A stretch of DNA of 58,116 bases from Gemmatimonadota bacterium (GTDB lineage Bacteria > Gemmatimonadota > Gemmatimonadetes > Longimicrobiales > Gaopeijiaceae). Of this stretch, positions 1 to 58,116 are shown piece by piece (the stretch's first letter is position 1; the number at the start of each line of letters is the position of its first letter). The stretch lies in contig VXQO01000060.1 in the NCBI GenBank assembly GCA_009838975.1, positions 1-58,116 of the forward strand, written 5' to 3'. The notes beneath the pieces were generated by a model. That model saw nothing but the letters and a program-made list of their open reading frames with translations. It was not told the origin of the DNA and ran no database searches. The translations under genes and the position numbers were made by a program.

Positions 1-1179
1 ACCCTGCCCCCCCCCGATGCAGGCGGCCCCGAGGCCGTAGCGGGCACCGCGGCGCCTCAGTTCGTGCACGAGGTGGAGCGTGATCCTCGCTCCCGAAGCC
101 CCGAGCGGGTGGGTAATCGCGATCGCGCCGCCGTTCACGTTCGTCCTCTCGGGGTCGAGGCCGAGCTCCTTCTCGACCGCCTTGTACTGCGCGGCAAAGG
201 CCTCGTTGATCTCGACCAGGTCCATGTCGTCGAGGGTGAGCCCGGCTTTCGCGAGCGCCGCGCGGGCGGCCGGCGCGGGTCCGATCCCCATGATCGACGG
301 ATCGACCCCCGCGAAGCCCCACGACACGAGCCGGGCGACCGGCGTGGCCCCGCTGGCTTCGGCCCAGCCGCGGTGCGCGATCACGACCGAGGCCGCCCCG
401 TCGCCTATCCCGCTGGCGTTGCCGGCGGTCACGAGGCCGTCCTTCTTGAAGTAGGGTCGGAGCCGAGCCAACCCCTCCATGGTCGTGTCGGGCCTGATGT
501 GCTCGTCGACCCCGAACGCCACCGGCCCCTTGCGGGTCTTCAGGGTGACCGGCGCCACCTCGGCGTCGTACCGGCCCGCGTCCCAGGCGGCCTTCGCCCG
601 GTGCTGGCTGTTGACCGCCACTTCGTCCGTCTCCTCGCGGGTAACCCCGTACTGTTCCGCCAGACGCTCGGCGGTCTGCGCCATCGAGAGCCCGCAGTTG
701 GAATCCGTCAGAGCCTCCCACAGCGTGTCGTCGAAGTTGTTGCCGGCCGGCCCCAGGCGCAGGTTGCCCCAGCGGGCACCGCGCACGACGTGAGGCGCCT
801 GGCTCATCGATTCGGCGCCGCCGCACAGCGCCACCTCGGTACCGCCGAGCAGGATCTCCTGGGCGCCGGACACGATCGCCTGGAAACCGGAGCCGCAGAG
901 CCGATTCACGGTCAGTGCGCCGGACTCCACCGGCACGCCCGCGCGCAGCCCGATGTGCCGGGCCATGTAGATGCCGTCGGCCGAGGTCGACATGGCGTTC
1001 CCGTAGAAGACGTGCCCCACGTCCCCCGCGTCGACTCCCGCCGCGTCGATCGCCGCGGTCGCCGACAGAACCCCCAGATCGGTGGCCGTATGGTCCTTCA
1101 GCGATCCGCCGAAGGTGCCGAAGGGTGTCCGCTTGCCCGAGAGAAAGACGACATCCGTATCAAAACCCTGCGTTCCCAT
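1..1179 (-). CDS. Thiolase (acetyl-CoA C-acyltransferase), C-terminus cut by window edge
   Basis: Condenses or cleaves acyl-CoA thioesters in beta-oxidation or acetoacetyl-CoA metabolism, in the cytosol. Reading from the ATG at 1179, 393 codons stay open to the window edge. The active-site block NRLCGSGFQ puts the acyl-accepting Cys at residue 95. ITHPLGASGARI supplies the catalytic His (about 357), and the terminal CIGGGQG motif supplies the second Cys (387). All three catalytic residues are present and only the last few residues should lie outside the window. GGAGCG stands a few bases before the ATG. It follows the dehydrogenase at 1258-2307 on the same strand with a 78-nt gap, so co-transcription is possible. 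Thiolase family is certain; degradative versus biosynthetic role is not resolved. Confidence 0.93.
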   Translation of the reverse strand, partial: MGTQGFDTDVVFLSGKRTPFGTFGGSLKDHTATDLGVLSATAAIDAAGVDAGDVGHVFYGNAMSTSADGIYMARHIGLRAGVPVESGALTVNRLCGSGFQAIVSGAQEILLGGTEVALCGGAESMSQAPHVVRGARWGNLRLGPAGNNFDDTLWEALTDSNCGLSMAQTAERLAEQYGVTREETDEVAVNSQHRAKAAWDAGRYDAEVAPVTLKTRKGPVAFGVDEHIRPDTTMEGLARLRPYFKKDGLVTAGNASGIGDGAASVVIAHRGWAEASGATPVARLVSWGFAGVDPSIMGIGPAPAARAALAKAGLTLDDMDLVEINEAFAAQYKAVEKELGLDPERTNVNGGAIAITHPLGASGARITLHLVHELRRRGARYGLGAACIGGGQG

Positions 1180-1257
1180 TCTCGCTCCGTATCGCTCGTG
1201 TGCTCCAGTTGAAACCCGTGCCTGCCCGCGTGCACGCACCCGAGGCCGCCAGAAAAG

Positions 1258-2307
1258 CTAATCCCGGAGTCGGCCGGCCATCCATTCCCCCACTTCGCGC
1301 GTGGTCGCCGCACCCCCCAGATCGGCGGTGGTCACGCCCTCGCGGATCGACGCCGGGACACATGCGTCGACATCCGCCGCGGCCGCATCCATCCCCAGCC
1401 AGCGCAGCACCAGCGCCGCGCACCCCACCGCCGCCAGGGGATTGGCGATCCCCTTGCCCGCGATGTCCGGAGCCGATCCGTGCACGGGTTCGAAGAGCGC
1501 CCACGAACCCGGATTGAGGTTCCCCGACGGAGCCAGGCCGAGCCCGCCGGTCACCTGCGCGCCCAGGTCGCTCAGAATGTCGCCGAACAGATTCGAGGTG
1601 ACCACCACCTCGTAGCGCTGGGGTCGGCGCACCAGGTCCATCGCCATCGCGTCCACGTACATCGCGTCCCGCGCGATCCGGGGGAATCCCGCGCCCACCT
1701 CCGCAAAGACGCGCCGCCAGAGCCCGCCCTCGTACGACAGCACGTTGGCCTTGTCGACCAGCGTGACCCGGCCGCGCGAAGTCCTGTCGGCGTGCTCGAA
1801 GGCGGCCCGCACGATGCGCTCGACCCCCTTGTACGTGTTGAGGCTCTCCTCGACGGCAACCTCGTCGGGCGTCCCGGTCTTGAAGCTCCCCCCGAGCCCG
1901 GCATACAGCCCCTCGGTATTCTCCCGGAAAAAGACGATGTCGGTGGCCGGATCGGGATCCCTCAGCGGCGACAGCGCGGGCGCCACGAGCCGGCAGGGCC
2001 GGAAGTTGATGTAGAGGTCGGCGAAGAAGCGCAGGCCGAGCAGAATGTCGCGCGCGTGTACGTTGTCGGGGACGCGCGGGTCGCCCAGAGCGCCGAGCAG
2101 GGCCGCGTCGTATTCGTCCACGAGGCGATTCCGCTCCTCGTCGGTGATGGTGATCCCCTCGCGCAGATAGCGGTCAGCGCAGAGATCCCAGTGGTGGAGG
2201 GTGAGGGCGACGCCGTGTCTTTCGGCGGCCGCTTCCAGTACCGACGCCGCCACGTCCACGACTTCGGGACCGATGCCGTCCCCGCCGATCAAGGCGACCC
2301 GTGCCAT
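1258..2307 (-). CDS. Isocitrate/isopropylmalate/tartrate-type beta-decarboxylating dehydrogenase
   Basis: A 349-residue NAD(P)-dependent enzyme that oxidises and decarboxylates a 2-hydroxy-3-carboxy acid. Family signatures seen: GGDGIGPEV at the N-terminus, RENTEGLYAG in the middle, the catalytic Lys in LVDKANVL, the acidic metal-binding segments DAMAMDLV and NLFGDILSDLGAQVTGGLG, and the cofactor region EPVHGSAPDIAGKGIANP. The stretch after RENTEGLYAG (GGSF, then EESLNTYKGVERI) is closer to the tartrate/malate-dehydrogenase or homoisocitrate-type branch than to classical LeuB, so substrate is left open. AAGGGGGT lies about 8 nt before the ATG, inside a 16-nt block that recurs before the ABC exporter gene (9851-9866). 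No leucine-biosynthesis neighbour is visible. Confidence 0.9.
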   Translation of the reverse strand: MARVALIGGDGIGPEVVDVAASVLEAAAERHGVALTLHHWDLCADRYLREGITITDEERNRLVDEYDAALLGALGDPRVPDNVHARDILLGLRFFADLYINFRPCRLVAPALSPLRDPDPATDIVFFRENTEGLYAGLGGSFKTGTPDEVAVEESLNTYKGVERIVRAAFEHADRTSRGRVTLVDKANVLSYEGGLWRRVFAEVGAGFPRIARDAMYVDAMAMDLVRRPQRYEVVVTSNLFGDILSDLGAQVTGGLGLAPSGNLNPGSWALFEPVHGSAPDIAGKGIANPLAAVGCAALVLRWLGMDAAAADVDACVPASIREGVTTADLGGAATTREVGEWMAGRLRD

Positions 2308-2309
2308 CC

Positions 2310-2325
2310 CCGGCTACCCCCTTCG
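2310..2325 (-). repeat. 16-nt leader block shared with 9851-9866
   Basis: The sequence CGAAGGGGGTAGCCGG (minus strand) precedes both the dehydrogenase start at 2307 and the ABC exporter start at 9850 and includes their Shine-Dalgarno AAGGGGGT. Exact identity over 16 nt at two start sites is notable but could be chance or convergent. Confidence 0.6.
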
Positions 2326-2374
2326 CCCGGCGTCCCCGTTCACGGCGCGCCTGCCAGCCACCGGAGACACCCCG

Positions 2375-2623
2375 CTACGGGACTCTCCCGAACATGAGGT
2401 TGCAGCGCGGGCAGAAGAAGTCCTTGCCGCGGCGAACTAGCGTCGGACCGAGTTCGCCGCGCGGGCACATCGGGTCCAGCCCGTCGTCGGCCTGGAGCCG
2501 CACCTTCCGCCGTTCCCGCCATGTGCTGATCCGGAGCGGCATTTCGTAGCGCAGCGCCGATGTCTTGCACTCGAACAGAATGGTGCTGGTCCCGTCCGGC
2601 TCCTGGCGCACCCCGAGATCCAT
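2375..2623 (-). CDS. Small protein with C-terminal CPR...CPRC metal-ribbon-like end
   Basis: An 82-residue unrecognised protein in the gap between the dehydrogenase and the asparaginase-like gene. The C-terminal third has two cysteine clusters, CPRGELGP and FFCPRCNLMFG, that resemble half of a zinc ribbon. The middle, LRISTWRERRKVRLQADDG, is rich in basic residues. I chose the ATG at 2623 because a G-run (GGGGGG) sits 7 nt upstream. An in-frame GTG at 2779, behind a GAGAGAGAG run, would add 52 residues of low-complexity sequence and remains possible. No function is assigned; the Cys spacing suggests metal binding. Confidence 0.55.
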   Translation of the reverse strand: MDLGVRQEPDGTSTILFECKTSALRYEMPLRISTWRERRKVRLQADDGLDPMCPRGELGPTLVRRGKDFFCPRCNLMFGRVP

Positions 2624-2816
2624 CAGGAAACCCCCCATGGGCGACGGCACCTGCCGTCCGCTGCAGTGAAGGCGCTCCGCCTTCCGGACCTCGGGCAATT
2701 CCGGCACCCCGAAGCCGACACGCGGCGGCGCTCCGCCGTGCGTTGTCGCACGGATCCCCCCCTTCGCCGAATCACTCACACGGGTGCTCTCTCTCTGGTC
2801 GTCCGGGCGACGCCGA

Positions 2817-3920
2817 TCAGCCGTTTCTCTCGAAGAGGTAAGCCGAGTCCTCGTGCCGGCTGTCGCCGCCGTCCACGCACACCGCGAACCTGGCTCCCGA
2901 CCAGATGGCCGCGCCCCCGTATTCGCCGTTCTTGTTGATGGCGTAGTAGTTGACGTTGAAGCTCGGGCGCCCGTCCTCGTTTCGCAGGCGCGGCTCCACC
3001 GTGAAGGTGACGATGCGGCGGAGCGCCTCGAGGCAGGCGTCGGTCGGTGACATGCCGGAGCGCATCAGTTCGACCACGCTGTGCGAGCCGCAGGTCTTGA
3101 TCACGGCCTCGCCGCGACCGGTGGAACCGCACGCGCCCACGTCGTTGTCGACGTACAGCCCGGCGCCCACGATGGGAGAATCGCCGACCCTTCCCGGCAC
3201 CTTCCACGCCAGGCCCGAGGTCGTGGTGACGCCGGACAGGTCGCCGCCCGCGTCGATGACGTTGCAGTTGATGGTCCCCTGTGGGCGCACCCCGTCGTGT
3301 GAATCGAGGATGCCGAGGCCGTAGTCCTCCTGCCGCGAGGAACCGGGAACGGCGTGCCCGGTCTCTTCCAGGGTGAGGTAGTCGTCCCTGTCACTCATCG
3401 TCGCGCGCCAGTCGATCCAGCGGCGACGCGAGCGCTCCGTGAGGAGATCTTCGAGCTGGTACCCCATCGAAAGAGCGAACCGCTGGGCCCCCTCGCCGAC
3501 CAGAAGCACGTGGTCGGTGTACCGCATCACGTCCCTGGCCACGCTGGATGGCGTCTTGATGCCTTCGATGCAGGCCACCGCTCCCGCACCCCGTCTGGGT
3601 CCGTGCATGACCGACGAGTCGAGCTGGACGACGCCGTCGAGGTTCGGCAGACCCCCGAAACCTACCGACGAATCGTTCGGGTCCCGTTCCACCGTGTTCA
3701 CGCCCTGGACCACCGCGTCGAGGGTGTCGCCGCCCTCGCTGACGATGCTTACGGCGGTCGCGACCGATTCGAGTCCGTTTCCGCTGGCCACGGACACGGG
3801 TGTCACCGCGCTGCGGCGGATCGCGGGCGCTCCCAGAAGTGATGCGGGCTTTCCGAGCCCGACGGCCGCTCCCACGCCGACGCCGGCGCTGGTCTTGAGG
3901 AAATCACGTCGGCTTGCCAT
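2817..3920 (-). CDS. Tat-exported N4-(beta-N-acetylglucosaminyl)-L-asparaginase (Ntn hydrolase)
   Basis: A 367-residue Ntn hydrolase of the aspartylglucosaminidase / isoaspartyl peptidase family, which cleaves Asn-linked sugars or isoaspartyl bonds after self-processing. The N-terminus SRRDFLKTSAGVGVG is a twin-arginine signal, so it should be exported folded. The central GTINCNVID supplies the Thr expected to become the nucleophile after autocleavage. Downstream TTTSGLAWKVPGRVGDSPI and GLYVDNDVGACGSTGRGE match the family's substrate pocket (human AGA has KIPGRVGDSPIPGAGAYVD). ATG at 3920 is preferred over the frame's first codon because GGAGAC lies 9 nt upstream and the Tat motif follows at once. 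It fits a window rich in amide and peptide scavenging enzymes. Confidence 0.92.
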   Translation of the reverse strand: MASRRDFLKTSAGVGVGAAVGLGKPASLLGAPAIRRSAVTPVSVASGNGLESVATAVSIVSEGGDTLDAVVQGVNTVERDPNDSSVGFGGLPNLDGVVQLDSSVMHGPRRGAGAVACIEGIKTPSSVARDVMRYTDHVLLVGEGAQRFALSMGYQLEDLLTERSRRRWIDWRATMSDRDDYLTLEETGHAVPGSSRQEDYGLGILDSHDGVRPQGTINCNVIDAGGDLSGVTTTSGLAWKVPGRVGDSPIVGAGLYVDNDVGACGSTGRGEAVIKTCGSHSVVELMRSGMSPTDACLEALRRIVTFTVEPRLRNEDGRPSFNVNYYAINKNGEYGGAAIWSGARFAVCVDGGDSRHEDSAYLFERNG

Positions 3921-3996
3921 GAATCGGGTCTCCTGTCTCAGTATTCCCTGGCCATTCGCTGGCCTGTCCATGCTTCCGAACCGGCGCGGTCCGGTA

Positions 3997-4287
3997 TCAG
4001 GCTTCTCTCGGCTCTCCGAGGAGGGCTTCGCTGTTGGTCTCGGTCGGATCCGCAGTCTGGTTCCGCCGCTTCAGCCTCGAGATGACGGGTTTGCAGAACT
4101 GCATCCCCACGGCCTTGAGCTGGACAAGGTCCTTGACCTGAAGGTCCGGATACCGCTCACCGAGGTACTCGACCGTCTCGGTCATCCATACGTCCTGGTC
4201 GGCCGCATTCGCGTCCAGAACACCGCAGCGGTGGATATGACTGAACAACTCGTCGCGTGCGCGTTCGATCGGCTCTTGCTTCGCCAC
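3997..4287 (-). CDS. Conserved-looking small protein, function unknown (96 aa)
   Basis: A 96-residue soluble protein starting VAKQEPIERARDELFSHIHRCGVL. The GTG start is supported by a strong GAGGAGG Shine-Dalgarno 4 nt upstream; further upstream in this frame the codons look non-coding. Predicted mostly helical and charged, with two Cys (HRCGVL and QFCKPV) and the segment QDVWMTETVEYLGERYPDL. No signal peptide or membrane helix. I do not recognise the family. It stands alone, with its 3' end close to the asparaginase-like gene start and divergent from the DUF6941-like gene at 4453. Confidence 0.7.
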   Translation of the reverse strand: MAKQEPIERARDELFSHIHRCGVLDANAADQDVWMTETVEYLGERYPDLQVKDLVQLKAVGMQFCKPVISRLKRRNQTADPTETNSEALLGEPREA

Positions 4288-4452
4288 TACTCCTCCTCGT
4301 AATTGGTCGGGTCCACGGGGACGCCGTCCCCGCGGTGCCGGCCGGCTTCCCTGCCGAACCGGCGAAGCCCCTAAGGTACGGAACATCCCGACAATCGCAA
4401 GAACGCTGGCCGAAACGCCGGCATTTGCCCCCTCAGCAACCCGGGAGAGCCC
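4288..4452. other. Divergent intergenic region with two G+C-rich hairpins
   Basis: A 165-bp gap between divergent genes. GGGGAC (4317-4322) and GTCCCC (4326-4331) form a 3-nt-loop hairpin. GGCTTC (4344-4349) and GAAGCC (4364-4369) form a second, with CCGGC/GCCGG pairing inside. No clear -35/-10 pair was found. Either hairpin may fold in the 5' leader of the plus- or minus-strand gene. Confidence 0.4.
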
Positions 4453-4854
4453 TTGAGAATCCTGGCTTCGGCGGTCTGCGACCACGCTGCCGCCTCCCCC
4501 GACGGAAAGCTGGACATCCGCGGCATCTTCCACGACCTCTACGCCGCGGGCTTCCCCGCGCGCCAGGCGCGGATGACGCTGGTGCTGGCACTCGAATGGG
4601 ACCGGGCCGACTCCGGCCGCTACACCTTCCGCGTGGACATCCGCGGCCCTGACGGCAAGACGACCCTGACCGTGGAAGGGCACTCCGAGGTGACCCCCCG
4701 GCCTCCCGACCGGCCGCCGCCGCGGACGCGCCTGGTGATGCCCCTGGAGGACGTCGTCTTCCCCGAGCCGGGCAGGTACGACTTCCGCGTCACGGCGAAG
4801 GGACGCGCGCTGCGGGGCCCGGTGCTCTACCTGATCGGGATGGAACCGGAGTGA
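4453..4854 (+). CDS. DUF6941-like small protein, beta-sandwich type
   Basis: A 133-residue protein starting at TTG (ATG is absent nearby) with GGGAG 6 nt upstream. The pattern MRILASAVCDHAAASPDGKLDIRGIF, then alternating hydrophobic strands (TLVLALEWDRADSGRYTFRV, RYDFRVTAKG, PVLYLIGME) matches short bacterial proteins annotated as DUF6941: an N-terminal strand, then an Ig-like beta sandwich. No signal peptide, so cytosolic. Function of the family is unknown. It is a lone plus-strand gene between two minus-strand genes. Confidence 0.7.
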   Translation: MRILASAVCDHAAASPDGKLDIRGIFHDLYAAGFPARQARMTLVLALEWDRADSGRYTFRVDIRGPDGKTTLTVEGHSEVTPRPPDRPPPRTRLVMPLEDVVFPEPGRYDFRVTAKGRALRGPVLYLIGMEPE

Positions 4855-4890
4855 GATGAGTATGATTTGAGTACGATATGAGTATGATCG

Positions 4891-5457
4891 CTATCTGCCG
4901 GGTGCGACCCATGCGCCGGCCTTGAGCGCCAGCAGTCCGAACGCGGCCAGCGCACCCAGGAGCGCTTCGTATTCGCGGTTGCGGAGGTAGCGGCGCACCG
5001 AGAAGGTCCGGGTTGGAAGCTCGTGGTCGGGCGGCGGCCGGTAGCGCCCGGGGCGGGGCACGAAGACCGGCACGGAGTCCCGGTAGTGCAGGTAGGCGGG
5101 GCCGAAGCGATCCGCCAGCGCCCGGCTCTCGCGCTTCATGGTGCTTCCGTACATCCACGCGAAGAAGGCGAGGAACGGCAGGCCGAACCAGAGGGTGTCA
5201 CCGGCGATGATTCCGCCGGCACCGATGACGAAGCTGCCCAGGTAGAGCGGGTTGCGGGTGCAGGCGTATGGACCGGAGACGGCAAGTTCGCGGTCCTTCT
5301 CGAGCACGCCCGCGGCCCAGCCGCGCAGGAAGAGGCCCAGCAGGACGACGGCTCCGCCGGTCAGCAGCGAGAGCCGGGTCGGCCGTGCGATCCAGAAGAA
5401 GACGATGGCGAGGATCCAGGCCGCGCCGAGGCGGGCTTTTGGGAGACCTGGCTTCAG
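4891..5457 (-). CDS. Isoprenylcysteine carboxyl methyltransferase-like membrane protein, probable CTG start
   Basis: A membrane protein of the ICMT/PEMT-like methyltransferase family. Signature VSGPYACTRNPLYLGSF (SAM-binding region), then the hydrophobic GLPFLAFFAWMYG and RESRALADRFGPAYLHYRDSVP. The first ATG/GTG/TTG codon is GTG at 5307 (138 aa), but that start would delete two clear membrane helices (LGAAWILAIVFFWIA and LTGGAVVLLGLFLRGWAAG) that the family has. The frame is open upstream to a stop just before 5490. The only near-cognate start there is CTG at 5457, which overlaps the upstream gene's stop as CTGA, with GGGAG about 10 nt before it. I therefore model 188 residues. Last gene of the envelope cluster; methyl acceptor unknown. 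Confidence 0.75.
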   Translation of the reverse strand: MKPGLPKARLGAAWILAIVFFWIARPTRLSLLTGGAVVLLGLFLRGWAAGVLEKDRELAVSGPYACTRNPLYLGSFVIGAGGIIAGDTLWFGLPFLAFFAWMYGSTMKRESRALADRFGPAYLHYRDSVPVFVPRPGRYRPPPDHELPTRTFSVRRYLRNREYEALLGALAAFGLLALKAGAWVAPGR

Positions 5458-7040
5458 CGGGGGGCTCCCGGCTGGCGGGGTTCGGGTCCTTCAGCATGGC
5501 CGAGCGCCGCCGGCTCCGCGCCTTCGAGCTTCATTTCTATCGTCGGCCAGAGGATTCCCGGGTCGGCACGCATGAAGACCACCAGGCGTCGCTCGTCGTC
5601 CGAGAAGTGGATCTCGGCCTCGGCGCCGCTCGCGAAGAGGTTGTTGTCGGGGAGGATCGGCTGCACCACGATGGTGTTGAACGCTCCCGCGGGAACCTCC
5701 ATGCGGTCCTTGCGGAGCACCTTCAGAGTGATCGGGTTCCCGTCGTCCTTGTAGAACCGGCTGAAGGTGTAGGTCTCGCCGACCTCGAGCGGCAGCGTGC
5801 GCGCGAAGTAGACGAACGAGATGTCGTCGAGGGGAAGTGCGGTGGGAAGGGCGTAGGTCGTGTCGTAGTCGATGCGATGGACCAGGCGCTGTTCGGGATA
5901 GAAGTTGAACTCGCGGTAGCGCTTTCGGCCTGCGGTATGCTGATCCTTGACGAAGCGGCGCGAGACCAGCGAATTCGTGTCCAGCCAGCTGTAGAACTTC
6001 TCATCCATGCCGATGCCGAGGGCACTCGCCGCGATGCGCCACTGGACCGGATAGGTGGAAAAGCCGTTGAGCGTATCGACCTCGCCCACCGTCATTCGCG
6101 CCTCGCCGCCGCCGAGAATGCCGGCGCGCAGGCTGAAGAGCATCTCTTCGCCCGGAGCGAAGGGGACGTTGCCGACCTTGTGGCTCCCGGCCGTCAGCGA
6201 GTCAAGGACCAGTACTCCCTGCTGGGCCGAGCCGGAAACCGGGCCCGCCAAAGCCAGCGCCGCTGCCAGGACCGCCACGGGTCGCGGGAACACCCGGCGC
6301 AGGCGCAATACCTGCCGGATCGTGGCCAGGACCCTTACGCGCGTGGGCCTCCGCCGCATGTCGTACCGCTTCTCCAGCGGCACGGTCGCGACACGGCGGG
6401 CATGGGGGGTCAGGACGTTCATCAGTTCCGCGTTGGCGGCCCATCCGTCCGTACCGATCAGCGGTCCGTCCCCGGCGTCGCGCAGCGCTTTCCGGACCAC
6501 GATGGCGCGGTAGGCGCGGTAGCCCTGTAGCGGATCGCCCGGGGTGGCCGCTCCGAGTCGGCGACCCAGGATCATGCGGGCGATCCGACGCGCCAGTCGC
6601 ACGGCCAGCGGGGGCGAGTCGGACTCGGCTGCCGATTCGCCATACACGATGTCGGCGCCACCCTCGAACGACTTGACGAGGGACGGCAGGTGGTCGGGGT
6701 GTTCCGTGAAGTCACCCTGCATGGTCACGATCGCATCCCGTTTCGGGTAGCGCGTGTGCCCGGACGCGGTCCGCAGCAGCTTCTCCATCGCCCGGCCGTA
6801 CCCGATGGACTCCTTCTCGGAGATGACGGTCAGCGGCAGCACCCGCTTGTACTTCTCCAGGAGGGCACGCGTGCCGTCGCGCGACCCGTCGTCGAGAACT
6901 ATGACGTGAAAGTCCCGTCCGAGATCCGTCATCACCTTGCGGATCTTCCAGAGAAGGACCCCTACCGTCCGGTCCTCGTCCCGGCTGGGAATGCAGATAT
7001 AGACCAATTCTCGTCTCGGTTGGAGTTTGCCGGCCTTCAA
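5454..7040 (-). CDS. GT2 glycosyltransferase fused to a DUF3108 periplasmic domain
   Basis: One 528-codon frame with two parts. Residues about 12-225 are a family 2 glycosyltransferase of the polyprenyl-phosphate mannosyl/glucosyltransferase type: VYICIPSRDEDRTV, VIVLDDGSRDGT (D50-D51) and MQGDFTEHPDHL (D110). Residues 253-270 form a hydrophobic segment ending SGSAQQ that looks like a signal peptide. The rest (HKVGNVPFAPGEEMLFSLRAG ... FVKDQHTAGRKRYREFNFYPE ... VFMRADPGILWPTIEMKL) is a DUF3108 beta-rich domain normally exported. TTG at 7040 is the first start after the upstream gene's TAG. An internal ATG at 6359 (MRRRPTRVRV) could give a separately exported DUF3108 protein. Member of the PorX/ABC/acyltransferase cluster. 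Confidence 0.85.
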   Translation of the reverse strand: MKAGKLQPRRELVYICIPSRDEDRTVGVLLWKIRKVMTDLGRDFHVIVLDDGSRDGTRALLEKYKRVLPLTVISEKESIGYGRAMEKLLRTASGHTRYPKRDAIVTMQGDFTEHPDHLPSLVKSFEGGADIVYGESAAESDSPPLAVRLARRIARMILGRRLGAATPGDPLQGYRAYRAIVVRKALRDAGDGPLIGTDGWAANAELMNVLTPHARRVATVPLEKRYDMRRRPTRVRVLATIRQVLRLRRVFPRPVAVLAAALALAGPVSGSAQQGVLVLDSLTAGSHKVGNVPFAPGEEMLFSLRAGILGGGEARMTVGEVDTLNGFSTYPVQWRIAASALGIGMDEKFYSWLDTNSLVSRRFVKDQHTAGRKRYREFNFYPEQRLVHRIDYDTTYALPTALPLDDISFVYFARTLPLEVGETYTFSRFYKDDGNPITLKVLRKDRMEVPAGAFNTIVVQPILPDNNLFASGAEAEIHFSDDERRLVVFMRADPGILWPTIEMKLEGAEPAALGHAEGPEPRQPGAPR

Positions 7041-7058
7041 TTTACACGGAATCGGACG

Positions 7059-8036
7059 CTACATCGAATGGGACGGCGCCTGATCCCGCCGGGTTGCCCC
7101 ATCCGTCCCGGCCGCGTCCGGCGGCGGCGTCTTCCAGCGGCGGTGCAGCCACAGGTACTGGGCCGGGTACTCGCGGACGCGCTCTTCGATCCGGGAGGTG
7201 AAGGCGCGGGTCAGCGCGCGGACCGATTCGTCGCGGCGGGCCCGGCGCCCACCCTTCGCGGCCGGCGCGAGCGGCTCGAGATGGACCGTGTAGCGCGGCC
7301 GCCAACCCGGCTCCCGTATCGCGAAGAGCATGATCATCTCCGCCCCCGACCGCATCGCGAGGATCGCGGGGCCGCGCGCGGTCGACGCCGGCCGCCCGAA
7401 GAAATCCGCGAAGACACCGCCCCGCCTCGCGTCCTGGTCGCCCATGATTCCGACCGCGCGCCCTTCCCGGAGCGACCTGAGGACATCGGCCCGCGCCTCT
7501 CCCCGCGGGATGATCCCGAACCCCAGCCGTTCGCGCGAGCGCGTGAGGTAGCGGTCGAAGAGCTCGTTGCGCTGCCGCGCCACCACGATGTCCATGGGGC
7601 AGCCCCGCGCGATCACCGCCGCGCCCCCGACCTCCCAGTTGCCGAGATGGGCGCTCACCACCACGACCCCCCGCCCCTCCTGCGCCGCGGCTTCGAGCAA
7701 CTCGATGCCCACCACCCTGGTGCGCTCGCGCAGTGCCCACGTGCTCACCCCGGCCAGGCGGAACATCGCGACCGCCTCGGCGCCCAGGTGAGCATAGCAC
7801 CGCCGCCCCACGGCTCGCCGCCACCGCTCGTCCCGCTCGGGAAAGGCCATGCGCAGATGTTCGCTAACCACGCCCCAGCGGGGACGCCCGACGCGCGCCA
7901 CGACCCACCCCAGCAGCGCCCCGGCCCGGTCGGCCAGGACCTCGGGCAGGACGGCGCAGACGGCCGCCACCGCCCGCAGGAAGGCGTACTCGATCCGGTG
8001 CCGGGCGGCTCGCCTGAGCCCCGTACGGGCACTCAC
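7059..8036 (-). CDS. LpxL/HtrB-like lysophospholipid (lipid A) acyltransferase
   Basis: A 325-residue membrane-associated acyltransferase that would add a secondary acyl chain to a lipid A precursor or a phospholipid. The catalytic HX4E motif is H130-L-G-N-W-E135, followed by the family blocks VARQRNELFDRYLTRSRERLG and GIMGDQDARRGGVFADFFGRPA (substrate pocket and conserved D), and YPAQYLWLHRRWK near the C-terminus. Its ATG overlaps the stop of the upstream ABC exporter gene as ATGA, so the two are translationally coupled; acyl transfer followed by MsbA-type export is a natural pairing. It ends with TAG 18 nt before the GT2-DUF3108 start. Confidence 0.92.
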   Translation of the reverse strand: MSARTGLRRAARHRIEYAFLRAVAAVCAVLPEVLADRAGALLGWVVARVGRPRWGVVSEHLRMAFPERDERWRRAVGRRCYAHLGAEAVAMFRLAGVSTWALRERTRVVGIELLEAAAQEGRGVVVVSAHLGNWEVGGAAVIARGCPMDIVVARQRNELFDRYLTRSRERLGFGIIPRGEARADVLRSLREGRAVGIMGDQDARRGGVFADFFGRPASTARGPAILAMRSGAEMIMLFAIREPGWRPRYTVHLEPLAPAAKGGRRARRDESVRALTRAFTSRIEERVREYPAQYLWLHRRWKTPPPDAAGTDGATRRDQAPSHSM

Positions 8037-9850
8037 CGGAACTGCAGTTCCCGAAGGCGCCGGTAGAGTCCGGCTTCCTCCATGAGCTGGTCGTGCGTCC
8101 CGCGCTGCACGATTCGCCCCCCGTCCACGACGACGATCAGGTCGGCACGCCGGATCGTCGACAGGCGGTGAGCGATGACGAACACGGTGCGCCCGATGAG
8201 GAGCCCTTTCATCGCCTCCTGAACCAGCCGCTCGGACTCGCTGTCCAGCGCACTGGTGGCTTCGTCGAACACGAGGATCGGAGGGTCCCGGAAGACCGCG
8301 CGTGCGATCGCGATCCTCTGCCGCTGCCCGCCCGACAGGGTGGTCCCGCGTTCGCCCACCACGGTGTCGTAGCCCTCCGGCAGCTTCATCACGAAGTCGT
8401 GCGCCAACGCCGCCCGTGCCGCCGCCTCGACACGGTCCGGCGGAGCCTCGTCCGACCCGTAGGCGATGTTGGCGCCCACCGTGTCATGGAAGAGCACCGT
8501 GTCCTGCGACACCACCCCCATTGCGCCCCTCAGCGACGCCAGCCGGAAATCGCGGATATCGGTCCCGTCGATCTCGATCGCTCCCGCCGTCGGCTCGTAG
8601 AACCGGCCCAGCAGATCGGCGATGCTGGTCTTCCCCACTCCGCTGGGCCCGACGATCGCGACCACGCGCCCCGCCGGTGCGAAGAAGTCCAGGCCGCGAA
8701 GCACCGGTTCGCCCTCGCGGTACTCGAGGCACACGTCTCGGTAGCGGATCCCGTCGCGCACCCCCGTGAACGGCTGCGCGTCCACCCGGTCGCGTATCCC
8801 CGCCGGCGCGTCGAGGAACTCGAAGATGCGCTCCGCACCCACCAGACCCGGCTGGATCAGGGTGGGCAGCTTGCTCAGGTACTTGACCGGCTGATACAGC
8901 TTCGTGCTGAGGAAGATGAAGCCGATGAACTCCTCGCCGGTGAGCGAGCCTTCCAGCACCACCATCCGCGCGCCGTACCAGAGGAGGACCGCCGTCCCGA
9001 ATGCGACGAGCACCTCGGTGATGGGTCCGGCCAGGGCGCGGAGCCGAACCGTGCGCAGGAAGGTGCTGTGGTAGTCGTTCGTCAGACGCAGGAATCGCTT
9101 CCGTTCCAGGGCTTCCGCGGACGCCGACTTCACCATGCGGATGCCCGAGACCGTCTCCTGGATGTGCGCGTTGACTTCGCCGGCCGTGTCGAGCACCGCC
9201 CGGTCGCCGCGCTTCAGGCGCCGAATCAGCGGCCCCCATATCACCATGGTCAGCGGGACGACGACGAAGGCCGCCGCCGTCAGGTGAACCGAAACCACCA
9301 GCATCCAGTACAGCGTCGCCGCGAAAACGAGCACCGACGAGAGCGACTTGATGAGTTCGGCCGTCACCAGCGTGCGCAGCTGCTCCACGTCGTGGGTCAG
9401 GCGGGATACGATCTGCCCGGTGCGCAAACGGCCGAAGAAGGCGAGATCCAGCCCCAGCAGGTGGCCGTAGACGCGGTTGCGCAGGTCCCGGGTAACCCCC
9501 TGCTCGACGCGCGCCGCCAGGCAGGCCCGGGCGAACTCCACCACGTTCTTGAGCGCGACCAGCACCAGGATGAATACGATGATCCCGCCCACGACCGCCT
9601 GCGGCTCACCCTCGAGATCCAGGAAGCGGCCCACGGTGAACTCCAGGGCCTGGTCGATCCGGTCGGGCGCGGCCGCCACGGGCGCATCGCCACCGACGGC
9701 GCTTCCACCGAAGACCGTCTCCAGAAACGGGATCAGCACCACGATCGAGAAGGCGTCCAGGGCGGCGTAGAGGGCGCTCGCCAGCGCCGCCAGCGCGAAG
9801 GTGACCCGGTGAGGGCCCAGGTACGCGAGGATCCTCCGCCAGATGCTCAA
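8033..9850 (-). CDS. ABC exporter, MsbA-like (fused membrane and ATPase domains)
   Basis: A 605-residue half-transporter, expected to work as a homodimer in the inner membrane. An N-terminal six-helix domain (about 1-320) begins RRILAYLGPHRVTFALAALASALYA. The nucleotide-binding domain has Walker A GPSGVGKTS, Q-loop VVSQDTVLFHD, signature LSGGQRQR, Walker B ILVFDEATSALD and the H-loop IAHRLSTIR. The start codon is TTG at 9850, with AAGGGGGT 8 nt upstream; the same 16-nt leader block precedes the dehydrogenase at 2307. Coupling to an LpxL-like acyltransferase suggests lipid A or phospholipid flipping, though substrate cannot be read from sequence. The gene lies 63 nt after the PorX-like regulator. 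Confidence 0.93.
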   Translation of the reverse strand: MSIWRRILAYLGPHRVTFALAALASALYAALDAFSIVVLIPFLETVFGGSAVGGDAPVAAAPDRIDQALEFTVGRFLDLEGEPQAVVGGIIVFILVLVALKNVVEFARACLAARVEQGVTRDLRNRVYGHLLGLDLAFFGRLRTGQIVSRLTHDVEQLRTLVTAELIKSLSSVLVFAATLYWMLVVSVHLTAAAFVVVPLTMVIWGPLIRRLKRGDRAVLDTAGEVNAHIQETVSGIRMVKSASAEALERKRFLRLTNDYHSTFLRTVRLRALAGPITEVLVAFGTAVLLWYGARMVVLEGSLTGEEFIGFIFLSTKLYQPVKYLSKLPTLIQPGLVGAERIFEFLDAPAGIRDRVDAQPFTGVRDGIRYRDVCLEYREGEPVLRGLDFFAPAGRVVAIVGPSGVGKTSIADLLGRFYEPTAGAIEIDGTDIRDFRLASLRGAMGVVSQDTVLFHDTVGANIAYGSDEAPPDRVEAAARAALAHDFVMKLPEGYDTVVGERGTTLSGGQRQRIAIARAVFRDPPILVFDEATSALDSESERLVQEAMKGLLIGRTVFVIAHRLSTIRRADLIVVVDGGRIVQRGTHDQLMEEAGLYRRLRELQFR

Positions 9851-9866
9851 CCGGCTACCCCCTTCG
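9851..9866 (-). repeat. 16-nt leader block shared with 2310-2325
   Basis: Second copy of CGAAGGGGGTAGCCGG, immediately before the TTG start of the ABC exporter gene; it carries the likely Shine-Dalgarno sequence. Confidence 0.6.
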
Positions 9867-9913
9867 ATCGCGCCTCGGTGGTCCAGGCCGCCGTCGATAT
9901 GGTTCGCGGGACG

Positions 9914-11482
9914 TCACCGGGGCCGGGGCCGGAGCACCGCGACGGGCACGATCATTTCCTCGGGCGAAATCCCGCCGTGCAGGAACGAGTTCCGGTAGCG
10001 CCGCTGGTATTCCCGCAGTTTCGTCGGGTAGACGAAGAAGTAGTCGTCCAGGGCGATCAGATAGGTCATGGCCGCTCTCGCCCCCGGCAGCCGCAGATCC
10101 GCGGCGCGCGTGGTCACGAAGGCGGAACCCGGATCGCGTGCCCTGAGGTTGCCGCCGAACTTGTAGCGGAGGTTCGCACTGGCGCCGCGGCGGGCGTAGA
10201 CGGTCGCGGGACGCCGGCAGTGGATGCTCCCGTGATCGGTGGTGAAGACCACCCGGTATCCCTCGGCAGCCGCCTCCCGAAGCACGGAAAACGCGGTCGA
10301 GCGCTCGAACCAGGACCGGGTGAGCTGCCTCAGCGCCGCCTCGTCCTTGGCCACCTCCATCAGAATCGGCGATTCCGAGCGTCCGTGCGTCATCAGGTCG
10401 ACGAAGTTGAACACCATGGCGATCACCGCCCCCCTGCGCCGGGCCGCAGCCCGGACCCGGGCGCGCACCTGCTCCGACTTCATGTCGCTGAACACCTTCT
10501 CGTAGTGGACCGGGACGTCCTTCCCCGTCAGTCGGCGCAGCTGCTCCCGCAGCATCTCCTCTTCGTGCGCGTTCAGCGAACCCTCATCGTCCGATGCGTC
10601 CCACCACTCCGGTCTCGCCCTTGCGATCTCGTCCGGGAACAGGCCCGAGAAGATGGCGTTGCGGGCGTACGGCGTCGCGGTGGGAAGGATCGAGTAGTGG
10701 TAGCCCTCGTGCACGTCGAACAGCTCGCCAAGCAGCGGCGCGATGGCACGCCACTGGTCGAGCCGCATGCAGTCCAGCACCACGAAGAAGACCGGATCCT
10801 TCCCCAGAAGCGGCAGAAGCCGGCGCTCCACTACGTCGACCGACAGCTCGGGGCGCATACCCTGGCCGCGGACCCACTGCGGATAGCTGACCGTGATCCA
10901 GCGGCCGAAGTCGTGGCGAAGATCCTCCTGTAGCGACTCGACGGTTCCGAGCAGGCCGCTCTCTCCGGCACTCTCCAGGCGAAGGTGCCAGTCCACCAGC
11001 TCCAGGTGCAGGCGCGCGAAGTCGCGTGCGCTGGCCGCCTGCTCGCGCATGCGCGCAAGCGCGGGCCACTGGGTGGCGAAGTCCTGCGCGGCCCGCTGCT
11101 GCCGGATGGACGAGCCCTCCAGGATCCGCGTCACCACCGACAGCACCTGGCGCGGGCTCGTCGGTTTGACCAGGTAGTCCTCCACCTGGCGGCCGATCGC
11201 CTCGGTCAGGGTGCGGTCCTCCTCCGACTTGGTGACCATCACCACCCGGGCGTGGGGATCGTCCCGCTGGATGAGCTGGAGAACCTCGAGGCCCCGGCGG
11301 CCCGGCATGTGTTCGTCGAGGAGGATCAGGTCGTATGCATGACCGCGCAGCAGTGCCAGGGCATCGTCTCCGTTGGTAATCCCGTCGACTTCGTACCCGC
11401 GCTGGCGCAGGAACAGGAGGTGTGGACGCAGGAGATCGATCTCGTCGTCCACCCAGAGGATCCGCTTGGCCGCTCGTCGCAT
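9914..11482 (-). CDS. porX: PorX-like response regulator with PglZ/alkaline-phosphatase-fold output domain
   Basis: A 522-residue cytosolic signalling protein. Residues 6-125 are a receiver domain: acidic pocket V11-D12-D13-E14, phospho-acceptor D56 in LILLDEHMPG, and switch Lys in LVKPT. A helical linker leads to a C-terminal alkaline phosphatase-superfamily (PglZ) domain with metal and nucleophile motifs VVLDCMRLDQW, TATPYARN, VFTTDHGSIH and the terminal LHGG. This is the architecture of PorX, which in Bacteroidota regulates type IX secretion and hydrolyses (oligo)nucleotides. No sensor kinase or T9SS gene is in the window. The start has no Shine-Dalgarno, but TAACTT lies exactly 6 nt before ATG. 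Its position ahead of lipid export and acylation genes links it to the envelope. Confidence 0.92.
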   Translation of the reverse strand: MRRAAKRILWVDDEIDLLRPHLLFLRQRGYEVDGITNGDDALALLRGHAYDLILLDEHMPGRRGLEVLQLIQRDDPHARVVMVTKSEEDRTLTEAIGRQVEDYLVKPTSPRQVLSVVTRILEGSSIRQQRAAQDFATQWPALARMREQAASARDFARLHLELVDWHLRLESAGESGLLGTVESLQEDLRHDFGRWITVSYPQWVRGQGMRPELSVDVVERRLLPLLGKDPVFFVVLDCMRLDQWRAIAPLLGELFDVHEGYHYSILPTATPYARNAIFSGLFPDEIARARPEWWDASDDEGSLNAHEEEMLREQLRRLTGKDVPVHYEKVFSDMKSEQVRARVRAAARRRGAVIAMVFNFVDLMTHGRSESPILMEVAKDEAALRQLTRSWFERSTAFSVLREAAAEGYRVVFTTDHGSIHCRRPATVYARRGASANLRYKFGGNLRARDPGSAFVTTRAADLRLPGARAAMTYLIALDDYFFVYPTKLREYQRRYRNSFLHGGISPEEMIVPVAVLRPRPR

Positions 11483-11541
11483 GGCCGGAAGTTAGCAGGT
11501 TGCGGCGGGGTGCGTTGGGGCCCGGTCCGGCGCGGTCCGCG

Positions 11542-12198
11542 CTACATGCTGATCTTGTAGACGAACCAGGCTACGACCGGCTCGCCGTCCTTCGTCCCCG
11601 GACGAAAGACCCACTGCGCCGCCTCGCGGATGAGCTGGCGGTTGAATCCGCGGTCACGGGTCGGAGGATCCAGGCGCGTCGAGTCGGCCACCACCTGTCC
11701 GACCGCGTCGACCAGGACCCAGACATCGATCTCCACACCCCGCAAGCCCCTGTTGGCGGGCGGGATGATCATGCCCCGGGGAGTTGGCGGCAGGAGCCGC
11801 TCGCGACCCTCGGTGGCGGTTCCTCCGTCTCCGCGGCCCTCCCCGTTCAGGAGCCCCGGGTCGTCCAGGCCGCGCTGTTCGCCCAGGAGGGCGATCGCAT
11901 CGAACACGACCTCGTCCTCGATGACGACGGGCTCGATCTCGAGTTCGACCGGCAGCGGAACGCGTGGCCGCACGATTGGGCGGGGCGGGGGCAAGGAGAT
12001 GTTGATCGCCTGCATGCTGCCCGCGGCGGCACGGTCGTCGGCCGCCTCCGGCCCGGCCGCCGCGAAGGGCGCTTCCGGGATGGGGCGCGTGCCATCGGGC
12101 ATGAGCACCAGGACATGCAGGACCAGTGACGCAAGGTACGCGTAGCGCCACTTCCTGCGATCCTGTCGGCGGCGACCGGCGATATCCAGATCGTTCAT
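11542..12198 (-). CDS. TonB-family energy transducer-like protein
   Basis: A 218-residue protein with one N-terminal membrane helix (YAYLASLVLHVLVLMP, residues about 19-34), a Pro-rich periplasmic linker (LPPPRPIVRPRVPLPVEL) and a C-terminal TonB-like domain (GVEIDVWVLVDAVGQVVADSTRLD ... REAAQWVFRPGTKDGEPVVAWFVYKISM). TonB proteins transmit proton-motive force from ExbBD to outer-membrane receptors; neither ExbBD nor a receptor is in the window. It ends 59 nt before the PorX-like gene on the same strand. The start ATG at 12198 follows no obvious Shine-Dalgarno. Confidence 0.88.
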   Translation of the reverse strand: MNDLDIAGRRRQDRRKWRYAYLASLVLHVLVLMPDGTRPIPEAPFAAAGPEAADDRAAAGSMQAINISLPPPRPIVRPRVPLPVELEIEPVVIEDEVVFDAIALLGEQRGLDDPGLLNGEGRGDGGTATEGRERLLPPTPRGMIIPPANRGLRGVEIDVWVLVDAVGQVVADSTRLDPPTRDRGFNRQLIREAAQWVFRPGTKDGEPVVAWFVYKISM

Positions 12199-12388
12199 CC
12201 CAAGCGGTGCCTTCGTCCGGTTCTCTTCGGTCCTGATAGCATGATACTACCCCGGGGTGTACGCAGCGGTTTCCTGCCGCGGCGACCGCCTTGCCGCACC
12301 ACTCGGCTGGGAGCAACTTACCGGCCCCGGGATCGGATGGTCGTACCCGGGCCGGCGTTGCGTGCCCGCGATTCAAGGAGAATGCCAC

Positions 12389-13180
12389 TTGGACCTTGGC
12401 CTTCACAATAGAGTTGCCATCGTCGCGGGCGCATCGAAGGGCCTCGGTCGCGCCGTGGCGGAGCGCCTGGCCCGGGAAGGCGCGAACGTCGTGATCAACT
12501 CCCGCTCGGCCGAGCCGCTCACGGCGACAGCCGACGAAATCGCCCGGCAGACCGGCCGGCGGGCCCTGGCCGCGCCCGGGGACGTATCCGACCCGGATGT
12601 CTGCAGGGCGCTGGTGGAGCGGGCGACGAGCGAATTCGGGCGCCTGGACATCCTTGTCGCCAACGCCGGCGGACCCCCGCCCGGAGGGGTCGACGACTTC
12701 GACGCGTCAGCCTACAGGCGAGCCCTGGATGTGAACCTGATGTCCACCGTGCAGCTCACCCTGGCCGCGCTTCCAGCGATGCGCGAGAACCGGTGGGGGC
12801 GCATCATCGCCATCACCTCCGTGTCGGTGAAGCAGCCGGTCGAGGGGCTGCTGCTTTCCAACACCGCGAGGCCGGGGGTGGTAGGGTTCATCAAGACCAT
12901 CTCCCGGGACCTCGCGGCCGACGGCATCCTCTGCAACGTCGTCGCGCCGGGTTTCATCCGCACCGCAAGAGTGGAACAGCTGCTCGCCTCGCAGGCGGCG
13001 GCGCGAGAAACCACCCCCGAGACCGTGCTGGAAGGCATCGCGGCGGACATTCCCGCCGGACGAATCGGAAGGCCGGAGGAATTCGCCAACGCCGTGGCCT
13101 TTCTGGCTTCCGACGCCGCGTCGTACATCACGGGACACACGCTGCAGGTCGACGGCGGTCTGGTACAGGGCTTGCTGTGA
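12389..13180 (+). CDS. SDR-family protein lacking the canonical Tyr/Lys (BKR-like)
   Basis: A 263-residue Rossmann-fold short-chain dehydrogenase/reductase. The cofactor motif is variant, VAGASKGLGRAVA, and NAG is present (VANAGGPPPGG). Where classical enzymes have YxxxK, the chain reads QPVEGLLLSNTARPGVVGF: Ser replaces Tyr and Arg replaces Lys. This is the hallmark of a known BKR-like SDR subgroup with an imperfect tetrad, so activity cannot be assumed. TTG at 12389 is the start: AAGGAG lies 8 nt upstream and homology begins at once, while the open frame upstream (from 12257) looks non-coding. Its stop overlaps the start of the heme O synthase gene (GTGA). Confidence 0.9.
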   Translation: MDLGLHNRVAIVAGASKGLGRAVAERLAREGANVVINSRSAEPLTATADEIARQTGRRALAAPGDVSDPDVCRALVERATSEFGRLDILVANAGGPPPGGVDDFDASAYRRALDVNLMSTVQLTLAALPAMRENRWGRIIAITSVSVKQPVEGLLLSNTARPGVVGFIKTISRDLAADGILCNVVAPGFIRTARVEQLLASQAAARETTPETVLEGIAADIPAGRIGRPEEFANAVAFLASDAASYITGHTLQVDGGLVQGLL

Positions 13181-14055
13181 CGCTTGAAGACCGGATCCGG
13201 GGGCTGCGGAGCGGCACGGGGGCCTACCTCGAACTCACCAAGCCGGGCATCACCTTCTTCGTCGCCGTCACGTCGGCCGCGGGATACCTCCTGGCTTCGC
13301 TCCCCGCGGTCTCTCTCGCCGACCTCTTCCACCTCACCCTGGGGGTCGTGCTGAGCACGGCCGGGGCCCTCGCGCTCAATCAGTACCTGGAGCGGCGGCC
13401 GGACAGCCTCATGATCCGGACGCGGCCGCGTCCCGTCCCCTCGGGCCGGATTCCGCCGAACCGGGCCGCGCTTTTCGGCTGGCTTCTCGTGGCCGCCGGC
13501 ATCGGTCACCTGTGGTTCCGGCTGGGCTGGCTCCCGGCGCTGATCACCGCCGCCTCGGCCATCCTCTACGACGCCGTCTACACGCCGCTGAAACTGCGTT
13601 CCCCGATCGCCACCCCCGTCGGAGCGATACCCGGCGCCCTGCCCGTGCTCATCGGCTGGACGGCCCACAGCTCCGGCATCGACGCACGCGCGCTCACGCT
13701 GTTCGGCATCCTTTTCCTCTGGCAGCTCATCCACGTGCTCGCCCTGGGCTGGAACCTGCGGGACGACTACGAGCGCGCCGGCTTCCAGCTCATCCCGCCC
13801 GGGTCCGCCGGGATCATCTCCGGCCTCATGGTCGGCTACGCGGTGGCGCTCCTCGCGCTCAGCACCGTCCCGGCGCTCTTGGGGATGGCCGACCGCGTCT
13901 ACCTCGTCGGCGCACTGCTACTCGGCGCCGCAATGCTCGCCACCACCGTGGCCTTTCTCCGGGATCCGACCCGGCAGCGCTGCAACCGCGTGTTCCTGGG
14001 CTCGCTCCTCTACCACCCCCTCCTCCTCGGCCTCATGGTCGCTGGAGCGTTCTGA
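13177..14055 (+). CDS. ctaB: Protoheme IX farnesyltransferase (heme O synthase, UbiA superfamily)
   Basis: A 292-residue integral membrane prenyltransferase that adds a farnesyl group to heme b, giving heme O for terminal oxidases. The first Asp-rich motif region is NQYLERRPDSLMIRTRPRPVPSGRI (family: NxxxD..MxRTxxRPLP). Next come YTPLKLRSP, GAIPGALPVLIGW and the second motif WQLIHVLALGWNLRDDYERAGFQLIP. About eight hydrophobic helices cover the rest. GTG at 13177 overlaps the SDR stop codon (GTGA), implying translational coupling. No cytochrome oxidase gene is in the window. Longer in-frame sequence upstream is antisense-like and overlaps the SDR gene, so it was discarded. Confidence 0.92.
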   Translation: MTLEDRIRGLRSGTGAYLELTKPGITFFVAVTSAAGYLLASLPAVSLADLFHLTLGVVLSTAGALALNQYLERRPDSLMIRTRPRPVPSGRIPPNRAALFGWLLVAAGIGHLWFRLGWLPALITAASAILYDAVYTPLKLRSPIATPVGAIPGALPVLIGWTAHSSGIDARALTLFGILFLWQLIHVLALGWNLRDDYERAGFQLIPPGSAGIISGLMVGYAVALLALSTVPALLGMADRVYLVGALLLGAAMLATTVAFLRDPTRQRCNRVFLGSLLYHPLLLGLMVAGAF

Positions 14056-14104
14056 TGCGCCGCCGCGCCCGCCGCCGCCACACCCCCCACCCGGGAAGAT
14101 CGCC

Positions 14105-15340
14105 ATGCATGTTCGTCACCTCCCCCGCAGCGCTGCCCGCCCCGCGCACACCCGGCTCGTCGCGCCGCTGACCCTCGCCGTCGCCCTGGCGCCGATGCTC
14201 CCCCCCACCGCCGCGTCGCAACAGGAAGCCCCCCGGCCCCGCGCACGCGACCTCGGCATCCAGGTCGGCGTCTTCACCCCCGGCACACACAATGCCATAA
14301 CCGATGTCGACGGCGTCCTGGTCGGCCACACCACCGTGATCAGCGGCGACGACGTCCGCACCGGCGTGACCGCGATCCGCCCCCACGGCGGCAACCTCTA
14401 CTTCGACCGGGTCCCCGCGGCGATGTACGTCGGCAACGGCTTCGGCAAGCTGCTCGGGGTCACGCAGGTCCGCGAGCTCGGCGAACTCGAGACCCCGATC
14501 CTGCTGACCTGCACGCTCTGTGTCTGGAAAGCGGCCGACGCCATGGTCGAATGGGCGCTGGGCCTCGAGGGGATGGAGCGCGTCCGGTCGATCAACCCGG
14601 TCGTGGGCGAGACCAACGACGGAGGCCTCAACGACATCCGCAACCGTCCGATCACGCCCGACCACGTCCGCGCGGCGCTCGAGGGAGCGTCCGGCGGGCC
14701 GGTCGAGGAAGGGTCCGTCGGCGCGGGAACCGGGACAACCGCATTCGGATGGAAGGGTGGGATCGGCACGAGTTCGCGCGCGCTGCCCGAGTCACTGGGC
14801 GGCTACACCGTGGGCGTACTGGTCCAGTCCAACTTCGGCGGCATCCTGCAGATCGCGGGCGCTCCGGTCGGCAGGGAGCTGGGCCGCTACTCGTTCATGA
14901 ACCAGGTGGGGGAAGGCCGCGGTGACGACCCCACACCCCACGAGGACCCCGAGCCTCAGGCCAGGGGTTCGATCATGATGGTCGTGGCCACCGACGCGCC
15001 GCTCTCGGAACGCAACCTCGAGCGCGTGGCGATGCGCGCCGTCATGGGCCTGTCCCGCACGGGGTCCTTCGCCGGCAACGGATCGGGCGACTACGTAATC
15101 GGATTCTCCACCGCTCCCGACGTGCGACGCCGGCCGGGCGACGTGGTGCGCGCCATCGAGGACCTCTCCAACGACAACATCTCGGCGATCTTCCAGGCCA
15201 CCCTGGAAGCCACCGAAGAGGCCATCTACAACTCCATGTTCAAGGCGGTCACCGTGAGCAGCCGCTGGGGCACCCGCGAAGAGCTGCCGATCGACGAGAC
15301 CCTCGAAGTGCTGCGACGGTACGGCGTGGTGCGGCAATGA
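14105..15340 (+). CDS. P1-family serine aminopeptidase (DmpA/D-aminopeptidase-like), exported
   Basis: A 411-residue N-terminal-nucleophile peptidase of the DmpA family (MEROPS S58), which releases N-terminal L- or D-amino acids and processes itself. N-terminal residues to about 40 (RLVAPLTLAVALAPMLPPTAASQQ) are a signal peptide. Family blocks: DVDGVLVGHTTVISGDDVRTGVTAI, INPVVGETNDGGLNDI, GSVGAGTGTTAFGWKGGIGTSSR, and the nucleophile region GVLVQSNFGG with Ser at the autocleavage site. GGGAAG precedes the ATG by 7 nt. Its stop overlaps the phoD-like start as ATGA. Together with the deacylase, asparaginase and gamma-glutamyltransferases, it points to scavenging of modified or D-amino-acid peptides. 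Confidence 0.92.
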   Translation: MHVRHLPRSAARPAHTRLVAPLTLAVALAPMLPPTAASQQEAPRPRARDLGIQVGVFTPGTHNAITDVDGVLVGHTTVISGDDVRTGVTAIRPHGGNLYFDRVPAAMYVGNGFGKLLGVTQVRELGELETPILLTCTLCVWKAADAMVEWALGLEGMERVRSINPVVGETNDGGLNDIRNRPITPDHVRAALEGASGGPVEEGSVGAGTGTTAFGWKGGIGTSSRALPESLGGYTVGVLVQSNFGGILQIAGAPVGRELGRYSFMNQVGEGRGDDPTPHEDPEPQARGSIMMVVATDAPLSERNLERVAMRAVMGLSRTGSFAGNGSGDYVIGFSTAPDVRRRPGDVVRAIEDLSNDNISAIFQATLEATEEAIYNSMFKAVTVSSRWGTREELPIDETLEVLRRYGVVRQ

Positions 15341-16875
15341 ACCGCAGGGAATTCGCCCGCGTCGGACGCGACCTGGCGGGACTGATCGCTCTTGGCGCGC
15401 TGGGCTCCTGCCGGAACGGCCCGGAGCCGCGACTGAAGTCCCATCCCTTCCCCCATGGCGTGGCGTCGGGAGATCCGGACGCGGACGGGGTTGTTCTATG
15501 GACTCGAGTGTCTGAGCAGGCCCTGCTGGAAGCCGGCGTGCACGAGCGGGTCGTGCCGGTGCGCTGGGAGCTTGCGTCAGACGACGGATTCGGGCACATC
15601 GTGGCTTCCGGCGCGCACGACGCTCGTCCCGAACTCGGCCACTCGGTCCACGTCGAGGTGGGCGGGCTCGAACCGGGCCGACCCTACTGGTACCGCTTCA
15701 TCACGGCCGGCGAGGCGAGCCCGGCGGGCCGCACATCCACCCTGCCCGCTCCCGGCACGGCGGCCGACCGCCTCCGCTTCGCCTTCGCGTCGTGCCAGAA
15801 CTACGAGCAGGGCTTCTACACGGCCTACCGGCACATGGCCGGCGAGGACCTGGACCTCGTTCTGCACCTCGGCGACTACATCTACGAGCGGCGATTCGGC
15901 AGCAGCCGCGTTCGCGAGCACGAGGCGGGCGAGGTGCACACGCTGGACGAGTACCGCGCACGGTACGCCCTCTACCGCTCCGACCCGGACCTGCAGGCGG
16001 CGCACGCGGCGTGCCCGTGGGTGGTCACGACGGACGATCACGAGGTCGACAACAACTGGGCGGGCGACACCCCTGAAGACGATCAGGACCCGGAGCAGTT
16101 CCTGCTGCGCAAGGCTGCCGCCTTCCAGGCCTTCTACGAATTCATGCCGCTGCGAAGGACCTCGATGCCGAGTGGTCCTGCAATCCCCCTCAGCCGCCGC
16201 CTGCGCTTCGGCGACCTCGCCGATTTCCACGTCCTGGACGGCCGCCAGTACCGCAGCGACCAAGCGTGCGGAGACGGCAGGAGGACGATGTGCGCGGAGG
16301 CGCTGGGCCCCGAACGCACCATGCTGGGCGCCGCGCAGGAGAGCTGGCTCTTCGACGGGCTGGCGGCCTCGCGGAGCCGATGGAACGTACTCGCGAACCA
16401 GGTCATGATCGCGCGGTTGGAGGGAGCGGCGCCGAACGGCGAAACGGCCGTGTCAATGGACCGGTGGGACGGCTATCCGGCCGCCCAGACCCGGCTGATG
16501 TCGTTTCTGGATCGCGCGCGGCCGCCCAACCCCGTCGTGGTCACGGGCGACATCCACTCCAACTGGGCCGCCGACCTCAAGGCCGATTTCCTCAACCCGG
16601 CCAGTGCGACCGTGGGCGCCGAGCTGGTCGGCACCTCGATCAGTTCGGGCGGCGACGGCGCGGACTCGTACGAGCGGACCGAAGACACGCTCGCCCGCAA
16701 CCCGCACGTCCACTTCTTCAATGGCCAACGCGGCTATGTACGATGCGAAGCGACACCCGAGCGTCTCGTCGCCGACTATCGGGTAGTCCCGTACGTAACC
16801 CGTCCGGGCGCGCCGGTCGTCACGCGGTCGACCTTCGTCGTGGAGGATGGACGCCCGGGTTTGCAGCCCGGGTAA
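15337..16875 (+). CDS. phoD: PhoD-like alkaline phosphatase/phosphodiesterase, Tat-exported
   Basis: A 512-residue exported phosphatase of the PhoD family, which uses Fe/Ca to hydrolyse phosphate mono- and diesters. The N-terminus MNRREFARVGRDLAGLIALGALGSC combines a Tat motif with a lipobox-like Cys. An N-terminal fibronectin-like domain begins FPHGVASGDPDADGVVLWTRV. The metallophosphoesterase domain shows FAFASCQNYEQGFYTAYRHM, LVLHLGDYIYE, VVTTDDHEVDNNWAG and VVVTGDIHSNWAADL (metal ligands). Translation is coupled to the preceding peptidase (ATGA). It ends 5 nt from the converging deacylase gene end, so the two 3' ends nearly touch. Confidence 0.94.
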   Translation: MNRREFARVGRDLAGLIALGALGSCRNGPEPRLKSHPFPHGVASGDPDADGVVLWTRVSEQALLEAGVHERVVPVRWELASDDGFGHIVASGAHDARPELGHSVHVEVGGLEPGRPYWYRFITAGEASPAGRTSTLPAPGTAADRLRFAFASCQNYEQGFYTAYRHMAGEDLDLVLHLGDYIYERRFGSSRVREHEAGEVHTLDEYRARYALYRSDPDLQAAHAACPWVVTTDDHEVDNNWAGDTPEDDQDPEQFLLRKAAAFQAFYEFMPLRRTSMPSGPAIPLSRRLRFGDLADFHVLDGRQYRSDQACGDGRRTMCAEALGPERTMLGAAQESWLFDGLAASRSRWNVLANQVMIARLEGAAPNGETAVSMDRWDGYPAAQTRLMSFLDRARPPNPVVVTGDIHSNWAADLKADFLNPASATVGAELVGTSISSGGDGADSYERTEDTLARNPHVHFFNGQRGYVRCEATPERLVADYRVVPYVTRPGAPVVTRSTFVVEDGRPGLQPG

Positions 16876-16880
16876 ACCCT

Positions 16881-18473
16881 TCAGTTGCGCGTCAGCACCG
16901 CACCCGCGCGCGCGCCGGTGAACCCCGAGTCCGTGATCGCGGCTTCCCCGGCCACGAAGAGATGCACCACGCCGGACGACAGCTGATGCGGCTCGGTGAA
17001 GGTCGCGTTGTCGCGAAAGTCCTCGGAGAAGACCACGATGTCGGCGACCAGGCCCTCGGCGATCCGTCCGCGGTCGTTCATCCCCATCACTTCGGCCGGG
17101 AGCGCGGTCATGGTACGGATCGCGGCCTCCAGCGTCATCACCTCGTCCTCGAAGACGAACTTCCCGATCTTGCGCGCGAACGCGCCGTACGAGCGCGGGT
17201 GCGGCACGCCGACATCGAACAGGGGCAGGTCGCCGTCCGATGACGTCATGGTCCAGTCCCGGGTCATGAATCGCAGGAGGTCCTCATCGCTCATGTTGAA
17301 CGAGACGATCGACGGGCCGCCCTGCAGGATCAGGTCCAGCGCCACGTCGATTGCGTCCTCGCCGCGCTCCTCGGCCAGGTCGGAGAGCAGACGCCCTTCG
17401 ATCGACGGATCCTCGGTGAAGCGCCGGAACTGGATGCGATCCGCCCCGGCGCGGCGAGCCAGGTTGCCCACCATAGCTTCGCGGATGCGGGCCCCGGTGT
17501 CCGGATCGGCGACGCGTGCCGCGAAAGCCCCGCTGCCGCCCACCTGGGACCAGCGCGGCAGCAGCGCCGCCGAGAGACCCGTCGCCGACGCCAGGTAAGG
17601 GTACTGGTCCGCATAGATCGAGACGCCCTCCGCGCGGGCGGCTTCGATGCGCTCGACGATCTGGGCGGACGCGCCCCACACCGGCGGACCCAGCGCCTTG
17701 ATGTGCGTCACGACGGCGGTGATCCCCGCCTCCCGCCCCACCTCGATGACCTCTTCCACCGCGGCGACCAGACCGACGGTGTAGTTGGATTCGTCGCGGA
17801 TGTGGCTCGTGTAGATGCCGCCGAACTCGCCCACCACGCGGCCCAGTTCGACCAGTTCGGAGTTGTCGGAGTAGCTGCCGGGCGTATAGAAGGTGCCGGA
17901 AGACAGTCCCCACGCGCCCGCCTCCATCCCGGCGCGGACCATGTCCCGCATCGTGGCCATCTCGTCGGCCGTGGGCGCGCGGTCCTCCATGCCGATCACC
18001 TGGCGGCGGATCGAGCCGTGGGCAACCAGTTGCGCCGCGTTCACACCGAGGCCCTCCGCCTCGAGCGCGGCGCGCTGCTCGACCAGGTCGACCGGGCCGC
18101 CGCCGTCGGGGTTGATCACCACGGTGGTGAGTCCCTGCGCGAGGAGCGGCTCGGCGTGGCTGAGCCCGGCGGTGGTCAGGCCGGGCCCCGCGTGGGAGTG
18201 GGTGTCGATGAATCCCGGGGTGACGTAGAGGCCCGTGACGTCGAGTTCGGTCTCGGCGGTCGCGCCACTCAGGTCGCCCACCGCTGCGATGAACCCGTCG
18301 CTGATGGCGACATCGGCCAGTCGTGCGGGGGCGCCGGTCCCGTCGACCACCTGGCCGCCCCGCAGGATCGTGTCGTAGACCGGGGCTTCACAGGCGGCCA
18401 GCGCGAGGGCGGCGCCGAGGGCGAGCACGGCATGCGGTCCGGGCCGACGCCGACCTGTCGATGGGTTGGTCAT
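16881..18473 (-). CDS. N-acyl-D-amino-acid deacylase (D-aminoacylase), lipoprotein
   Basis: A 530-residue amidohydrolase that removes acyl groups from N-acyl-D-amino acids. The signal ends in a lipobox (ALALAACEAP), so it should be lipid-anchored outside the cytoplasm. Seen: DTILRGGQVVDGTGAPA at the start of the fold, PGFIDTHSHAGPG (HxH metal site), IYTSHIRDESNY, VTHIKALG, ADQYPYLAS, and ALPAEVMGMNDRGRIAEGLVADIVVF near the end. In the metal site the usual acidic residue after HSH is replaced by AGP. ATG at 18473 overlaps the gamma-glutamyltransferase stop (ATGA); earlier in-frame starts would run into that gene. Last gene of a four-gene run. Confidence 0.93.
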   Translation of the reverse strand: MTNPSTGRRRPGPHAVLALGAALALAACEAPVYDTILRGGQVVDGTGAPARLADVAISDGFIAAVGDLSGATAETELDVTGLYVTPGFIDTHSHAGPGLTTAGLSHAEPLLAQGLTTVVINPDGGGPVDLVEQRAALEAEGLGVNAAQLVAHGSIRRQVIGMEDRAPTADEMATMRDMVRAGMEAGAWGLSSGTFYTPGSYSDNSELVELGRVVGEFGGIYTSHIRDESNYTVGLVAAVEEVIEVGREAGITAVVTHIKALGPPVWGASAQIVERIEAARAEGVSIYADQYPYLASATGLSAALLPRWSQVGGSGAFAARVADPDTGARIREAMVGNLARRAGADRIQFRRFTEDPSIEGRLLSDLAEERGEDAIDVALDLILQGGPSIVSFNMSDEDLLRFMTRDWTMTSSDGDLPLFDVGVPHPRSYGAFARKIGKFVFEDEVMTLEAAIRTMTALPAEVMGMNDRGRIAEGLVADIVVFSEDFRDNATFTEPHQLSSGVVHLFVAGEAAITDSGFTGARAGAVLTRN

Positions 18474-20182
18474 TTGCGCTCCCTCGCGTCCGGTACGACC
18501 GCGGCACCTTCCCAGTCCGGATCGGCCACGCCCACCTTCTCGCCCGTCTGCGGGTCCACCCATATTCCGTGGATGCGCCCGAAGGCCCCCTCCCGCTCGA
18601 CCGCCTGGACCTCCATCCCCCACGACTCGACTTCGGCCACCACCTCCGGCGTCCACCCGATCACGGGTGACGTTTCCATCGCGATTCCGTCGTCGATCGG
18701 GTGCACTCTGGCCGCCGCCAGCGCGTCCGGGAGGGTCATTCCCTGGTCCACCACGCGCAGCACCGCCTGCACCACCGCCGAGATGATCCTGGCGCCTCCC
18801 GCGGCACCCAGGACCAGCACGGGTTCACCGTCCTGGACCACCATCAGGGGCGAGATGCTGGACCGCGCCCGCTCGCCCGGCTCCATGTAGCCGAGATACC
18901 CGCCCAGCGTCGCGGCATACAGGAACCCGAGTCCGGGAGTGGCCACCTTCGAACCGAGATTCGGGCCGATGGTCTGGGTCAGCGACACGTACATGCCTCC
19001 GGCGTCCGCAGCCGAAAGGTGGGTGGTGTGGCTGTCGGGCGGCCCCCAGGCGCTGTCCTCCCAGTTCGCAGCGGCGACCATCGCGTGCGTGTCGGTCCTC
19101 GCGGCCCCGGCTGCTCGCAGCATCGCGCCCGGAACCTCGATCCCGGCCGCGACGCTGGCCGCCCAGGCCTTGTCCGTCATCGGCTCCAGGTTCCCGGAGC
19201 CGCTCTCGCGGATCGCGGCGCGCTCCTCGAAGGCGCGCGCTATTGCCGTTCCAACGAGGCCGGCCCAGCTGTCCTTGTCGAGCGACGCCATGTCGAAATG
19301 CTCCAGGATATGCAGGATGCCGATCGTTACCGCGCCGGAGGCCGGGATGTCGGTGCCCACGAGGTCGTACCCGCGGTAGCTCCCGCGTACGATCGCAGCG
19401 TCCAGCGCCTCGTAGTCGGCCAGGGACTGAAGGGTGACCGCGCCGCCGTGCGCCTCCATGTCCGCGGCGATTCGTTCCGCGATCGGGCCGCGGTAGAATG
19501 CATCCGCACCGCCCTCCGCGAGGGTCCGCAGCGTCGCGGCCAGGTCCGGCTGCACGAACGACTCTCCGGCTGCGCGGGGTGCCCCGCCGGGACTGAGGTA
19601 GTGAGCGCGCGAGCCGTCGAATTCGGCGAGCTGGCCGGAACCCGCCCGGTGACGCGCAGCCTCGCCCGGGAGCAGCTGGAACCCGTCCTCCGCCAAGGCG
19701 ATCGCCGGGGCCATGACCTCGGCCAGATCCATGGTACCGTACTCGTCCAGGAGCCTGGTCAGCCCGGCCACGGCTCCGGGTACCCCGACGGTGGGATACC
19801 CGTAGGAGGCCTGCGGAGCGGTTGCGGGATCGTAGGTGGCCGGCGCCTGCGTTGTCGCGTCGATCCCGGCAAAGTTGCCGTCCGGCAGCCGCACGAGGAC
19901 CTGGGTACGGCCTCCAATGCTGTTCATCGACGGTTCGACGACGGAGACGGCAAACGCCGCCGCGACGGCCGCATCGGCTGCGTTCCCGCCCGCCCTGAGC
20001 ATCATGGCCCCGGCTTCCGCCGCCAGCGGTTGCGCCGCAACCACCACCCCGTCCACCGACGACGCCACCTGCGGCGCCGGCCCGGCTTCCCCGTCGCGCG
20101 GCGCGTCGCCGGTCGGGGTGCAGGCGAACACCCCCGCCAGCAGGGCAGCGCCCAGCACGTTGATCCTCGTCCGGTCTTGCAT
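18470..20182 (-). CDS. ggt: Gamma-glutamyltransferase, lipoprotein-type
   Basis: A 570-residue Ntn hydrolase that cleaves gamma-glutamyl bonds such as in glutathione. Signal peptide with lipobox-like end (ALLAGVFACTP). The large-subunit part has AAQPLAAEAGAMMLRAGGNAADAAVAAAFAVSVVEP. The autocleavage/nucleophile region is SHTTHLSAADAGG, matching the classical TTHxS motif whose first Thr is the nucleophile. Downstream are LTQTIGPNLGSKV and SSISPLMVVQDGEPVLVLGAAGG. ATG at 20182 overlaps the stop of the barrel gene as TGATG; an in-frame ATG at 20197 is an alternative. Its coupling to a D-aminoacylase suggests extracytoplasmic peptide and amide breakdown. A more divergent paralogue is at 49193-50842. 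Confidence 0.94.
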   Translation of the reverse strand: MQDRTRINVLGAALLAGVFACTPTGDAPRDGEAGPAPQVASSVDGVVVAAQPLAAEAGAMMLRAGGNAADAAVAAAFAVSVVEPSMNSIGGRTQVLVRLPDGNFAGIDATTQAPATYDPATAPQASYGYPTVGVPGAVAGLTRLLDEYGTMDLAEVMAPAIALAEDGFQLLPGEAARHRAGSGQLAEFDGSRAHYLSPGGAPRAAGESFVQPDLAATLRTLAEGGADAFYRGPIAERIAADMEAHGGAVTLQSLADYEALDAAIVRGSYRGYDLVGTDIPASGAVTIGILHILEHFDMASLDKDSWAGLVGTAIARAFEERAAIRESGSGNLEPMTDKAWAASVAAGIEVPGAMLRAAGAARTDTHAMVAAANWEDSAWGPPDSHTTHLSAADAGGMYVSLTQTIGPNLGSKVATPGLGFLYAATLGGYLGYMEPGERARSSISPLMVVQDGEPVLVLGAAGGARIISAVVQAVLRVVDQGMTLPDALAAARVHPIDDGIAMETSPVIGWTPEVVAEVESWGMEVQAVEREGAFGRIHGIWVDPQTGEKVGVADPDWEGAAVVPDARERK

Positions 20183-21090
20183 CAGAACGGCTCCCATCTC
20201 CTGAAGTACTGTGCCATGAGCGCGGCCCCCGACGGCAGGTTCTTCCCCCTGAGCGCGAAGCGGGCTCCCAGCTCGACCTGGCCCGAGCCGACATTATAGA
20301 GCACGGACGGCTGGAGTTGCACGAGTTCCCGCTGGAAGCCGGGCACCCGTATCCCCTCGGTGACCCCCGCGGCCCCGTCCCATCCGTCCACTGCCACCTT
20401 GTAGCCGAGGGGCCCCAGCCACCCGCCCAGCTGCAGGAAGTAGAAGAACTCGTTGCCGAAGTCCTTTCTCGATTCCCTGTTCTCCTCGCGCCAGCGGTAG
20501 CCTGCCCACCCCGACAGGTACAGCGAACGCGGCCAGAACGAATGGCCCACCTCGGCCATGAGTTCCCAGTCGCGCTGCCCGTCACCGAGGGGGATGATCT
20601 CGGCGTCGACATCGAAATCGCCGACCGGCAGCTTGACGCCGCCCCGAATCGCGAACGGCAAGGACACACCCAGCCACCTGAGCGGCGCAAACCGAAGCCA
20701 CATGCGGACATCGCCGAGACCGGCGGATGCGCGATCCCCTGCAATGTCGTCGTAGCGAAGCCTGTTGAAGGAGAACTGGGTCCACAGGTCGAGGTCGGGC
20801 GCCAGCCCCAGCGCCGACGTCAGGAACGACGAGGTGGTGACCGCGTGGCCATCCGCGAAGAACGGCCTGAGGTCGCCGGTCATGCCAAAATGTTCCTTCG
20901 TGTCCTGGTGATACACGGCCAGGGCGATCCATCCGCGGCCGGGCGGCTCCACCCACTGGGCAGCGGCGGTGCCGCCATTCACCCCTGGGACAGCCAGCGC
21001 GATCGCCAGGAGCAGGCCACCCGACCGGCCGTACCCCCTCTGGCACCCCGTCCCGGATGGGCGCGCACCAAACGGCAACGCGTCGCCCAT
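20182..21090 (-). CDS. Outer-membrane beta-barrel protein (transporter-like)
   Basis: A 302-residue exported barrel. The signal peptide is RSGGLLLAIALAVPGVNGGTAAAQ, then alternating aromatic strands such as GWIALAVYHQDTKEHFG, DLDLWTQFSFNRLRYDD, GLGDVRMWLRFAP, LGVSLPFAIRGGVKLPVGD and VELGARFALRGKNLP, with terminal Phe, typical of BAM substrates. It resembles the MetA/phenol-degradation transporter barrels. ATG at 21090 lies 7 nt after the upstream DUF3179 gene's stop; the frame further upstream runs inside that gene and is not coding. It may serve as channel or receptor for the coupled hydrolases, by position only. Confidence 0.82.
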   Translation of the reverse strand: MGDALPFGARPSGTGCQRGYGRSGGLLLAIALAVPGVNGGTAAAQWVEPPGRGWIALAVYHQDTKEHFGMTGDLRPFFADGHAVTTSSFLTSALGLAPDLDLWTQFSFNRLRYDDIAGDRASAGLGDVRMWLRFAPLRWLGVSLPFAIRGGVKLPVGDFDVDAEIIPLGDGQRDWELMAEVGHSFWPRSLYLSGWAGYRWREENRESRKDFGNEFFYFLQLGGWLGPLGYKVAVDGWDGAAGVTEGIRVPGFQRELVQLQPSVLYNVGSGQVELGARFALRGKNLPSGAALMAQYFRRWEPF

Positions 21091-21097
21091 CCGCGCG

Positions 21098-22195
21098 TCA
21101 CTCAACAAACAGCTCCGTGCCCGGATGGAATGCCACCCACGCAAGCCAGAACGCCACGTACGCCTCGGGGATGATCTCGAGGCTCTCCCCGGCGAGGGGG
21201 CCCTGCGTCGCCACTCCCGCGACCGACCACCAGGATCCGGTCTCGTTGTCCACGATCTCGTCGTCCTCGACCCTGAACGTGAGGTGCCGGCCCTGTGCCA
21301 CGGGACGCACGGCCACGGCCGCGAACAGGGTTCTGTCCCACAGCACCGCGGCCGGTGCACCGCCATGGTCGAATTCGGCGACCCACTTCTCGCCTCGGGC
21401 CTCCATGGCGTGGAAGGGAAAAGCGACAGGTGCACCATCCGCCTGCGCCGGCAGCCCCAGAACCCTCTCCTTGGGCTGCCGCCGGTCATCGTCGTTCGGG
21501 ATCGGAAAGCCGAGGTACGAAGGGTTGTTCGGGTGCTCGTAGGCGTTGCCGTACGGATTCACGCTATAGGCGTCCTGGTCGAACAGCGCGACCCCGATGA
21601 CCGAGGACCCGGGAAACAGCTCCTTCCACCCCTGCCAGTTCATTTCCACGACCGGATGGCGGACAAGGGCTTGCCCGGCTCTGGGGCCGCAGGCCGCCGC
21701 GCCCCTCATTTGCGGCCACAGCGAATCGTCGGACTGCCGGTCGTACATGATCAGGTTCGCCTGATACAACAGACCCGACACACCGAACTCCGCACTGCCC
21801 ACCGACCCCCGGTCGAACGCCAGCGCCGAGCCGGTCAGCGGACAGTAGGTCACTGCAATGGCCTGCGCCCCCCTGTCCAGATTGACTATCTCGTGGCGGT
21901 ACATGATATTGTGTGGAATCGCCAGCCACTCGTCGCCGACCCGGACTCCGATCACCCTGTCCGAGCCCCTCAGGTATCCGGTCTCCGACTCGCGCAGCGA
22001 CGGGACAAAGGTGGGGTTCGTGAGTGCCGGGATGCCGTCTCGCCCCACGCCCCCGTCAGCGAGAAACGCGGGATCGAGGTCCCCGCAGCTCAGGTCGGGC
22101 AGCGTTCCGACCAGTTCGCTGTCTGAACAGGACGCGAGGCCACCCGCCAGAACAAGGATCCATCCGAGGATTGTGGTGTCTTGGATGCATCGCAT
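21098..22195 (-). CDS. DUF3179-domain lipoprotein
   Basis: A 365-residue lipoprotein with lipobox LAGGLASC following a short signal. The body carries the DUF3179 pattern: WLAIPHNIMYRHEIVN, AIAVTYCPLTGSALAFDR, FGVSGLLYQANLIMYDRQSDDSLWPQMRGAA and LTFRVEDDEIVDNETGSWW. Function of the family is unknown; the conserved CPLTG block suggests a covalent or metal role. ATG at 22195 is set by a textbook AGGAGG 6 nt upstream. It heads the run barrel, gamma-glutamyltransferase, D-aminoacylase. Only 27 nt separate its start from the divergent ABC-class ATPase start, so promoters must lie inside coding DNA. Confidence 0.88.
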   Translation of the reverse strand: MRCIQDTTILGWILVLAGGLASCSDSELVGTLPDLSCGDLDPAFLADGGVGRDGIPALTNPTFVPSLRESETGYLRGSDRVIGVRVGDEWLAIPHNIMYRHEIVNLDRGAQAIAVTYCPLTGSALAFDRGSVGSAEFGVSGLLYQANLIMYDRQSDDSLWPQMRGAAACGPRAGQALVRHPVVEMNWQGWKELFPGSSVIGVALFDQDAYSVNPYGNAYEHPNNPSYLGFPIPNDDDRRQPKERVLGLPAQADGAPVAFPFHAMEARGEKWVAEFDHGGAPAAVLWDRTLFAAVAVRPVAQGRHLTFRVEDDEIVDNETGSWWSVAGVATQGPLAGESLEIIPEAYVAFWLAWVAFHPGTELFVE

Positions 22196-22222
22196 CTCGA
22201 ACCTCCTTTGAAGCCGAGGCCA

Positions 22223-23947
22223 ATGGGCGGGACAGCAGCCGACCTGCAACGCACGCTCCGGAAGATCGACGGGCGCGGATACCCCGCTTATCGGGAGCTG
22301 CGGGGCACGTGGTCCTTACCACAATTCAACCTCGAAGTTCGCCGCGTGCAAGGCGATCCCTTCGCCGCGCCCAGTCAGGTCGCGGCCATTCTGAGTCCTG
22401 AAGCCGTAGGGCTCGAGGCGGGGTTGCTGGCCACCGCGTCGCGCCGGACGGGGATCGCATGCCTCTTCGCCCGGACTTTCGCCAGGCGGTCCCGCGGTTC
22501 GCGGGGTCGCCGATCGGGAAGCGGCAGAAGCGGTGAGATCGCCATGGTGGATCCGGGCCAGGTCGTCCTGGTGAACACCGCGGTCATGGTCGCTCGCGAC
22601 GGCGCGGTGGAGGCGAGGTTCACCGTCGGGCTTCCGGCTGCCGGACGGCGCATCCTGGGCCGTCAGGCGGAGACCCTGCTCCTCGGGGTCCTGCCGAAGC
22701 TGGTCAGGGAAACGCTGCTCAGCGATGCCCACTCCCCGGCCGAGATCGCTCGCCACGCGGAAGTCAACGAGGACGCCGATCACCTCCGCTCGCAACTGGG
22801 GAAGCGCGGCCTGGTCGCCTTCATCGCCAACGGCACGATACTGCCGCGACAGAGCGGCGTCGACGACCGTCCTCTCGCCGGTGGTCAGGCGATCCCCTTT
22901 CAGTCTCCCGCCGGTCTGGAAGTCACCATGGACCGCCTCAACGGGCCACCGCTTTCCGGGATGGGCATCCCTCGGGGCGTGACCCTGCTGGTCGGAGGCG
23001 GCTACCACGGCAAATCGACCGTCCTCAACGCCGTTGCGGCGGGAGTCTACAACCATCGTCCGGGCGACGGCCGTGAATGGGTCGTCACCGAACCGACCGC
23101 GACCAGGGTCCAGGCGGAGGACGGCCGCTCGGTCGTGGGCGTCGACATTTCGCCCTTCATCGACAGGCTCCCCGACGGTCAGGACACGAGGTCCTTCACG
23201 ACGGCCAACGCATCCGGCTCGACCAGCCAGGCCGCCGCCATCGTCGAGGCTCTCGAAGCGGGATCGCGGCTGCTGCTCATCGACGAGGACACGGCTGCCA
23301 CCAACTTCATGATCCGCGACAGGCGCATGCAGTCGCTGGTGAAGGCGAAAGACGAGCCGATCACCCCCTTCATCGACCGTGTGAGGAGCCTTTACAGGGA
23401 CGCAGGCGCCAGCACGCTCCTGGTGATCGGCGGCTCGGGCGACTACCTGGACGTGGCGGACCGGGTGCTCGGCATGATCCGCTATCGACCCCACGAGCTG
23501 ACGGACGAGGCGCGAGCGGTTGCGGCCGCCAGCCCGACCGGTCGCACCACCGAGACCGAACCGGTCGCATGGCCCTGGCGGCATCGATGCCCGGACCCGC
23601 GCTCGATTCGTCCCTGGCGCGGTCGCAAGCCCACCCACGTCAGGGTACCGACCCGCACAGTTGTCGAGATCGGCAGCGACCGGATCGATCTTGCCGGTGT
23701 AAGGCAGCTCGTGTCGCGTGCGCAGACCCGCGCCGTAGCGCAGGCGCTGGTGTACGCGCAGAGGTTCATGGACGCCGAAATGACCGTGGAGGACATTCTG
23801 GAGGCCTTGAGCGGGTCAATGGAGGACGATGGCCTCGACGTGCTCGATACCGGCCGGACGGGAGACCTTGCTTTGCCGCGCATGCAGGAAGTCGCTGCGG
23901 CTCTGGCGCGGCTAAGATCCCTGACAATGATCGGAGGGAAGGCCTGA
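22223..23947 (+). CDS. Predicted ATPase of the ABC class (PF09818-like)
   Basis: A 574-residue stand-alone ATPase of an uncharacterised ABC-class family (not a transporter). Early blocks: DLQRTLRKIDGRGYPAYRELRGTW, FNLEVRRVQGDPFAAPS and ARTFARRSRGSRGRRSGSGRSG, an Arg/Gly/Ser-rich segment typical of the family. Walker A is VGGGYHGKSTVLNAV, a switch-like segment is FTTANASGSTSQAAAIVEAL, and Walker B is RLLLIDEDTAATNFMIRDRRM. LGMIRYRPHELTD and GSDRIDLAGVRQLVSRAQTRAVAQAL follow near the C-terminus. No membrane helices. ATG at 22223 follows GAGG; an ATG at 22181 would overlap the divergent DUF3179 gene. Biological role unknown. Confidence 0.9.
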   Translation: MGGTAADLQRTLRKIDGRGYPAYRELRGTWSLPQFNLEVRRVQGDPFAAPSQVAAILSPEAVGLEAGLLATASRRTGIACLFARTFARRSRGSRGRRSGSGRSGEIAMVDPGQVVLVNTAVMVARDGAVEARFTVGLPAAGRRILGRQAETLLLGVLPKLVRETLLSDAHSPAEIARHAEVNEDADHLRSQLGKRGLVAFIANGTILPRQSGVDDRPLAGGQAIPFQSPAGLEVTMDRLNGPPLSGMGIPRGVTLLVGGGYHGKSTVLNAVAAGVYNHRPGDGREWVVTEPTATRVQAEDGRSVVGVDISPFIDRLPDGQDTRSFTTANASGSTSQAAAIVEALEAGSRLLLIDEDTAATNFMIRDRRMQSLVKAKDEPITPFIDRVRSLYRDAGASTLLVIGGSGDYLDVADRVLGMIRYRPHELTDEARAVAAASPTGRTTETEPVAWPWRHRCPDPRSIRPWRGRKPTHVRVPTRTVVEIGSDRIDLAGVRQLVSRAQTRAVAQALVYAQRFMDAEMTVEDILEALSGSMEDDGLDVLDTGRTGDLALPRMQEVAAALARLRSLTMIGGKA

Positions 23948-23963
23948 TCCCGCCCGCCGGAAT

Positions 23964-24161
23964 CTAGGATGCGGCCTTGACGTGCCCCATTTCCGCAAGC
24001 AGCTCGCGGAGGCGGACTTCCCGGTCCTGCAGTGGCGTCGTGGCGACGGTTCGGGCCAGTCCTATGCGCTCTTCCTTCGAGATCCTGTCCAGTACGGAGA
24101 TCGGAGTACCATAACGGAGCAGGATTCGCTTGGCGTCAACGGCGACCGAATCTTCCACCAT
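23964..24161 (-). CDS. Small acidic/basic protein, unknown function (65 aa)
   Basis: A 65-residue protein (MVEDSVAVDAKRILLRYGTPISVLDRISKEERIGL ...) read toward the ABC-class ATPase end. GAGGAGG lies directly before the ATG at 24161 (1-2 nt) and 4-5 nt before the following in-frame GTG (24158), which may be the true start. GATAAT at about 24209-24214 (minus strand) is a good -10, with TGGAAA 17 nt further upstream as a possible -35. Predicted helical; no signal. Not recognised. Divergent from the DtxR-type regulator, so it might be under that regulator's control. Confidence 0.6.
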   Translation of the reverse strand: MVEDSVAVDAKRILLRYGTPISVLDRISKEERIGLARTVATTPLQDREVRLRELLAEMGHVKAAS

Positions 24162-24251
24162 ACCTCCTCGGAATGAAATCCCCCCTGTGCCCTCACCAGA
24201 GCAGACACGATTATCGCGGATTTCGTTGGGGATTTCCATTATCTTGCGGTC

Positions 24252-24923
24252 ATGAAGTCCCCTGGCCTGTCGCGTTCCGTTGAAGACTACCTGAAGGCGA
24301 TCTACACTCTCAACGAACGGGGGGAGGCTGCCGGAACCAGCCATCTCGCCCAGGCGCTGGAAGTGCAGCCCGCCTCCGTCAGCGGCATGATCCGGCGCCT
24401 TGCCGAGGACGGGTTGCTGGAACACGAACCGTACCGCGGAGTCCGCCTCACCCCCCTGGGGAACCGTGAAGCGCTGAAGGTGCTGCGACGGCACCGCATC
24501 ATCGAGTCCTACCTGGTGCGGCAGCTCGGTTTCGGCTGGGACGACGTGCACGAGGAGGCCGAACGTCTCGAGCACGCCGCCTCGGACGAACTGGTGGACC
24601 GCATGGCCGAGGCCATGGGCAACCCCGCCACCGACCCCCACGGGGCGCCGATCCCTACCCGCAACGGCAAGATCGACCCGACCGCGTACCCGCGTCTCAA
24701 CGAGGTGCCCGATGGGACACGGGTGACCGTCAGATCCGTGTCGGATCACGATCCGGCCCGCCTGCGCTACTTCGAGTCGGTCAACCTCGTGCCGGGTGCC
24801 AGGGCGCTGGTGAAAAAGGGTGGCATCGACAGCCGGCGCGTCACGGTGCTGGTAGAGGGGGGCGCGGAGCCGCTCACCCTGAAGGCCCGGGTGGCCAGGC
24901 GCGTGACGGTGATGGAGGAATAG
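24252..24923 (+). CDS. DtxR/MntR-family metal-dependent transcriptional regulator
   Basis: A 223-residue metalloregulator, presumably sensing Fe(II) or Mn(II). The winged helix-turn-helix is at residues 1-70 (SRSVEDYLKAIYTLNERGEAAGTSHLAQALEV / PASVSGMIRRLAEDGLL). The dimerisation and metal-binding part has HRIIESYLV, WDDVHEEAERLEHAAS and NPATDPHGAPIP, with the family's Glu/His ligands. The C-terminus (from about 145) is an SH3/FeoA-like domain, VPDGTRVTVRSVSDHD ... VNLVPGARALV. There is no Shine-Dalgarno; TATCTT lies exactly 6 nt before ATG. The PLP enzyme gene starts 8 nt downstream. The nearby metal efflux operon is a candidate target, by proximity only. Confidence 0.94.
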   Translation: MKSPGLSRSVEDYLKAIYTLNERGEAAGTSHLAQALEVQPASVSGMIRRLAEDGLLEHEPYRGVRLTPLGNREALKVLRRHRIIESYLVRQLGFGWDDVHEEAERLEHAASDELVDRMAEAMGNPATDPHGAPIPTRNGKIDPTAYPRLNEVPDGTRVTVRSVSDHDPARLRYFESVNLVPGARALVKKGGIDSRRVTVLVEGGAEPLTLKARVARRVTVMEE

Positions 24924-24931
24924 AGCCTCAC

Positions 24932-25975
24932 GTGCTCCAGCACCGTCACCCCGAACTCGAACGCCTGGGCCGCATCGGCCGTACCCGCCTCGCCAACACC
25001 CCCACACCGCTCCTTCCCGCACCCGCTCTCTCGGCTCGGCTCGGACGCGGTGTGGACATCTCCGTAAAGGCGGACGCGTGGACCGGGCTCGGGCTGGGCG
25101 GCAACAAGGTCCGCAAGGTCGAGTACGAGCTGGACCCTGCCCGGCTGACGGGCGTGACTCACCTCATCACCGCAGGGGGGCCCCACTCCAACCACTGCCG
25201 GGTCACCGCGGCGGCGGCCGCGCACCTCGGCCTGGGCTGCTCGCTCGTGATCAACGGCGAGCCCGAGGACCCCGCGCGCGGCAACCCCCGCCTGCACCGG
25301 CTGCTTGGAGCCCGCGTCGTGACCATCGCCGACGCCGCCCACCGAACGCGAGGCATGGCGGAGGAGGCGCGTCGAATCGATAGCACCGGCGGAAGGGCCC
25401 TGATAATCCCGATCGGCGCGTCGACCGCCCGGGGAGCACTGGGATACGTGCATTCCCTCGTCGAGATCCACGACCAGTACCAAGAGGCCTCGGGACCTGA
25501 CGCCGCCCCGCCGTGGATCTTCGTTTCGTCCTCCTCGGGCGGCACGCTCGCCGGCCTCATCGTCGGCTGCGCGATCCTGGGGTGGCCCGCCCCGCTGGTG
25601 GGAGTCAGTCCCGACGAGCCCGCTCCGACCGTTCGCCGGAAGGCGACCGAGCTCGCCGAAGCCGCCGCCGACCTGCTCGACAACACGGGAGACGACGATC
25701 GGCCCGGCAGCCTCCAGCTGACGGAGAGGGTCGAAGAGATGGGGCAGGCGGTCCTGGCCACCAGCGACTTCGTAGGCCCCGGGTACGGCCGCGACACCCC
25801 GGCGGGCGACGAAGCCATCGCGCTGTTCGGCGCGCTGGCCGGCGTGATCCTCGACCCCGTCTACACCGGCAAGACGGCCGCCGCGATGATCGCGTGGGTC
25901 CGCGAGGGACGGGTCCCGAAGGGCGCGCACGCGATCCTGCTGCACACGGGGGGCCACCCGGCGCTGTTCAGGTAG
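24932..25975 (+). CDS. D-cysteine desulfhydrase / ACC deaminase-like PLP enzyme
   Basis: A 347-residue fold-type II PLP enzyme. The Schiff-base Lys lies in GLGGNKVRKVEYEL. GGPHSNHCRVTAAAAAHLGLGCSLV is the substrate/cofactor loop (SNHxR), VSSSSGGTLAGLIVG is the phosphate-binding loop, and LDPVYTGKTAAAMI and HTGGHPALF close the fold. The pattern fits D-cysteine desulfhydrase or related deaminases of D-Ser/D-Cys or 1-aminocyclopropane-1-carboxylate; the latter cannot be excluded. GTG start at 24932, 8 nt after the DtxR gene stop. It adds another possible D-amino-acid enzyme to the window. Confidence 0.9.
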   Translation: MLQHRHPELERLGRIGRTRLANTPTPLLPAPALSARLGRGVDISVKADAWTGLGLGGNKVRKVEYELDPARLTGVTHLITAGGPHSNHCRVTAAAAAHLGLGCSLVINGEPEDPARGNPRLHRLLGARVVTIADAAHRTRGMAEEARRIDSTGGRALIIPIGASTARGALGYVHSLVEIHDQYQEASGPDAAPPWIFVSSSSGGTLAGLIVGCAILGWPAPLVGVSPDEPAPTVRRKATELAEAAADLLDNTGDDDRPGSLQLTERVEEMGQAVLATSDFVGPGYGRDTPAGDEAIALFGALAGVILDPVYTGKTAAAMIAWVREGRVPKGAHAILLHTGGHPALFR

Positions 25976-26016
25976 ACTCCCAAGGGACAAGGCTCCCTCC
26001 CGAACCGATTCGGATG

Positions 26017-26052
26017 TTGACGCGCGCTACGGGCCGAAAACACATTGATGCC
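26017..26052 (+). promoter_or_regulatory. Candidate promoter of the metal efflux operon, possibly leaderless
   Basis: TTGACG at 26017-26022 (five of six to the -35 consensus), an 18-nt spacer, CACATT at 26041-26046, then GATGCC and the ATG at 26053. No Shine-Dalgarno is present. The -10 position predicts transcription starting at or near the ATG. The 18-nt spacing is slightly long, as in many MerR-type activated promoters, but no operator dyad was confirmed. Confidence 0.4.
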
Positions 26053-26421
26053 ATGCACCGCACCGTAGCCCTGGTCGCTTTCGTGGCCATTTCGTGGTCC
26101 CAACTCGTCGCTCTTCGTTGCGACATGGGGACCGATGCGCCGGGCAGCGGCCATCACGCCACCGCGAAGCCACTCTCCGGGCCTCACGACACGCACCACC
26201 CCCCCGACGGCTCACCGACAACCCCGCACGGCCAACACCATGGCGACAGTGAAGGTTGCCTGATGATTCCCGCTTGCGGGGCCTCATCGGTCCGACCGGC
26301 CCGTGCGGTAGAGATGATGCGCATTCCTGCCGTCTTCGAAGGCGCGGGCTCCTACTTCAACACGATTCCGGTCGCGACCGACCTGGCGGTCGAACCACCC
26401 CCTCCACGCCACGCCGCCTGA
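26053..26421 (+). CDS. Small exported His-rich protein heading the heavy-metal efflux operon
   Basis: A 122-residue protein. The N-terminus MHRTVALVAFVAISWSQLVALRCDMG is a signal peptide. Next is a His-rich stretch (SGHHATAKP, HDTHHPPDG, HGQHHGDSEG) of about 50 residues, and then a C-terminal part with CLMIPACG. The His and Met/Cys content suggests periplasmic metal capture (Cu, Ag, Zn or Co), and it sits 60 nt before the TolC-like gene of a CusCBA set. The ATG at 26053 is preceded by the promoter-like elements above. Not recognised as a named family; resembles unnamed His-rich proteins seen upstream of CzcCBA/CusCBA genes. Confidence 0.75.
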   Translation: MHRTVALVAFVAISWSQLVALRCDMGTDAPGSGHHATAKPLSGPHDTHHPPDGSPTTPHGQHHGDSEGCLMIPACGASSVRPARAVEMMRIPAVFEGAGSYFNTIPVATDLAVEPPPPRHAA

Positions 26422-26481
26422 TCTTGCGGAGCGTCCAGCCGGGCGCCCCGCCGACTCGACCCTTCAGGCTGCGAGGCAACC

Positions 26482-27801
26482 ATGTCCATCCTGCGAGTCA
26501 TGACGGTCGTGTATGCGATCGTCATTCCCCACTATGCCGCCGCGGCGACTGCCGCCGCGCAGTCACCGCCCTACACGGCCAACGGCGACGCCACGCTCGC
26601 CGCCCTCATCCGCGAAGCGCTGGATCTCAACCCGCGTGTGCGGGGGGCGTTCATGGAGTTTCAGGCCGCTGCGTCGCGCGTCCCCCAAGTCTCGGCGTTG
26701 CCCGATCCGGCGGTCTCGTTCACCCAGCACGTGCCGGGCCCTCAGACACGTGTCGGCCCGCAGCTCTCGAGCCTGTCGGTCAACCAGTCGTTTCCCTGGT
26801 TCGGGACACGGGCGGACCGAAGCCGAATGGCGGCGGCGGAGTCCGCGATCCACAACGAGTCGTACGAGACGCAGAGGGCCGAGATCGTTCGGCAGGTCAA
26901 ACTGGCGTATTACGATCTTGCCTACCTCGATCAGGCGCTGCGAATCACCGGCGAGGAAGAGGAGCTCCTGCTCCACTACGAAGCGCTGGCACAGGCCCGC
27001 TACTCGCAGGGCTTCGGGCAACAGCAGGAGGTGATCAAGCTTCAGGCCGAAGTCACCCGGGTCCTGAACCGGCGGCAGGAACTGCTGCGGCGGAGGACGG
27101 ACTTCGAATCCGCACTGAACGTGCTTGCTGACCGCCCGGTGGCCATGCCGATCCCTCCCGTCGAGATCGACAGCCTCCCGGCGGTGCGGGTCGACGACGA
27201 CGGGTTGCGGACGGCCGGGCTCGCGGCAAGACCGGAAATCGGCGCGGCTCGACAAAAGATCGTCGGCAACGAGCACGCCTTGCGCCTGGCACGCCGCCGT
27301 TCGCGACCCGAGTTCACCGTCGGCGTTGCATGGGGAAACGTTCTTGTGCGCCGTGACGACCCGGGACTGACGAGTCCACCCCGGGACAACGGGCAGGACC
27401 AGTTCAGCCTGACCCTCGGGGCCAGCATCCCCGTCTTCGGGTCCGCCTACGACGCCGGTGTCCGGGAAGCCGGAGCGCGTCTTGCCGCGGCAGAAGAGGC
27501 GTATCGCGACGCGGTCAACGGGGTGGCGCTGGCGGTCCGGTCGACCGCGTTCCGCCTGACCACGATCGAGGGGCAGCTGGCCCTGTTCGAGCGGGCCCTG
27601 CTACCCCAGGCCGAGCAGGCGCTTCGCGCGACGGAGGAAGCGTATTCGGGCGGAGTCACCGGAGTGCTCGAGTTGCTTGACAGCGAAGAAGTGCTGCTTG
27701 ACGTCCGCCTCGGGCTCGCGCGCTTGCAGGCCGACTACATGAAGGCGCTGGCAGAGATGGAACGGGCCATCGGCTCGGCCTATCCGGAGGAAGGATCATG
27801 A
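26482..27801 (+). CDS. TolC-family outer-membrane efflux channel (CusC/CzcC-like)
   Basis: A 439-residue outer-membrane factor forming the exit duct of the tripartite pump. It has a signal peptide (VVYAIVIPHYAAAATAAAQ) and the two-repeat coiled-coil architecture of the OEP family: LAALIREALDLNPRVRGAFMEFQAAASRVPQVSALPDPAVSF, long heptad helices (EEELLLHYEALAQARYSQGFGQQQEVIKLQAEVTRVLNRRQELL), SLTLGASIPVF for the barrel entry, and a second repeat with YRDAVNGVALAVRSTAFRL and LLPQAEQALRATEEAYSGG. GAGG precedes the ATG. Its end overlaps the adaptor gene start by 4 nt (ATGA). Confidence 0.92.
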   Translation: MSILRVMTVVYAIVIPHYAAAATAAAQSPPYTANGDATLAALIREALDLNPRVRGAFMEFQAAASRVPQVSALPDPAVSFTQHVPGPQTRVGPQLSSLSVNQSFPWFGTRADRSRMAAAESAIHNESYETQRAEIVRQVKLAYYDLAYLDQALRITGEEEELLLHYEALAQARYSQGFGQQQEVIKLQAEVTRVLNRRQELLRRRTDFESALNVLADRPVAMPIPPVEIDSLPAVRVDDDGLRTAGLAARPEIGAARQKIVGNEHALRLARRRSRPEFTVGVAWGNVLVRRDDPGLTSPPRDNGQDQFSLTLGASIPVFGSAYDAGVREAGARLAAAEEAYRDAVNGVALAVRSTAFRLTTIEGQLALFERALLPQAEQALRATEEAYSGGVTGVLELLDSEEVLLDVRLGLARLQADYMKALAEMERAIGSAYPEEGS

Positions 27802-29237
27802 GGAATGGAAGAAGCCTGCGTAGCGCAGTCCTGGTGGCGGCGGGCGTTGTGGTCGGAGCGGGCGGGACGGCCTTTCTGCTTTCGCCCAGGTCCGACAGTC
27901 CGATGGAAGCCCACGAGCCGGCCGCAATGACCGGGATGGCGGAAGACGTCCAGGGGGAGCTGGCCGGGGGAGAGCGCAGGATCCTCTACTGGCGCGCTCC
28001 GATGGACCCGTCCTACACCTCCGACCGGCCGGGGAAGTCTCCCATGGGGATGGACCTGGTGCCCGTCTACGAGGACGAGGTGCTCGAAGCAGCGGGTGCA
28101 GTCGGCGCCCCGGGCGCCCGGGCCGGGACCGGCAGCATCAGGGTGAGCCAGGCGTTCCTGCAGAACTTCGCGGTTCGCACGACGGATGTCCGCCGGGGTG
28201 CGCTGCCGGTATCGATCCGCACCGTGGGCATCCTGGCGCACAACGAAGAGCGGGTCGTGTCGGTGCAGACGAAGTACGAGGGCTGGATCGAGCAGGCCAG
28301 TGTGAACAATGTGGGCGAGACGGTCGCCAGTGGAGATGTGCTCTTCGAGATCTACAGCCCGCAACTGGTCACCACACAGCGCGAGTTTCTCGGGGCGATG
28401 GACTACGTTCGGCGGCTGCGGGGCGGGGGTGCCTACCCGGAGGCCATCGAGCGGGCGGAATCGCTGGTGGAGGCGGCAAGGGAGCGGCTGCTCTACTGGG
28501 ACATGACCGAGGCGCAGATCGACGCGCTCACCGAGTCGCAGACGGTCACGCGCACGGTCCCCGTCTTCTCTCCCGCGACCGGCTTCATCGTCGAGAAGTT
28601 GAGCGATTCGATGGAGGGTATGAAGCTCGACCCGGGCATGACGGTCCTGAAGATCGCCGATCACTCCACGCTTTGGGCCGAGACGGAGTTCTACGAGGAC
28701 GATCTCCGCCACGTCCACGAGGGGCAGGCCGTGACCGTCGAGGCGGACGCCTTCCCCGGGGAAGAGTGGAACGGCCGCATCCTGTTCTTCCGGCCCGCGG
28801 TAAACCCGCAGACGAGGACTCTGACGGCATTCGTCGACGTGGCCAATCCGGACCTCCTGCTCAGGCCCATGATGTACGTGAACGTGACGGTGCGGACGAG
28901 CGGGGCCGTCGACGCGGTTATGGTTCCCACCGAGGCGGTCCTGCACAGCGGTGCGCGGGCGGTGGTGATCGTGGCCCGCGGCGGCGGGGTGTTCGAGCCG
29001 CGTGAGGTCGTGCTCGGCACCGAGAGCGAGGGGATGCAGGAAGTGGCCGCGGGACTCGCCGAGGGCGAGAGCATCGTGGTTTCGTCGCAGTTCCTGATCG
29101 ACTCGGACGCGAATCTGAGGGCGGCGATCTCGCAGTTGCTGAGCGGTGCGGAGGCCGCCGGACGAATGTCCGGGCATGAGCCGGCGAATGCCCGGGATTC
29201 CGCCGGGGCCACCGATACCATGCCGCACCGGCACTGA
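27798..29237 (+). CDS. RND efflux periplasmic adaptor (CusB/CzcB-like)
   Basis: A 479-residue membrane-fusion protein linking pump and channel. N-terminal anchor RSAVLVAAGVVVGAGGTAFLL. Residues about 62-92 form a heavy-metal-binding-domain-like motif (ILYWRAPMDPSY ... KSPMGMDLVPVYEDE) in which the usual Cys/His ligands (CPMHP) are replaced, leaving Met. The rest is the adaptor fold: FAVRTTDVRRGALPVSIRTVG, lipoyl/hairpin VQTKYEGWIEQASVNNVGETVASGDVLFEIYSPQLV, FSPATGFIVEKL, and beta-barrel LLRPMMYVNVTVR. Starts inside the channel gene (ATGA). The pump gene begins 11 nt later. Confidence 0.93.
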   Translation: MRNGRSLRSAVLVAAGVVVGAGGTAFLLSPRSDSPMEAHEPAAMTGMAEDVQGELAGGERRILYWRAPMDPSYTSDRPGKSPMGMDLVPVYEDEVLEAAGAVGAPGARAGTGSIRVSQAFLQNFAVRTTDVRRGALPVSIRTVGILAHNEERVVSVQTKYEGWIEQASVNNVGETVASGDVLFEIYSPQLVTTQREFLGAMDYVRRLRGGGAYPEAIERAESLVEAARERLLYWDMTEAQIDALTESQTVTRTVPVFSPATGFIVEKLSDSMEGMKLDPGMTVLKIADHSTLWAETEFYEDDLRHVHEGQAVTVEADAFPGEEWNGRILFFRPAVNPQTRTLTAFVDVANPDLLLRPMMYVNVTVRTSGAVDAVMVPTEAVLHSGARAVVIVARGGGVFEPREVVLGTESEGMQEVAAGLAEGESIVVSSQFLIDSDANLRAAISQLLSGAEAAGRMSGHEPANARDSAGATDTMPHRH

Positions 29238-29248
29238 AGGAGCGGGTC

Positions 29249-32200
29249 ATGTTCGCACGAATCATCGACCTGTCGATCAACAACCGTCTGCTCGTCGTGC
29301 TTGGCACGCTGCTGATCGTCGTGGCCGGCTCGTATTCGCTGGCCCGGACGCCCATCGACGCGATACCGGACCTTTCCGACGTACAGGTGATCATCCAGAC
29401 CGACTATCCCGGCCAGGCCCCGCGGATCGTCGAGGATCAGGTGACGTATCCGCTGGCGACGCAGATGCTGGCGGCGCCGTTCGCGCAGGTGGTGCGCGGC
29501 TATTCGTTCTTCGGCGTGTCCTTCGTGTACGTGATCTTCGAGGACGGGACCGATCTCTACTGGGCCCGGAGCCGGGTGCTCGAGTACCTGAGTTCGGTGT
29601 CGGAGCAGCTGCCGCCCGGCGTGAGCCCGAAGCTCGGGCCCGATGCGACGGGTGTGGGCTGGGCGTTCGTGTATGCGCTGAAGTCCGACAGTCACGACCT
29701 TGGTGAGCTGCGTTCGATCCAGGACTGGTTCCTCAAGTACGAGCTGACGACCGTGCCGGGTGTCTCGGAGGTGGCGAGCGTGGGTGGCTTCGTGCGCCAG
29801 TACCAGATCACGGTCGACCCGAACCGGCTGCGCGCGTACGGTCTGCCGATATCGGTGATCCGCGCGGCGATTCAGGAGAGCAACAGCGATGTGGGCGGCG
29901 GACTGATCGAGGTCGCCGAGAAGGAGTTCATGATCCGGGGCCTCGGGTACATCCGGTCGGTGAACGACATCCGGCGGATCGGCCTCGGCGTGGGCCCGGA
30001 CGGGACGCCGATCATGCTGGAGGACGTGGCACGGGTGAGCGTGGGTCCCGAGAGCCGCCGCGGTCTGGCCGAGTGGAACGGCGAGGGCGAGACGGTGGGG
30101 GGCATCGTGGTGGTGCGCCCGGGGGCGGACACGCGACAGGTGATCCGGGACGTGAAAGCCAGGCTGGAGGAGATCGGCCCGGGGCTGCCGGAGGGTGTGG
30201 AGCTGGAGGTCGCCTATGACCGCACGGCGCTGATCGACCGCGCGGTGGGAAGTATTCGCACGAGTCTCCTGCAGCAGTTGATGATCGTGGGACTGGTGTG
30301 TCTGCTGTTCCTGGCCCACCTGCGGAGCGGCCTCGTGGCCGTGGTGGCGCTGCCCGTTGGCATCCTGCTGGCGATGATCGTGGTGCGGCTTCAGGGGCTG
30401 ACCCTCAACATCATGTCGCTGGGGGGGATCGCGGTAGCGATCGGCACGATGGTCGACGCCGGGATTGTGATGGTCGAGAACGCCCACAAGCACCTCGCGC
30501 GGTATGGGGGGCGGCGGCCGCACTGGGAGATCATCGCCGGAGCGGCACGGGAGGTGGGCCCGTCGCTCTTCTTCGCGCTGCTCGTGATCACGGTGTCGTT
30601 CATGCCGGTGTTCTCGCTGGAGGCGCAGGAAGGGCGGCTCTTCAAGCCCCTCGCGTTCACCAAGACCTATGCGATGGCGGCGGCCGCGCTGCTCTCGGTG
30701 ACGCTGGTCCCCGTGCTGGTGGGGTACTGGGTACGGGGGGAGATTCGTCCGGCGACCGGGACGATGGTGGGCCGGATGCTCGGTGGGGTGTATTGGCCCG
30801 TTGTGGGGTTCGTGCTGCGGTTTCGGGCGTGGGTAATCGGGGCGGCGGTGGTGGGTCTGGTGGCGACCGCAGTGCCGTTGTCGCGCCTGGGGTCGGAGTT
30901 CATGCCGCCCTTGTGGGAAGGCGACCTGCTCTACATGCCCACGACCCTGCCGGGCGTATCGATCACCGAGGCCCGCGAGATCCTGCAGCAGACGGATCGG
31001 ATCATCTACACGTTTCCGGAGGTCCGGCATGTGTTCGGGAAGGTGGGGCGGGCGGACTCGGCAACGGATCCCGCACCGCTGTCGATGATCGAGACCACCA
31101 TCGCACTCAAGCCGCGCAGCGAGTGGCGTCCGGGAATGACGCCCGAAAGGCTCGTCGAGGAGCTGGACGCCGCACTGCGGATCCCGGGGCTGACCAACGC
31201 GTGGACGATGCCGATCCGGAGCCGCATCGACATGCTGTCGACGGGCATCCGTACCCCGGTGGGGATCAAGATCGCCGGGCCCGACCTTGCCCAGCTGGAA
31301 CGGCTGGGGCGCGAGATCGAGGAGGTCGTGCGGGGTGTCCCGGGCACCGCGAGTGTGTACGCCGACCGGGTGATGGGCGGCAACTATCTCGACTTCGAAA
31401 TCGACCGGATCGCGATCGCACGCCACGGCCTCACCGTGCGGGACGTGCAGGAGGTGATCCAGACCGCGATCGGCGGGATGAATGTTACCACGACGATCGA
31501 GGGGCTCGAGCGGTATCCGGTCAACCTGCGCTACAGCCGGGAGTTGCGGGACGACCTCCCGGGGCTGCGCTCGGTTCTGGTCGCGACGCCCGAGGGTCAC
31601 CAGGTCCCGCTGGGGCGGCTGGCGAGCATGAACTATGTGGTGGGCCCGCCGAGCATCAAGAGCGAGGGGGCGAAGCCGAACGCCTGGGTCTACATCGACA
31701 TCCGCAACATCGATGTGGGGAGCTACGTGGAGGCTGCGCGCGAGGCGGTGGCCGATTCGGTGGCACTGCCGGCCGGCTACACCGTGGCCTGGAGCGGCCA
31801 GTACGAGTACCTGGAGCGCGCGGAGCAGCGGCTGGCGTACGTGGTGCCGCTCACGCTGTTCCTGATCTTCGTCCTGATCCAATTGACCACCCGTTCCGTG
31901 ACGGAGACGATGCTGGTGCTGCTGGGCGTCCCGTTCGCGGTGGCGGGTTCGTTCTGGCTGCTGCACATGCTGGGCTACGACCTCAGCATCGCGGTCTGGG
32001 TCGGGATTATCGCGCTGGCCGGCCTCTACGCCGAGACCGCGATCGTCTTCCTCCTGTACCTTAACGTCTCGTGGAAGGACTATCACGACCGCGGGCTTCT
32101 CACAGACCGGGCCGCGCTGGTGCAGGCGATACGGCGCGGTGCGGTCCAGCGGGTCCGCCCGGTCATGATGACGATCGCGACCGACGTGATCGGGCTGCTG

Positions 32201-32377
32201 CCGATCATGTGGAGCGCCGGTGCGGGCGCAGATGTGATGAAGCGGATCGCGGCGCCGCTGATGGGTGGGGTAGTAACCTCCGGCGCCGTGGTGCTGCTGT
32301 TGTTCCCGGTGGCGTTCTACCTGTGGAAAGCGCGGGGGCTGCCCAAGGCCGAACCATCTAGTCAAAATGTAAAGTAA
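29249..32377 (+). CDS. cusA: Heavy-metal efflux RND transporter (CusA/CzcA family)
   Basis: A 1042-residue inner-membrane proton antiporter that expels metal ions through the adaptor and channel. Family blocks: the N-terminal helix NNRLLVVLGTLLIVVAGSYSLARTPIDAIPDLSDVQVIIQT, WARSRVLEYLSSV, GVGWAFVYAL, MRNP-like NVTTTIEGLERYPVNLRY, SLGGIAVAIGTMVDAGIVMVENAHKHL (acidic residue of helix 4), LVITVSFMPVFSLEAQEGRLF and GIKIAGPDL. Length matches CusA/CzcA (about 1040-1050). Cu/Ag versus Zn/Co/Cd specificity is not decided; the Met-rich adaptor leans to Cu/Ag. The last codons and TAA lie inside the palindrome at 32366-32408. Confidence 0.94.
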   Translation: MFARIIDLSINNRLLVVLGTLLIVVAGSYSLARTPIDAIPDLSDVQVIIQTDYPGQAPRIVEDQVTYPLATQMLAAPFAQVVRGYSFFGVSFVYVIFEDGTDLYWARSRVLEYLSSVSEQLPPGVSPKLGPDATGVGWAFVYALKSDSHDLGELRSIQDWFLKYELTTVPGVSEVASVGGFVRQYQITVDPNRLRAYGLPISVIRAAIQESNSDVGGGLIEVAEKEFMIRGLGYIRSVNDIRRIGLGVGPDGTPIMLEDVARVSVGPESRRGLAEWNGEGETVGGIVVVRPGADTRQVIRDVKARLEEIGPGLPEGVELEVAYDRTALIDRAVGSIRTSLLQQLMIVGLVCLLFLAHLRSGLVAVVALPVGILLAMIVVRLQGLTLNIMSLGGIAVAIGTMVDAGIVMVENAHKHLARYGGRRPHWEIIAGAAREVGPSLFFALLVITVSFMPVFSLEAQEGRLFKPLAFTKTYAMAAAALLSVTLVPVLVGYWVRGEIRPATGTMVGRMLGGVYWPVVGFVLRFRAWVIGAAVVGLVATAVPLSRLGSEFMPPLWEGDLLYMPTTLPGVSITEAREILQQTDRIIYTFPEVRHVFGKVGRADSATDPAPLSMIETTIALKPRSEWRPGMTPERLVEELDAALRIPGLTNAWTMPIRSRIDMLSTGIRTPVGIKIAGPDLAQLERLGREIEEVVRGVPGTASVYADRVMGGNYLDFEIDRIAIARHGLTVRDVQEVIQTAIGGMNVTTTIEGLERYPVNLRYSRELRDDLPGLRSVLVATPEGHQVPLGRLASMNYVVGPPSIKSEGAKPNAWVYIDIRNIDVGSYVEAAREAVADSVALPAGYTVAWSGQYEYLERAEQRLAYVVPLTLFLIFVLIQLTTRSVTETMLVLLGVPFAVAGSFWLLHMLGYDLSIAVWVGIIALAGLYAETAIVFLLYLNVSWKDYHDRGLLTDRAALVQAIRRGAVQRVRPVMMTIATDVIGLLPIMWSAGAGADVMKRIAAPLMGGVVTSGAVVLLLFPVAFYLWKARGLPKAEPSSQNVK

Positions 32378-32408
32378 ACCATACAACGCGTATGGTGAAC
32401 TTTACATT
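32366..32408. terminator. A+T-rich palindrome between converging genes (possible bidirectional terminator)
   Basis: Two 19-nt arms (32366-32384 and 32390-32408) pair at 17 positions, with a 2-nt internal mismatch and a 5-nt loop AACGC. It contains the cusA stop codon (32375-32377) and ends 1 nt before the PQQ dehydrogenase stop. Arms are strikingly A+T-rich for this DNA. No U-run follows on either side, so intrinsic termination is plausible, not proven. The core TAAAGTAAACCAT resembles TAAACTGAACCAT in the palindrome at 39706-39754. Confidence 0.6.
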
Positions 32409-34421
32409 CTACTCCGGCAGCCGCAACGCCACCAACCTACCCGGCCGACCCACCTGCACCACGACGTGCTGCTGCCCCTCGTGGCTGTAAGTCATCATGC
32501 CGTACTGGCCGGCACCGGGCATCTCCACCGTGCCGACGAAGTCGCCCGTCATCTTGTCCCAGCCGTTCAGCACCGGGGGTCCGTTCGGGCCTTCGGTGGT
32601 GTAGAGCAGATCACCCGCCACCATCTGGATCGAGAGCCCCCCTCCTCCCGCGCGTGAAAGGTCGACGCCCTGCGCGGCCGGGTGGTCTCGAACGTTCTCG
32701 GCGACCTCTCCGATCGGAATCCACCAGAGCCGCTCGCCGGTGTTCATGTCGTACGCGGAAAGGCGGTTGTACGGGGGTTTCGGGATCGGCAGGCCCTGGA
32801 CGCGCGGCAGCCCGCCGCCGGCGCCCGCGACCCACTGGGAAATGGTGATGCCCGTCGTCCTGGGATCGCCCTGATCGTCGGCGTCGGCACCCAGACCGAC
32901 CCGACCGCCGCTGCAATTGCGCCGATGCGACGCGTACAGAATGCCCGTGCTGGGATCGAGCGTGGCCGGGTGGGTGATGTTGAGTCCGCCGTAGCAGCGG
33001 ATATTCTCCGCGACCGGCCCGTCGTAACCCTCGTACAGCCTGGGTACGAAGGGCCCGCCCACGCGGTAGCGGCTCAGGATCTCCAGCGCCTCGGCCCTCA
33101 GCTCGGGCGTGAAGTCGATCACGTCTTCGTCCGAGAGCCCCATGGGCTCCATCGGCTCGGGCCATGTGGGCACCGGCTGGGTCGCCGCCGTCCAGTTGCC
33201 GGGCACCTCGGTCTGCACGACCTCCACCTCCTCGATCGGCCAGATCGGCTCGCCGGTCTCGCGGTTGAAGGCGAAGATCAGTCCCGTCTTCGTGGTCTGG
33301 ATCACAGCGGGCACGGCGTCGCCGTCAACCGTGAGGTCCACGACGATCGGCACGTTGGGCAGGTCGTAGTTCCACTGGTCGTTGTGGACCACCTGGTAGT
33401 GCCACACGCGCTCGCCCGTCGCTGCGTCCAGCGCGATCACGCTGGTGCCGAAGAGGTTGTGCCCCGGACGGAACCCGCCGAAGTAGTCGACCGTCGGCGG
33501 GTTGGTGGGGATGTACACGATCCCGCGCTCGTAGTCGGCCGACATCGGCGCCCACGACGACACGTCGCCGGTGTACTGCCACGCGTCGTTCTCCCAGGTC
33601 TCGTGTCCGAACTCGCCCGGGCGAGGAATGACGTGGAACTTCCACCTGTGCTCCCCGGTGCGCGCGTCGAACCCCAGGATATCGCCCGGCACGTTCTCGA
33701 TCCGCGTCTGGTAGTATCCCTGCTCCGCCGAATTCCCGACCACGACCACGCCGTCGATCACGATCGGCGGCGACGACGTGGTGATGTACCCCAGCTCGCG
33801 CGGAATGCCGTAGTCGGGATCGTAGTCCTCCTCGGCGCCCTCCCACGGGCCCCAGCCATCGAGAAGGGGCGGCAGCATGTCCACAACGCCGGTTTCCGGG
33901 AACCCTTCGATCGGCACCGGCTGCCCGAACCCCTCGATGTGCCGCCCGGTCTTCGCGTCGAGCGCGTGCAGGAAGAACGCGGGCGACGTGTAGTAGATCA
34001 CGCCGCGGCCGTCCAGCTCGCCGTAAGCCACGCCCTTGCCGTAGTTCTGTCGCATCGACCGTTCCCAGCGCGTCGTGTTCGGCTCGCGGTAGGTCCACAC
34101 CGTCTCGCCGGTCGCGGGATCGATCGCCGCCACCGTCCGCCGCTCCCCCGCCACCGTGTACAGCATCCCGTCGATGTACGTGGGCGTCGACTTCATCTGC
34201 GGATCCACATCGGGCCCGAAGTTGTTCGCGTGCCACACCCACGCCACTTCGAGATCGCCGAAGTTGTCCGCGGTGATCTGGTCGACGGGCGAGTACCGGG
34301 TGCCCCAGGCGTCCGCGCTCTGGTAGCGCCACTCGCCGTACGGGTTCTGCCGCTCCTGCGCGAACGAGGAAGCGGGCAGGGCGAGCAGGAGGATGGGGAC
34401 GAGTATCCGGGTGGACCGCAT
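32409..34421 (-). CDS. PQQ-dependent dehydrogenase (quinoprotein glucose/alcohol dehydrogenase family)
   Basis: A 670-residue exported eight-bladed propeller enzyme that oxidises alcohols or sugars with PQQ in the periplasm. Signal peptide MRSTRILVPILLLALPASSFAQ. Blade motifs repeat as GETVWTYR, GEHRWKFH, GERVWHYQVVHNDQWNYDLPN and GERLWWIP (tryptophan docking). The start QNPYGEWRYQSADAWGTRYSPVDQITADNFGDLEVAW is typical of pyrroloquinoline-quinone glucose/alcohol dehydrogenases. No C-terminal cytochrome domain (no CXXCH). AGGAG lies about 9 nt before the ATG. No PQQ biosynthesis gene is nearby. Converges on the efflux operon at a shared palindrome. Confidence 0.93.
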   Translation of the reverse strand: MRSTRILVPILLLALPASSFAQERQNPYGEWRYQSADAWGTRYSPVDQITADNFGDLEVAWVWHANNFGPDVDPQMKSTPTYIDGMLYTVAGERRTVAAIDPATGETVWTYREPNTTRWERSMRQNYGKGVAYGELDGRGVIYYTSPAFFLHALDAKTGRHIEGFGQPVPIEGFPETGVVDMLPPLLDGWGPWEGAEEDYDPDYGIPRELGYITTSSPPIVIDGVVVVGNSAEQGYYQTRIENVPGDILGFDARTGEHRWKFHVIPRPGEFGHETWENDAWQYTGDVSSWAPMSADYERGIVYIPTNPPTVDYFGGFRPGHNLFGTSVIALDAATGERVWHYQVVHNDQWNYDLPNVPIVVDLTVDGDAVPAVIQTTKTGLIFAFNRETGEPIWPIEEVEVVQTEVPGNWTAATQPVPTWPEPMEPMGLSDEDVIDFTPELRAEALEILSRYRVGGPFVPRLYEGYDGPVAENIRCYGGLNITHPATLDPSTGILYASHRRNCSGGRVGLGADADDQGDPRTTGITISQWVAGAGGGLPRVQGLPIPKPPYNRLSAYDMNTGERLWWIPIGEVAENVRDHPAAQGVDLSRAGGGGLSIQMVAGDLLYTTEGPNGPPVLNGWDKMTGDFVGTVEMPGAGQYGMMTYSHEGQQHVVVQVGRPGRLVALRLPE

Positions 34422-34463
34422 GGCTTGGACTCCTGGTCGTGGTGAGACGATTTCACCCCAATG

Positions 34464-34850
34464 TTAGGGATGATCAGGCCCTTCGCGCCATGTGGCCAGC
34501 GGCACAATGGCCGACTTGCGGATCACGGCGTCGCGCGTGACGAGAGGAACCCCATGGACAACGCTCGTCGCCGCGATGATCTCGTCGGCCGGATCACCCC
34601 GGAAATCCAGTCTCGTCGAGGCCCGGGCCACCGCCAGGTCAATCGGCCACCTGTGGATCCGGCTCAGGGCACGCACCACCTGCCGGTCATCGAGGTCCAC
34701 TTCGATGCGCCCGAGCTGGACGAGCTTCGCGACCTCCCAGAGCACGATGTCCGAAATCGACCACTGGTCGCGGGCGAGCAGTTCCACCTCGCTGCTCTTC
34801 AGTTCCCCCTGAAGGGCGTAGATCAGGATGTGTGTGTCGAGGTTCAGCAC
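34464..34850 (-). CDS. vapC: PIN-domain toxin ribonuclease (VapC-like)
   Basis: A 128-residue PIN-domain nuclease, the toxin of a type II toxin-antitoxin pair; it would cleave RNA when free of antitoxin. The acidic Mg2+ site is visible: D5 in NLDTHILIYAL, Glu in IVLWEVAKLV, Asp in DFRGDPADEIIAATS, and Asp in VPLVTRDAVI. The GTG start at 34850 overlaps the antitoxin's last codons by 7 nt (GTGCTGA), so translation is coupled. Lies 42 nt upstream of the PQQ dehydrogenase gene on the same strand. Confidence 0.93.
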   Translation of the reverse strand: MLNLDTHILIYALQGELKSSEVELLARDQWSISDIVLWEVAKLVQLGRIEVDLDDRQVVRALSRIHRWPIDLAVARASTRLDFRGDPADEIIAATSVVHGVPLVTRDAVIRKSAIVPLATWREGPDHP

Positions 34851-35101
34851 TCCGCGTCCCAGCGGATCCCGGTGGACATGATATCTCCCTTGACCTTCAC
34901 CTTGTCCTGCAAGCTGCCAATCAGGCTGGCCGAATCGCGATCGTAGGGTAACACCCGCGCAACCGGCCTGCCCCGCTTGGTAATCACCAAACCATCAGGA
35001 CCGAGCCGGTCCAGCAACGCCAGGCACTGCTCCTTGAATCGGGCGGCCCCTATCGTCTGCGGGTGAGCCGGGCTTTTCCCGGCCGTCGTCCGTGTCTTCA
35101 T
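34844..35101 (-). CDS. Phd/YefM-family antitoxin
   Basis: An 85-residue antitoxin that should bind the PIN toxin and repress its own promoter. The N-terminal Phd fold is IGAARFKEQCLALLDRLGPDGLVITKRGRPVARVLPYDRD; the C-terminal tail SASLIGSLQDKVKVKGDIMSTGIRWDAEC would wrap the toxin. I chose ATG at 35101 as the start because the fold begins shortly after it; an in-frame GTG at 35128 would add nine residues. A consensus promoter embedded in an inverted repeat lies just upstream (35135-35175). Confidence 0.92.
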   Translation of the reverse strand: MKTRTTAGKSPAHPQTIGAARFKEQCLALLDRLGPDGLVITKRGRPVARVLPYDRDSASLIGSLQDKVKVKGDIMSTGIRWDAEC

Positions 35102-35134
35102 GGTTCCGGGTTCCAGATAAATGGACACGTTTAA

Positions 35135-35175
35135 ATGTCTGGACGTATTATATGACCAGACATATAATGTGTCCA
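35135..35175 (-). promoter_or_regulatory. Consensus sigma-70-type promoter inside a palindromic operator for the TA pair
   Basis: On the minus strand, TGGACA (35175-35170), a 17-nt spacer and a perfect TATAAT (35152-35147) point into the antitoxin gene. The -10 is flanked by a perfect 8-bp inverted repeat, ATGTCTGG/CCAGACAT (35135-35142 and 35156-35163), spaced 13 nt. An outer imperfect pairing, GGACAC with GTGTCC, extends it. This is the classic layout for autoregulation by a toxin-antitoxin complex. It also separates the TA pair from the upstream molybdenum hydroxylase gene. Confidence 0.8.
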
Positions 35176-35177
35176 GT

Positions 35178-37545
35178 TTACAGGCCCACCCGCTCCAGTT
35201 CCGCCAGCACCCGCTCGGGCCTGAGCGGCAAGCGCCGCATGCGCACGCCCGTCGCGTCGTGGATCGCGTTCGCGATGGCCGCGGGGACCGTGCGGTGCGA
35301 AGGCTCGCCGGCGCCGTACGGCAGCAGGTCGGGGCGGTCCGGGTTCGGGTCGCCGTTCACGATCACTACATCGATCCGCTCGGGCGTGTCCATGTGCGTG
35401 AGCGTCGGATGCGTGCGCCAGTCCACACTGGTCACCTTCTCGCCGTCGAACCGGACCTCTTCGTAGAGCGTGCGGGAGATCCCGTGGAGCAGGTTGCCTT
35501 GCACCGTGCTCTCCAGGCCGTCCGGGTTGATGACGAGGCCGCAGTCGTGGCCACACACCATTCGCCTGACCCACACGCGGCCGGTCTCGCGGTCGACCTC
35601 AACCTCGGCGATCGTGGCGACGGTGGTACGCGCGCGATACGCGTAGGAGATGCCGCGGCCGGTAAGGAAGCGCCCGCTGCCGACTGCCCGGGGCGAGGGC
35701 CGCGGGTCCCAGCCGTACGCTTCGGCGGCCGCCTCGACCACCGCGATCGAACGGGCCCGGCGGTAGGCTTCGTCGTCTTCCAGACTCCCGCGCAGGAGAC
35801 GCAGCCGAAACGCGACGGGATCGGCGCTGGCGGCAGCAGCCAGTTCGTCGATGAACGACTCCCCGGCGAAGGCCGTCTGCGGCCCGTTGGGATCGCGCAG
35901 GTTGCCCGTCCGGAGCGGCGTCTCGAAGGCCAGCGGGAAGCGGACCGCCCGCGTCTCCAGCCGGCGATTCGGAATGTGGTACATCTCGTCGGGACCCCGG
36001 CCCCCGCCGGGCGACGGACGCTCGGGCCGGATCCCCATGAGTTGCGCGATCAGCACGGTGTCCGCCTGGTTGTATCCGACGTGGGCGTAGTTGGCGATGC
36101 GTGCGCTGTAGTCGAGCGCGACCACGTTGCCGTCGGCGTCCAGCCCGCCCTTCATGTCGATCGCGAACGCCGGGCCCTTGGTGTCCCAGGCGGTCTCCTC
36201 CTCCCTGGACCACTGCATCCGCACGGGACGGCCCAACTCGTTCGCCAACCAGGCGGCCTCGAAGCCCGCGTCGTCCGCAGCCGTGCGTCCGTACAACTGC
36301 GGCCCGTCCATCCAGATGACGCGCACCTGCTCCGGCGACATGCCCACGAACTCGGCGATTCCGGTCCGGTGGCTGTAGGGCTTCATGTCGTTGGTGTAGA
36401 TCGTCATCTGACCGTCGGAGGGGTCGGCCAGCCCGTGGGCGGGGCCGATTCGCGGTGTGCCCCTGGAAGGGGATGTCGTAGGCGGCTTCCACGACCGTGG
36501 CCGCGCCGGCCAGGGCAACATCGGGGTCGCCCTGCACCTGCGCGGACGCTCGCCCACCGCCACCCACCGGGGTCGCGCCACGCATGTAGTCGAAAAGCTC
36601 GTCCGACGCCGGGAACGGCGCCCTCTCCGGCTTCTCCCACTGCACCGCCAGGCGATCCGCCGCGTCGATCGCCTGCTCTTCGCGCTCGCAGACCACCGCG
36701 ACGTAGTTGCCTTCGGTGAAAACCCCCACCAACCCGGGCAGATCGCTCACCGACGATTCATCCACGCCCACCAGCGTCGCGCCCGCGAACGGCGGCCGCA
36801 CATTCCGCGCGTGCACCATCCCCGGCAGCTTCACGTCGACCGCCCACTCCAGCGACCCGTCGACCTTGCCCGGGATGTCGTAGCGCGGGATCGACTGCCC
36901 CACGAGCTTCAGCTCCTGCACCGGCTTGACGCTCGCGAGCCCTGTGGTGGCGTTCACGTTCGCGCCCATCAGCGCCACGTCGAAGCGTCGCCCGCCCACC
37001 AGCTCTCCGTAGCCGACGGAGCGCGACCGATCGCCCCGCACCCATATCACGCCGTCGCTGACCGCGAGCGCATCCACCGGCACCGCAAGGCGATCCGCCG
37101 CCATCTGGAGCAGCACGCGCCTCGCCTCCGCCGCCACGCGGCGCGCGGCCATCGCGTCCCGCTCGATCGCGTCGGAGCCACCCGAGCCGCCCTGGTCGAC
37201 GGTCATGTCGGTGCGCCCCATCACGAGCTCGCTCCGGTCGTAGGCGACATCCAGTTCGTCGCACAGGATCTGCCGCGTGGCCGTCCCGGTCCCCTGGCCA
37301 CCGTCGGTCTTGCCCACGTAGAAGGTGGCGGTGCCGTCCTCGTGCACCACCAGCCACGAGTCCAGCTGCAGGAAGTCGACATCGGGGTATGGCGCGGGCT
37401 CACCGGCGGCGCCGTCGAAGCCCCACCGACTCACACCGGCCGCACCCGCACCGCTGAAGCCGAGCACGAACAGCCCCGATGTCCTGAGGAAGTCCCGCCG
37501 CGACGTGCTCCCGTCCCAGGCCGCCATCGCGCGCTCGACGCTCAT
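35178..37545 (-). pseudogene. Molybdenum hydroxylase large subunit (xanthine dehydrogenase family), frameshifted
   Basis: Encodes about 788 residues if one extra base is skipped. The N-terminus SRRDFLRTSGLFVLGFSG is a Tat signal. The molybdopterin-binding chain runs through YVGKTDGGQGTGTATRQI and EAAYDIPFQGHTA, then breaks at 36449-36450: the sequence reads GCGAATCGG where GCGATCGG would restore the family sequence AIGPAHGLADPSDGQMTIY. The second part continues uninterrupted (MKPYSHRTGIAEFVGMSPEQVRVIWMDGPQLYGRTAADDAGFEAAWLANELGRP, RIDVVIVNGD, YGAGEPSHRTVP) to 35178. Both halves are otherwise intact, so this is a very recent mutation or a sequencing/assembly error. ATGA overlap with the 2Fe-2S subunit gene. 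Confidence 0.88.
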
Positions 37546-38024
37546 CGCTCCACCTCCGTGTCCGCCATCACCTCCGCCGCGCGCCTCACCGCCGCCTGAA
37601 TGCGGTAGTAGGTCATGCAGCGGCAGAGCACGCGGTTCATTCCCTCCCGGATCTCGTCGTCGCTGGGGCCGGGGTTGTCGTCGAGCAGCGCGGCGGCCGT
37701 GAGGATCTGGCCGTTCTGGCAGTACCCGCACTGCGGCACCTGCTCGTCGATCCAGGCCTGCTGAACGGGGTGCAGTTCACCGTCGCCGGACAGCCCCTCC
37801 AGCGTCGTGATCTCGGTACCCTGAGCGCGCGACACCGGCCGCGAGCACGAGCGCACCGGGTTGCCGTTCATCAGCACCGTGCACGTCCCGCACTGACTGA
37901 GCCCGCAGCCGAACCGCGGCCCCCGCAGCCCGAGATCGTTGCGCAGCACGTAGAGCAGCGGCGTCGAGGGGTCGACGTCGACCGTGCGGGTCTCGCCGTT
38001 CACCCGGAGTGTGATCTGGCTCAT
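37542..38024 (-). CDS. 2Fe-2S subunit of molybdenum hydroxylase (isoquinoline 1-oxidoreductase alpha type)
   Basis: A 160-residue electron-transfer subunit carrying two [2Fe-2S] clusters. The plant-ferredoxin-type cluster is in CGLSQCGTCTVLMNG (N-terminal half), preceded by DLGLRGPRFG. The second cluster uses PQCGYCQNGQILTAAALL and NRVLCRCMTYYRIQAAV. With the adjacent Tat-exported large subunit it forms a two-subunit aldehyde/N-heterocycle oxidase lacking the FAD subunit, as in isoquinoline 1-oxidoreductase; electrons probably go to a cytochrome or quinone. AGGATGAGG precedes the ATG. Stop overlaps the large-subunit start by 4 nt. Confidence 0.95.
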   Translation of the reverse strand: MSQITLRVNGETRTVDVDPSTPLLYVLRNDLGLRGPRFGCGLSQCGTCTVLMNGNPVRSCSRPVSRAQGTEITTLEGLSGDGELHPVQQAWIDEQVPQCGYCQNGQILTAAALLDDNPGPSDDEIREGMNRVLCRCMTYYRIQAAVRRAAEVMADTEVER

Positions 38025-38072
38025 TGCCTCATCCTGTCTTCCGTAAAACTCCCGAGCGCCGAACGACCCGGG

Positions 38073-39605
38073 TCACGGAGTCACACACTCGAAACTCTCC
38101 TCGCGCCGCGGATCGCCGGACCCGTCATACACCGCCTCCGCCGGCCACGCGCACACGGGGCGCTGCATCTCGATTCCTCCGCCCTCGCCCATCTTCGTCG
38201 CGACGAGACGGTCCAGCGCGCGGTCCTCCTCGACCCACGCCTGAATCGCCGCAATCCAGTCCACGAAGTCGGGGCCCGGGCCGCCGGCACAGTGCAGCAC
38301 GCCCGGCAGCATGAACATTCGCAGGTACTCGTCCACCCCTTCGTCACCCGCGGCGACACCCTCGTAGTACTCGATCGTGCCGGTGGCCGGGATCGCCGGA
38401 TCCGACCAGCCGTTCCACAGGATCAGCTTGCCGCCGGCCGTCCGGAATCCGCTCAGATCGGTGTCGGTAGCGTTGAGGATCTTGGCGGCGCGCCGGGTCT
38501 GCTCCAGCCAGCGGGCGTGGTCGCCGAAGTCGAAGGCGGCGTAGTCGAACCCGGGGTCGTCGAAGATGATGTACTTGTGCATCTGCGTCCCGAAGGCGTA
38601 GTGCAGGTTCGGGATCCCCCCGGTGGCCGGCGTACCGCCCGTGATCCACCGCTGCCACCCCGGCTCGTCGGTCTCGCCACCGAACGGAAACCCCGGATAC
38701 ACCTGTTCGCCGTCCACGTACGCGCCCCCGTAGATGACCTCCGCCGCCCGCCGCTGCTCGACCGTCAACCCCGGGATCGACGCGAGATCGATGTCGCACG
38801 CGAGCGGGTCGGTCATGAACCCGTCCTTCACCCCGTCGTCCTCGTCGCACGCGCCCAGAATCGCCGTCTCGAGCACCTCCGCCGCCTCGTCATCGATCAC
38901 CGGCGCCGAGAGATCGGCCGGATCGGGGTAGAGCGCCTGCTGCGTCTGCAGGAAGAGCGCCCCCAGCGCGGTCCAGTTGTAGGCGGGCGCCCCGGACACG
39001 ATGCCGTCGAAGTCGTCCGGATAGCGCTGCGACGACATCATCCCCTGCCCTCCTCCGCGCGAACACCCCAGGAAGTACGAATAGTCGATGTCGCGCCCGT
39101 AGTAGAGCCGGATGATCGTCTTCGCCGTCACGGCCGTCACGTGCACGGCACGGAAGCCGAAATTGACCTCGCGGTCGGGCCGGTTCAGCGCCCAGCTGGC
39201 GTCGATCCCGCTGCCCCGATGCCCGGTGTCCGTCCCCACGGTGGCGAACCCGCGCGCCAGCACCGACTCAGGCCCCGCGTACTGGATCGCCTGGTTCTGC
39301 ACGCTTCCCACGTACCCGCCGCCTCCGCCCATCAGGAAGCGTCCGTTCCAGTGACCGGATTCAGGGAGAAGAAGCTCGAAGCGGATCTCCAGATCGATCG
39401 TGCCGCGCACCCGGCAGTGTGCCGGATCGGCGTCGCCTGCGGGGATCGCCGCCACCTCGTCGAGGACGAAGCCGTTCCACGAAATGGCGGCCAGTTCGTC
39501 GCAGGCGAGAGCGCGCGGGGCGGGTGGGTCTCCGGCAGGCGCCGCGGTGAAGCCGGCGAGGCAGGCGACCGCGGCGAACGAGGCCGTGAGGCGGCGGGCG
39601 GTCAT
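38073..39605 (-). CDS. Tannase/feruloyl esterase-family alpha/beta hydrolase, exported
   Basis: A 510-residue secreted esterase. Signal peptide MTARRLTASFAAVACLAGFTAAPAG. The family's paired-Cys catalytic arrangement is visible: nucleophile region FLGCSRGGGQGMMSSQRYPDDFDGIVSGAP, Asp in ILWNGWSDPAIP, and His preceded by/followed by Cys in MLPGVLHCAGGPGPD. Calcium-loop-like RAAEVIYGGAYVDGEQVYPGFPFGGE is also typical. Substrates are aromatic or MHET-like esters. ATG at 39605 is chosen because the signal peptide begins there; the longer in-frame start at 39716 would cross the palindrome. Lies upstream of the molybdenum hydroxylase pair, perhaps in one pathway for aromatic compounds. Confidence 0.9.
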   Translation of the reverse strand: MTARRLTASFAAVACLAGFTAAPAGDPPAPRALACDELAAISWNGFVLDEVAAIPAGDADPAHCRVRGTIDLEIRFELLLPESGHWNGRFLMGGGGGYVGSVQNQAIQYAGPESVLARGFATVGTDTGHRGSGIDASWALNRPDREVNFGFRAVHVTAVTAKTIIRLYYGRDIDYSYFLGCSRGGGQGMMSSQRYPDDFDGIVSGAPAYNWTALGALFLQTQQALYPDPADLSAPVIDDEAAEVLETAILGACDEDDGVKDGFMTDPLACDIDLASIPGLTVEQRRAAEVIYGGAYVDGEQVYPGFPFGGETDEPGWQRWITGGTPATGGIPNLHYAFGTQMHKYIIFDDPGFDYAAFDFGDHARWLEQTRRAAKILNATDTDLSGFRTAGGKLILWNGWSDPAIPATGTIEYYEGVAAGDEGVDEYLRMFMLPGVLHCAGGPGPDFVDWIAAIQAWVEEDRALDRLVATKMGEGGGIEMQRPVCAWPAEAVYDGSGDPRREESFECVTP

Positions 39606-39705
39606 ATTCCCCACTTTCCGGACGGTGATGTGTGGCCGGGGGCGGACAGTCGCTATTGTGCCGCCGCAAGCATCACGGGGCAAGTCAACTTCACCGCCAC
39701 CACCT

Positions 39706-39754
39706 GTCCTGCTCATGGTTCAGTTTATCGACTAAACTGAACCATGAGCAGGAC
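39706..39754. repeat. Perfect 22-bp inverted repeat with 5-nt loop
   Basis: Left arm 39706-39727 and right arm 39733-39754 are exact reverse complements, with the loop TCGAC. The inner part GTTCAGTTTA/TAAACTGAAC is A+T-rich for this DNA. It sits in a 220-bp gap between two minus-strand genes. No U-run follows on either strand, so a rho-independent terminator is not clear; an operator, a mobile-element remnant or a transcript-end hairpin are alternatives. It shares TAAA-T-AACCAT with the palindrome at 32366-32408. Confidence 0.85.
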
Positions 39755-39825
39755 GCCCACGCACGGACGGATGAATATCCCGGTGTCGAACGGACCGATC
39801 TGAGGGGGTCTGGCCCTGCCTGCTC

Positions 39826-41004
39826 CTAGGCCCGGCGTGCCCGCCACTCCCGCGCCGCCTCCACCACCCGGCTGATGTCCGCCTCGTTGTTGTAGACACC
39901 AACCGAGAAGCGTAGCACACCGCTTCGGATCGCCAGCCGGATCCCCGACGCCTTCAGGTGGCGGTGCAGCGAGTTCATTGCCGGATCGTCGGCGCTGTAG
40001 TGCCGTCCGCCGCCGCTCTTACCGACGCAGACGATGTGCGCCAGGTGCAAGCCGCTGCGCCCGCCTGCCACAGGCAGGTCAAGAGCGGCCAATCGGTCGG
40101 CCAAATCAGCCGCCAGGTGCCGTACATACCGCTCAACCTGCCCGACCTCCCAGCTTTCGAGCAGTTCCAGCGCCGCTCCAGCCGCCGCCGCGCCCAGGTA
40201 GTTGTAGTTGCCCACGTCGAAGCGCAGGGCGCCCAGCGCGTACCGCAACTCGCCGTCCACATAGGCGGTCTCGTGCGCGTCCAGAGCGACGCCGAAGCGG
40301 GCGAGATGGACCGGAACCAGCGTGTCGGCAAGTTCCCGGCGGACGTAGAGGAAGCCGAAGCCATACTCGGCCAACAGGCACTTCTGCGACGCGACCGCCA
40401 GCGCGTCGATGCCGAGTTCCTCGACGTCGGTGCGCAGGGCCCCGATCGACTGCGCCGCGTCGACCAGCGTCACCGCGCCCACCCGCCGCCCCGCCGCCGC
40501 GATCCCCTTCATGTCGGTGATGAACCCCGGCGCGAACGAGACGCTGGGGATGGTCACGAGCCGGGTGCGTCGGTCCATTGCCGCGCGCATCGCGTCGACG
40601 GGCACATGGCCGCCGTCCGGCGCCACGGAGCGCACTTCGATCCCGCGCAGCCGGGCCAGGTTGTGCCACAGGTAGATGTTGTTGGGATGCTCCAGTGCGG
40701 GACACAGCACCACGTTGTCCCCCGGCTCCCACGGGAGACTGGTCCCGAACAGGTTGAGGCCCTCCGACACGTTTTTCGTGATCGCGATCTCGTCCGGGCG
40801 CGCCCCGATCAGCCCCGCAAATGACGACCGGGTTTCCTCGACGACCGCCCGCATGGCGTCCTTGTCGCCGCCGCGGAGCATGCGCGTCCGCAGGTGGTCG
40901 GCGATGGCCGCGCGCACCGGCTCCGGCACGAGCGCACGCGCCGAAATGTCGAGGTATACCTGTTCTTCGGCGCCCGGGAACAGCGCGCGAATCTGCGGAT
41001 TCAT
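39826..41004 (-). CDS. Class V PLP-dependent aminotransferase / cysteine desulfurase-like enzyme
   Basis: A 392-residue fold-type I PLP enzyme. Seen: VYLDISARALVPEPVRAAI, EIAITKNVSEGLNLFGTSL (phosphate-binding), PALEHPNNIYLWHNLARL, VTLVDAAQSIGALRTDVEELGIDALAVASQKCLLAEYGFGFLYV (PLP Asp, then Schiff-base Lys in SQKCL), GALRFDVGNYNYLGAAAAGAALELL, and a C-terminal GVLRFSVGVYNNEADI. Family includes isopenicillin epimerase-like, kynureninase-like and cysteine desulfurase-like proteins; the typical desulfurase Cys loop is not evident. ATG overlaps the symporter's stop (ATGA), hinting at a shared amino-acid substrate. Confidence 0.9.
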   Translation of the reverse strand: MNPQIRALFPGAEEQVYLDISARALVPEPVRAAIADHLRTRMLRGGDKDAMRAVVEETRSSFAGLIGARPDEIAITKNVSEGLNLFGTSLPWEPGDNVVLCPALEHPNNIYLWHNLARLRGIEVRSVAPDGGHVPVDAMRAAMDRRTRLVTIPSVSFAPGFITDMKGIAAAGRRVGAVTLVDAAQSIGALRTDVEELGIDALAVASQKCLLAEYGFGFLYVRRELADTLVPVHLARFGVALDAHETAYVDGELRYALGALRFDVGNYNYLGAAAAGAALELLESWEVGQVERYVRHLAADLADRLAALDLPVAGGRSGLHLAHIVCVGKSGGGRHYSADDPAMNSLHRHLKASGIRLAIRSGVLRFSVGVYNNEADISRVVEAAREWRARRA

Positions 41005-42215
41005 CTTCGTCTCGCCTCCGATCGGGTGACCAGCGAAGTCCCCACCATGTCTCCCATGATATTAATGGTCGTGTTCCCGATGTCGACCAGCCGGTAGATG
41101 CCGCCCACGATAGCGGCCACCTCGACGGGGAGCCCGAACGCCTGCACATAGATCAGCGCGATCACGAATCCGCCGCCGGGAATCCCCCCGGACCCCTCCG
41201 ACAGCAGCAGCCCGAGCAGCAGGATCGCCACGAAATCGGCGGCCGCGAATGTCACGCCCGCGGCTTGCGCGGTGAAGATGAAGACCGCGCCCAGCATGGC
41301 CGAGGTCCCGTCCTTGTTGAGCTGTGCACCGAGGGGGAGGGTGAACGAGTACACGCTGCGGGGCAGACCGATCCTCCGGGCCGTCTCCATCCCGACGGAG
41401 AGCGAAGCGAGACTCGACGTCGTGGCCGCGGTCGTGGCCCACAGGGACCCGGTGTCACGCAGGAAGCGCGCGGAGCGGAAGTCGCTGAAGAAACGCATCA
41501 GCGCCATGTATCCGGCGAAGATCACGAGCTGCGCGGCCCACAGGCCACCCAGAAAGCGCGCCATCGGCCCGAGCAGCTCGGCCCCGTAACGCCCCACCGT
41601 CACCGCGACGAGCGCGCCGATCCCCACCGGTGCCGTCCACAGGACGAGGTGGACCAGTCGCCGGAACAGGTTCGCGAGATCCTCCCAGGCGGTCGCCAGG
41701 CGGTCGCGCGCGCCGCCCTTGAGCGCCATCGTCGCCACGCCGAGGAGCAGCGCGAGGACGACCAGCTGGACCACGTTCCCATCGCTGAACGCGCGGAAGA
41801 CGTTCGTCGGGATCATGCCGAGCAGGATGTCCGCGACCGACGGCACCTCGCCGACCGGCCCCGACACCTGCTCGGTGAGCTGCATCCCGACACCCGGCTG
41901 CAGGAGCGCCGCAGCCCCGATTCCCAGCAACAGCGCGATCAGGTCGGTCGTGAGGTAGTATCCCACCGTCTTCCCGGCCAGCCGTCCCAGGGTGCGCGTG
42001 TCCCCGAGCGCGGTGAGCCCCGCGAGCAGGTTGAAGAACACCAGCGGCACGGCCGCCAGGATCAGCAGGTTGATGAAGAGGTCACCGACCGGCTGCAGAA
42101 CGACGATGCGCTCGCCCATCCACGCGCCCAGCACGACCCCCGCGAGCATCCCGATCAGGATGCGGGTGCCGGGCCCGGTGCGGCGGTTCGCGCTGCCGGA
42201 CTCGGCTTCGGTCAT
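41001..42215 (-). CDS. Dicarboxylate/amino acid:cation symporter (DAACS/GltP family)
   Basis: A 404-residue inner-membrane importer of dicarboxylates or amino acids (glutamate, aspartate, serine). About eight helices plus two re-entrant hairpins. Family motifs: NLLILAAVPLVFFNLLAGLTALGDTRTLGRLAGKTVGYYLTTDLIALLLG, the Ser-rich hairpin ATTAATTSSLASLSVGMETA, SFTLPLGAQLNKDGTSAM (NxDGT-like), SGGIPGGGFVIALIYVQAFGLP and VDIGNTTINIMGDMVGT (Asp/Asn cation site). ATG at 42215 overlaps the upstream lipoprotein stop (ATGA), and its own stop overlaps the aminotransferase start; three genes are thus coupled. Confidence 0.93.
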   Translation of the reverse strand: MTEAESGSANRRTGPGTRILIGMLAGVVLGAWMGERIVVLQPVGDLFINLLILAAVPLVFFNLLAGLTALGDTRTLGRLAGKTVGYYLTTDLIALLLGIGAAALLQPGVGMQLTEQVSGPVGEVPSVADILLGMIPTNVFRAFSDGNVVQLVVLALLLGVATMALKGGARDRLATAWEDLANLFRRLVHLVLWTAPVGIGALVAVTVGRYGAELLGPMARFLGGLWAAQLVIFAGYMALMRFFSDFRSARFLRDTGSLWATTAATTSSLASLSVGMETARRIGLPRSVYSFTLPLGAQLNKDGTSAMLGAVFIFTAQAAGVTFAAADFVAILLLGLLLSEGSGGIPGGGFVIALIYVQAFGLPVEVAAIVGGIYRLVDIGNTTINIMGDMVGTSLVTRSEARRR

Positions 42216-43828
42216 GATCCGGCGCCGACCCCCATCAGCTCCAGCACGCGCGCCAGCATGTCCTCGTAGTACGCCGTCACGTTTTCCGGCGCGAGCGGGA
42301 TCCACTCGTCCACGTCGGCCGGGTTCCCCTCGGCGATCTCGCCGTTCGGGCGAATCGTGTGCCCGATGCTCCACATGAACCCGACGACGGGCTGGCCGGT
42401 GCCGGGGAAGGTCAGCACCTCTTCCCACTCCCAGGTGTTGGAATAGCCGCCGGGCGGCATCCCGACCACCGGGCCGAGCCCGTTGTCGACGACGATCGAG
42501 ACGAACTGGTCGAGGTGGGAGCCGCCGCTCGGCCCCGAGATGACGCCAAAGGGGCCACGGAAGTGCACGGCCGCAGGCTCCAGAATCCCGTCCGAGTCAC
42601 GCGGAGCGTGCGCAAGCTTGAAGGGGACGTTATTGCTGTACGCGTCGCCCCGCTCGAGCGCGCTCATGACGTCGTCCTCCAGCCACTCCATCAGCCAGTT
42701 GCCGTCGTCGATCGTCTCCGGCACGCCTCCATCGTTGATGTCGCGGGCGGCGAAGTCGTCGCGCTTGTCCTCGATGAAGGGGAGCGTGACGTCGCTGATG
42801 CGCAGGTTGCCGAAGGTGGTGCGGAAGGGGCGGGGCTGCAGGCGCTGCATGGCGTAGGCGCCGAGCGAGCCGCCGCGGCTGCGCGTGACGTCCATGACGA
42901 GGGCGTGGTCGAGGAGGCCGCGCTCCGACGCGAAGGCGATGAGGCGGTCGACATCAGCGACCATCGACTCGCGGAATCCGCGCCAGATGAGGACGAGGAA
43001 TTGGCGGCCGTCGTCAGGCGTGAGGAGGTCGTAGGTTCCGGTGCGAAGCGCGAGGGACAGGCTCGGGTAGGAGGGCTCGCCGGCACCGCTCCAGCTGAGG
43101 GTTGCGTCGTCGGCGAAGGGGAGGATGCTCCGGCGCTCCCGGCCGTCGGCGGCTTCAAGGACCAGCCTCAGCGAGTCGCTGCGCAGGTGCGGCGGGAAGG
43201 CTGCGGTGGCGAGGGTCATGGCTTCGGCCAGCTTCCAGCGGAGGGCGGCGCGGGTGGAATGGCGCATGAACGCGGTGGCCGAGTCGTGCCAGGCGGCTAT
43301 GGGCAGGCCGTTGACGCTCACGACGCGGCTGCCGACGAGGTCCTCCGCCCCGTTGGCCGCGTCCCCTACGAAATACTCCGCCTCACCCGCGCCGTCGGAG
43401 TAGTCCGGGAAGATCCTCACCGGTGCCCGCCCGGGCGCCGCGCCGTCCGGTCCCCCCGCGACGTCCAGTCCCGCGCTGTTGGGCAGGGTCAGGCCACCCG
43501 GCACGAGGAAGAGGTCGAGATGACGGTCGCGGCGGGCGTGACTGACCCGGGCGAGCGCGTAGTAGAGCGCCTCCTCGGTGTCCGCCGCGACTACATCGTC
43601 GCGCAGCGCGTGCATCGCCGCGATCGGGTCGAACCCCAGGCGCTCGTTCTTGACGGGCGAAAACGCCTCGCGCCGCTCGGTGCGCGCGACGATCGTGTCG
43701 AAAAGGGCGCCGCGCAGCGCGGGGGTGCCGGCGGGGCCGGGGGGTGCCTCTGTGCCACCGCATGCGGCGCCCACGGCGGCGAACAGCGCAATCGCGCCGG
43801 CACGAAACTGCTCTTGTCGCTGTGTCAT
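42212..43828 (-). CDS. S41-peptidase-like lipoprotein
   Basis: A 538-residue exported protein. Signal with lipobox AAVGAACGG. The C-terminal half resembles the S41/ClpP-crotonase fold: VMDVTRSRGGSLGAYAMQRL, FRGPFGVISGPSGGSHLDQFVSIVVDNGLGPVVGMPPGGYSNTWEWEE, where GPSGGSHLD takes the place of the usual G-x-S-A-S nucleophile elbow. A PDZ-like segment (NGAEDLVGSRVVSVNGLPIAAW) precedes it. The catalytic Ser-Lys pair is not certain, so activity is open. ATG at 43828 begins the signal; a longer open frame is non-coding. Divergent from the TPR gene at 43913 and coupled to the symporter. Confidence 0.78.
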   Translation of the reverse strand: MTQRQEQFRAGAIALFAAVGAACGGTEAPPGPAGTPALRGALFDTIVARTERREAFSPVKNERLGFDPIAAMHALRDDVVAADTEEALYYALARVSHARRDRHLDLFLVPGGLTLPNSAGLDVAGGPDGAAPGRAPVRIFPDYSDGAGEAEYFVGDAANGAEDLVGSRVVSVNGLPIAAWHDSATAFMRHSTRAALRWKLAEAMTLATAAFPPHLRSDSLRLVLEAADGRERRSILPFADDATLSWSGAGEPSYPSLSLALRTGTYDLLTPDDGRQFLVLIWRGFRESMVADVDRLIAFASERGLLDHALVMDVTRSRGGSLGAYAMQRLQPRPFRTTFGNLRISDVTLPFIEDKRDDFAARDINDGGVPETIDDGNWLMEWLEDDVMSALERGDAYSNNVPFKLAHAPRDSDGILEPAAVHFRGPFGVISGPSGGSHLDQFVSIVVDNGLGPVVGMPPGGYSNTWEWEEVLTFPGTGQPVVGFMWSIGHTIRPNGEIAEGNPADVDEWIPLAPENVTAYYEDMLARVLELMGVGAGS

Positions 43829-43912
43829 CCCGACAACTTGCGTCCGGGGCGGGCCGCTAGCCAACTTCGAGCGGCATGCCCCGAACCGGGCACCCCGAAT
43901 CGAGGAGGGGAA

Positions 43913-44644
43913 ATGAACCGCACCGTCCGGCTCGCTGCGGTGGGAAGCGCGATGCTCATTGCGGCCGAGGCCACCGCACAGTCGATCGAAGACGCCAACG
44001 CCGCATTTGCAGAGGGACGTTTCGTCGAGGCGGCCGATATGGCCGAAGCGCTGGGCACCTCCGCGGGCTACGCCCTGGCGGCGCAATCACTCGCGGTCCA
44101 TGCGCACTATGAAGCTTCCGAAGAGGAGTTCAGCGAAGTGGTCGAACGCGCGATCCGTATGGGCGAGGAGGCCGTAGCCGCCGATCCGACGAACCCCGAG
44201 GCGCACTACCAGTCCGCCCACGCCGTCGGCCGGTACGCCCAGCGCGTCGGTGCGTTTACGGCGCTCCGCGAAGGCCTTGCGGGCAGGATCCGCGACCTGC
44301 TCGAAGCGACGCTCGCCATCGAACCCGACCATTTCCATGCCATGCTGGCCCTCGGCGGGTGGCACGCCGACATCGCCGCAGAGGGCTTCGTGGCACGAAC
44401 GATGTACGGCGGAAGCGAGGAGGAGGCCGTCAGGCTCTTCGAGCGGGCCCTCGAACTGGCCCCGGAGTCAAGGGTCGTCCTGCACGCATACGGGACCCGA
44501 CTTCAGCGACTCGACAAGGACAGAGGTACCGAGCGGGCCAGGGAGATGCTGGAAAGGGCCCTCTCGCTGCCGCTGGGCGATGCCTACGACGACTACGTGT
44601 ACCTCGATGTGCTGGACGGCCTGGACGCCCTGAACGAAGGCTAG
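43913..44644 (+). CDS. Exported TPR-like repeat protein
   Basis: A 243-residue helical-repeat protein. Signal peptide MNRTVRLAAVGSAMLIAAEATAQS. TPR-like units: IEDANAAFAEGRFVEAADMAEAL, GEEAVAADPTNPEAHYQSAHAVGRYAQRVGAF, RDLLEATLAIEPDHFHAMLALGGWHADIA, EAVRLFERALELAPESRVVLHAYGTRL and REMLERALSLPLGDAYDDY. Such proteins are usually scaffolds. GAGGAGGGG lies directly before the start. A short exported protein with no neighbour on the same strand; partner unknown. Confidence 0.85.
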   Translation: MNRTVRLAAVGSAMLIAAEATAQSIEDANAAFAEGRFVEAADMAEALGTSAGYALAAQSLAVHAHYEASEEEFSEVVERAIRMGEEAVAADPTNPEAHYQSAHAVGRYAQRVGAFTALREGLAGRIRDLLEATLAIEPDHFHAMLALGGWHADIAAEGFVARTMYGGSEEEAVRLFERALELAPESRVVLHAYGTRLQRLDKDRGTERAREMLERALSLPLGDAYDDYVYLDVLDGLDALNEG

Positions 44645-44661
44645 CAGTCGCGCGCGCGCCG

Positions 44662-45327
44662 TCACCCGTCCACGATCGTCGCTCTGAGCACGTAGTCCAG
44701 CCTTGGGAACTCCTCGTTCAGGTAGTCGTTGCCGCGATACTGGATCATCGCCTGCATCGGCCCGGTTCCGCTCGGCGCGCCCTCTCCGTATTCGGAGTTG
44801 ATCAGGTCGACGACCTCCATCCCCGCGACCACCTGCCCGAAGGGCGAGAACCCCATGCCGTCCAGACGGCTGTTGTCCCCGAAGTTGATGAAGACCTGGG
44901 TTGTGCGCGTGCCCGGGCCGCCCATCGCGTAGCTGATGAATCCGCGTGCGTTGCTCTGCACGACCGCGTCGTCGGGGATCCGCGCTTCCCGCCAGGCAGC
45001 CGCCACCGCCGAGTCCCCGTGGATCCCGAACTGCGCCATGAACCCGTCGATCACCCGGAAGAAGCGCACGTCGTCGTAGAACCCGTTCGACACAAGGTTG
45101 TAGAAGCGGTCCGCTCCGTTGGGCGACCACTCGCGGTGGACCTCGATCACGAAGTCGCCCCTGGAGGTCTCGAAGCGGGCCTGGAAGACGTCGGGGGCGG
45201 TGGCGGTGAGCATGTCGGGGGTCAGTAGCATGGGGTTGTAGCCGGAGTCGCAGGCGGATAGATGGGCAGCCGCAATCAGCGCGAGGGCGGCTGCAGGGAA
45301 ACGGCGTCGGGTCCGTGCGTTGGTCAC
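44662..45327 (-). CDS. Cyclophilin-type peptidyl-prolyl isomerase, lipoprotein
   Basis: A 221-residue foldase. Signal peptide ends in lipobox AAHLSACDSG, so lipid-anchored in the periplasm. The cyclophilin core reads FETSRGDFVIEVHREWSPNGADRFYNLVSNGFYDDVRFFRVIDGFMAQFGIHGD (the FFR Arg is catalytic), SYAMGGPGTRTTQVFINFGDNSRLDGMGFSPFGQVVAGMEVVDLI. The usual QGGD block is replaced by QFGIHGD, common in bacterial branch members. GTG at 45327 with CGGAGG 6 nt upstream is the start. Catalyses cis-trans Pro isomerisation during outer-membrane or periplasmic protein folding. Confidence 0.93.
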   Translation of the reverse strand: MTNARTRRRFPAAALALIAAAHLSACDSGYNPMLLTPDMLTATAPDVFQARFETSRGDFVIEVHREWSPNGADRFYNLVSNGFYDDVRFFRVIDGFMAQFGIHGDSAVAAAWREARIPDDAVVQSNARGFISYAMGGPGTRTTQVFINFGDNSRLDGMGFSPFGQVVAGMEVVDLINSEYGEGAPSGTGPMQAMIQYRGNDYLNEEFPRLDYVLRATIVDG

Positions 45328-45415
45328 GGGTGCCTCCGTGGTTCGGGTGTGCCGTGTTGGGCCGGGCAGGCCGGGAAGGCCTCCGAGGCTGCAGGGCCGC
45401 CCGATCAACGGCGTA

Positions 45416-45469
45416 TGGATACCTGATCAATAAATGTCGGGCAACCTGCCGAATCGGGTAGGGTATCCA
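45416..45469. promoter_or_regulatory. Inverted repeat in the divergent promoter region of ppi and propeller genes
   Basis: A perfect 8-bp inverted repeat, TGGATACC (45416-45423) and GGTATCCA (45462-45469), brackets 38 nt of comparatively A+T-rich DNA between divergent genes. On the minus strand TTGCCC, a 17-nt spacer and TATCCA form a weak promoter overlapping the left arm. A regulator-binding role is possible. Confidence 0.35.
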
Positions 45470-45560
45470 AGGAAGAGCTCGGCGGCCCGGGGCCCCGCCA
45501 CCACGACCGCAAACACCGGCTCCGCCGCCCGTCATCTCAAACCTGCAGGAGACGACCCCC

Positions 45561-46952
45561 ATGAAACCGGCTCACCTGAGTGCCCTCACTCCCACAGCCC
45601 TCGCGCTCACCTTCGTCGCCACCACCCTGTCGGCCCAGGAAGTGATCGAACTCCCCGGCCGTGACCGGCAAATCGACCCCGACTTCGAAGAGATCTACCG
45701 CGTCGGCGTCCTCGACGGCGAGTCGTGGGAGATGTTCGGCGACGTCGTCGAGTTGGCATTCGACGAGCGCGGGAACCTCTACGTCTTCGACCGGGCGCCG
45801 GACCTGCGCGTACTGGTGTTCGACGCAGGGGGCGAGTTCGTACGCGAGTTCGGTGCCGCGGGAGAGGGACCGGGCGAGTTCAACATGCCCATGAGCTACG
45901 CGGTTCTGAGGGACGGCACCACGATCGTGGGCGACATGGGTCACAATGCGTACCAGATCTTCGACGCGTCCGGCGAGTTCGTGCGAATGGTCAGAGCAGG
46001 TGCGGAGTCCGCCGTATCCGGTGCGGCTCCCGCGGGGAGGGGATCGGTCCGAACAATGGCCCGGACGATCAGCGTAGCAACCGCCATTCTGCCCGATCCG
46101 CGGGGTGGCGCGGTCTATGCCGGGTCGGCGGGAGCAGGGCTCAGGATCGACGCCACCGGGGCTGACGGCGAACAGTCCGCCACGCGCCCCATCACCCGGC
46201 ACCGCCTCGACGGCGAGGCCGTGAGGACCGATACGGTCGTGCACGGCTGGTTTCCTCCCCGCCCGGAACAGGAGAATCCGTTCAGCGGCGACCTGACCAC
46301 GTCCGACGGGCGAAGGGTCAACATCAGTAACATGCTCAGCGACCTGTCGATGCCATCGACCTTCGAGCCCCGACTGCTGATGGGAGTCCTGCCCGATGGC
46401 GGCGTTGCGTACTCGGACTCCTCCGCATACGCCCTCAAGTTCGCGCGGCCGGGGACCGGCGACGTGGTGCGCACCATCACCCGGCCCTTTGCTCCCGAGC
46501 CGGTGACCCCGAGGGTCGAAGAGGAATACGAAGAGTTGCGCGAGGCCGCGCGTCAAGCGGGCGGAAGCGGCGGTCGGCCCGCCGGAGGGGTCAGCATGGT
46601 CCAGTTCCGGAGCAGGTCCAGCGCCAGCGGCGGCGCTCCCACGACGAGCGCTCCGGCGTCCATGTCGCTGACCCTGGCGCCTCCGGGCTTCTACCACGAG
46701 ATCCCGGTCCTCCAGAGCCTCTTCACGACCTGGGAGGGGCGGATCTGGGTCATGCGGCAGGGCGAGGAGCTCATCGGCGACGGTCCAATCGACGTCCTCA
46801 CCGCCAACGGCGAGTACGTAGGCACCTACCCGACCGGTGCCACCGAAATGCCCGACGCCTTCGGCCCGAATGGACTGGCGGCGTTCATCGAGCTTGACGA
46901 CTTTGACGTTGCCAGTGTGGTGGTGCGGAGGCTGCCGGCCGAAGTTCGTTGA
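45561..46952 (+). CDS. Exported 6-bladed beta-propeller protein
   Basis: A 463-residue secreted protein. Signal peptide [29 protein letters not shown]-like propeller repeats: [84 protein letters not shown] low-complexity Gly/Ser/Ala-rich insertion ([37 protein letters not shown]) near residue 340-375 interrupts the last blades. RBS AGGAGACG. Propellers of this kind are abundant in Gemmatimonadota and Bacteroidota genomes; function is unknown. Confidence 0.85.
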
Positions 46953-47064
46953 GCCCGGGCGGCCGCGGATGCCCGCCTGTGCTGGCTGATCCGGGCGCCC
47001 CGCTCGCACCAGGGCGGTGCCCCAAAGCCAATCTGCCGCACGAAGCAGCTCTGGAGAGACCGTC

Positions 47065-48318
47065 ATGCGCCGCACCGTCACGTCCCGCGCCACCTTCCCG
47101 CACCGCGCGACCCTCGTCCTCTTCGCCCTCCTCTTCACGACCGCGCAGTCAGCCGCCGCCCAGACGTACTTCCCCGGCCGCCATCCGGACTGGGAGCGCC
47201 GCACCCCCGAGCAGGCCGGCTTCGACCCCGCCGGGATCGCGCGCGCGGTCGAGATCGCGATCGCCGGCGAATCGCAGTCACCCCGCGACCTCGCCTTCAA
47301 CCACCTCGGCACCTTCGGCCGCGAACCCCTGGGCGATGCCGTCGGCCCGTTCACCGTCCGCGGCCCGCAGTCCGGCGTGATCGTGCACCGGGGGTACATC
47401 ATCGCCGAGTGGGGCGACCCCGCCAAAGCCGACAACACCTTCAGCGTCTCAAAGAGCTTCCTGTCGTCCACCGTGGGGCTGGCCTGGGACCGCGGGCTCA
47501 TTCGCGACGTCGACGACAGGGTCCGCGACTACATCCCTCCGATCATCCTCGACACTGGTGACGGCGAGCCCGGCTACGAGAACGGCCGCCGCCCGAAGCT
47601 GCTCTTCGAGTCCGAGCACAACCGCAAGATCACCTGGGACCACCTGCTCCGGCAGACGAGCGACTGGGAAGGGACGCTCTGGGGCAAGCCCGAGTGGGCC
47701 GATCGCCCCAACCAGGACCGCTCAACCTGGGGCACGCGTCCGCGCAACGAGCCCGGCACCGCCTACGAGTACAACGACACGCGCGTGAACCTGCTCGCCC
47801 TCGCTGCCACCGCCGTCTGGCGGCGCCCCCTGCCCGAAGTCCTGCGCGAGCACATCATGGACCCGATCGGCGCCTCGTCCACCTGGGGATGGCACGGCTA
47901 CGACAACTCGTGGGTCATCCTGGACGGCCGCGAAGTCCAGGCGGTCAGCGGCGGCGCGCACTGGGGCGGCGGCATGATCCTCAGTGCCTACGACCAGGCC
48001 CGCTTCGGCCTTTTCACCATGCACAAGGGCAACTGGAACGGGAAGCAGCTCCTGTCCGAGGACTGGTTCGACATGGCCACGACTCCCGGCGAGATCAACC
48101 GCAGCTACGGCTTCATGAATTTCTCGCTGAACACCGATCAGCGCCGCTACCCCAATGCTCCCGAGTACACCTGGACCCACACCGGCGCCGGCTCGAACCT
48201 GATCTACGTGGACCCCGAGAACGAACTCGTGATCGTGTGCAGGTGGATCCGGGGCGGCGCGTTCACGGACGTGGTGCACACGGTGCTGGAGGCGATGGGG
48301 GAGGTCGCGGAGAACTGA
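47065..48318 (+). CDS. Serine hydrolase of the beta-lactamase/penicillin-binding class C family
   Basis: A 417-residue exported serine hydrolase. Signal peptide HRATLVLFALLFTTAQSAAAQ. The SxxK motif is FSVSKSFLSSTVGLAWDRG (nucleophile Ser), the YxN motif is YEYNDTRVNLLALAA, and the third element is WTHTGAGSNLIYVDPENELVIV (HTG). These match class C beta-lactamase-fold esterases, D-peptidases and transpeptidases rather than true beta-lactamases. ATG at 47065 with GGAGAG 8 nt upstream. A D-amino-acid peptidase role would fit the other D-amino-acid enzymes here, but substrate is unknown. Confidence 0.9.
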   Translation: MRRTVTSRATFPHRATLVLFALLFTTAQSAAAQTYFPGRHPDWERRTPEQAGFDPAGIARAVEIAIAGESQSPRDLAFNHLGTFGREPLGDAVGPFTVRGPQSGVIVHRGYIIAEWGDPAKADNTFSVSKSFLSSTVGLAWDRGLIRDVDDRVRDYIPPIILDTGDGEPGYENGRRPKLLFESEHNRKITWDHLLRQTSDWEGTLWGKPEWADRPNQDRSTWGTRPRNEPGTAYEYNDTRVNLLALAATAVWRRPLPEVLREHIMDPIGASSTWGWHGYDNSWVILDGREVQAVSGGAHWGGGMILSAYDQARFGLFTMHKGNWNGKQLLSEDWFDMATTPGEINRSYGFMNFSLNTDQRRYPNAPEYTWTHTGAGSNLIYVDPENELVIVCRWIRGGAFTDVVHTVLEAMGEVAEN

Positions 48319-48333
48319 GGCGCCGCGCAGACC

Positions 48334-49209
48334 CTACACCCGCAGCGACACCCCCGTCGCCGTACGCACGATCGTCGGCTGCACCCGGGTGATCGTGCGG
48401 GCCCGGTAGTGCGCGAGCAGCCCCTCGACGGTCGCGAAGTCGCTCAGGTCCTCCAACGTGCGAATCGTCGGGAAGATCATGGGCAGCCGCCCGCGCCGGT
48501 GCCGGTCGAGCGCCGCGCCGGGCGTGAGCCAGACCGCATCGGTCATCTCGCGCCGGTCGTAGACGGCCCGCGATCCGCGCGGGACCCTGGCCGCGAAGAA
48601 GCGGGTGTCGTAGCGGCGGGGTTCGACTTCAGGTGTGACCCAATGGGCGATGTACTCGACCGCGCCGCCATCCAGGCGCGCACCGAGCCCATCGAGCACG
48701 GCGGCGAATGAAGCTCCGCCCCCCAACAAGGCTTCCCTCGCCTCACCCACCACCTCCCCGCCCGGCGGCCCGTTCGCGGTGACCACCCCGGCCAGCAGCC
48801 CCGTCTCCTCGATGGCTTCCCGCAGCGCGGCCCCGTAGTACGCGATCGCGGGGGGATCCGCGTCCGGCGCGATCCCCAGCCGTGCGGCCGCGCCCTCATG
48901 CGTCAGCCCGTCCCAGCACCGCACCAGCGCGTCCTGGCCGTCGGCCGCGTCCACCCGCCCACCCGGGAACACGTACGCGCCCGGCACGAACCCCGTGGCG
49001 CGATTGCGGCGCAGCAGCAGCACCTCGGGCCCGCCGCCGCCCTCGCGCATCAGCACCACCGTGGCCGACGGGTGCGGCACGGCCGGCGTGGCGGGCACGT
49101 TGGCCAGCGTGTCAACGAATCCCGGGGGCAGCCGCTCCTCCGGGATCTCGTAGGGAGGTGGCTCCCCGCCTCCGTCCGCGGCCCGGCTCCCGTCAGTTCC
49201 CCGCGGCAT
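48334..49209 (-). CDS. NUDIX hydrolase with split Nudix box
   Basis: A 291-residue nucleotide-pyrophosphate-type hydrolase. The Nudix box is divided: GAYVFPGGRVDAADGQD, then about 40 residues, then YYGAALREAIEETGLLAG with the catalytic REAIEE(T)G. Such an insertion is typical of NUDT19/CoA-pyrophosphatase-like members. The first 45 residues (GSRAADGGGEPPPYEIPEERLPPG) are low complexity. Starts inside the divergent-type gamma-glutamyltransferase gene with a 17-nt overlap, a strong sign of translational coupling. Substrate unknown. Confidence 0.9.
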   Translation of the reverse strand: MPRGTDGSRAADGGGEPPPYEIPEERLPPGFVDTLANVPATPAVPHPSATVVLMREGGGGPEVLLLRRNRATGFVPGAYVFPGGRVDAADGQDALVRCWDGLTHEGAAARLGIAPDADPPAIAYYGAALREAIEETGLLAGVVTANGPPGGEVVGEAREALLGGGASFAAVLDGLGARLDGGAVEYIAHWVTPEVEPRRYDTRFFAARVPRGSRAVYDRREMTDAVWLTPGAALDRHRRGRLPMIFPTIRTLEDLSDFATVEGLLAHYRARTITRVQPTIVRTATGVSLRV

Positions 49210-50842
49210 GCCCGTCCTTCCGGGGCTCCGACGCCGCCGCCCACCCCTTCTCCAACCGCAGGATCACCTGCGCGCCGCCGAAGTCGGTGCGCGTCCAGTC
49301 CGCCAGCTCATGTCCCCGCGCCTCCAGGTCCGCCCCCACCTCGTCGCTGATCCGCTCGATCGCAACGCGCTTGCCCGACAGGTGCCGGAACCTCGCCGCA
49401 TCCACCGCCTCCTGCGGGTCCATCCCGAAGACGAGCATGTTGAGCAGCAACTGGGTGTGGCCCTGCGGCTGCATCGAGCCGCCCATGAGCCCGAAGGCCA
49501 TCAGCGGCTCGCCGTCCCTTGTCACGAAGCCCGGGATGATCGTGTGGAAGGGGCGCTTGCGCGGCGCGACCTGGTTGGGGTGGCCGTCGTCGAAGACGAA
49601 GCCGGCGCCCCGGTTCTGCAGCGCGAACCCGGTCCCGGGAATCACGACCCCCGATCCGAACCCCGAGAACACCGAGTTGATGAACGACACCATGTTCCCG
49701 TCGGCGTCCGCGACGGAGAGGTAGATGGTCTCGGAGTCGGTGACGGCGCGCCCCGGGTTGACCCGGTCGGCCGCGACCCGCGGGTCGATCAGCGCCCGCC
49801 GGGCGTCGATGTACGACGGGTTCAGGAGCGACATGGGGTCGATCTCCATGTGGTCGGCGTCCGACACGTACCGGTGCAGGTCGGCAAAGGCCAGCTTCTT
49901 CACCTCGATGAGGTGGTGGAGGTAGTCGGCGGAGTTGTGTCCCATGCCCTCCAGGTCCATGGGTTCGAGGAGCTCCAGCATCTCCAGCGCGGCGATCCCC
50001 TGCCCCGCCGGGGGAAGCTCCCACACGGTGAACCCGCGGAAGTCCGTGCTCAGCGGCTCGACCCACCGCTGCTGATGCGTGGCGAGATCCTCCAGCGTCA
50101 GAAAACCGCCCAATTCCGCAAGTCCGTCTACAAGATCCTGTCCCAGAGAGCCGCCGTAGAGGACGCCGGGCCCCTCGTCGGCGATCCTCTGAAACGAACG
50201 GGCAATATCCGGATTCGTGTGCCACTCCCCCGCCCTGGGCGCGCGCTCGCCGTCGATCAGGTAGGTCGCGCGAGCCCCCTCGTCGCGGGCCAGCTTCTCG
50301 GTCGCGCCCGCCCACTGCCGCGCAATGACGGGGGTCACCGGAAAGCCCTCGCTCGCGATGCGGATCGCGGGCTGCAGGACCTCGGCCAGGGTAAGCTTGC
50401 CGAAACGCTCGACCAGCGCGTGCCACCCCGAGACCGCTCCCGGCACGGTGACCGCCTCCGGCCCCGATCCCGGCACGCGGTCGTGTCCCCGCGCCCTGAG
50501 CGCCTCTACCGACATGCCGCTGCCGCTCCGGCCGCTCGCGTCGATGCCATGGAGTTCGCCCGTCTCGGCCCACCACACGATCGAGAAGGCGTCGCCGCCC
50601 ATCCCGGTCATGTGCGGTTCGGTCACGTTGAGCACGGCCGCGGCGGCCACCGCCCCGTCGATCGCGTTGCCGCCCTGCTGCATGACCTCGAGGGCGGCTG
50701 CGGTGGCGAGCGGCTGGCTGGTGGCGGCGACGTTGCGCGGGGCGTAGACCGTCGAGCGGCGCCCCATGTCCTGCTGGGATTGGATGGTCATGGGCACGAG
50801 GGCTGTGAAGGCGGCGGCGAGGAGGAGGCTGCGGGTCTGCAT
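49193..50842 (-). CDS. Gamma-glutamyltransferase-family protein, YwrD-like variant
   Basis: A 549-residue exported Ntn hydrolase. Signal peptide MQTRSLLLAAAFTALVPMTIQSQ. Core: YAPRNVAATSQPLATAAALEVMQQGGNAIDGAVAAAAVLNVTEPHMTGMGGDAFSIVWW. The autocleavage site reads SETIYLSVADADGNMVSFINSVFSGFGSG; the nucleophile Thr is kept, but the canonical TTH is TIY. This variant matches the YwrD-like branch rather than true glutathione-degrading enzymes. Downstream are RKRPFHTIIPGFV and MGGSMQPQGHTQLLLNMLVFGM. ATG at 50842 with AAGGA upstream. Overlaps the NUDIX gene by 17 nt. Confidence 0.92.
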   Translation of the reverse strand: MQTRSLLLAAAFTALVPMTIQSQQDMGRRSTVYAPRNVAATSQPLATAAALEVMQQGGNAIDGAVAAAAVLNVTEPHMTGMGGDAFSIVWWAETGELHGIDASGRSGSGMSVEALRARGHDRVPGSGPEAVTVPGAVSGWHALVERFGKLTLAEVLQPAIRIASEGFPVTPVIARQWAGATEKLARDEGARATYLIDGERAPRAGEWHTNPDIARSFQRIADEGPGVLYGGSLGQDLVDGLAELGGFLTLEDLATHQQRWVEPLSTDFRGFTVWELPPAGQGIAALEMLELLEPMDLEGMGHNSADYLHHLIEVKKLAFADLHRYVSDADHMEIDPMSLLNPSYIDARRALIDPRVAADRVNPGRAVTDSETIYLSVADADGNMVSFINSVFSGFGSGVVIPGTGFALQNRGAGFVFDDGHPNQVAPRKRPFHTIIPGFVTRDGEPLMAFGLMGGSMQPQGHTQLLLNMLVFGMDPQEAVDAARFRHLSGKRVAIERISDEVGADLEARGHELADWTRTDFGGAQVILRLEKGWAAASEPRKDGHAAGN

Positions 50843-51000
50843 CGCATTGTGTCCTTGGCAGGTCCTGAGACTGGGGGTGCTGCCCCGGGAGAGCGGCCGG
50901 GGCGCATGGGCGTCGATCCAACGACGCTTCAAGTTAGGCATGGGGTGGGATCCGGGGCCAGCGGAGAGGATCGGGGGCGGCGGACTCGCCGCGCGACGAC

Positions 51001-51094
51001 CTGCCGAAATGGCCGATTCCCGCCGATTTGGCTGCTTGCCTGCCGAAATGGCCGATCCCGCGGATCGACAAAGTCTGCCGAAATGGCCGATTCC
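51001..51094. repeat. Three near-identical 17-mers, CTGCCGAAATGGCCGAT, irregularly spaced
   Basis: Copies start at 51001, 51040 and 51074, and are followed by TCCC, CCCG and TCCC. Spacing of 39 and 34 nt is too irregular for CRISPR. A degraded fourth copy (CTGCCAGAATGACCG) begins near 51127. All lie in the gap upstream of both lon and the gamma-glutamyltransferase gene. They may be operator sites or a small repeat family. Confidence 0.85.
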
Positions 51095-51128
51095 CCGCCC
51101 CAATCTCCCCATCGGGCAACGCAATCTG

Positions 51129-51173
51129 CCAGAATGACCGCCCAATGATGGCATTCTGACGAAACGGCAGTAC
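51129..51173 (+). promoter_or_regulatory. Dyad and weak promoter upstream of lon
   Basis: CAGAATG and CATTCTG form a 7-bp inverted repeat separated by about 15 nt, and the right arm runs into ATGGCA-17 nt-TACTAT, a weak -35/-10 pair pointing at lon. It is neither CIRCE nor HAIR. The repeated arms at the -35 suggest a regulator site, unproven. Confidence 0.35.
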
Positions 51174-51376
51174 TATGAACCGTAACCGAGGGCAGGGCAG
51201 CCTCGTAGAGATTGGCAAGGTTCATGCAGTAGATGGTGTTTTTGCGGTCGCGCGGGCGCACCCTTTCGGGGTTTCCGGTGTAAGAGGGCGCTGGCGCCGC
51301 CGAAACCGGATCGGGCGATGAGGGGGAACGGGGCGGGCGCCGCATCCCCTCGACGTCATCAAGACAGCCTGCAGAT

Positions 51377-51392
51377 ACCGCCTTCGGGCGGT
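51377..51392 (+). promoter_or_regulatory. ACCGCC-TTCG-GGCGGT hairpin in the lon 5' leader
   Basis: A perfect 6-bp stem capped by a UUCG tetraloop, one of the most stable RNA hairpins, ends 16 nt before the lon ATG and just before its GAGAGG ribosome-binding site. It could stabilise the mRNA or affect initiation. Confidence 0.6.
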
Positions 51393-51407
51393 GAGAGGTC
51401 ATAACAC

Positions 51408-53930
<2,523 letters not shown>

Positions 53931-54049
53931 GGGGGCGCGCACGGACGAGGCCGGAAGGCGTGTGTCCCATCCGCGCATGCAAATGTCCCTGTGATTCCCT
54001 GCGGAACCACGCTGCGGCGCGGGTGGGCCCCTACCAACGAGTGGGCGCC

Positions 54050-55111
54050 CTACAGAATCGCGATCCGGCCTGCCGGCCCCGCGCTCGCTTTCCCGAAGAC
54101 GGCCCCCTGCTCGCCGCGCGCCTCCAGCTCGCCCAGCAGCGCCGCAGTCCGCTCCGGCGGGCTCGCGATGATCAGGCCGCCCGAGGTCTGCGCGTCGGCG
54201 AGCAGGATGCGCGTGACGTCGGAGACCTCTCTCCCGTAGCTCACCGTTTCGGCGGCGTCGTCCTGGTTGCGGCGCGTGCCGCCCGGGACGTGGCCGGCCT
54301 CGACCAGCGCGGCCACTCCCTCCAGGATCGGTACGGCGGCCGCATCGATCCGCGCCGACACGCCCGAAGCGCGCAGCATGTTGCCGAGGTGGCCGATGAG
54401 CCCGTAGCCGGTCACGTCGGTGGCCGCGCCGGCGCTGGCGGCGAGCGCGGCTTCGGAAGCGCTGCGGTTCAGGTGGGCCATCATCTCGACAGCGGCGCTC
54501 AGCACGTCGGGGGGACACGCTCCCGCCTTGATCGCGGTGGCCACGATCCCGGACCCGAGCGGCTTGGTCAGCACCAGGTCGTCACCGGGCCGCGCCCGGT
54601 CGTTCGAGAGCATGGTCGCCGGATCGGTCTCCCCGACCGCCACCATCCCGTACTTTGGCTCGGCGTCGTCGATCGAGTGGCCGCCGAGCACCGCGATCCC
54701 CGCCTCGCGCGCCTTGTCCGCGCCGCCGCGCACGATCTCCTCCGCAAGCCCGTCACCCAGCAGCTTCCGGGGAAACGACAGCAGGTTGAGCGCGAAGAGC
54801 GGCCGCCCCCCCATCGCGTACACGTCCGAGAGGGCGTTCGCGGCTGCGATGCGGCCGAAGTCGTAGGGATCGTCTACGATCGGCGTGAAGAAGTCGAGCG
54901 TGACGACCAGGGCGCGTCCGTCGGCCAGACGGTACACGGCCGCGTCGTCCCTCGTGCTGGCGTCGACCAGCACACTGGGGTCGTCGGTGGGAAGCAGGTG
55001 ACGCAGAACCTGCGCCAGCTCGGACTGGCCGAGCTTGCAGGCTCAGCCGGCGCCGTGCGACAGCGTGCTCAGCCTGATCCCGGGCTTCTGGTCGCGGGGT
55101 GTGGTGCTCAT
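54050..55111 (-). CDS. selD: Selenophosphate synthetase SelD with selenocysteine at codon 23 (in-frame UGA)
   Basis: Makes selenophosphate from selenide and ATP, the selenium donor for Sec-tRNA and seleno-tRNA. From ATG 55111 the chain reads STLSHGAG, then TGA (55045-55043), then ACKLGQSELAQVL, matching the active site SHGAGCGCK with Sec in place of the catalytic Cys. Only this TGA interrupts the frame; 330 further codons follow (DVTGYGLIGHLGNMLRA, LTKPLGSGIVATAIK, GGHSIDDAEPKYGM) to a normal stop. Total 353 residues. A stop precedes the ATG in frame, so no other start exists. GGAG is only 1 nt from ATG, but TAGATT lies 6 nt before it. A hairpin follows the UGA. Confidence 0.95.
55009..55045 (-). 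promoter_or_regulatory. Bacterial SECIS-like hairpin for UGA recoding in selD
   Basis: Immediately 3' of the UGA: one G, helix CCUGC/GCAGG, internal loop AA opposite UGGC, helix GCUCGG/CCGAGC, apical loop CCAGU. The loop begins 15 nt after the UGA, close to the spacing SelB needs, and contains a G in the loop, as expected. The conserved sequence and structure within a coding region support translation by SelB. Confidence 0.85.
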
Positions 55112-55207
55112 GCTCCGAATCTAATCGCATGCCGCGTATTCGGACGGGGTTTACATGGACGGAGACGGTGCCCATCCTCATGGCATGATGAAGGACGGAT
55201 TCTGCCC

Positions 55208-56053
55208 ATGAACGCGCCCGCCTGGTCTGCGCGGCAGGAGTTCGCCCGCGAGGTCGAACGTCCCGACGAGGACATCGATCTCGCACGGGTGGCGCTGCTG
55301 GTCGCACGGGAGGAATACGTCCAGCTCCCGGTGGACCGCTACCTGGTGCGGCTCGACATGCTCGCCGAGGAAGCGCGCGACCGACTCGGATCGGAGCATG
55401 CGCCGCCGGTCGTTCTGACCGAGACGCTCAGGAACCTATTCGGGGTCCGCAAGCTGCGCGGGAATCGCAACCATTACCACGACCCGCGCAATTCGTTTCT
55501 CAATGACGTACTGGATCGGGGCCTCGGGATTCCGCTCACCCTTGGAATCATCCTTCTCGAAACGGGATGGCGCCTGGATCTGCCGCTGGAGGGTGTCAAC
55601 TTCCCGGGACATTTCCTGGTGCGCTACCGGGGCGAGGCGGTCGAGTTCCTGATCGATCCGTTCCATGGCGGGAAGGTCCGGCTGCGGTCCGAGGCGCAGA
55701 AGATTCTCGACCGCCAGCACGGCGGCGTGGTTCAGCTGGACGACCGGCACCTGAAGACCGCCACGAAGCAGGACATGATCGTGCGGCTTCTGCTCAACCT
55801 GAAGGGCATCTACCATCGCACGCGGGACCATGCCCGGGCGCTGGCCGCGGTGGAGCGGATTCTGATCGTCCGGCCGACCGCGCCGACGCAGATACGCGAC
55901 CGCGGCTATCTGCTGGCACAACTGGGGCGCGCGCAGGAGGCGGTCACCCAGCTGGAGACGTATCTGACCTTCGCTCCGGCCGCCCGGGACGTGCAGCGCG
56001 TCGAGGCCCTGGTCCACGAGCTCAGGAACGGGAAGGCCGGCGGCAAGCGGTGA
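55208..56053 (+). CDS. SirB1-family protein (transglutaminase-like core plus TPR)
   Basis: A 281-residue soluble protein. The transglutaminase-like core2 region is LRNLFGVRKLRGNRNHYHDPRNSFLNDVLDRGLGIPLTLGIILLETGWRLDLPLEGVNFPGHFLVRY...FLIDPFHGG. The TPR part is DMIVRLLLNLKGIYHRTRDHARALAAVERILIVRPTAPTQIRDRGYLLAQLGRAQEAVTQLETYLTFAP. The classical Cys-His-Asp triad is incomplete (His in PGHF, no obvious Cys), as in SirB1/YchA proteins, whose role is unknown. AAGGACGG about 11 nt before ATG. Divergent from selD; YgfZ follows after 16 nt. Confidence 0.9.
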   Translation: MNAPAWSARQEFAREVERPDEDIDLARVALLVAREEYVQLPVDRYLVRLDMLAEEARDRLGSEHAPPVVLTETLRNLFGVRKLRGNRNHYHDPRNSFLNDVLDRGLGIPLTLGIILLETGWRLDLPLEGVNFPGHFLVRYRGEAVEFLIDPFHGGKVRLRSEAQKILDRQHGGVVQLDDRHLKTATKQDMIVRLLLNLKGIYHRTRDHARALAAVERILIVRPTAPTQIRDRGYLLAQLGRAQEAVTQLETYLTFAPAARDVQRVEALVHELRNGKAGGKR

Positions 56054-56069
56054 CCGGAGGCAACCCGCA

Positions 56070-57089
56070 GTGACGTTGCAGCCAGGGCGCCACTACGGGG
56101 ATCCCGCCGCGGAGTACCGGGCGGCGGTGGACGCGTGTGGGGTGGTCGTTCGCGCGGACCGGCGGCTGCTCCGCGTGCACGGGCGCGCGCCGGCACAGAT
56201 GCTCGACGGGATCATGACGAGCCGGATCCCCGGGGCGCCCGTAGGCCAGCGCATGCAGGGCGACGCCGTCTACGGGACCATTCTTACCGCAAAGGGGCGC
56301 ATGGTCACCGACGTGGTGACGTTCTGGCTGGGGGCTGGAGAGGAAGAGGGGTTGGGGTTGAGTGTCGCGGAGGTTGCGCACGAGGCCGTGCTCGCGCACT
56401 TCAGGCGGTTTCTCCCCCCGAGGCTTGCACGAGTCGAAGACCTCGGCGCGGGCGCCCGGCTGCTCACGTTGATCGGTCCTCGCGCGGGCGAGACGGTCGC
56501 GGCGGCGTTCGGCGCGGCGCCCGCGGACGGGTTTGCGCTGCTGGGTGATGGGCCCCTCGGCGACGGCGCGCTGGTGGCGCGTGGGGTGCGCCAGGTCGCG
56601 TCATGGGATGTCTGGGTCGGGGCGGACGCGGCGTCGGGCGTGTGGGATCGGCTTCGAGAGCACGGGGCGGTTCCGGTCGGTGCGGGCGTGTGGCACACGC
56701 TGCGGGTCGAGTCCGGCTTCCCTGAATTCGGCATCGACATGGACGACGGCACGATTCCCGTCGAGGCCGGGCTTGTCGATGTCGCTTTCGATCACGACAA
56801 GGGCTGCTACACCGGCCAGGAGGTGATCGTGCGGATCCGGCATCGCGGTCGCGTGAACTGGCACCTGCGGGCGCTCAGGTTCGGGGATGTCGCTGCGCGG
56901 CCCGGGGCGCAGCTGTTCGAGGCGGGCGGGACGAAGGTGCGAGGCCGCGTGACCTCGGTGGCGGACTCGCCCCGGTTCGGGCAGGTGATCGGCCTGGGGT
57001 ATGTGCGGCGCGAGGTGGAACCGCCGGCCACGTTGCGGCTGGGGAGCGGGGAGGGGGCGAAAGTGGGGGTCGTCCCGCTGGTGCGTTGA
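56070..57089 (+). CDS. ygfZ: YgfZ/GcvT-like folate-binding Fe-S maintenance protein
   Basis: A 339-residue protein of the GcvT/YgfZ family that binds tetrahydrofolate and supports repair or assembly of some Fe-S enzymes. The signature is DHDKGCYTGQEVIVRIRHRGRVNW, matching KGCYxGQE. GcvT-like N-terminal part: DRRLLRVHGRAPAQMLDGIMTSRI, GTILTAKGRMVTDV. GTG start with GGAGG 9 nt upstream. Fits a genome carrying several Fe-S and molybdenum enzymes. Confidence 0.93.
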   Translation: MTLQPGRHYGDPAAEYRAAVDACGVVVRADRRLLRVHGRAPAQMLDGIMTSRIPGAPVGQRMQGDAVYGTILTAKGRMVTDVVTFWLGAGEEEGLGLSVAEVAHEAVLAHFRRFLPPRLARVEDLGAGARLLTLIGPRAGETVAAAFGAAPADGFALLGDGPLGDGALVARGVRQVASWDVWVGADAASGVWDRLREHGAVPVGAGVWHTLRVESGFPEFGIDMDDGTIPVEAGLVDVAFDHDKGCYTGQEVIVRIRHRGRVNWHLRALRFGDVAARPGAQLFEAGGTKVRGRVTSVADSPRFGQVIGLGYVRREVEPPATLRLGSGEGAKVGVVPLVR

Positions 57090-57306
57090 GCGGCGGACCT
57101 ACATTCCCCATACTGGCGGACAACAGGAGGCGGCCTTCCACAACGCGAACTTGACGCAGGGGCGCACGACGGTGCTGGGGTTGCGGTGGACATTACAGGA
57201 GGCAGTTCCGGTCGGCCCAAGCCGCGCCGACATTCGGACTGCGGGTCTTTCCGCTCGGCGCAGTGCGCCCAGCGCTGCCGAAGGCAGTATGAAGGGACCG
57301 GATCAA
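57090..57306. other. Intergenic region upstream of the sialidase-fold gene
   Basis: A 217-bp gap with no recognisable gene. AGGAGG occurs twice (57128 and 57199 areas) but no convincing coding frame follows. TTGACG near 57152 has no good -10 partner. Nothing else is evident. Confidence 0.5.
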
Positions 57307-58116
57307 ATGATCTCCAAACCAGGATTCGTCCGCACGGCGCCCCGTCTGGGGGCCGTGTTCGTCCTCGCCTCCGTATTCATCCTCACGACCGCGGCGTGCG
57401 CGCCGCCTGAACAGCCCCGCCATGAGCGCTCCTTGATCCAGGTGGGACGGAATGTGCTCGTCAGTGGCGATCATGCGGCTGCGGCGCATTCGGAGTACTT
57501 CGCCCATGCCGATCCCTCGGACTCGACCCGCATGGCGGTGTGTTCGATGATCGTCGACCCCACCCGAAGCCGGCTGTCGACGGGTATCTATGTGTCCCAT
57601 GATGCGGGTGCGACCTGGGGCATGGCACTGAATGACACGATCTCGCGGTGGGGCACGACATGGGACCCCGCCTGCGCCTTCGGGCCGGGAGGTATGGCCT
57701 ACTTCGCGTCGCTACCGGCCCGCGGGGACCCGAGGATCGCGTACGAGTCCCACGTCATCACCCACATCTTCCGCTCGACGGACGGTGGCCTCACGTGGAG
57801 CGAACCCGTGCTCGCACCGTTCGTGGACAACGCGGATCTCGTCGTCGACTGGACGGGCGGGCCGTATCACGGACACGTCTACGCCGTGGGCGTGCGGGTC
57901 GAGCAGGAGGAGGGCGAGCTTCCGCGGCGGCACGTGTCGCTCGTGGTCTCGGCCGACTCCGGCCGGACCTACGCAGGTCCCGTCAACATGCTCATCCCCA
58001 AGGACTGGTATCAGGGCCAGGTCGGTGCACCGGTCGTGCATCCGGATGGGCGGGTCCTGGTTCCCGTCGATGTCCGCCCCCCGTTTCAGCCCACGCCCCC
58101 CGCTCCTTCGCCGACC
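57307..58116 (+). CDS. Sialidase/BNR-repeat lipoprotein, C-terminus cut by window edge
   Basis: At least 270 residues, open at the right edge. Signal and lipobox: GAVFVLASVFILTTAACAPP. Asp-box (BNR) repeats SHDAGATWG, STDGGLTWS and SADSGRTY alternate with strands, as in six-bladed sialidase-fold proteins. No sialidase Arg triad can be confirmed within the visible part, so it may be a non-catalytic propeller. AGGGAC lies 8 nt before ATG at 57307. Confidence 0.85.
   Translation, partial: MISKPGFVRTAPRLGAVFVLASVFILTTAACAPPEQPRHERSLIQVGRNVLVSGDHAAAAHSEYFAHADPSDSTRMAVCSMIVDPTRSRLSTGIYVSHDAGATWGMALNDTISRWGTTWDPACAFGPGGMAYFASLPARGDPRIAYESHVITHIFRSTDGGLTWSEPVLAPFVDNADLVVDWTGGPYHGHVYAVGVRVEQEEGELPRRHVSLVVSADSGRTYAGPVNMLIPKDWYQGQVGAPVVHPDGRVLVPVDVRPPFQPTPPAPSPT

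Follow-up and report, generated by a model that had tools for sequence, protein, structure and literature searches.

A palindromic site array upstream of lon in a Gemmatimonadota bacterium as a probable enhancer of a sigma-54 heat-shock regulon

What is the role of a cluster of nearly identical short repeats in the gap upstream of lon, the gene of an ATP-dependent protease? The question is raised by a contig of 58,116 nucleotides (VXQO01000060.1) from a Gemmatimonadota bacterium of the family Gaopeijiaceae, the whole of which was analyzed and is referred to below as the window. The lon gene (51408–53930, forward strand) encodes 840 amino acids, and a match to its product was found in 59 of 59 genomes, its own included. 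The far border of the gap is formed by a divergent ORF (49193–50842, reverse strand) with a start codon at approximately 50842, and judging by its sequence this gene presumably encodes a gamma-glutamyltransferase-like protein. The start region of the divergent gene was conserved in an alignment of lon upstream regions from relatives. We regard lon as the putative target of the array on the basis of the sequence.

The initial annotation had described three nearly perfect 17-mers and a decayed fourth. Three exact copies of the 17-mer CTGCCGAAATGGCCGAT were confirmed at 51001–51017, 51040–51056, and 51075–51091, and the decayed copy corresponds to 51020–51034 (CCGCCGATTTGGCTG; 71% over 21 nt). 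Five matches with at most 3 mismatches were found in the window, two of which were away from the array (44031 and 54381), against an expectation of 0.16, and none of 100 shuffles gave as many as five. Two further drifted copies at 51126–51140 and 51156–51170 had been missed, and the true unit is not the 17-mer but a 15-bp palindrome, CTGCCA-N3-TGGCAG (written CTGCCANNNTGGCAG and also CTGNCANNNTGNCAG), from which the copies in the window have drifted. The lon array comprises six copies of the palindrome between 51001 and 51170, all given on the forward strand. Sites 1 (51001–51015), 3 (51040–51054), and 4 (51075–51089) share the sequence CTGCCGAAATGGCCG, with 2 mismatches to CTGCCANNNTGGCAG; site 1 opens the first copy of the 17-mer, and sites 3 and 4 belong to the second and third copies. 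Sites 2 (51020–51034), 5 (51126–51140, CTGCCAGAATGACCG), and 6 (51156–51170, CTGACGAAACGGCAG) have 3, 2, and 3 mismatches, respectively.

A CAGAATG/CATTCTG dyad, which had been read as overlapping a weak lon promoter, is present at 51130–51136 and 51152–51158, but its right half CATTCTG occurred in 3 of the 13 lon promoters shown, namely the own promoter and two that are nearly identical to it. The dyad was rejected as a separate element because it is not conserved, and it seems to arise by chance from array sites five and six. After the last site, most of the 13 lon promoters shown carry another conserved block, with a GTAACC-like sequence (51171–51194 in the window, TACTATGAACCGTAACC onward), and it is possibly a further promoter or the site of a bending protein.

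We compared the lon upstream regions at 30 loci, which correspond to the 30 best Lon matches among the 59 genomes with a match, own genome included. These regions contained 94 sites with at most 3 mismatches to CTGCCA-N3-TGGCAG, compared with 15.3 in single-base shuffles. This enrichment indicates that the 17-mer is a local version of the palindrome. The array was nearly identical in the near relatives L007 and L008, the Lon proteins of which were 99% and 98% identical, respectively. The upstream regions L009 and L010 carried a three-site array, the last site of which, at the place of site 6, was the perfect palindrome CTGCCAGTATGGCAG.

The own genome (4,507,204 bases in 162 contigs, 95.78% complete) contained the exact 17-mer three times, all in the lon gap, together with two matches at 2 mismatches; the control gave 1. 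The perfect palindrome was found at 6 places in 4 loci, with 1 for the reversed control. Three of the perfect copies were part of a four-site array before hsp20 (C40), one was part of a five-site array before clpB (C16), one was accompanied by a one-mismatch partner before dnaK (C120), and one was beside a hypothetical gene (C64:89151); the gene names were read from the sequences. Three of the four loci, with five of the six perfect copies, are therefore those of chaperone genes. The earlier suggestion that the repeats are cooperative regulator sites in a stress regulon fits this recurrence at clpB, hsp20, and dnaK well. No palindrome site within one mismatch was found in the hrcA-dnaJ stretch (L204) of the own genome. 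In the genus, represented by 23 genomes including the own genome, 161 perfect palindromes were counted against 19 for the reversed control, and 22 of the 23 genomes had at least one. When the motif was relaxed to degenerate positions and a single mismatch, it was not enriched genome-wide (188 against 290 in the control). Single imperfect sites consequently mean nothing, and the lon array, the sites of which deviate from the palindrome by 2–3 mismatches, counts through its clustering and conservation. In a sample of the phylum, arrays of two perfect sites were present in 20 of 249 genomes, all of the own family, and in none for the control.

In the four promoter sets, neighboring sites were mostly 19–24, 30–32, 39–44, or 51–52 bp apart. 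Among nine periods tried on 125 spacings, 10.5 bp gave the best periodicity, with an R value of 0.706 that describes the set and is not a probability, since the sequences are related and not independent; the maximum in 2000 random sets was 0.217. Seven spacings (35, 60, 63, or 64 bp) were outside the groups, and the 35-bp spacing of the own lon array is off phase. The distance from the center of the last site to the GG of the sigma-54 element described below was 17 bp for hsp20, mostly 37–47 bp for dnaK, and mostly 51–52 bp for lon. Taken together, the lon, dnaK, and hsp20 promoters carry repeated dyads upstream on one face of the helix, which is the arrangement of a UAS.

A small mobile repeat family had also been proposed. 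A dispersed REP- or MITE-like family that lies near chaperone genes by chance would agree with the 15–21 perfect copies in each of the genomes G007, G011, and G022, with the seven copies within 227 bp in G022:C61, and with the 46 of 80 array loci in other genomes for which no chaperone or lon gene was assigned. It disagrees with the own genome, in which five of only six perfect copies are at chaperone genes, with the helical phasing, and with the placement of sites before chaperone genes of other phyla. Moreover, the genome-wide count confined the exact 17-mer to the lon gap, with no scatter over hundreds of places. The mobile repeat reading was rejected on this confinement and on the phased spacing, and a dispersed repeat family is very improbable. 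As a separate observation, the cluster in G022:C61 (L106, G022:C61:120823–121049) places its seven perfect palindromes beside hsp20 and an SLC13-like gene.

Sigma-54 recognizes a −24/−12 element with the consensus TGGCACG-N4-TTGC, in which GG and GC are separated as GG-N10-GC. We scored distinct upstream regions of at least 200 nt against this consensus, with GG and GC required and a maximum score of 11. The predicted sigma-54 promoter of lon is TTGGCAAGGTTCATGCAG at 51212–51229 on the forward strand, with GG at 51214–51215 and GC at 51226–51227, from which we infer a transcription start near 51239. The score of this element was reached by 4% of 100 shuffles of the region, and 11 such matches were present on both strands of the window. 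The weight of the element therefore lies in its conservation: it was aligned and kept in the relatives. A score of at least 9 out of 11 was obtained for 28 of 30 lon, 15 of 16 dnaK, and 10 of 11 hsp20 distinct upstream regions, and nine of the ten hsp20 elements were at −80 to −121. In L107 the best match was at −383, and in L072 the best score was 8. RpoN was encoded in 58 of the 59 genomes, including the own genome (G000:C10:54506–54982, E 1.6e-58).

A sigma-70 promoter scan of 50800–51450 gave no promoter-like site. The likely promoter, which the initial annotation had missed, is of the sigma-54 type and lies downstream of the dyad. No terminator was found by a scan of the same region, an Rfam search at gathering thresholds gave no match in the window, and a plasmid search with the gap sequence gave no match.

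In regards to clpB, only 1 of 20 upstream regions reached a score of 9, with the element inside its own array, so that clpB has no clear sigma-54 element by this measure. In 24 of 28 rows, a count that includes duplicates of one promoter, a degenerate TGGYCCGRATCTTTCA-like element preceded the array. In the own genome (L061, G000:C16) and relatives, clpB and an OPT-like transporter gene were in divergent orientation, and the array was downstream of the degenerate sigma-54-like element.

The known heat-shock operators were also considered. HrcA is encoded in the own genome, which would agree with the gap sites being those of HrcA (CIRCE) or HspR (HAIR). However, searches of the gap with the consensus inverted repeats gave no CIRCE core at 2 or fewer mismatches and no HAIR at 5 or fewer mismatches; the CIRCE/HAIR reading was rejected on this basis and is extremely improbable.

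The species genome collection was scanned for two perfect sites close together, and 80 of the 85 stretches obtained were examined (L109–L188), 53 of which bore the titles Gemmatimonadota, Longimicrobiales, or BD2-11. By tblastn and frame reading, 34 of the 80 array loci were before clpB (14), dnaK (12), hsp20 (4), lon (2), or groEL (2), and no chaperone or lon gene was assigned to the other 46. A strong sigma-54 element, defined as a score of at least 10 within 180 bp, accompanied 8 of the 12 dnaK, 2 of the 4 hsp20, and 1 of the 2 groEL arrays, neither of the lon arrays, none of the 14 clpB arrays, and 1 of the 46 arrays without an assigned gene. Among these 46, groups of orthologous arrays close to start codons were found before HutI-like (L133, L140, L167, L177), amidohydrolase-like (L118, L157, L187), and Fic-like (L141, L150) genes; none had a clear sigma-54 element, and some of the 46 resemble operators. 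Either the activator is also active or repressive at such places, or the code is shared by a different protein.

These arrays bear on a further explanation, in which a classical repressor of stress genes uses the palindrome as its operator and blocks sigma-70 transcription, with the sigma-54 promoters acting in parallel as a separate input. In most rows the clpB arrays end approximately 50 bp before the start codon, several arrays without an assigned chaperone or lon gene lie close to a start codon with no sigma-54 element, and TACTAT directly follows site 6 in the own lon region, all of which would suit a repressor. On the other side, the lon, dnaK, and hsp20 arrays are upstream of a conserved −24/−12 element, the gene of an EBP adjoins an array and dnaK in the genome G062, and the sigma-70 scan of the own gap was empty. 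We consider a repressor operator unlikely.

The preferred reading, in which the array is an enhancer of a sigma-54 promoter, calls for an enhancer-binding protein (EBP). The own genome gave four strong matches to sigma-54 activators and two weak ones, one of which was ClpB. The candidate, P0001 (547 amino acids; G000:C120:32767–34407, L200:2768–4408), is encoded among proteostasis genes in the order hslU, gcvT, P0001, engB, lon2, clpX, clpP, tig, htrA, and dnaK, with unnamed ORFs in between and with gene names read from the sequences. P0001 has a Sigma54_activat AAA+ domain (PF00158, E 4.3e-70) and a Fis-type HTH (PF02954, E 6.9e-14), and its sigma-54 contact loop reads GSFTGA, of the GAFTGA type, in the alignment. 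The N-terminal domain aligns to receivers, but other residues replace the acidic pair, the phospho-acceptor, and the lysine. P0001 was consequently not classed as a two-component response regulator of the NtrC/HsfA type. In the AlphaFold model (mean pLDDT 62.2, pTM 0.34), the N-terminal domain and the HTH were good and the AAA+ part was poor; the PDB matches of the model (NtrX, FleQ, and NtrC1) confirm the family only, and no claim is built on it. Matches to P0001 of at least 400 bits were obtained in 57 of the 59 genomes, including the own genome, and G012 and G014 gave weaker activators only.

We searched for P0001 homologues in six genomes with arrays, and matches were obtained in five; no EBP match to P0001 was obtained in G064 (array locus L116). 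Four of the six (G059–G062; by title two Planctomycetota, one Bacteroidales, and one uncultured bacterium) were chosen because an array preceded a chaperone gene, and these were searched whole for the palindrome. They contained 12 perfect sites at 8 loci, of which 8 sites at 4 loci had been the basis of the choice. The four remaining sites, one at each of 4 loci, were before dnaK in G059 and G060 and, in G062, before groEL and before a receiver-protein gene that groEL follows. Chaperone genes were therefore found at all 8 loci, 4 of which are independent of the choice. A sigma-54 element with a score of at least 9 was present at 5 of the 8 loci, the exceptions being dnaK of G060 and G062 and hsp20 of G061. 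At L282 (G062:C182), we observed that the gene of a stand-alone receiver protein is between the array, with a sigma-54 element of 11 out of 11, and groEL.

In G062, the best match to P0001 was encoded directly before the array and dnaK. An ORF of 153 amino acids separated the best match from the dnaK array in G060, and an ORF of up to 953 amino acids did so in G059. The best match in G061, on a contig other than that of the array, had no receiver, a P0001-like linker helix, and ERTLYRK. The homologues in G059, G060, and G062 keep the receiver residues that P0001 has replaced. The HTH stretch ERTLYRK was identical in P0001 and these homologues from G059–G062, and it differed in two other EBPs of the own genome. 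The Bacteroidales homologue L209 shares the linker helix of P0001.

The enhancer reading could hold with one or more other EBPs binding the sites and P0001 located among proteostasis genes by chance. This would account for G012 and G014, which keep perfect sites (4 and 1, respectively; the single site of G014 belongs to hsp20, where a sigma-54 element is also present) and gave no P0001 orthologue, and for the gene between the EBP gene and the array in G059 and G060; ERTLYRK-like helices also occur in other EBPs. However, the own genome has only four strong EBP matches, and the best match to P0001 is near dnaK and an array in three of the four chosen genomes. We consider binding by another EBP unlikely. 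G008 keeps the P0001 orthologue and the lon element, and the perfect palindrome was absent from it.

We conclude that the cluster is probably the enhancer (UAS) of the sigma-54 promoter of lon in a heat-shock regulon, with P0001 as the most likely EBP. Since dnaK and hsp20 have both the sites and sigma-54 promoters and clpB has the sites, the enhancer would serve a heat-shock regulon that includes these genes. In the proposed mechanism, the EBP, most likely P0001, would bind CTGCCA-N3-TGGCAG at several sites, loop the DNA to the sigma-54 RNA polymerase at 51212–51229, and open the lon promoter through ATP hydrolysis. We infer the binding of P0001 here, the activation by P0001, and heat as the signal. 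Our confidence in the enhancer reading is lowered by the ORF between the EBP gene and dnaK in G060 and by the choice of genomes for their arrays. The initial annotation is partly supported overall.

The small heat-shock gene ibpB of Escherichia coli likewise has a sigma-54 promoter, which there is secondary to sigma-32. In Flavobacterium psychrophilum, starts of the sigma-54 type were mapped before groESL, lon, dnaK, grpE-dnaJ, htpG, and clpB (PMC9723704). This sigma-54 (SM4) regulon covers genes of the kind seen here, in another phylum, and the available part of the article names no enhancer motif; the same part leaves the activator open among three PF00158 proteins, and reports induction on blood agar and under other conditions but no heat test (PMC9723704). 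Furthermore, grpE-dnaJ has a mapped start in F. psychrophilum (PMC9723704), in contrast to the own hrcA-dnaJ stretch, which has no palindrome site within one mismatch. A survey from 2025 predicts, in its accessible text, a sigma-54 heat-shock gene cluster in Bacteroidota and Planctomycetota, with predicted sigma-54 promoters for GroEL, GroES, IbpA, GrpE, DnaJ, DnaK, and ATP-dependent proteases, and a word search of its main text gave no occurrence of Gemmatimonad*, UAS, or palindrom* (PMC12316311). The available text on Myxococcus xanthus describes an NtrC-like protein, HsfA (HsfA/HsfB), that drives lonD, a lon heat-shock gene, and that receives its phosphoryl group from a hybrid kinase (PMC9109919). 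P0001 differs in that it does not have the receiver residues for phosphorylation.

A literature search for the literal string CTGCCAAAATGGCAG found it in no paper. Among the matches listed for the sigma-54 heat-shock literature, in which subscription journals are mostly outside, neither the motif nor the activator was named in titles or the starts of abstracts. These results indicate that a sigma-54 regulon of such genes was already known, and the enhancer motif, the candidate activator, and the extension to Gemmatimonadota appear to be new. In the portions available of the literature on sigma-54 heat-shock regulons, the ERTLYRK activator family is unnamed. A candidate activator and its DNA code are thereby supplied where the work on F. 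psychrophilum and planctomycetes, as far as the accessible texts go, left the activator open.

A wider reading, which we put forward tentatively and consider possible but slightly short of probable, is that the ERTLYRK/CTGCCA-N3-TGGCAG activator family is the master sigma-54 heat-shock regulator in Gemmatimonadota, Planctomycetota, and Bacteroidota. The same tentative reading would include an input swapped between lineages (a true receiver, a dead pseudo-receiver, or none) with the targets and the DNA code unchanged, and some arrays of Gemmatimonadota since co-opted at other genes. P0001 would illustrate how an activator can keep its regulon although its sensing domain seems to have died. If true, enhancers and sigma-54 would be shown to support a heat-shock response in several phyla.

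Array loci were also observed in Paenibacillus, Rothia, and other unrelated taxa. Three loci of Mycobacterium (L168, L172, and L175) had two perfect palindromes 33–34 bp apart, at L168 beside a TetR-like gene, and these arrays perhaps belong to an unrelated regulator with the same half-sites. Four loci (L110, L114, L123, and L151) were titled Gammaproteobacteria, and their clpB was 67–70% identical to that of the own genome. The match position of L123 is that of G134, a genome of the own family, so the titles look wrong.
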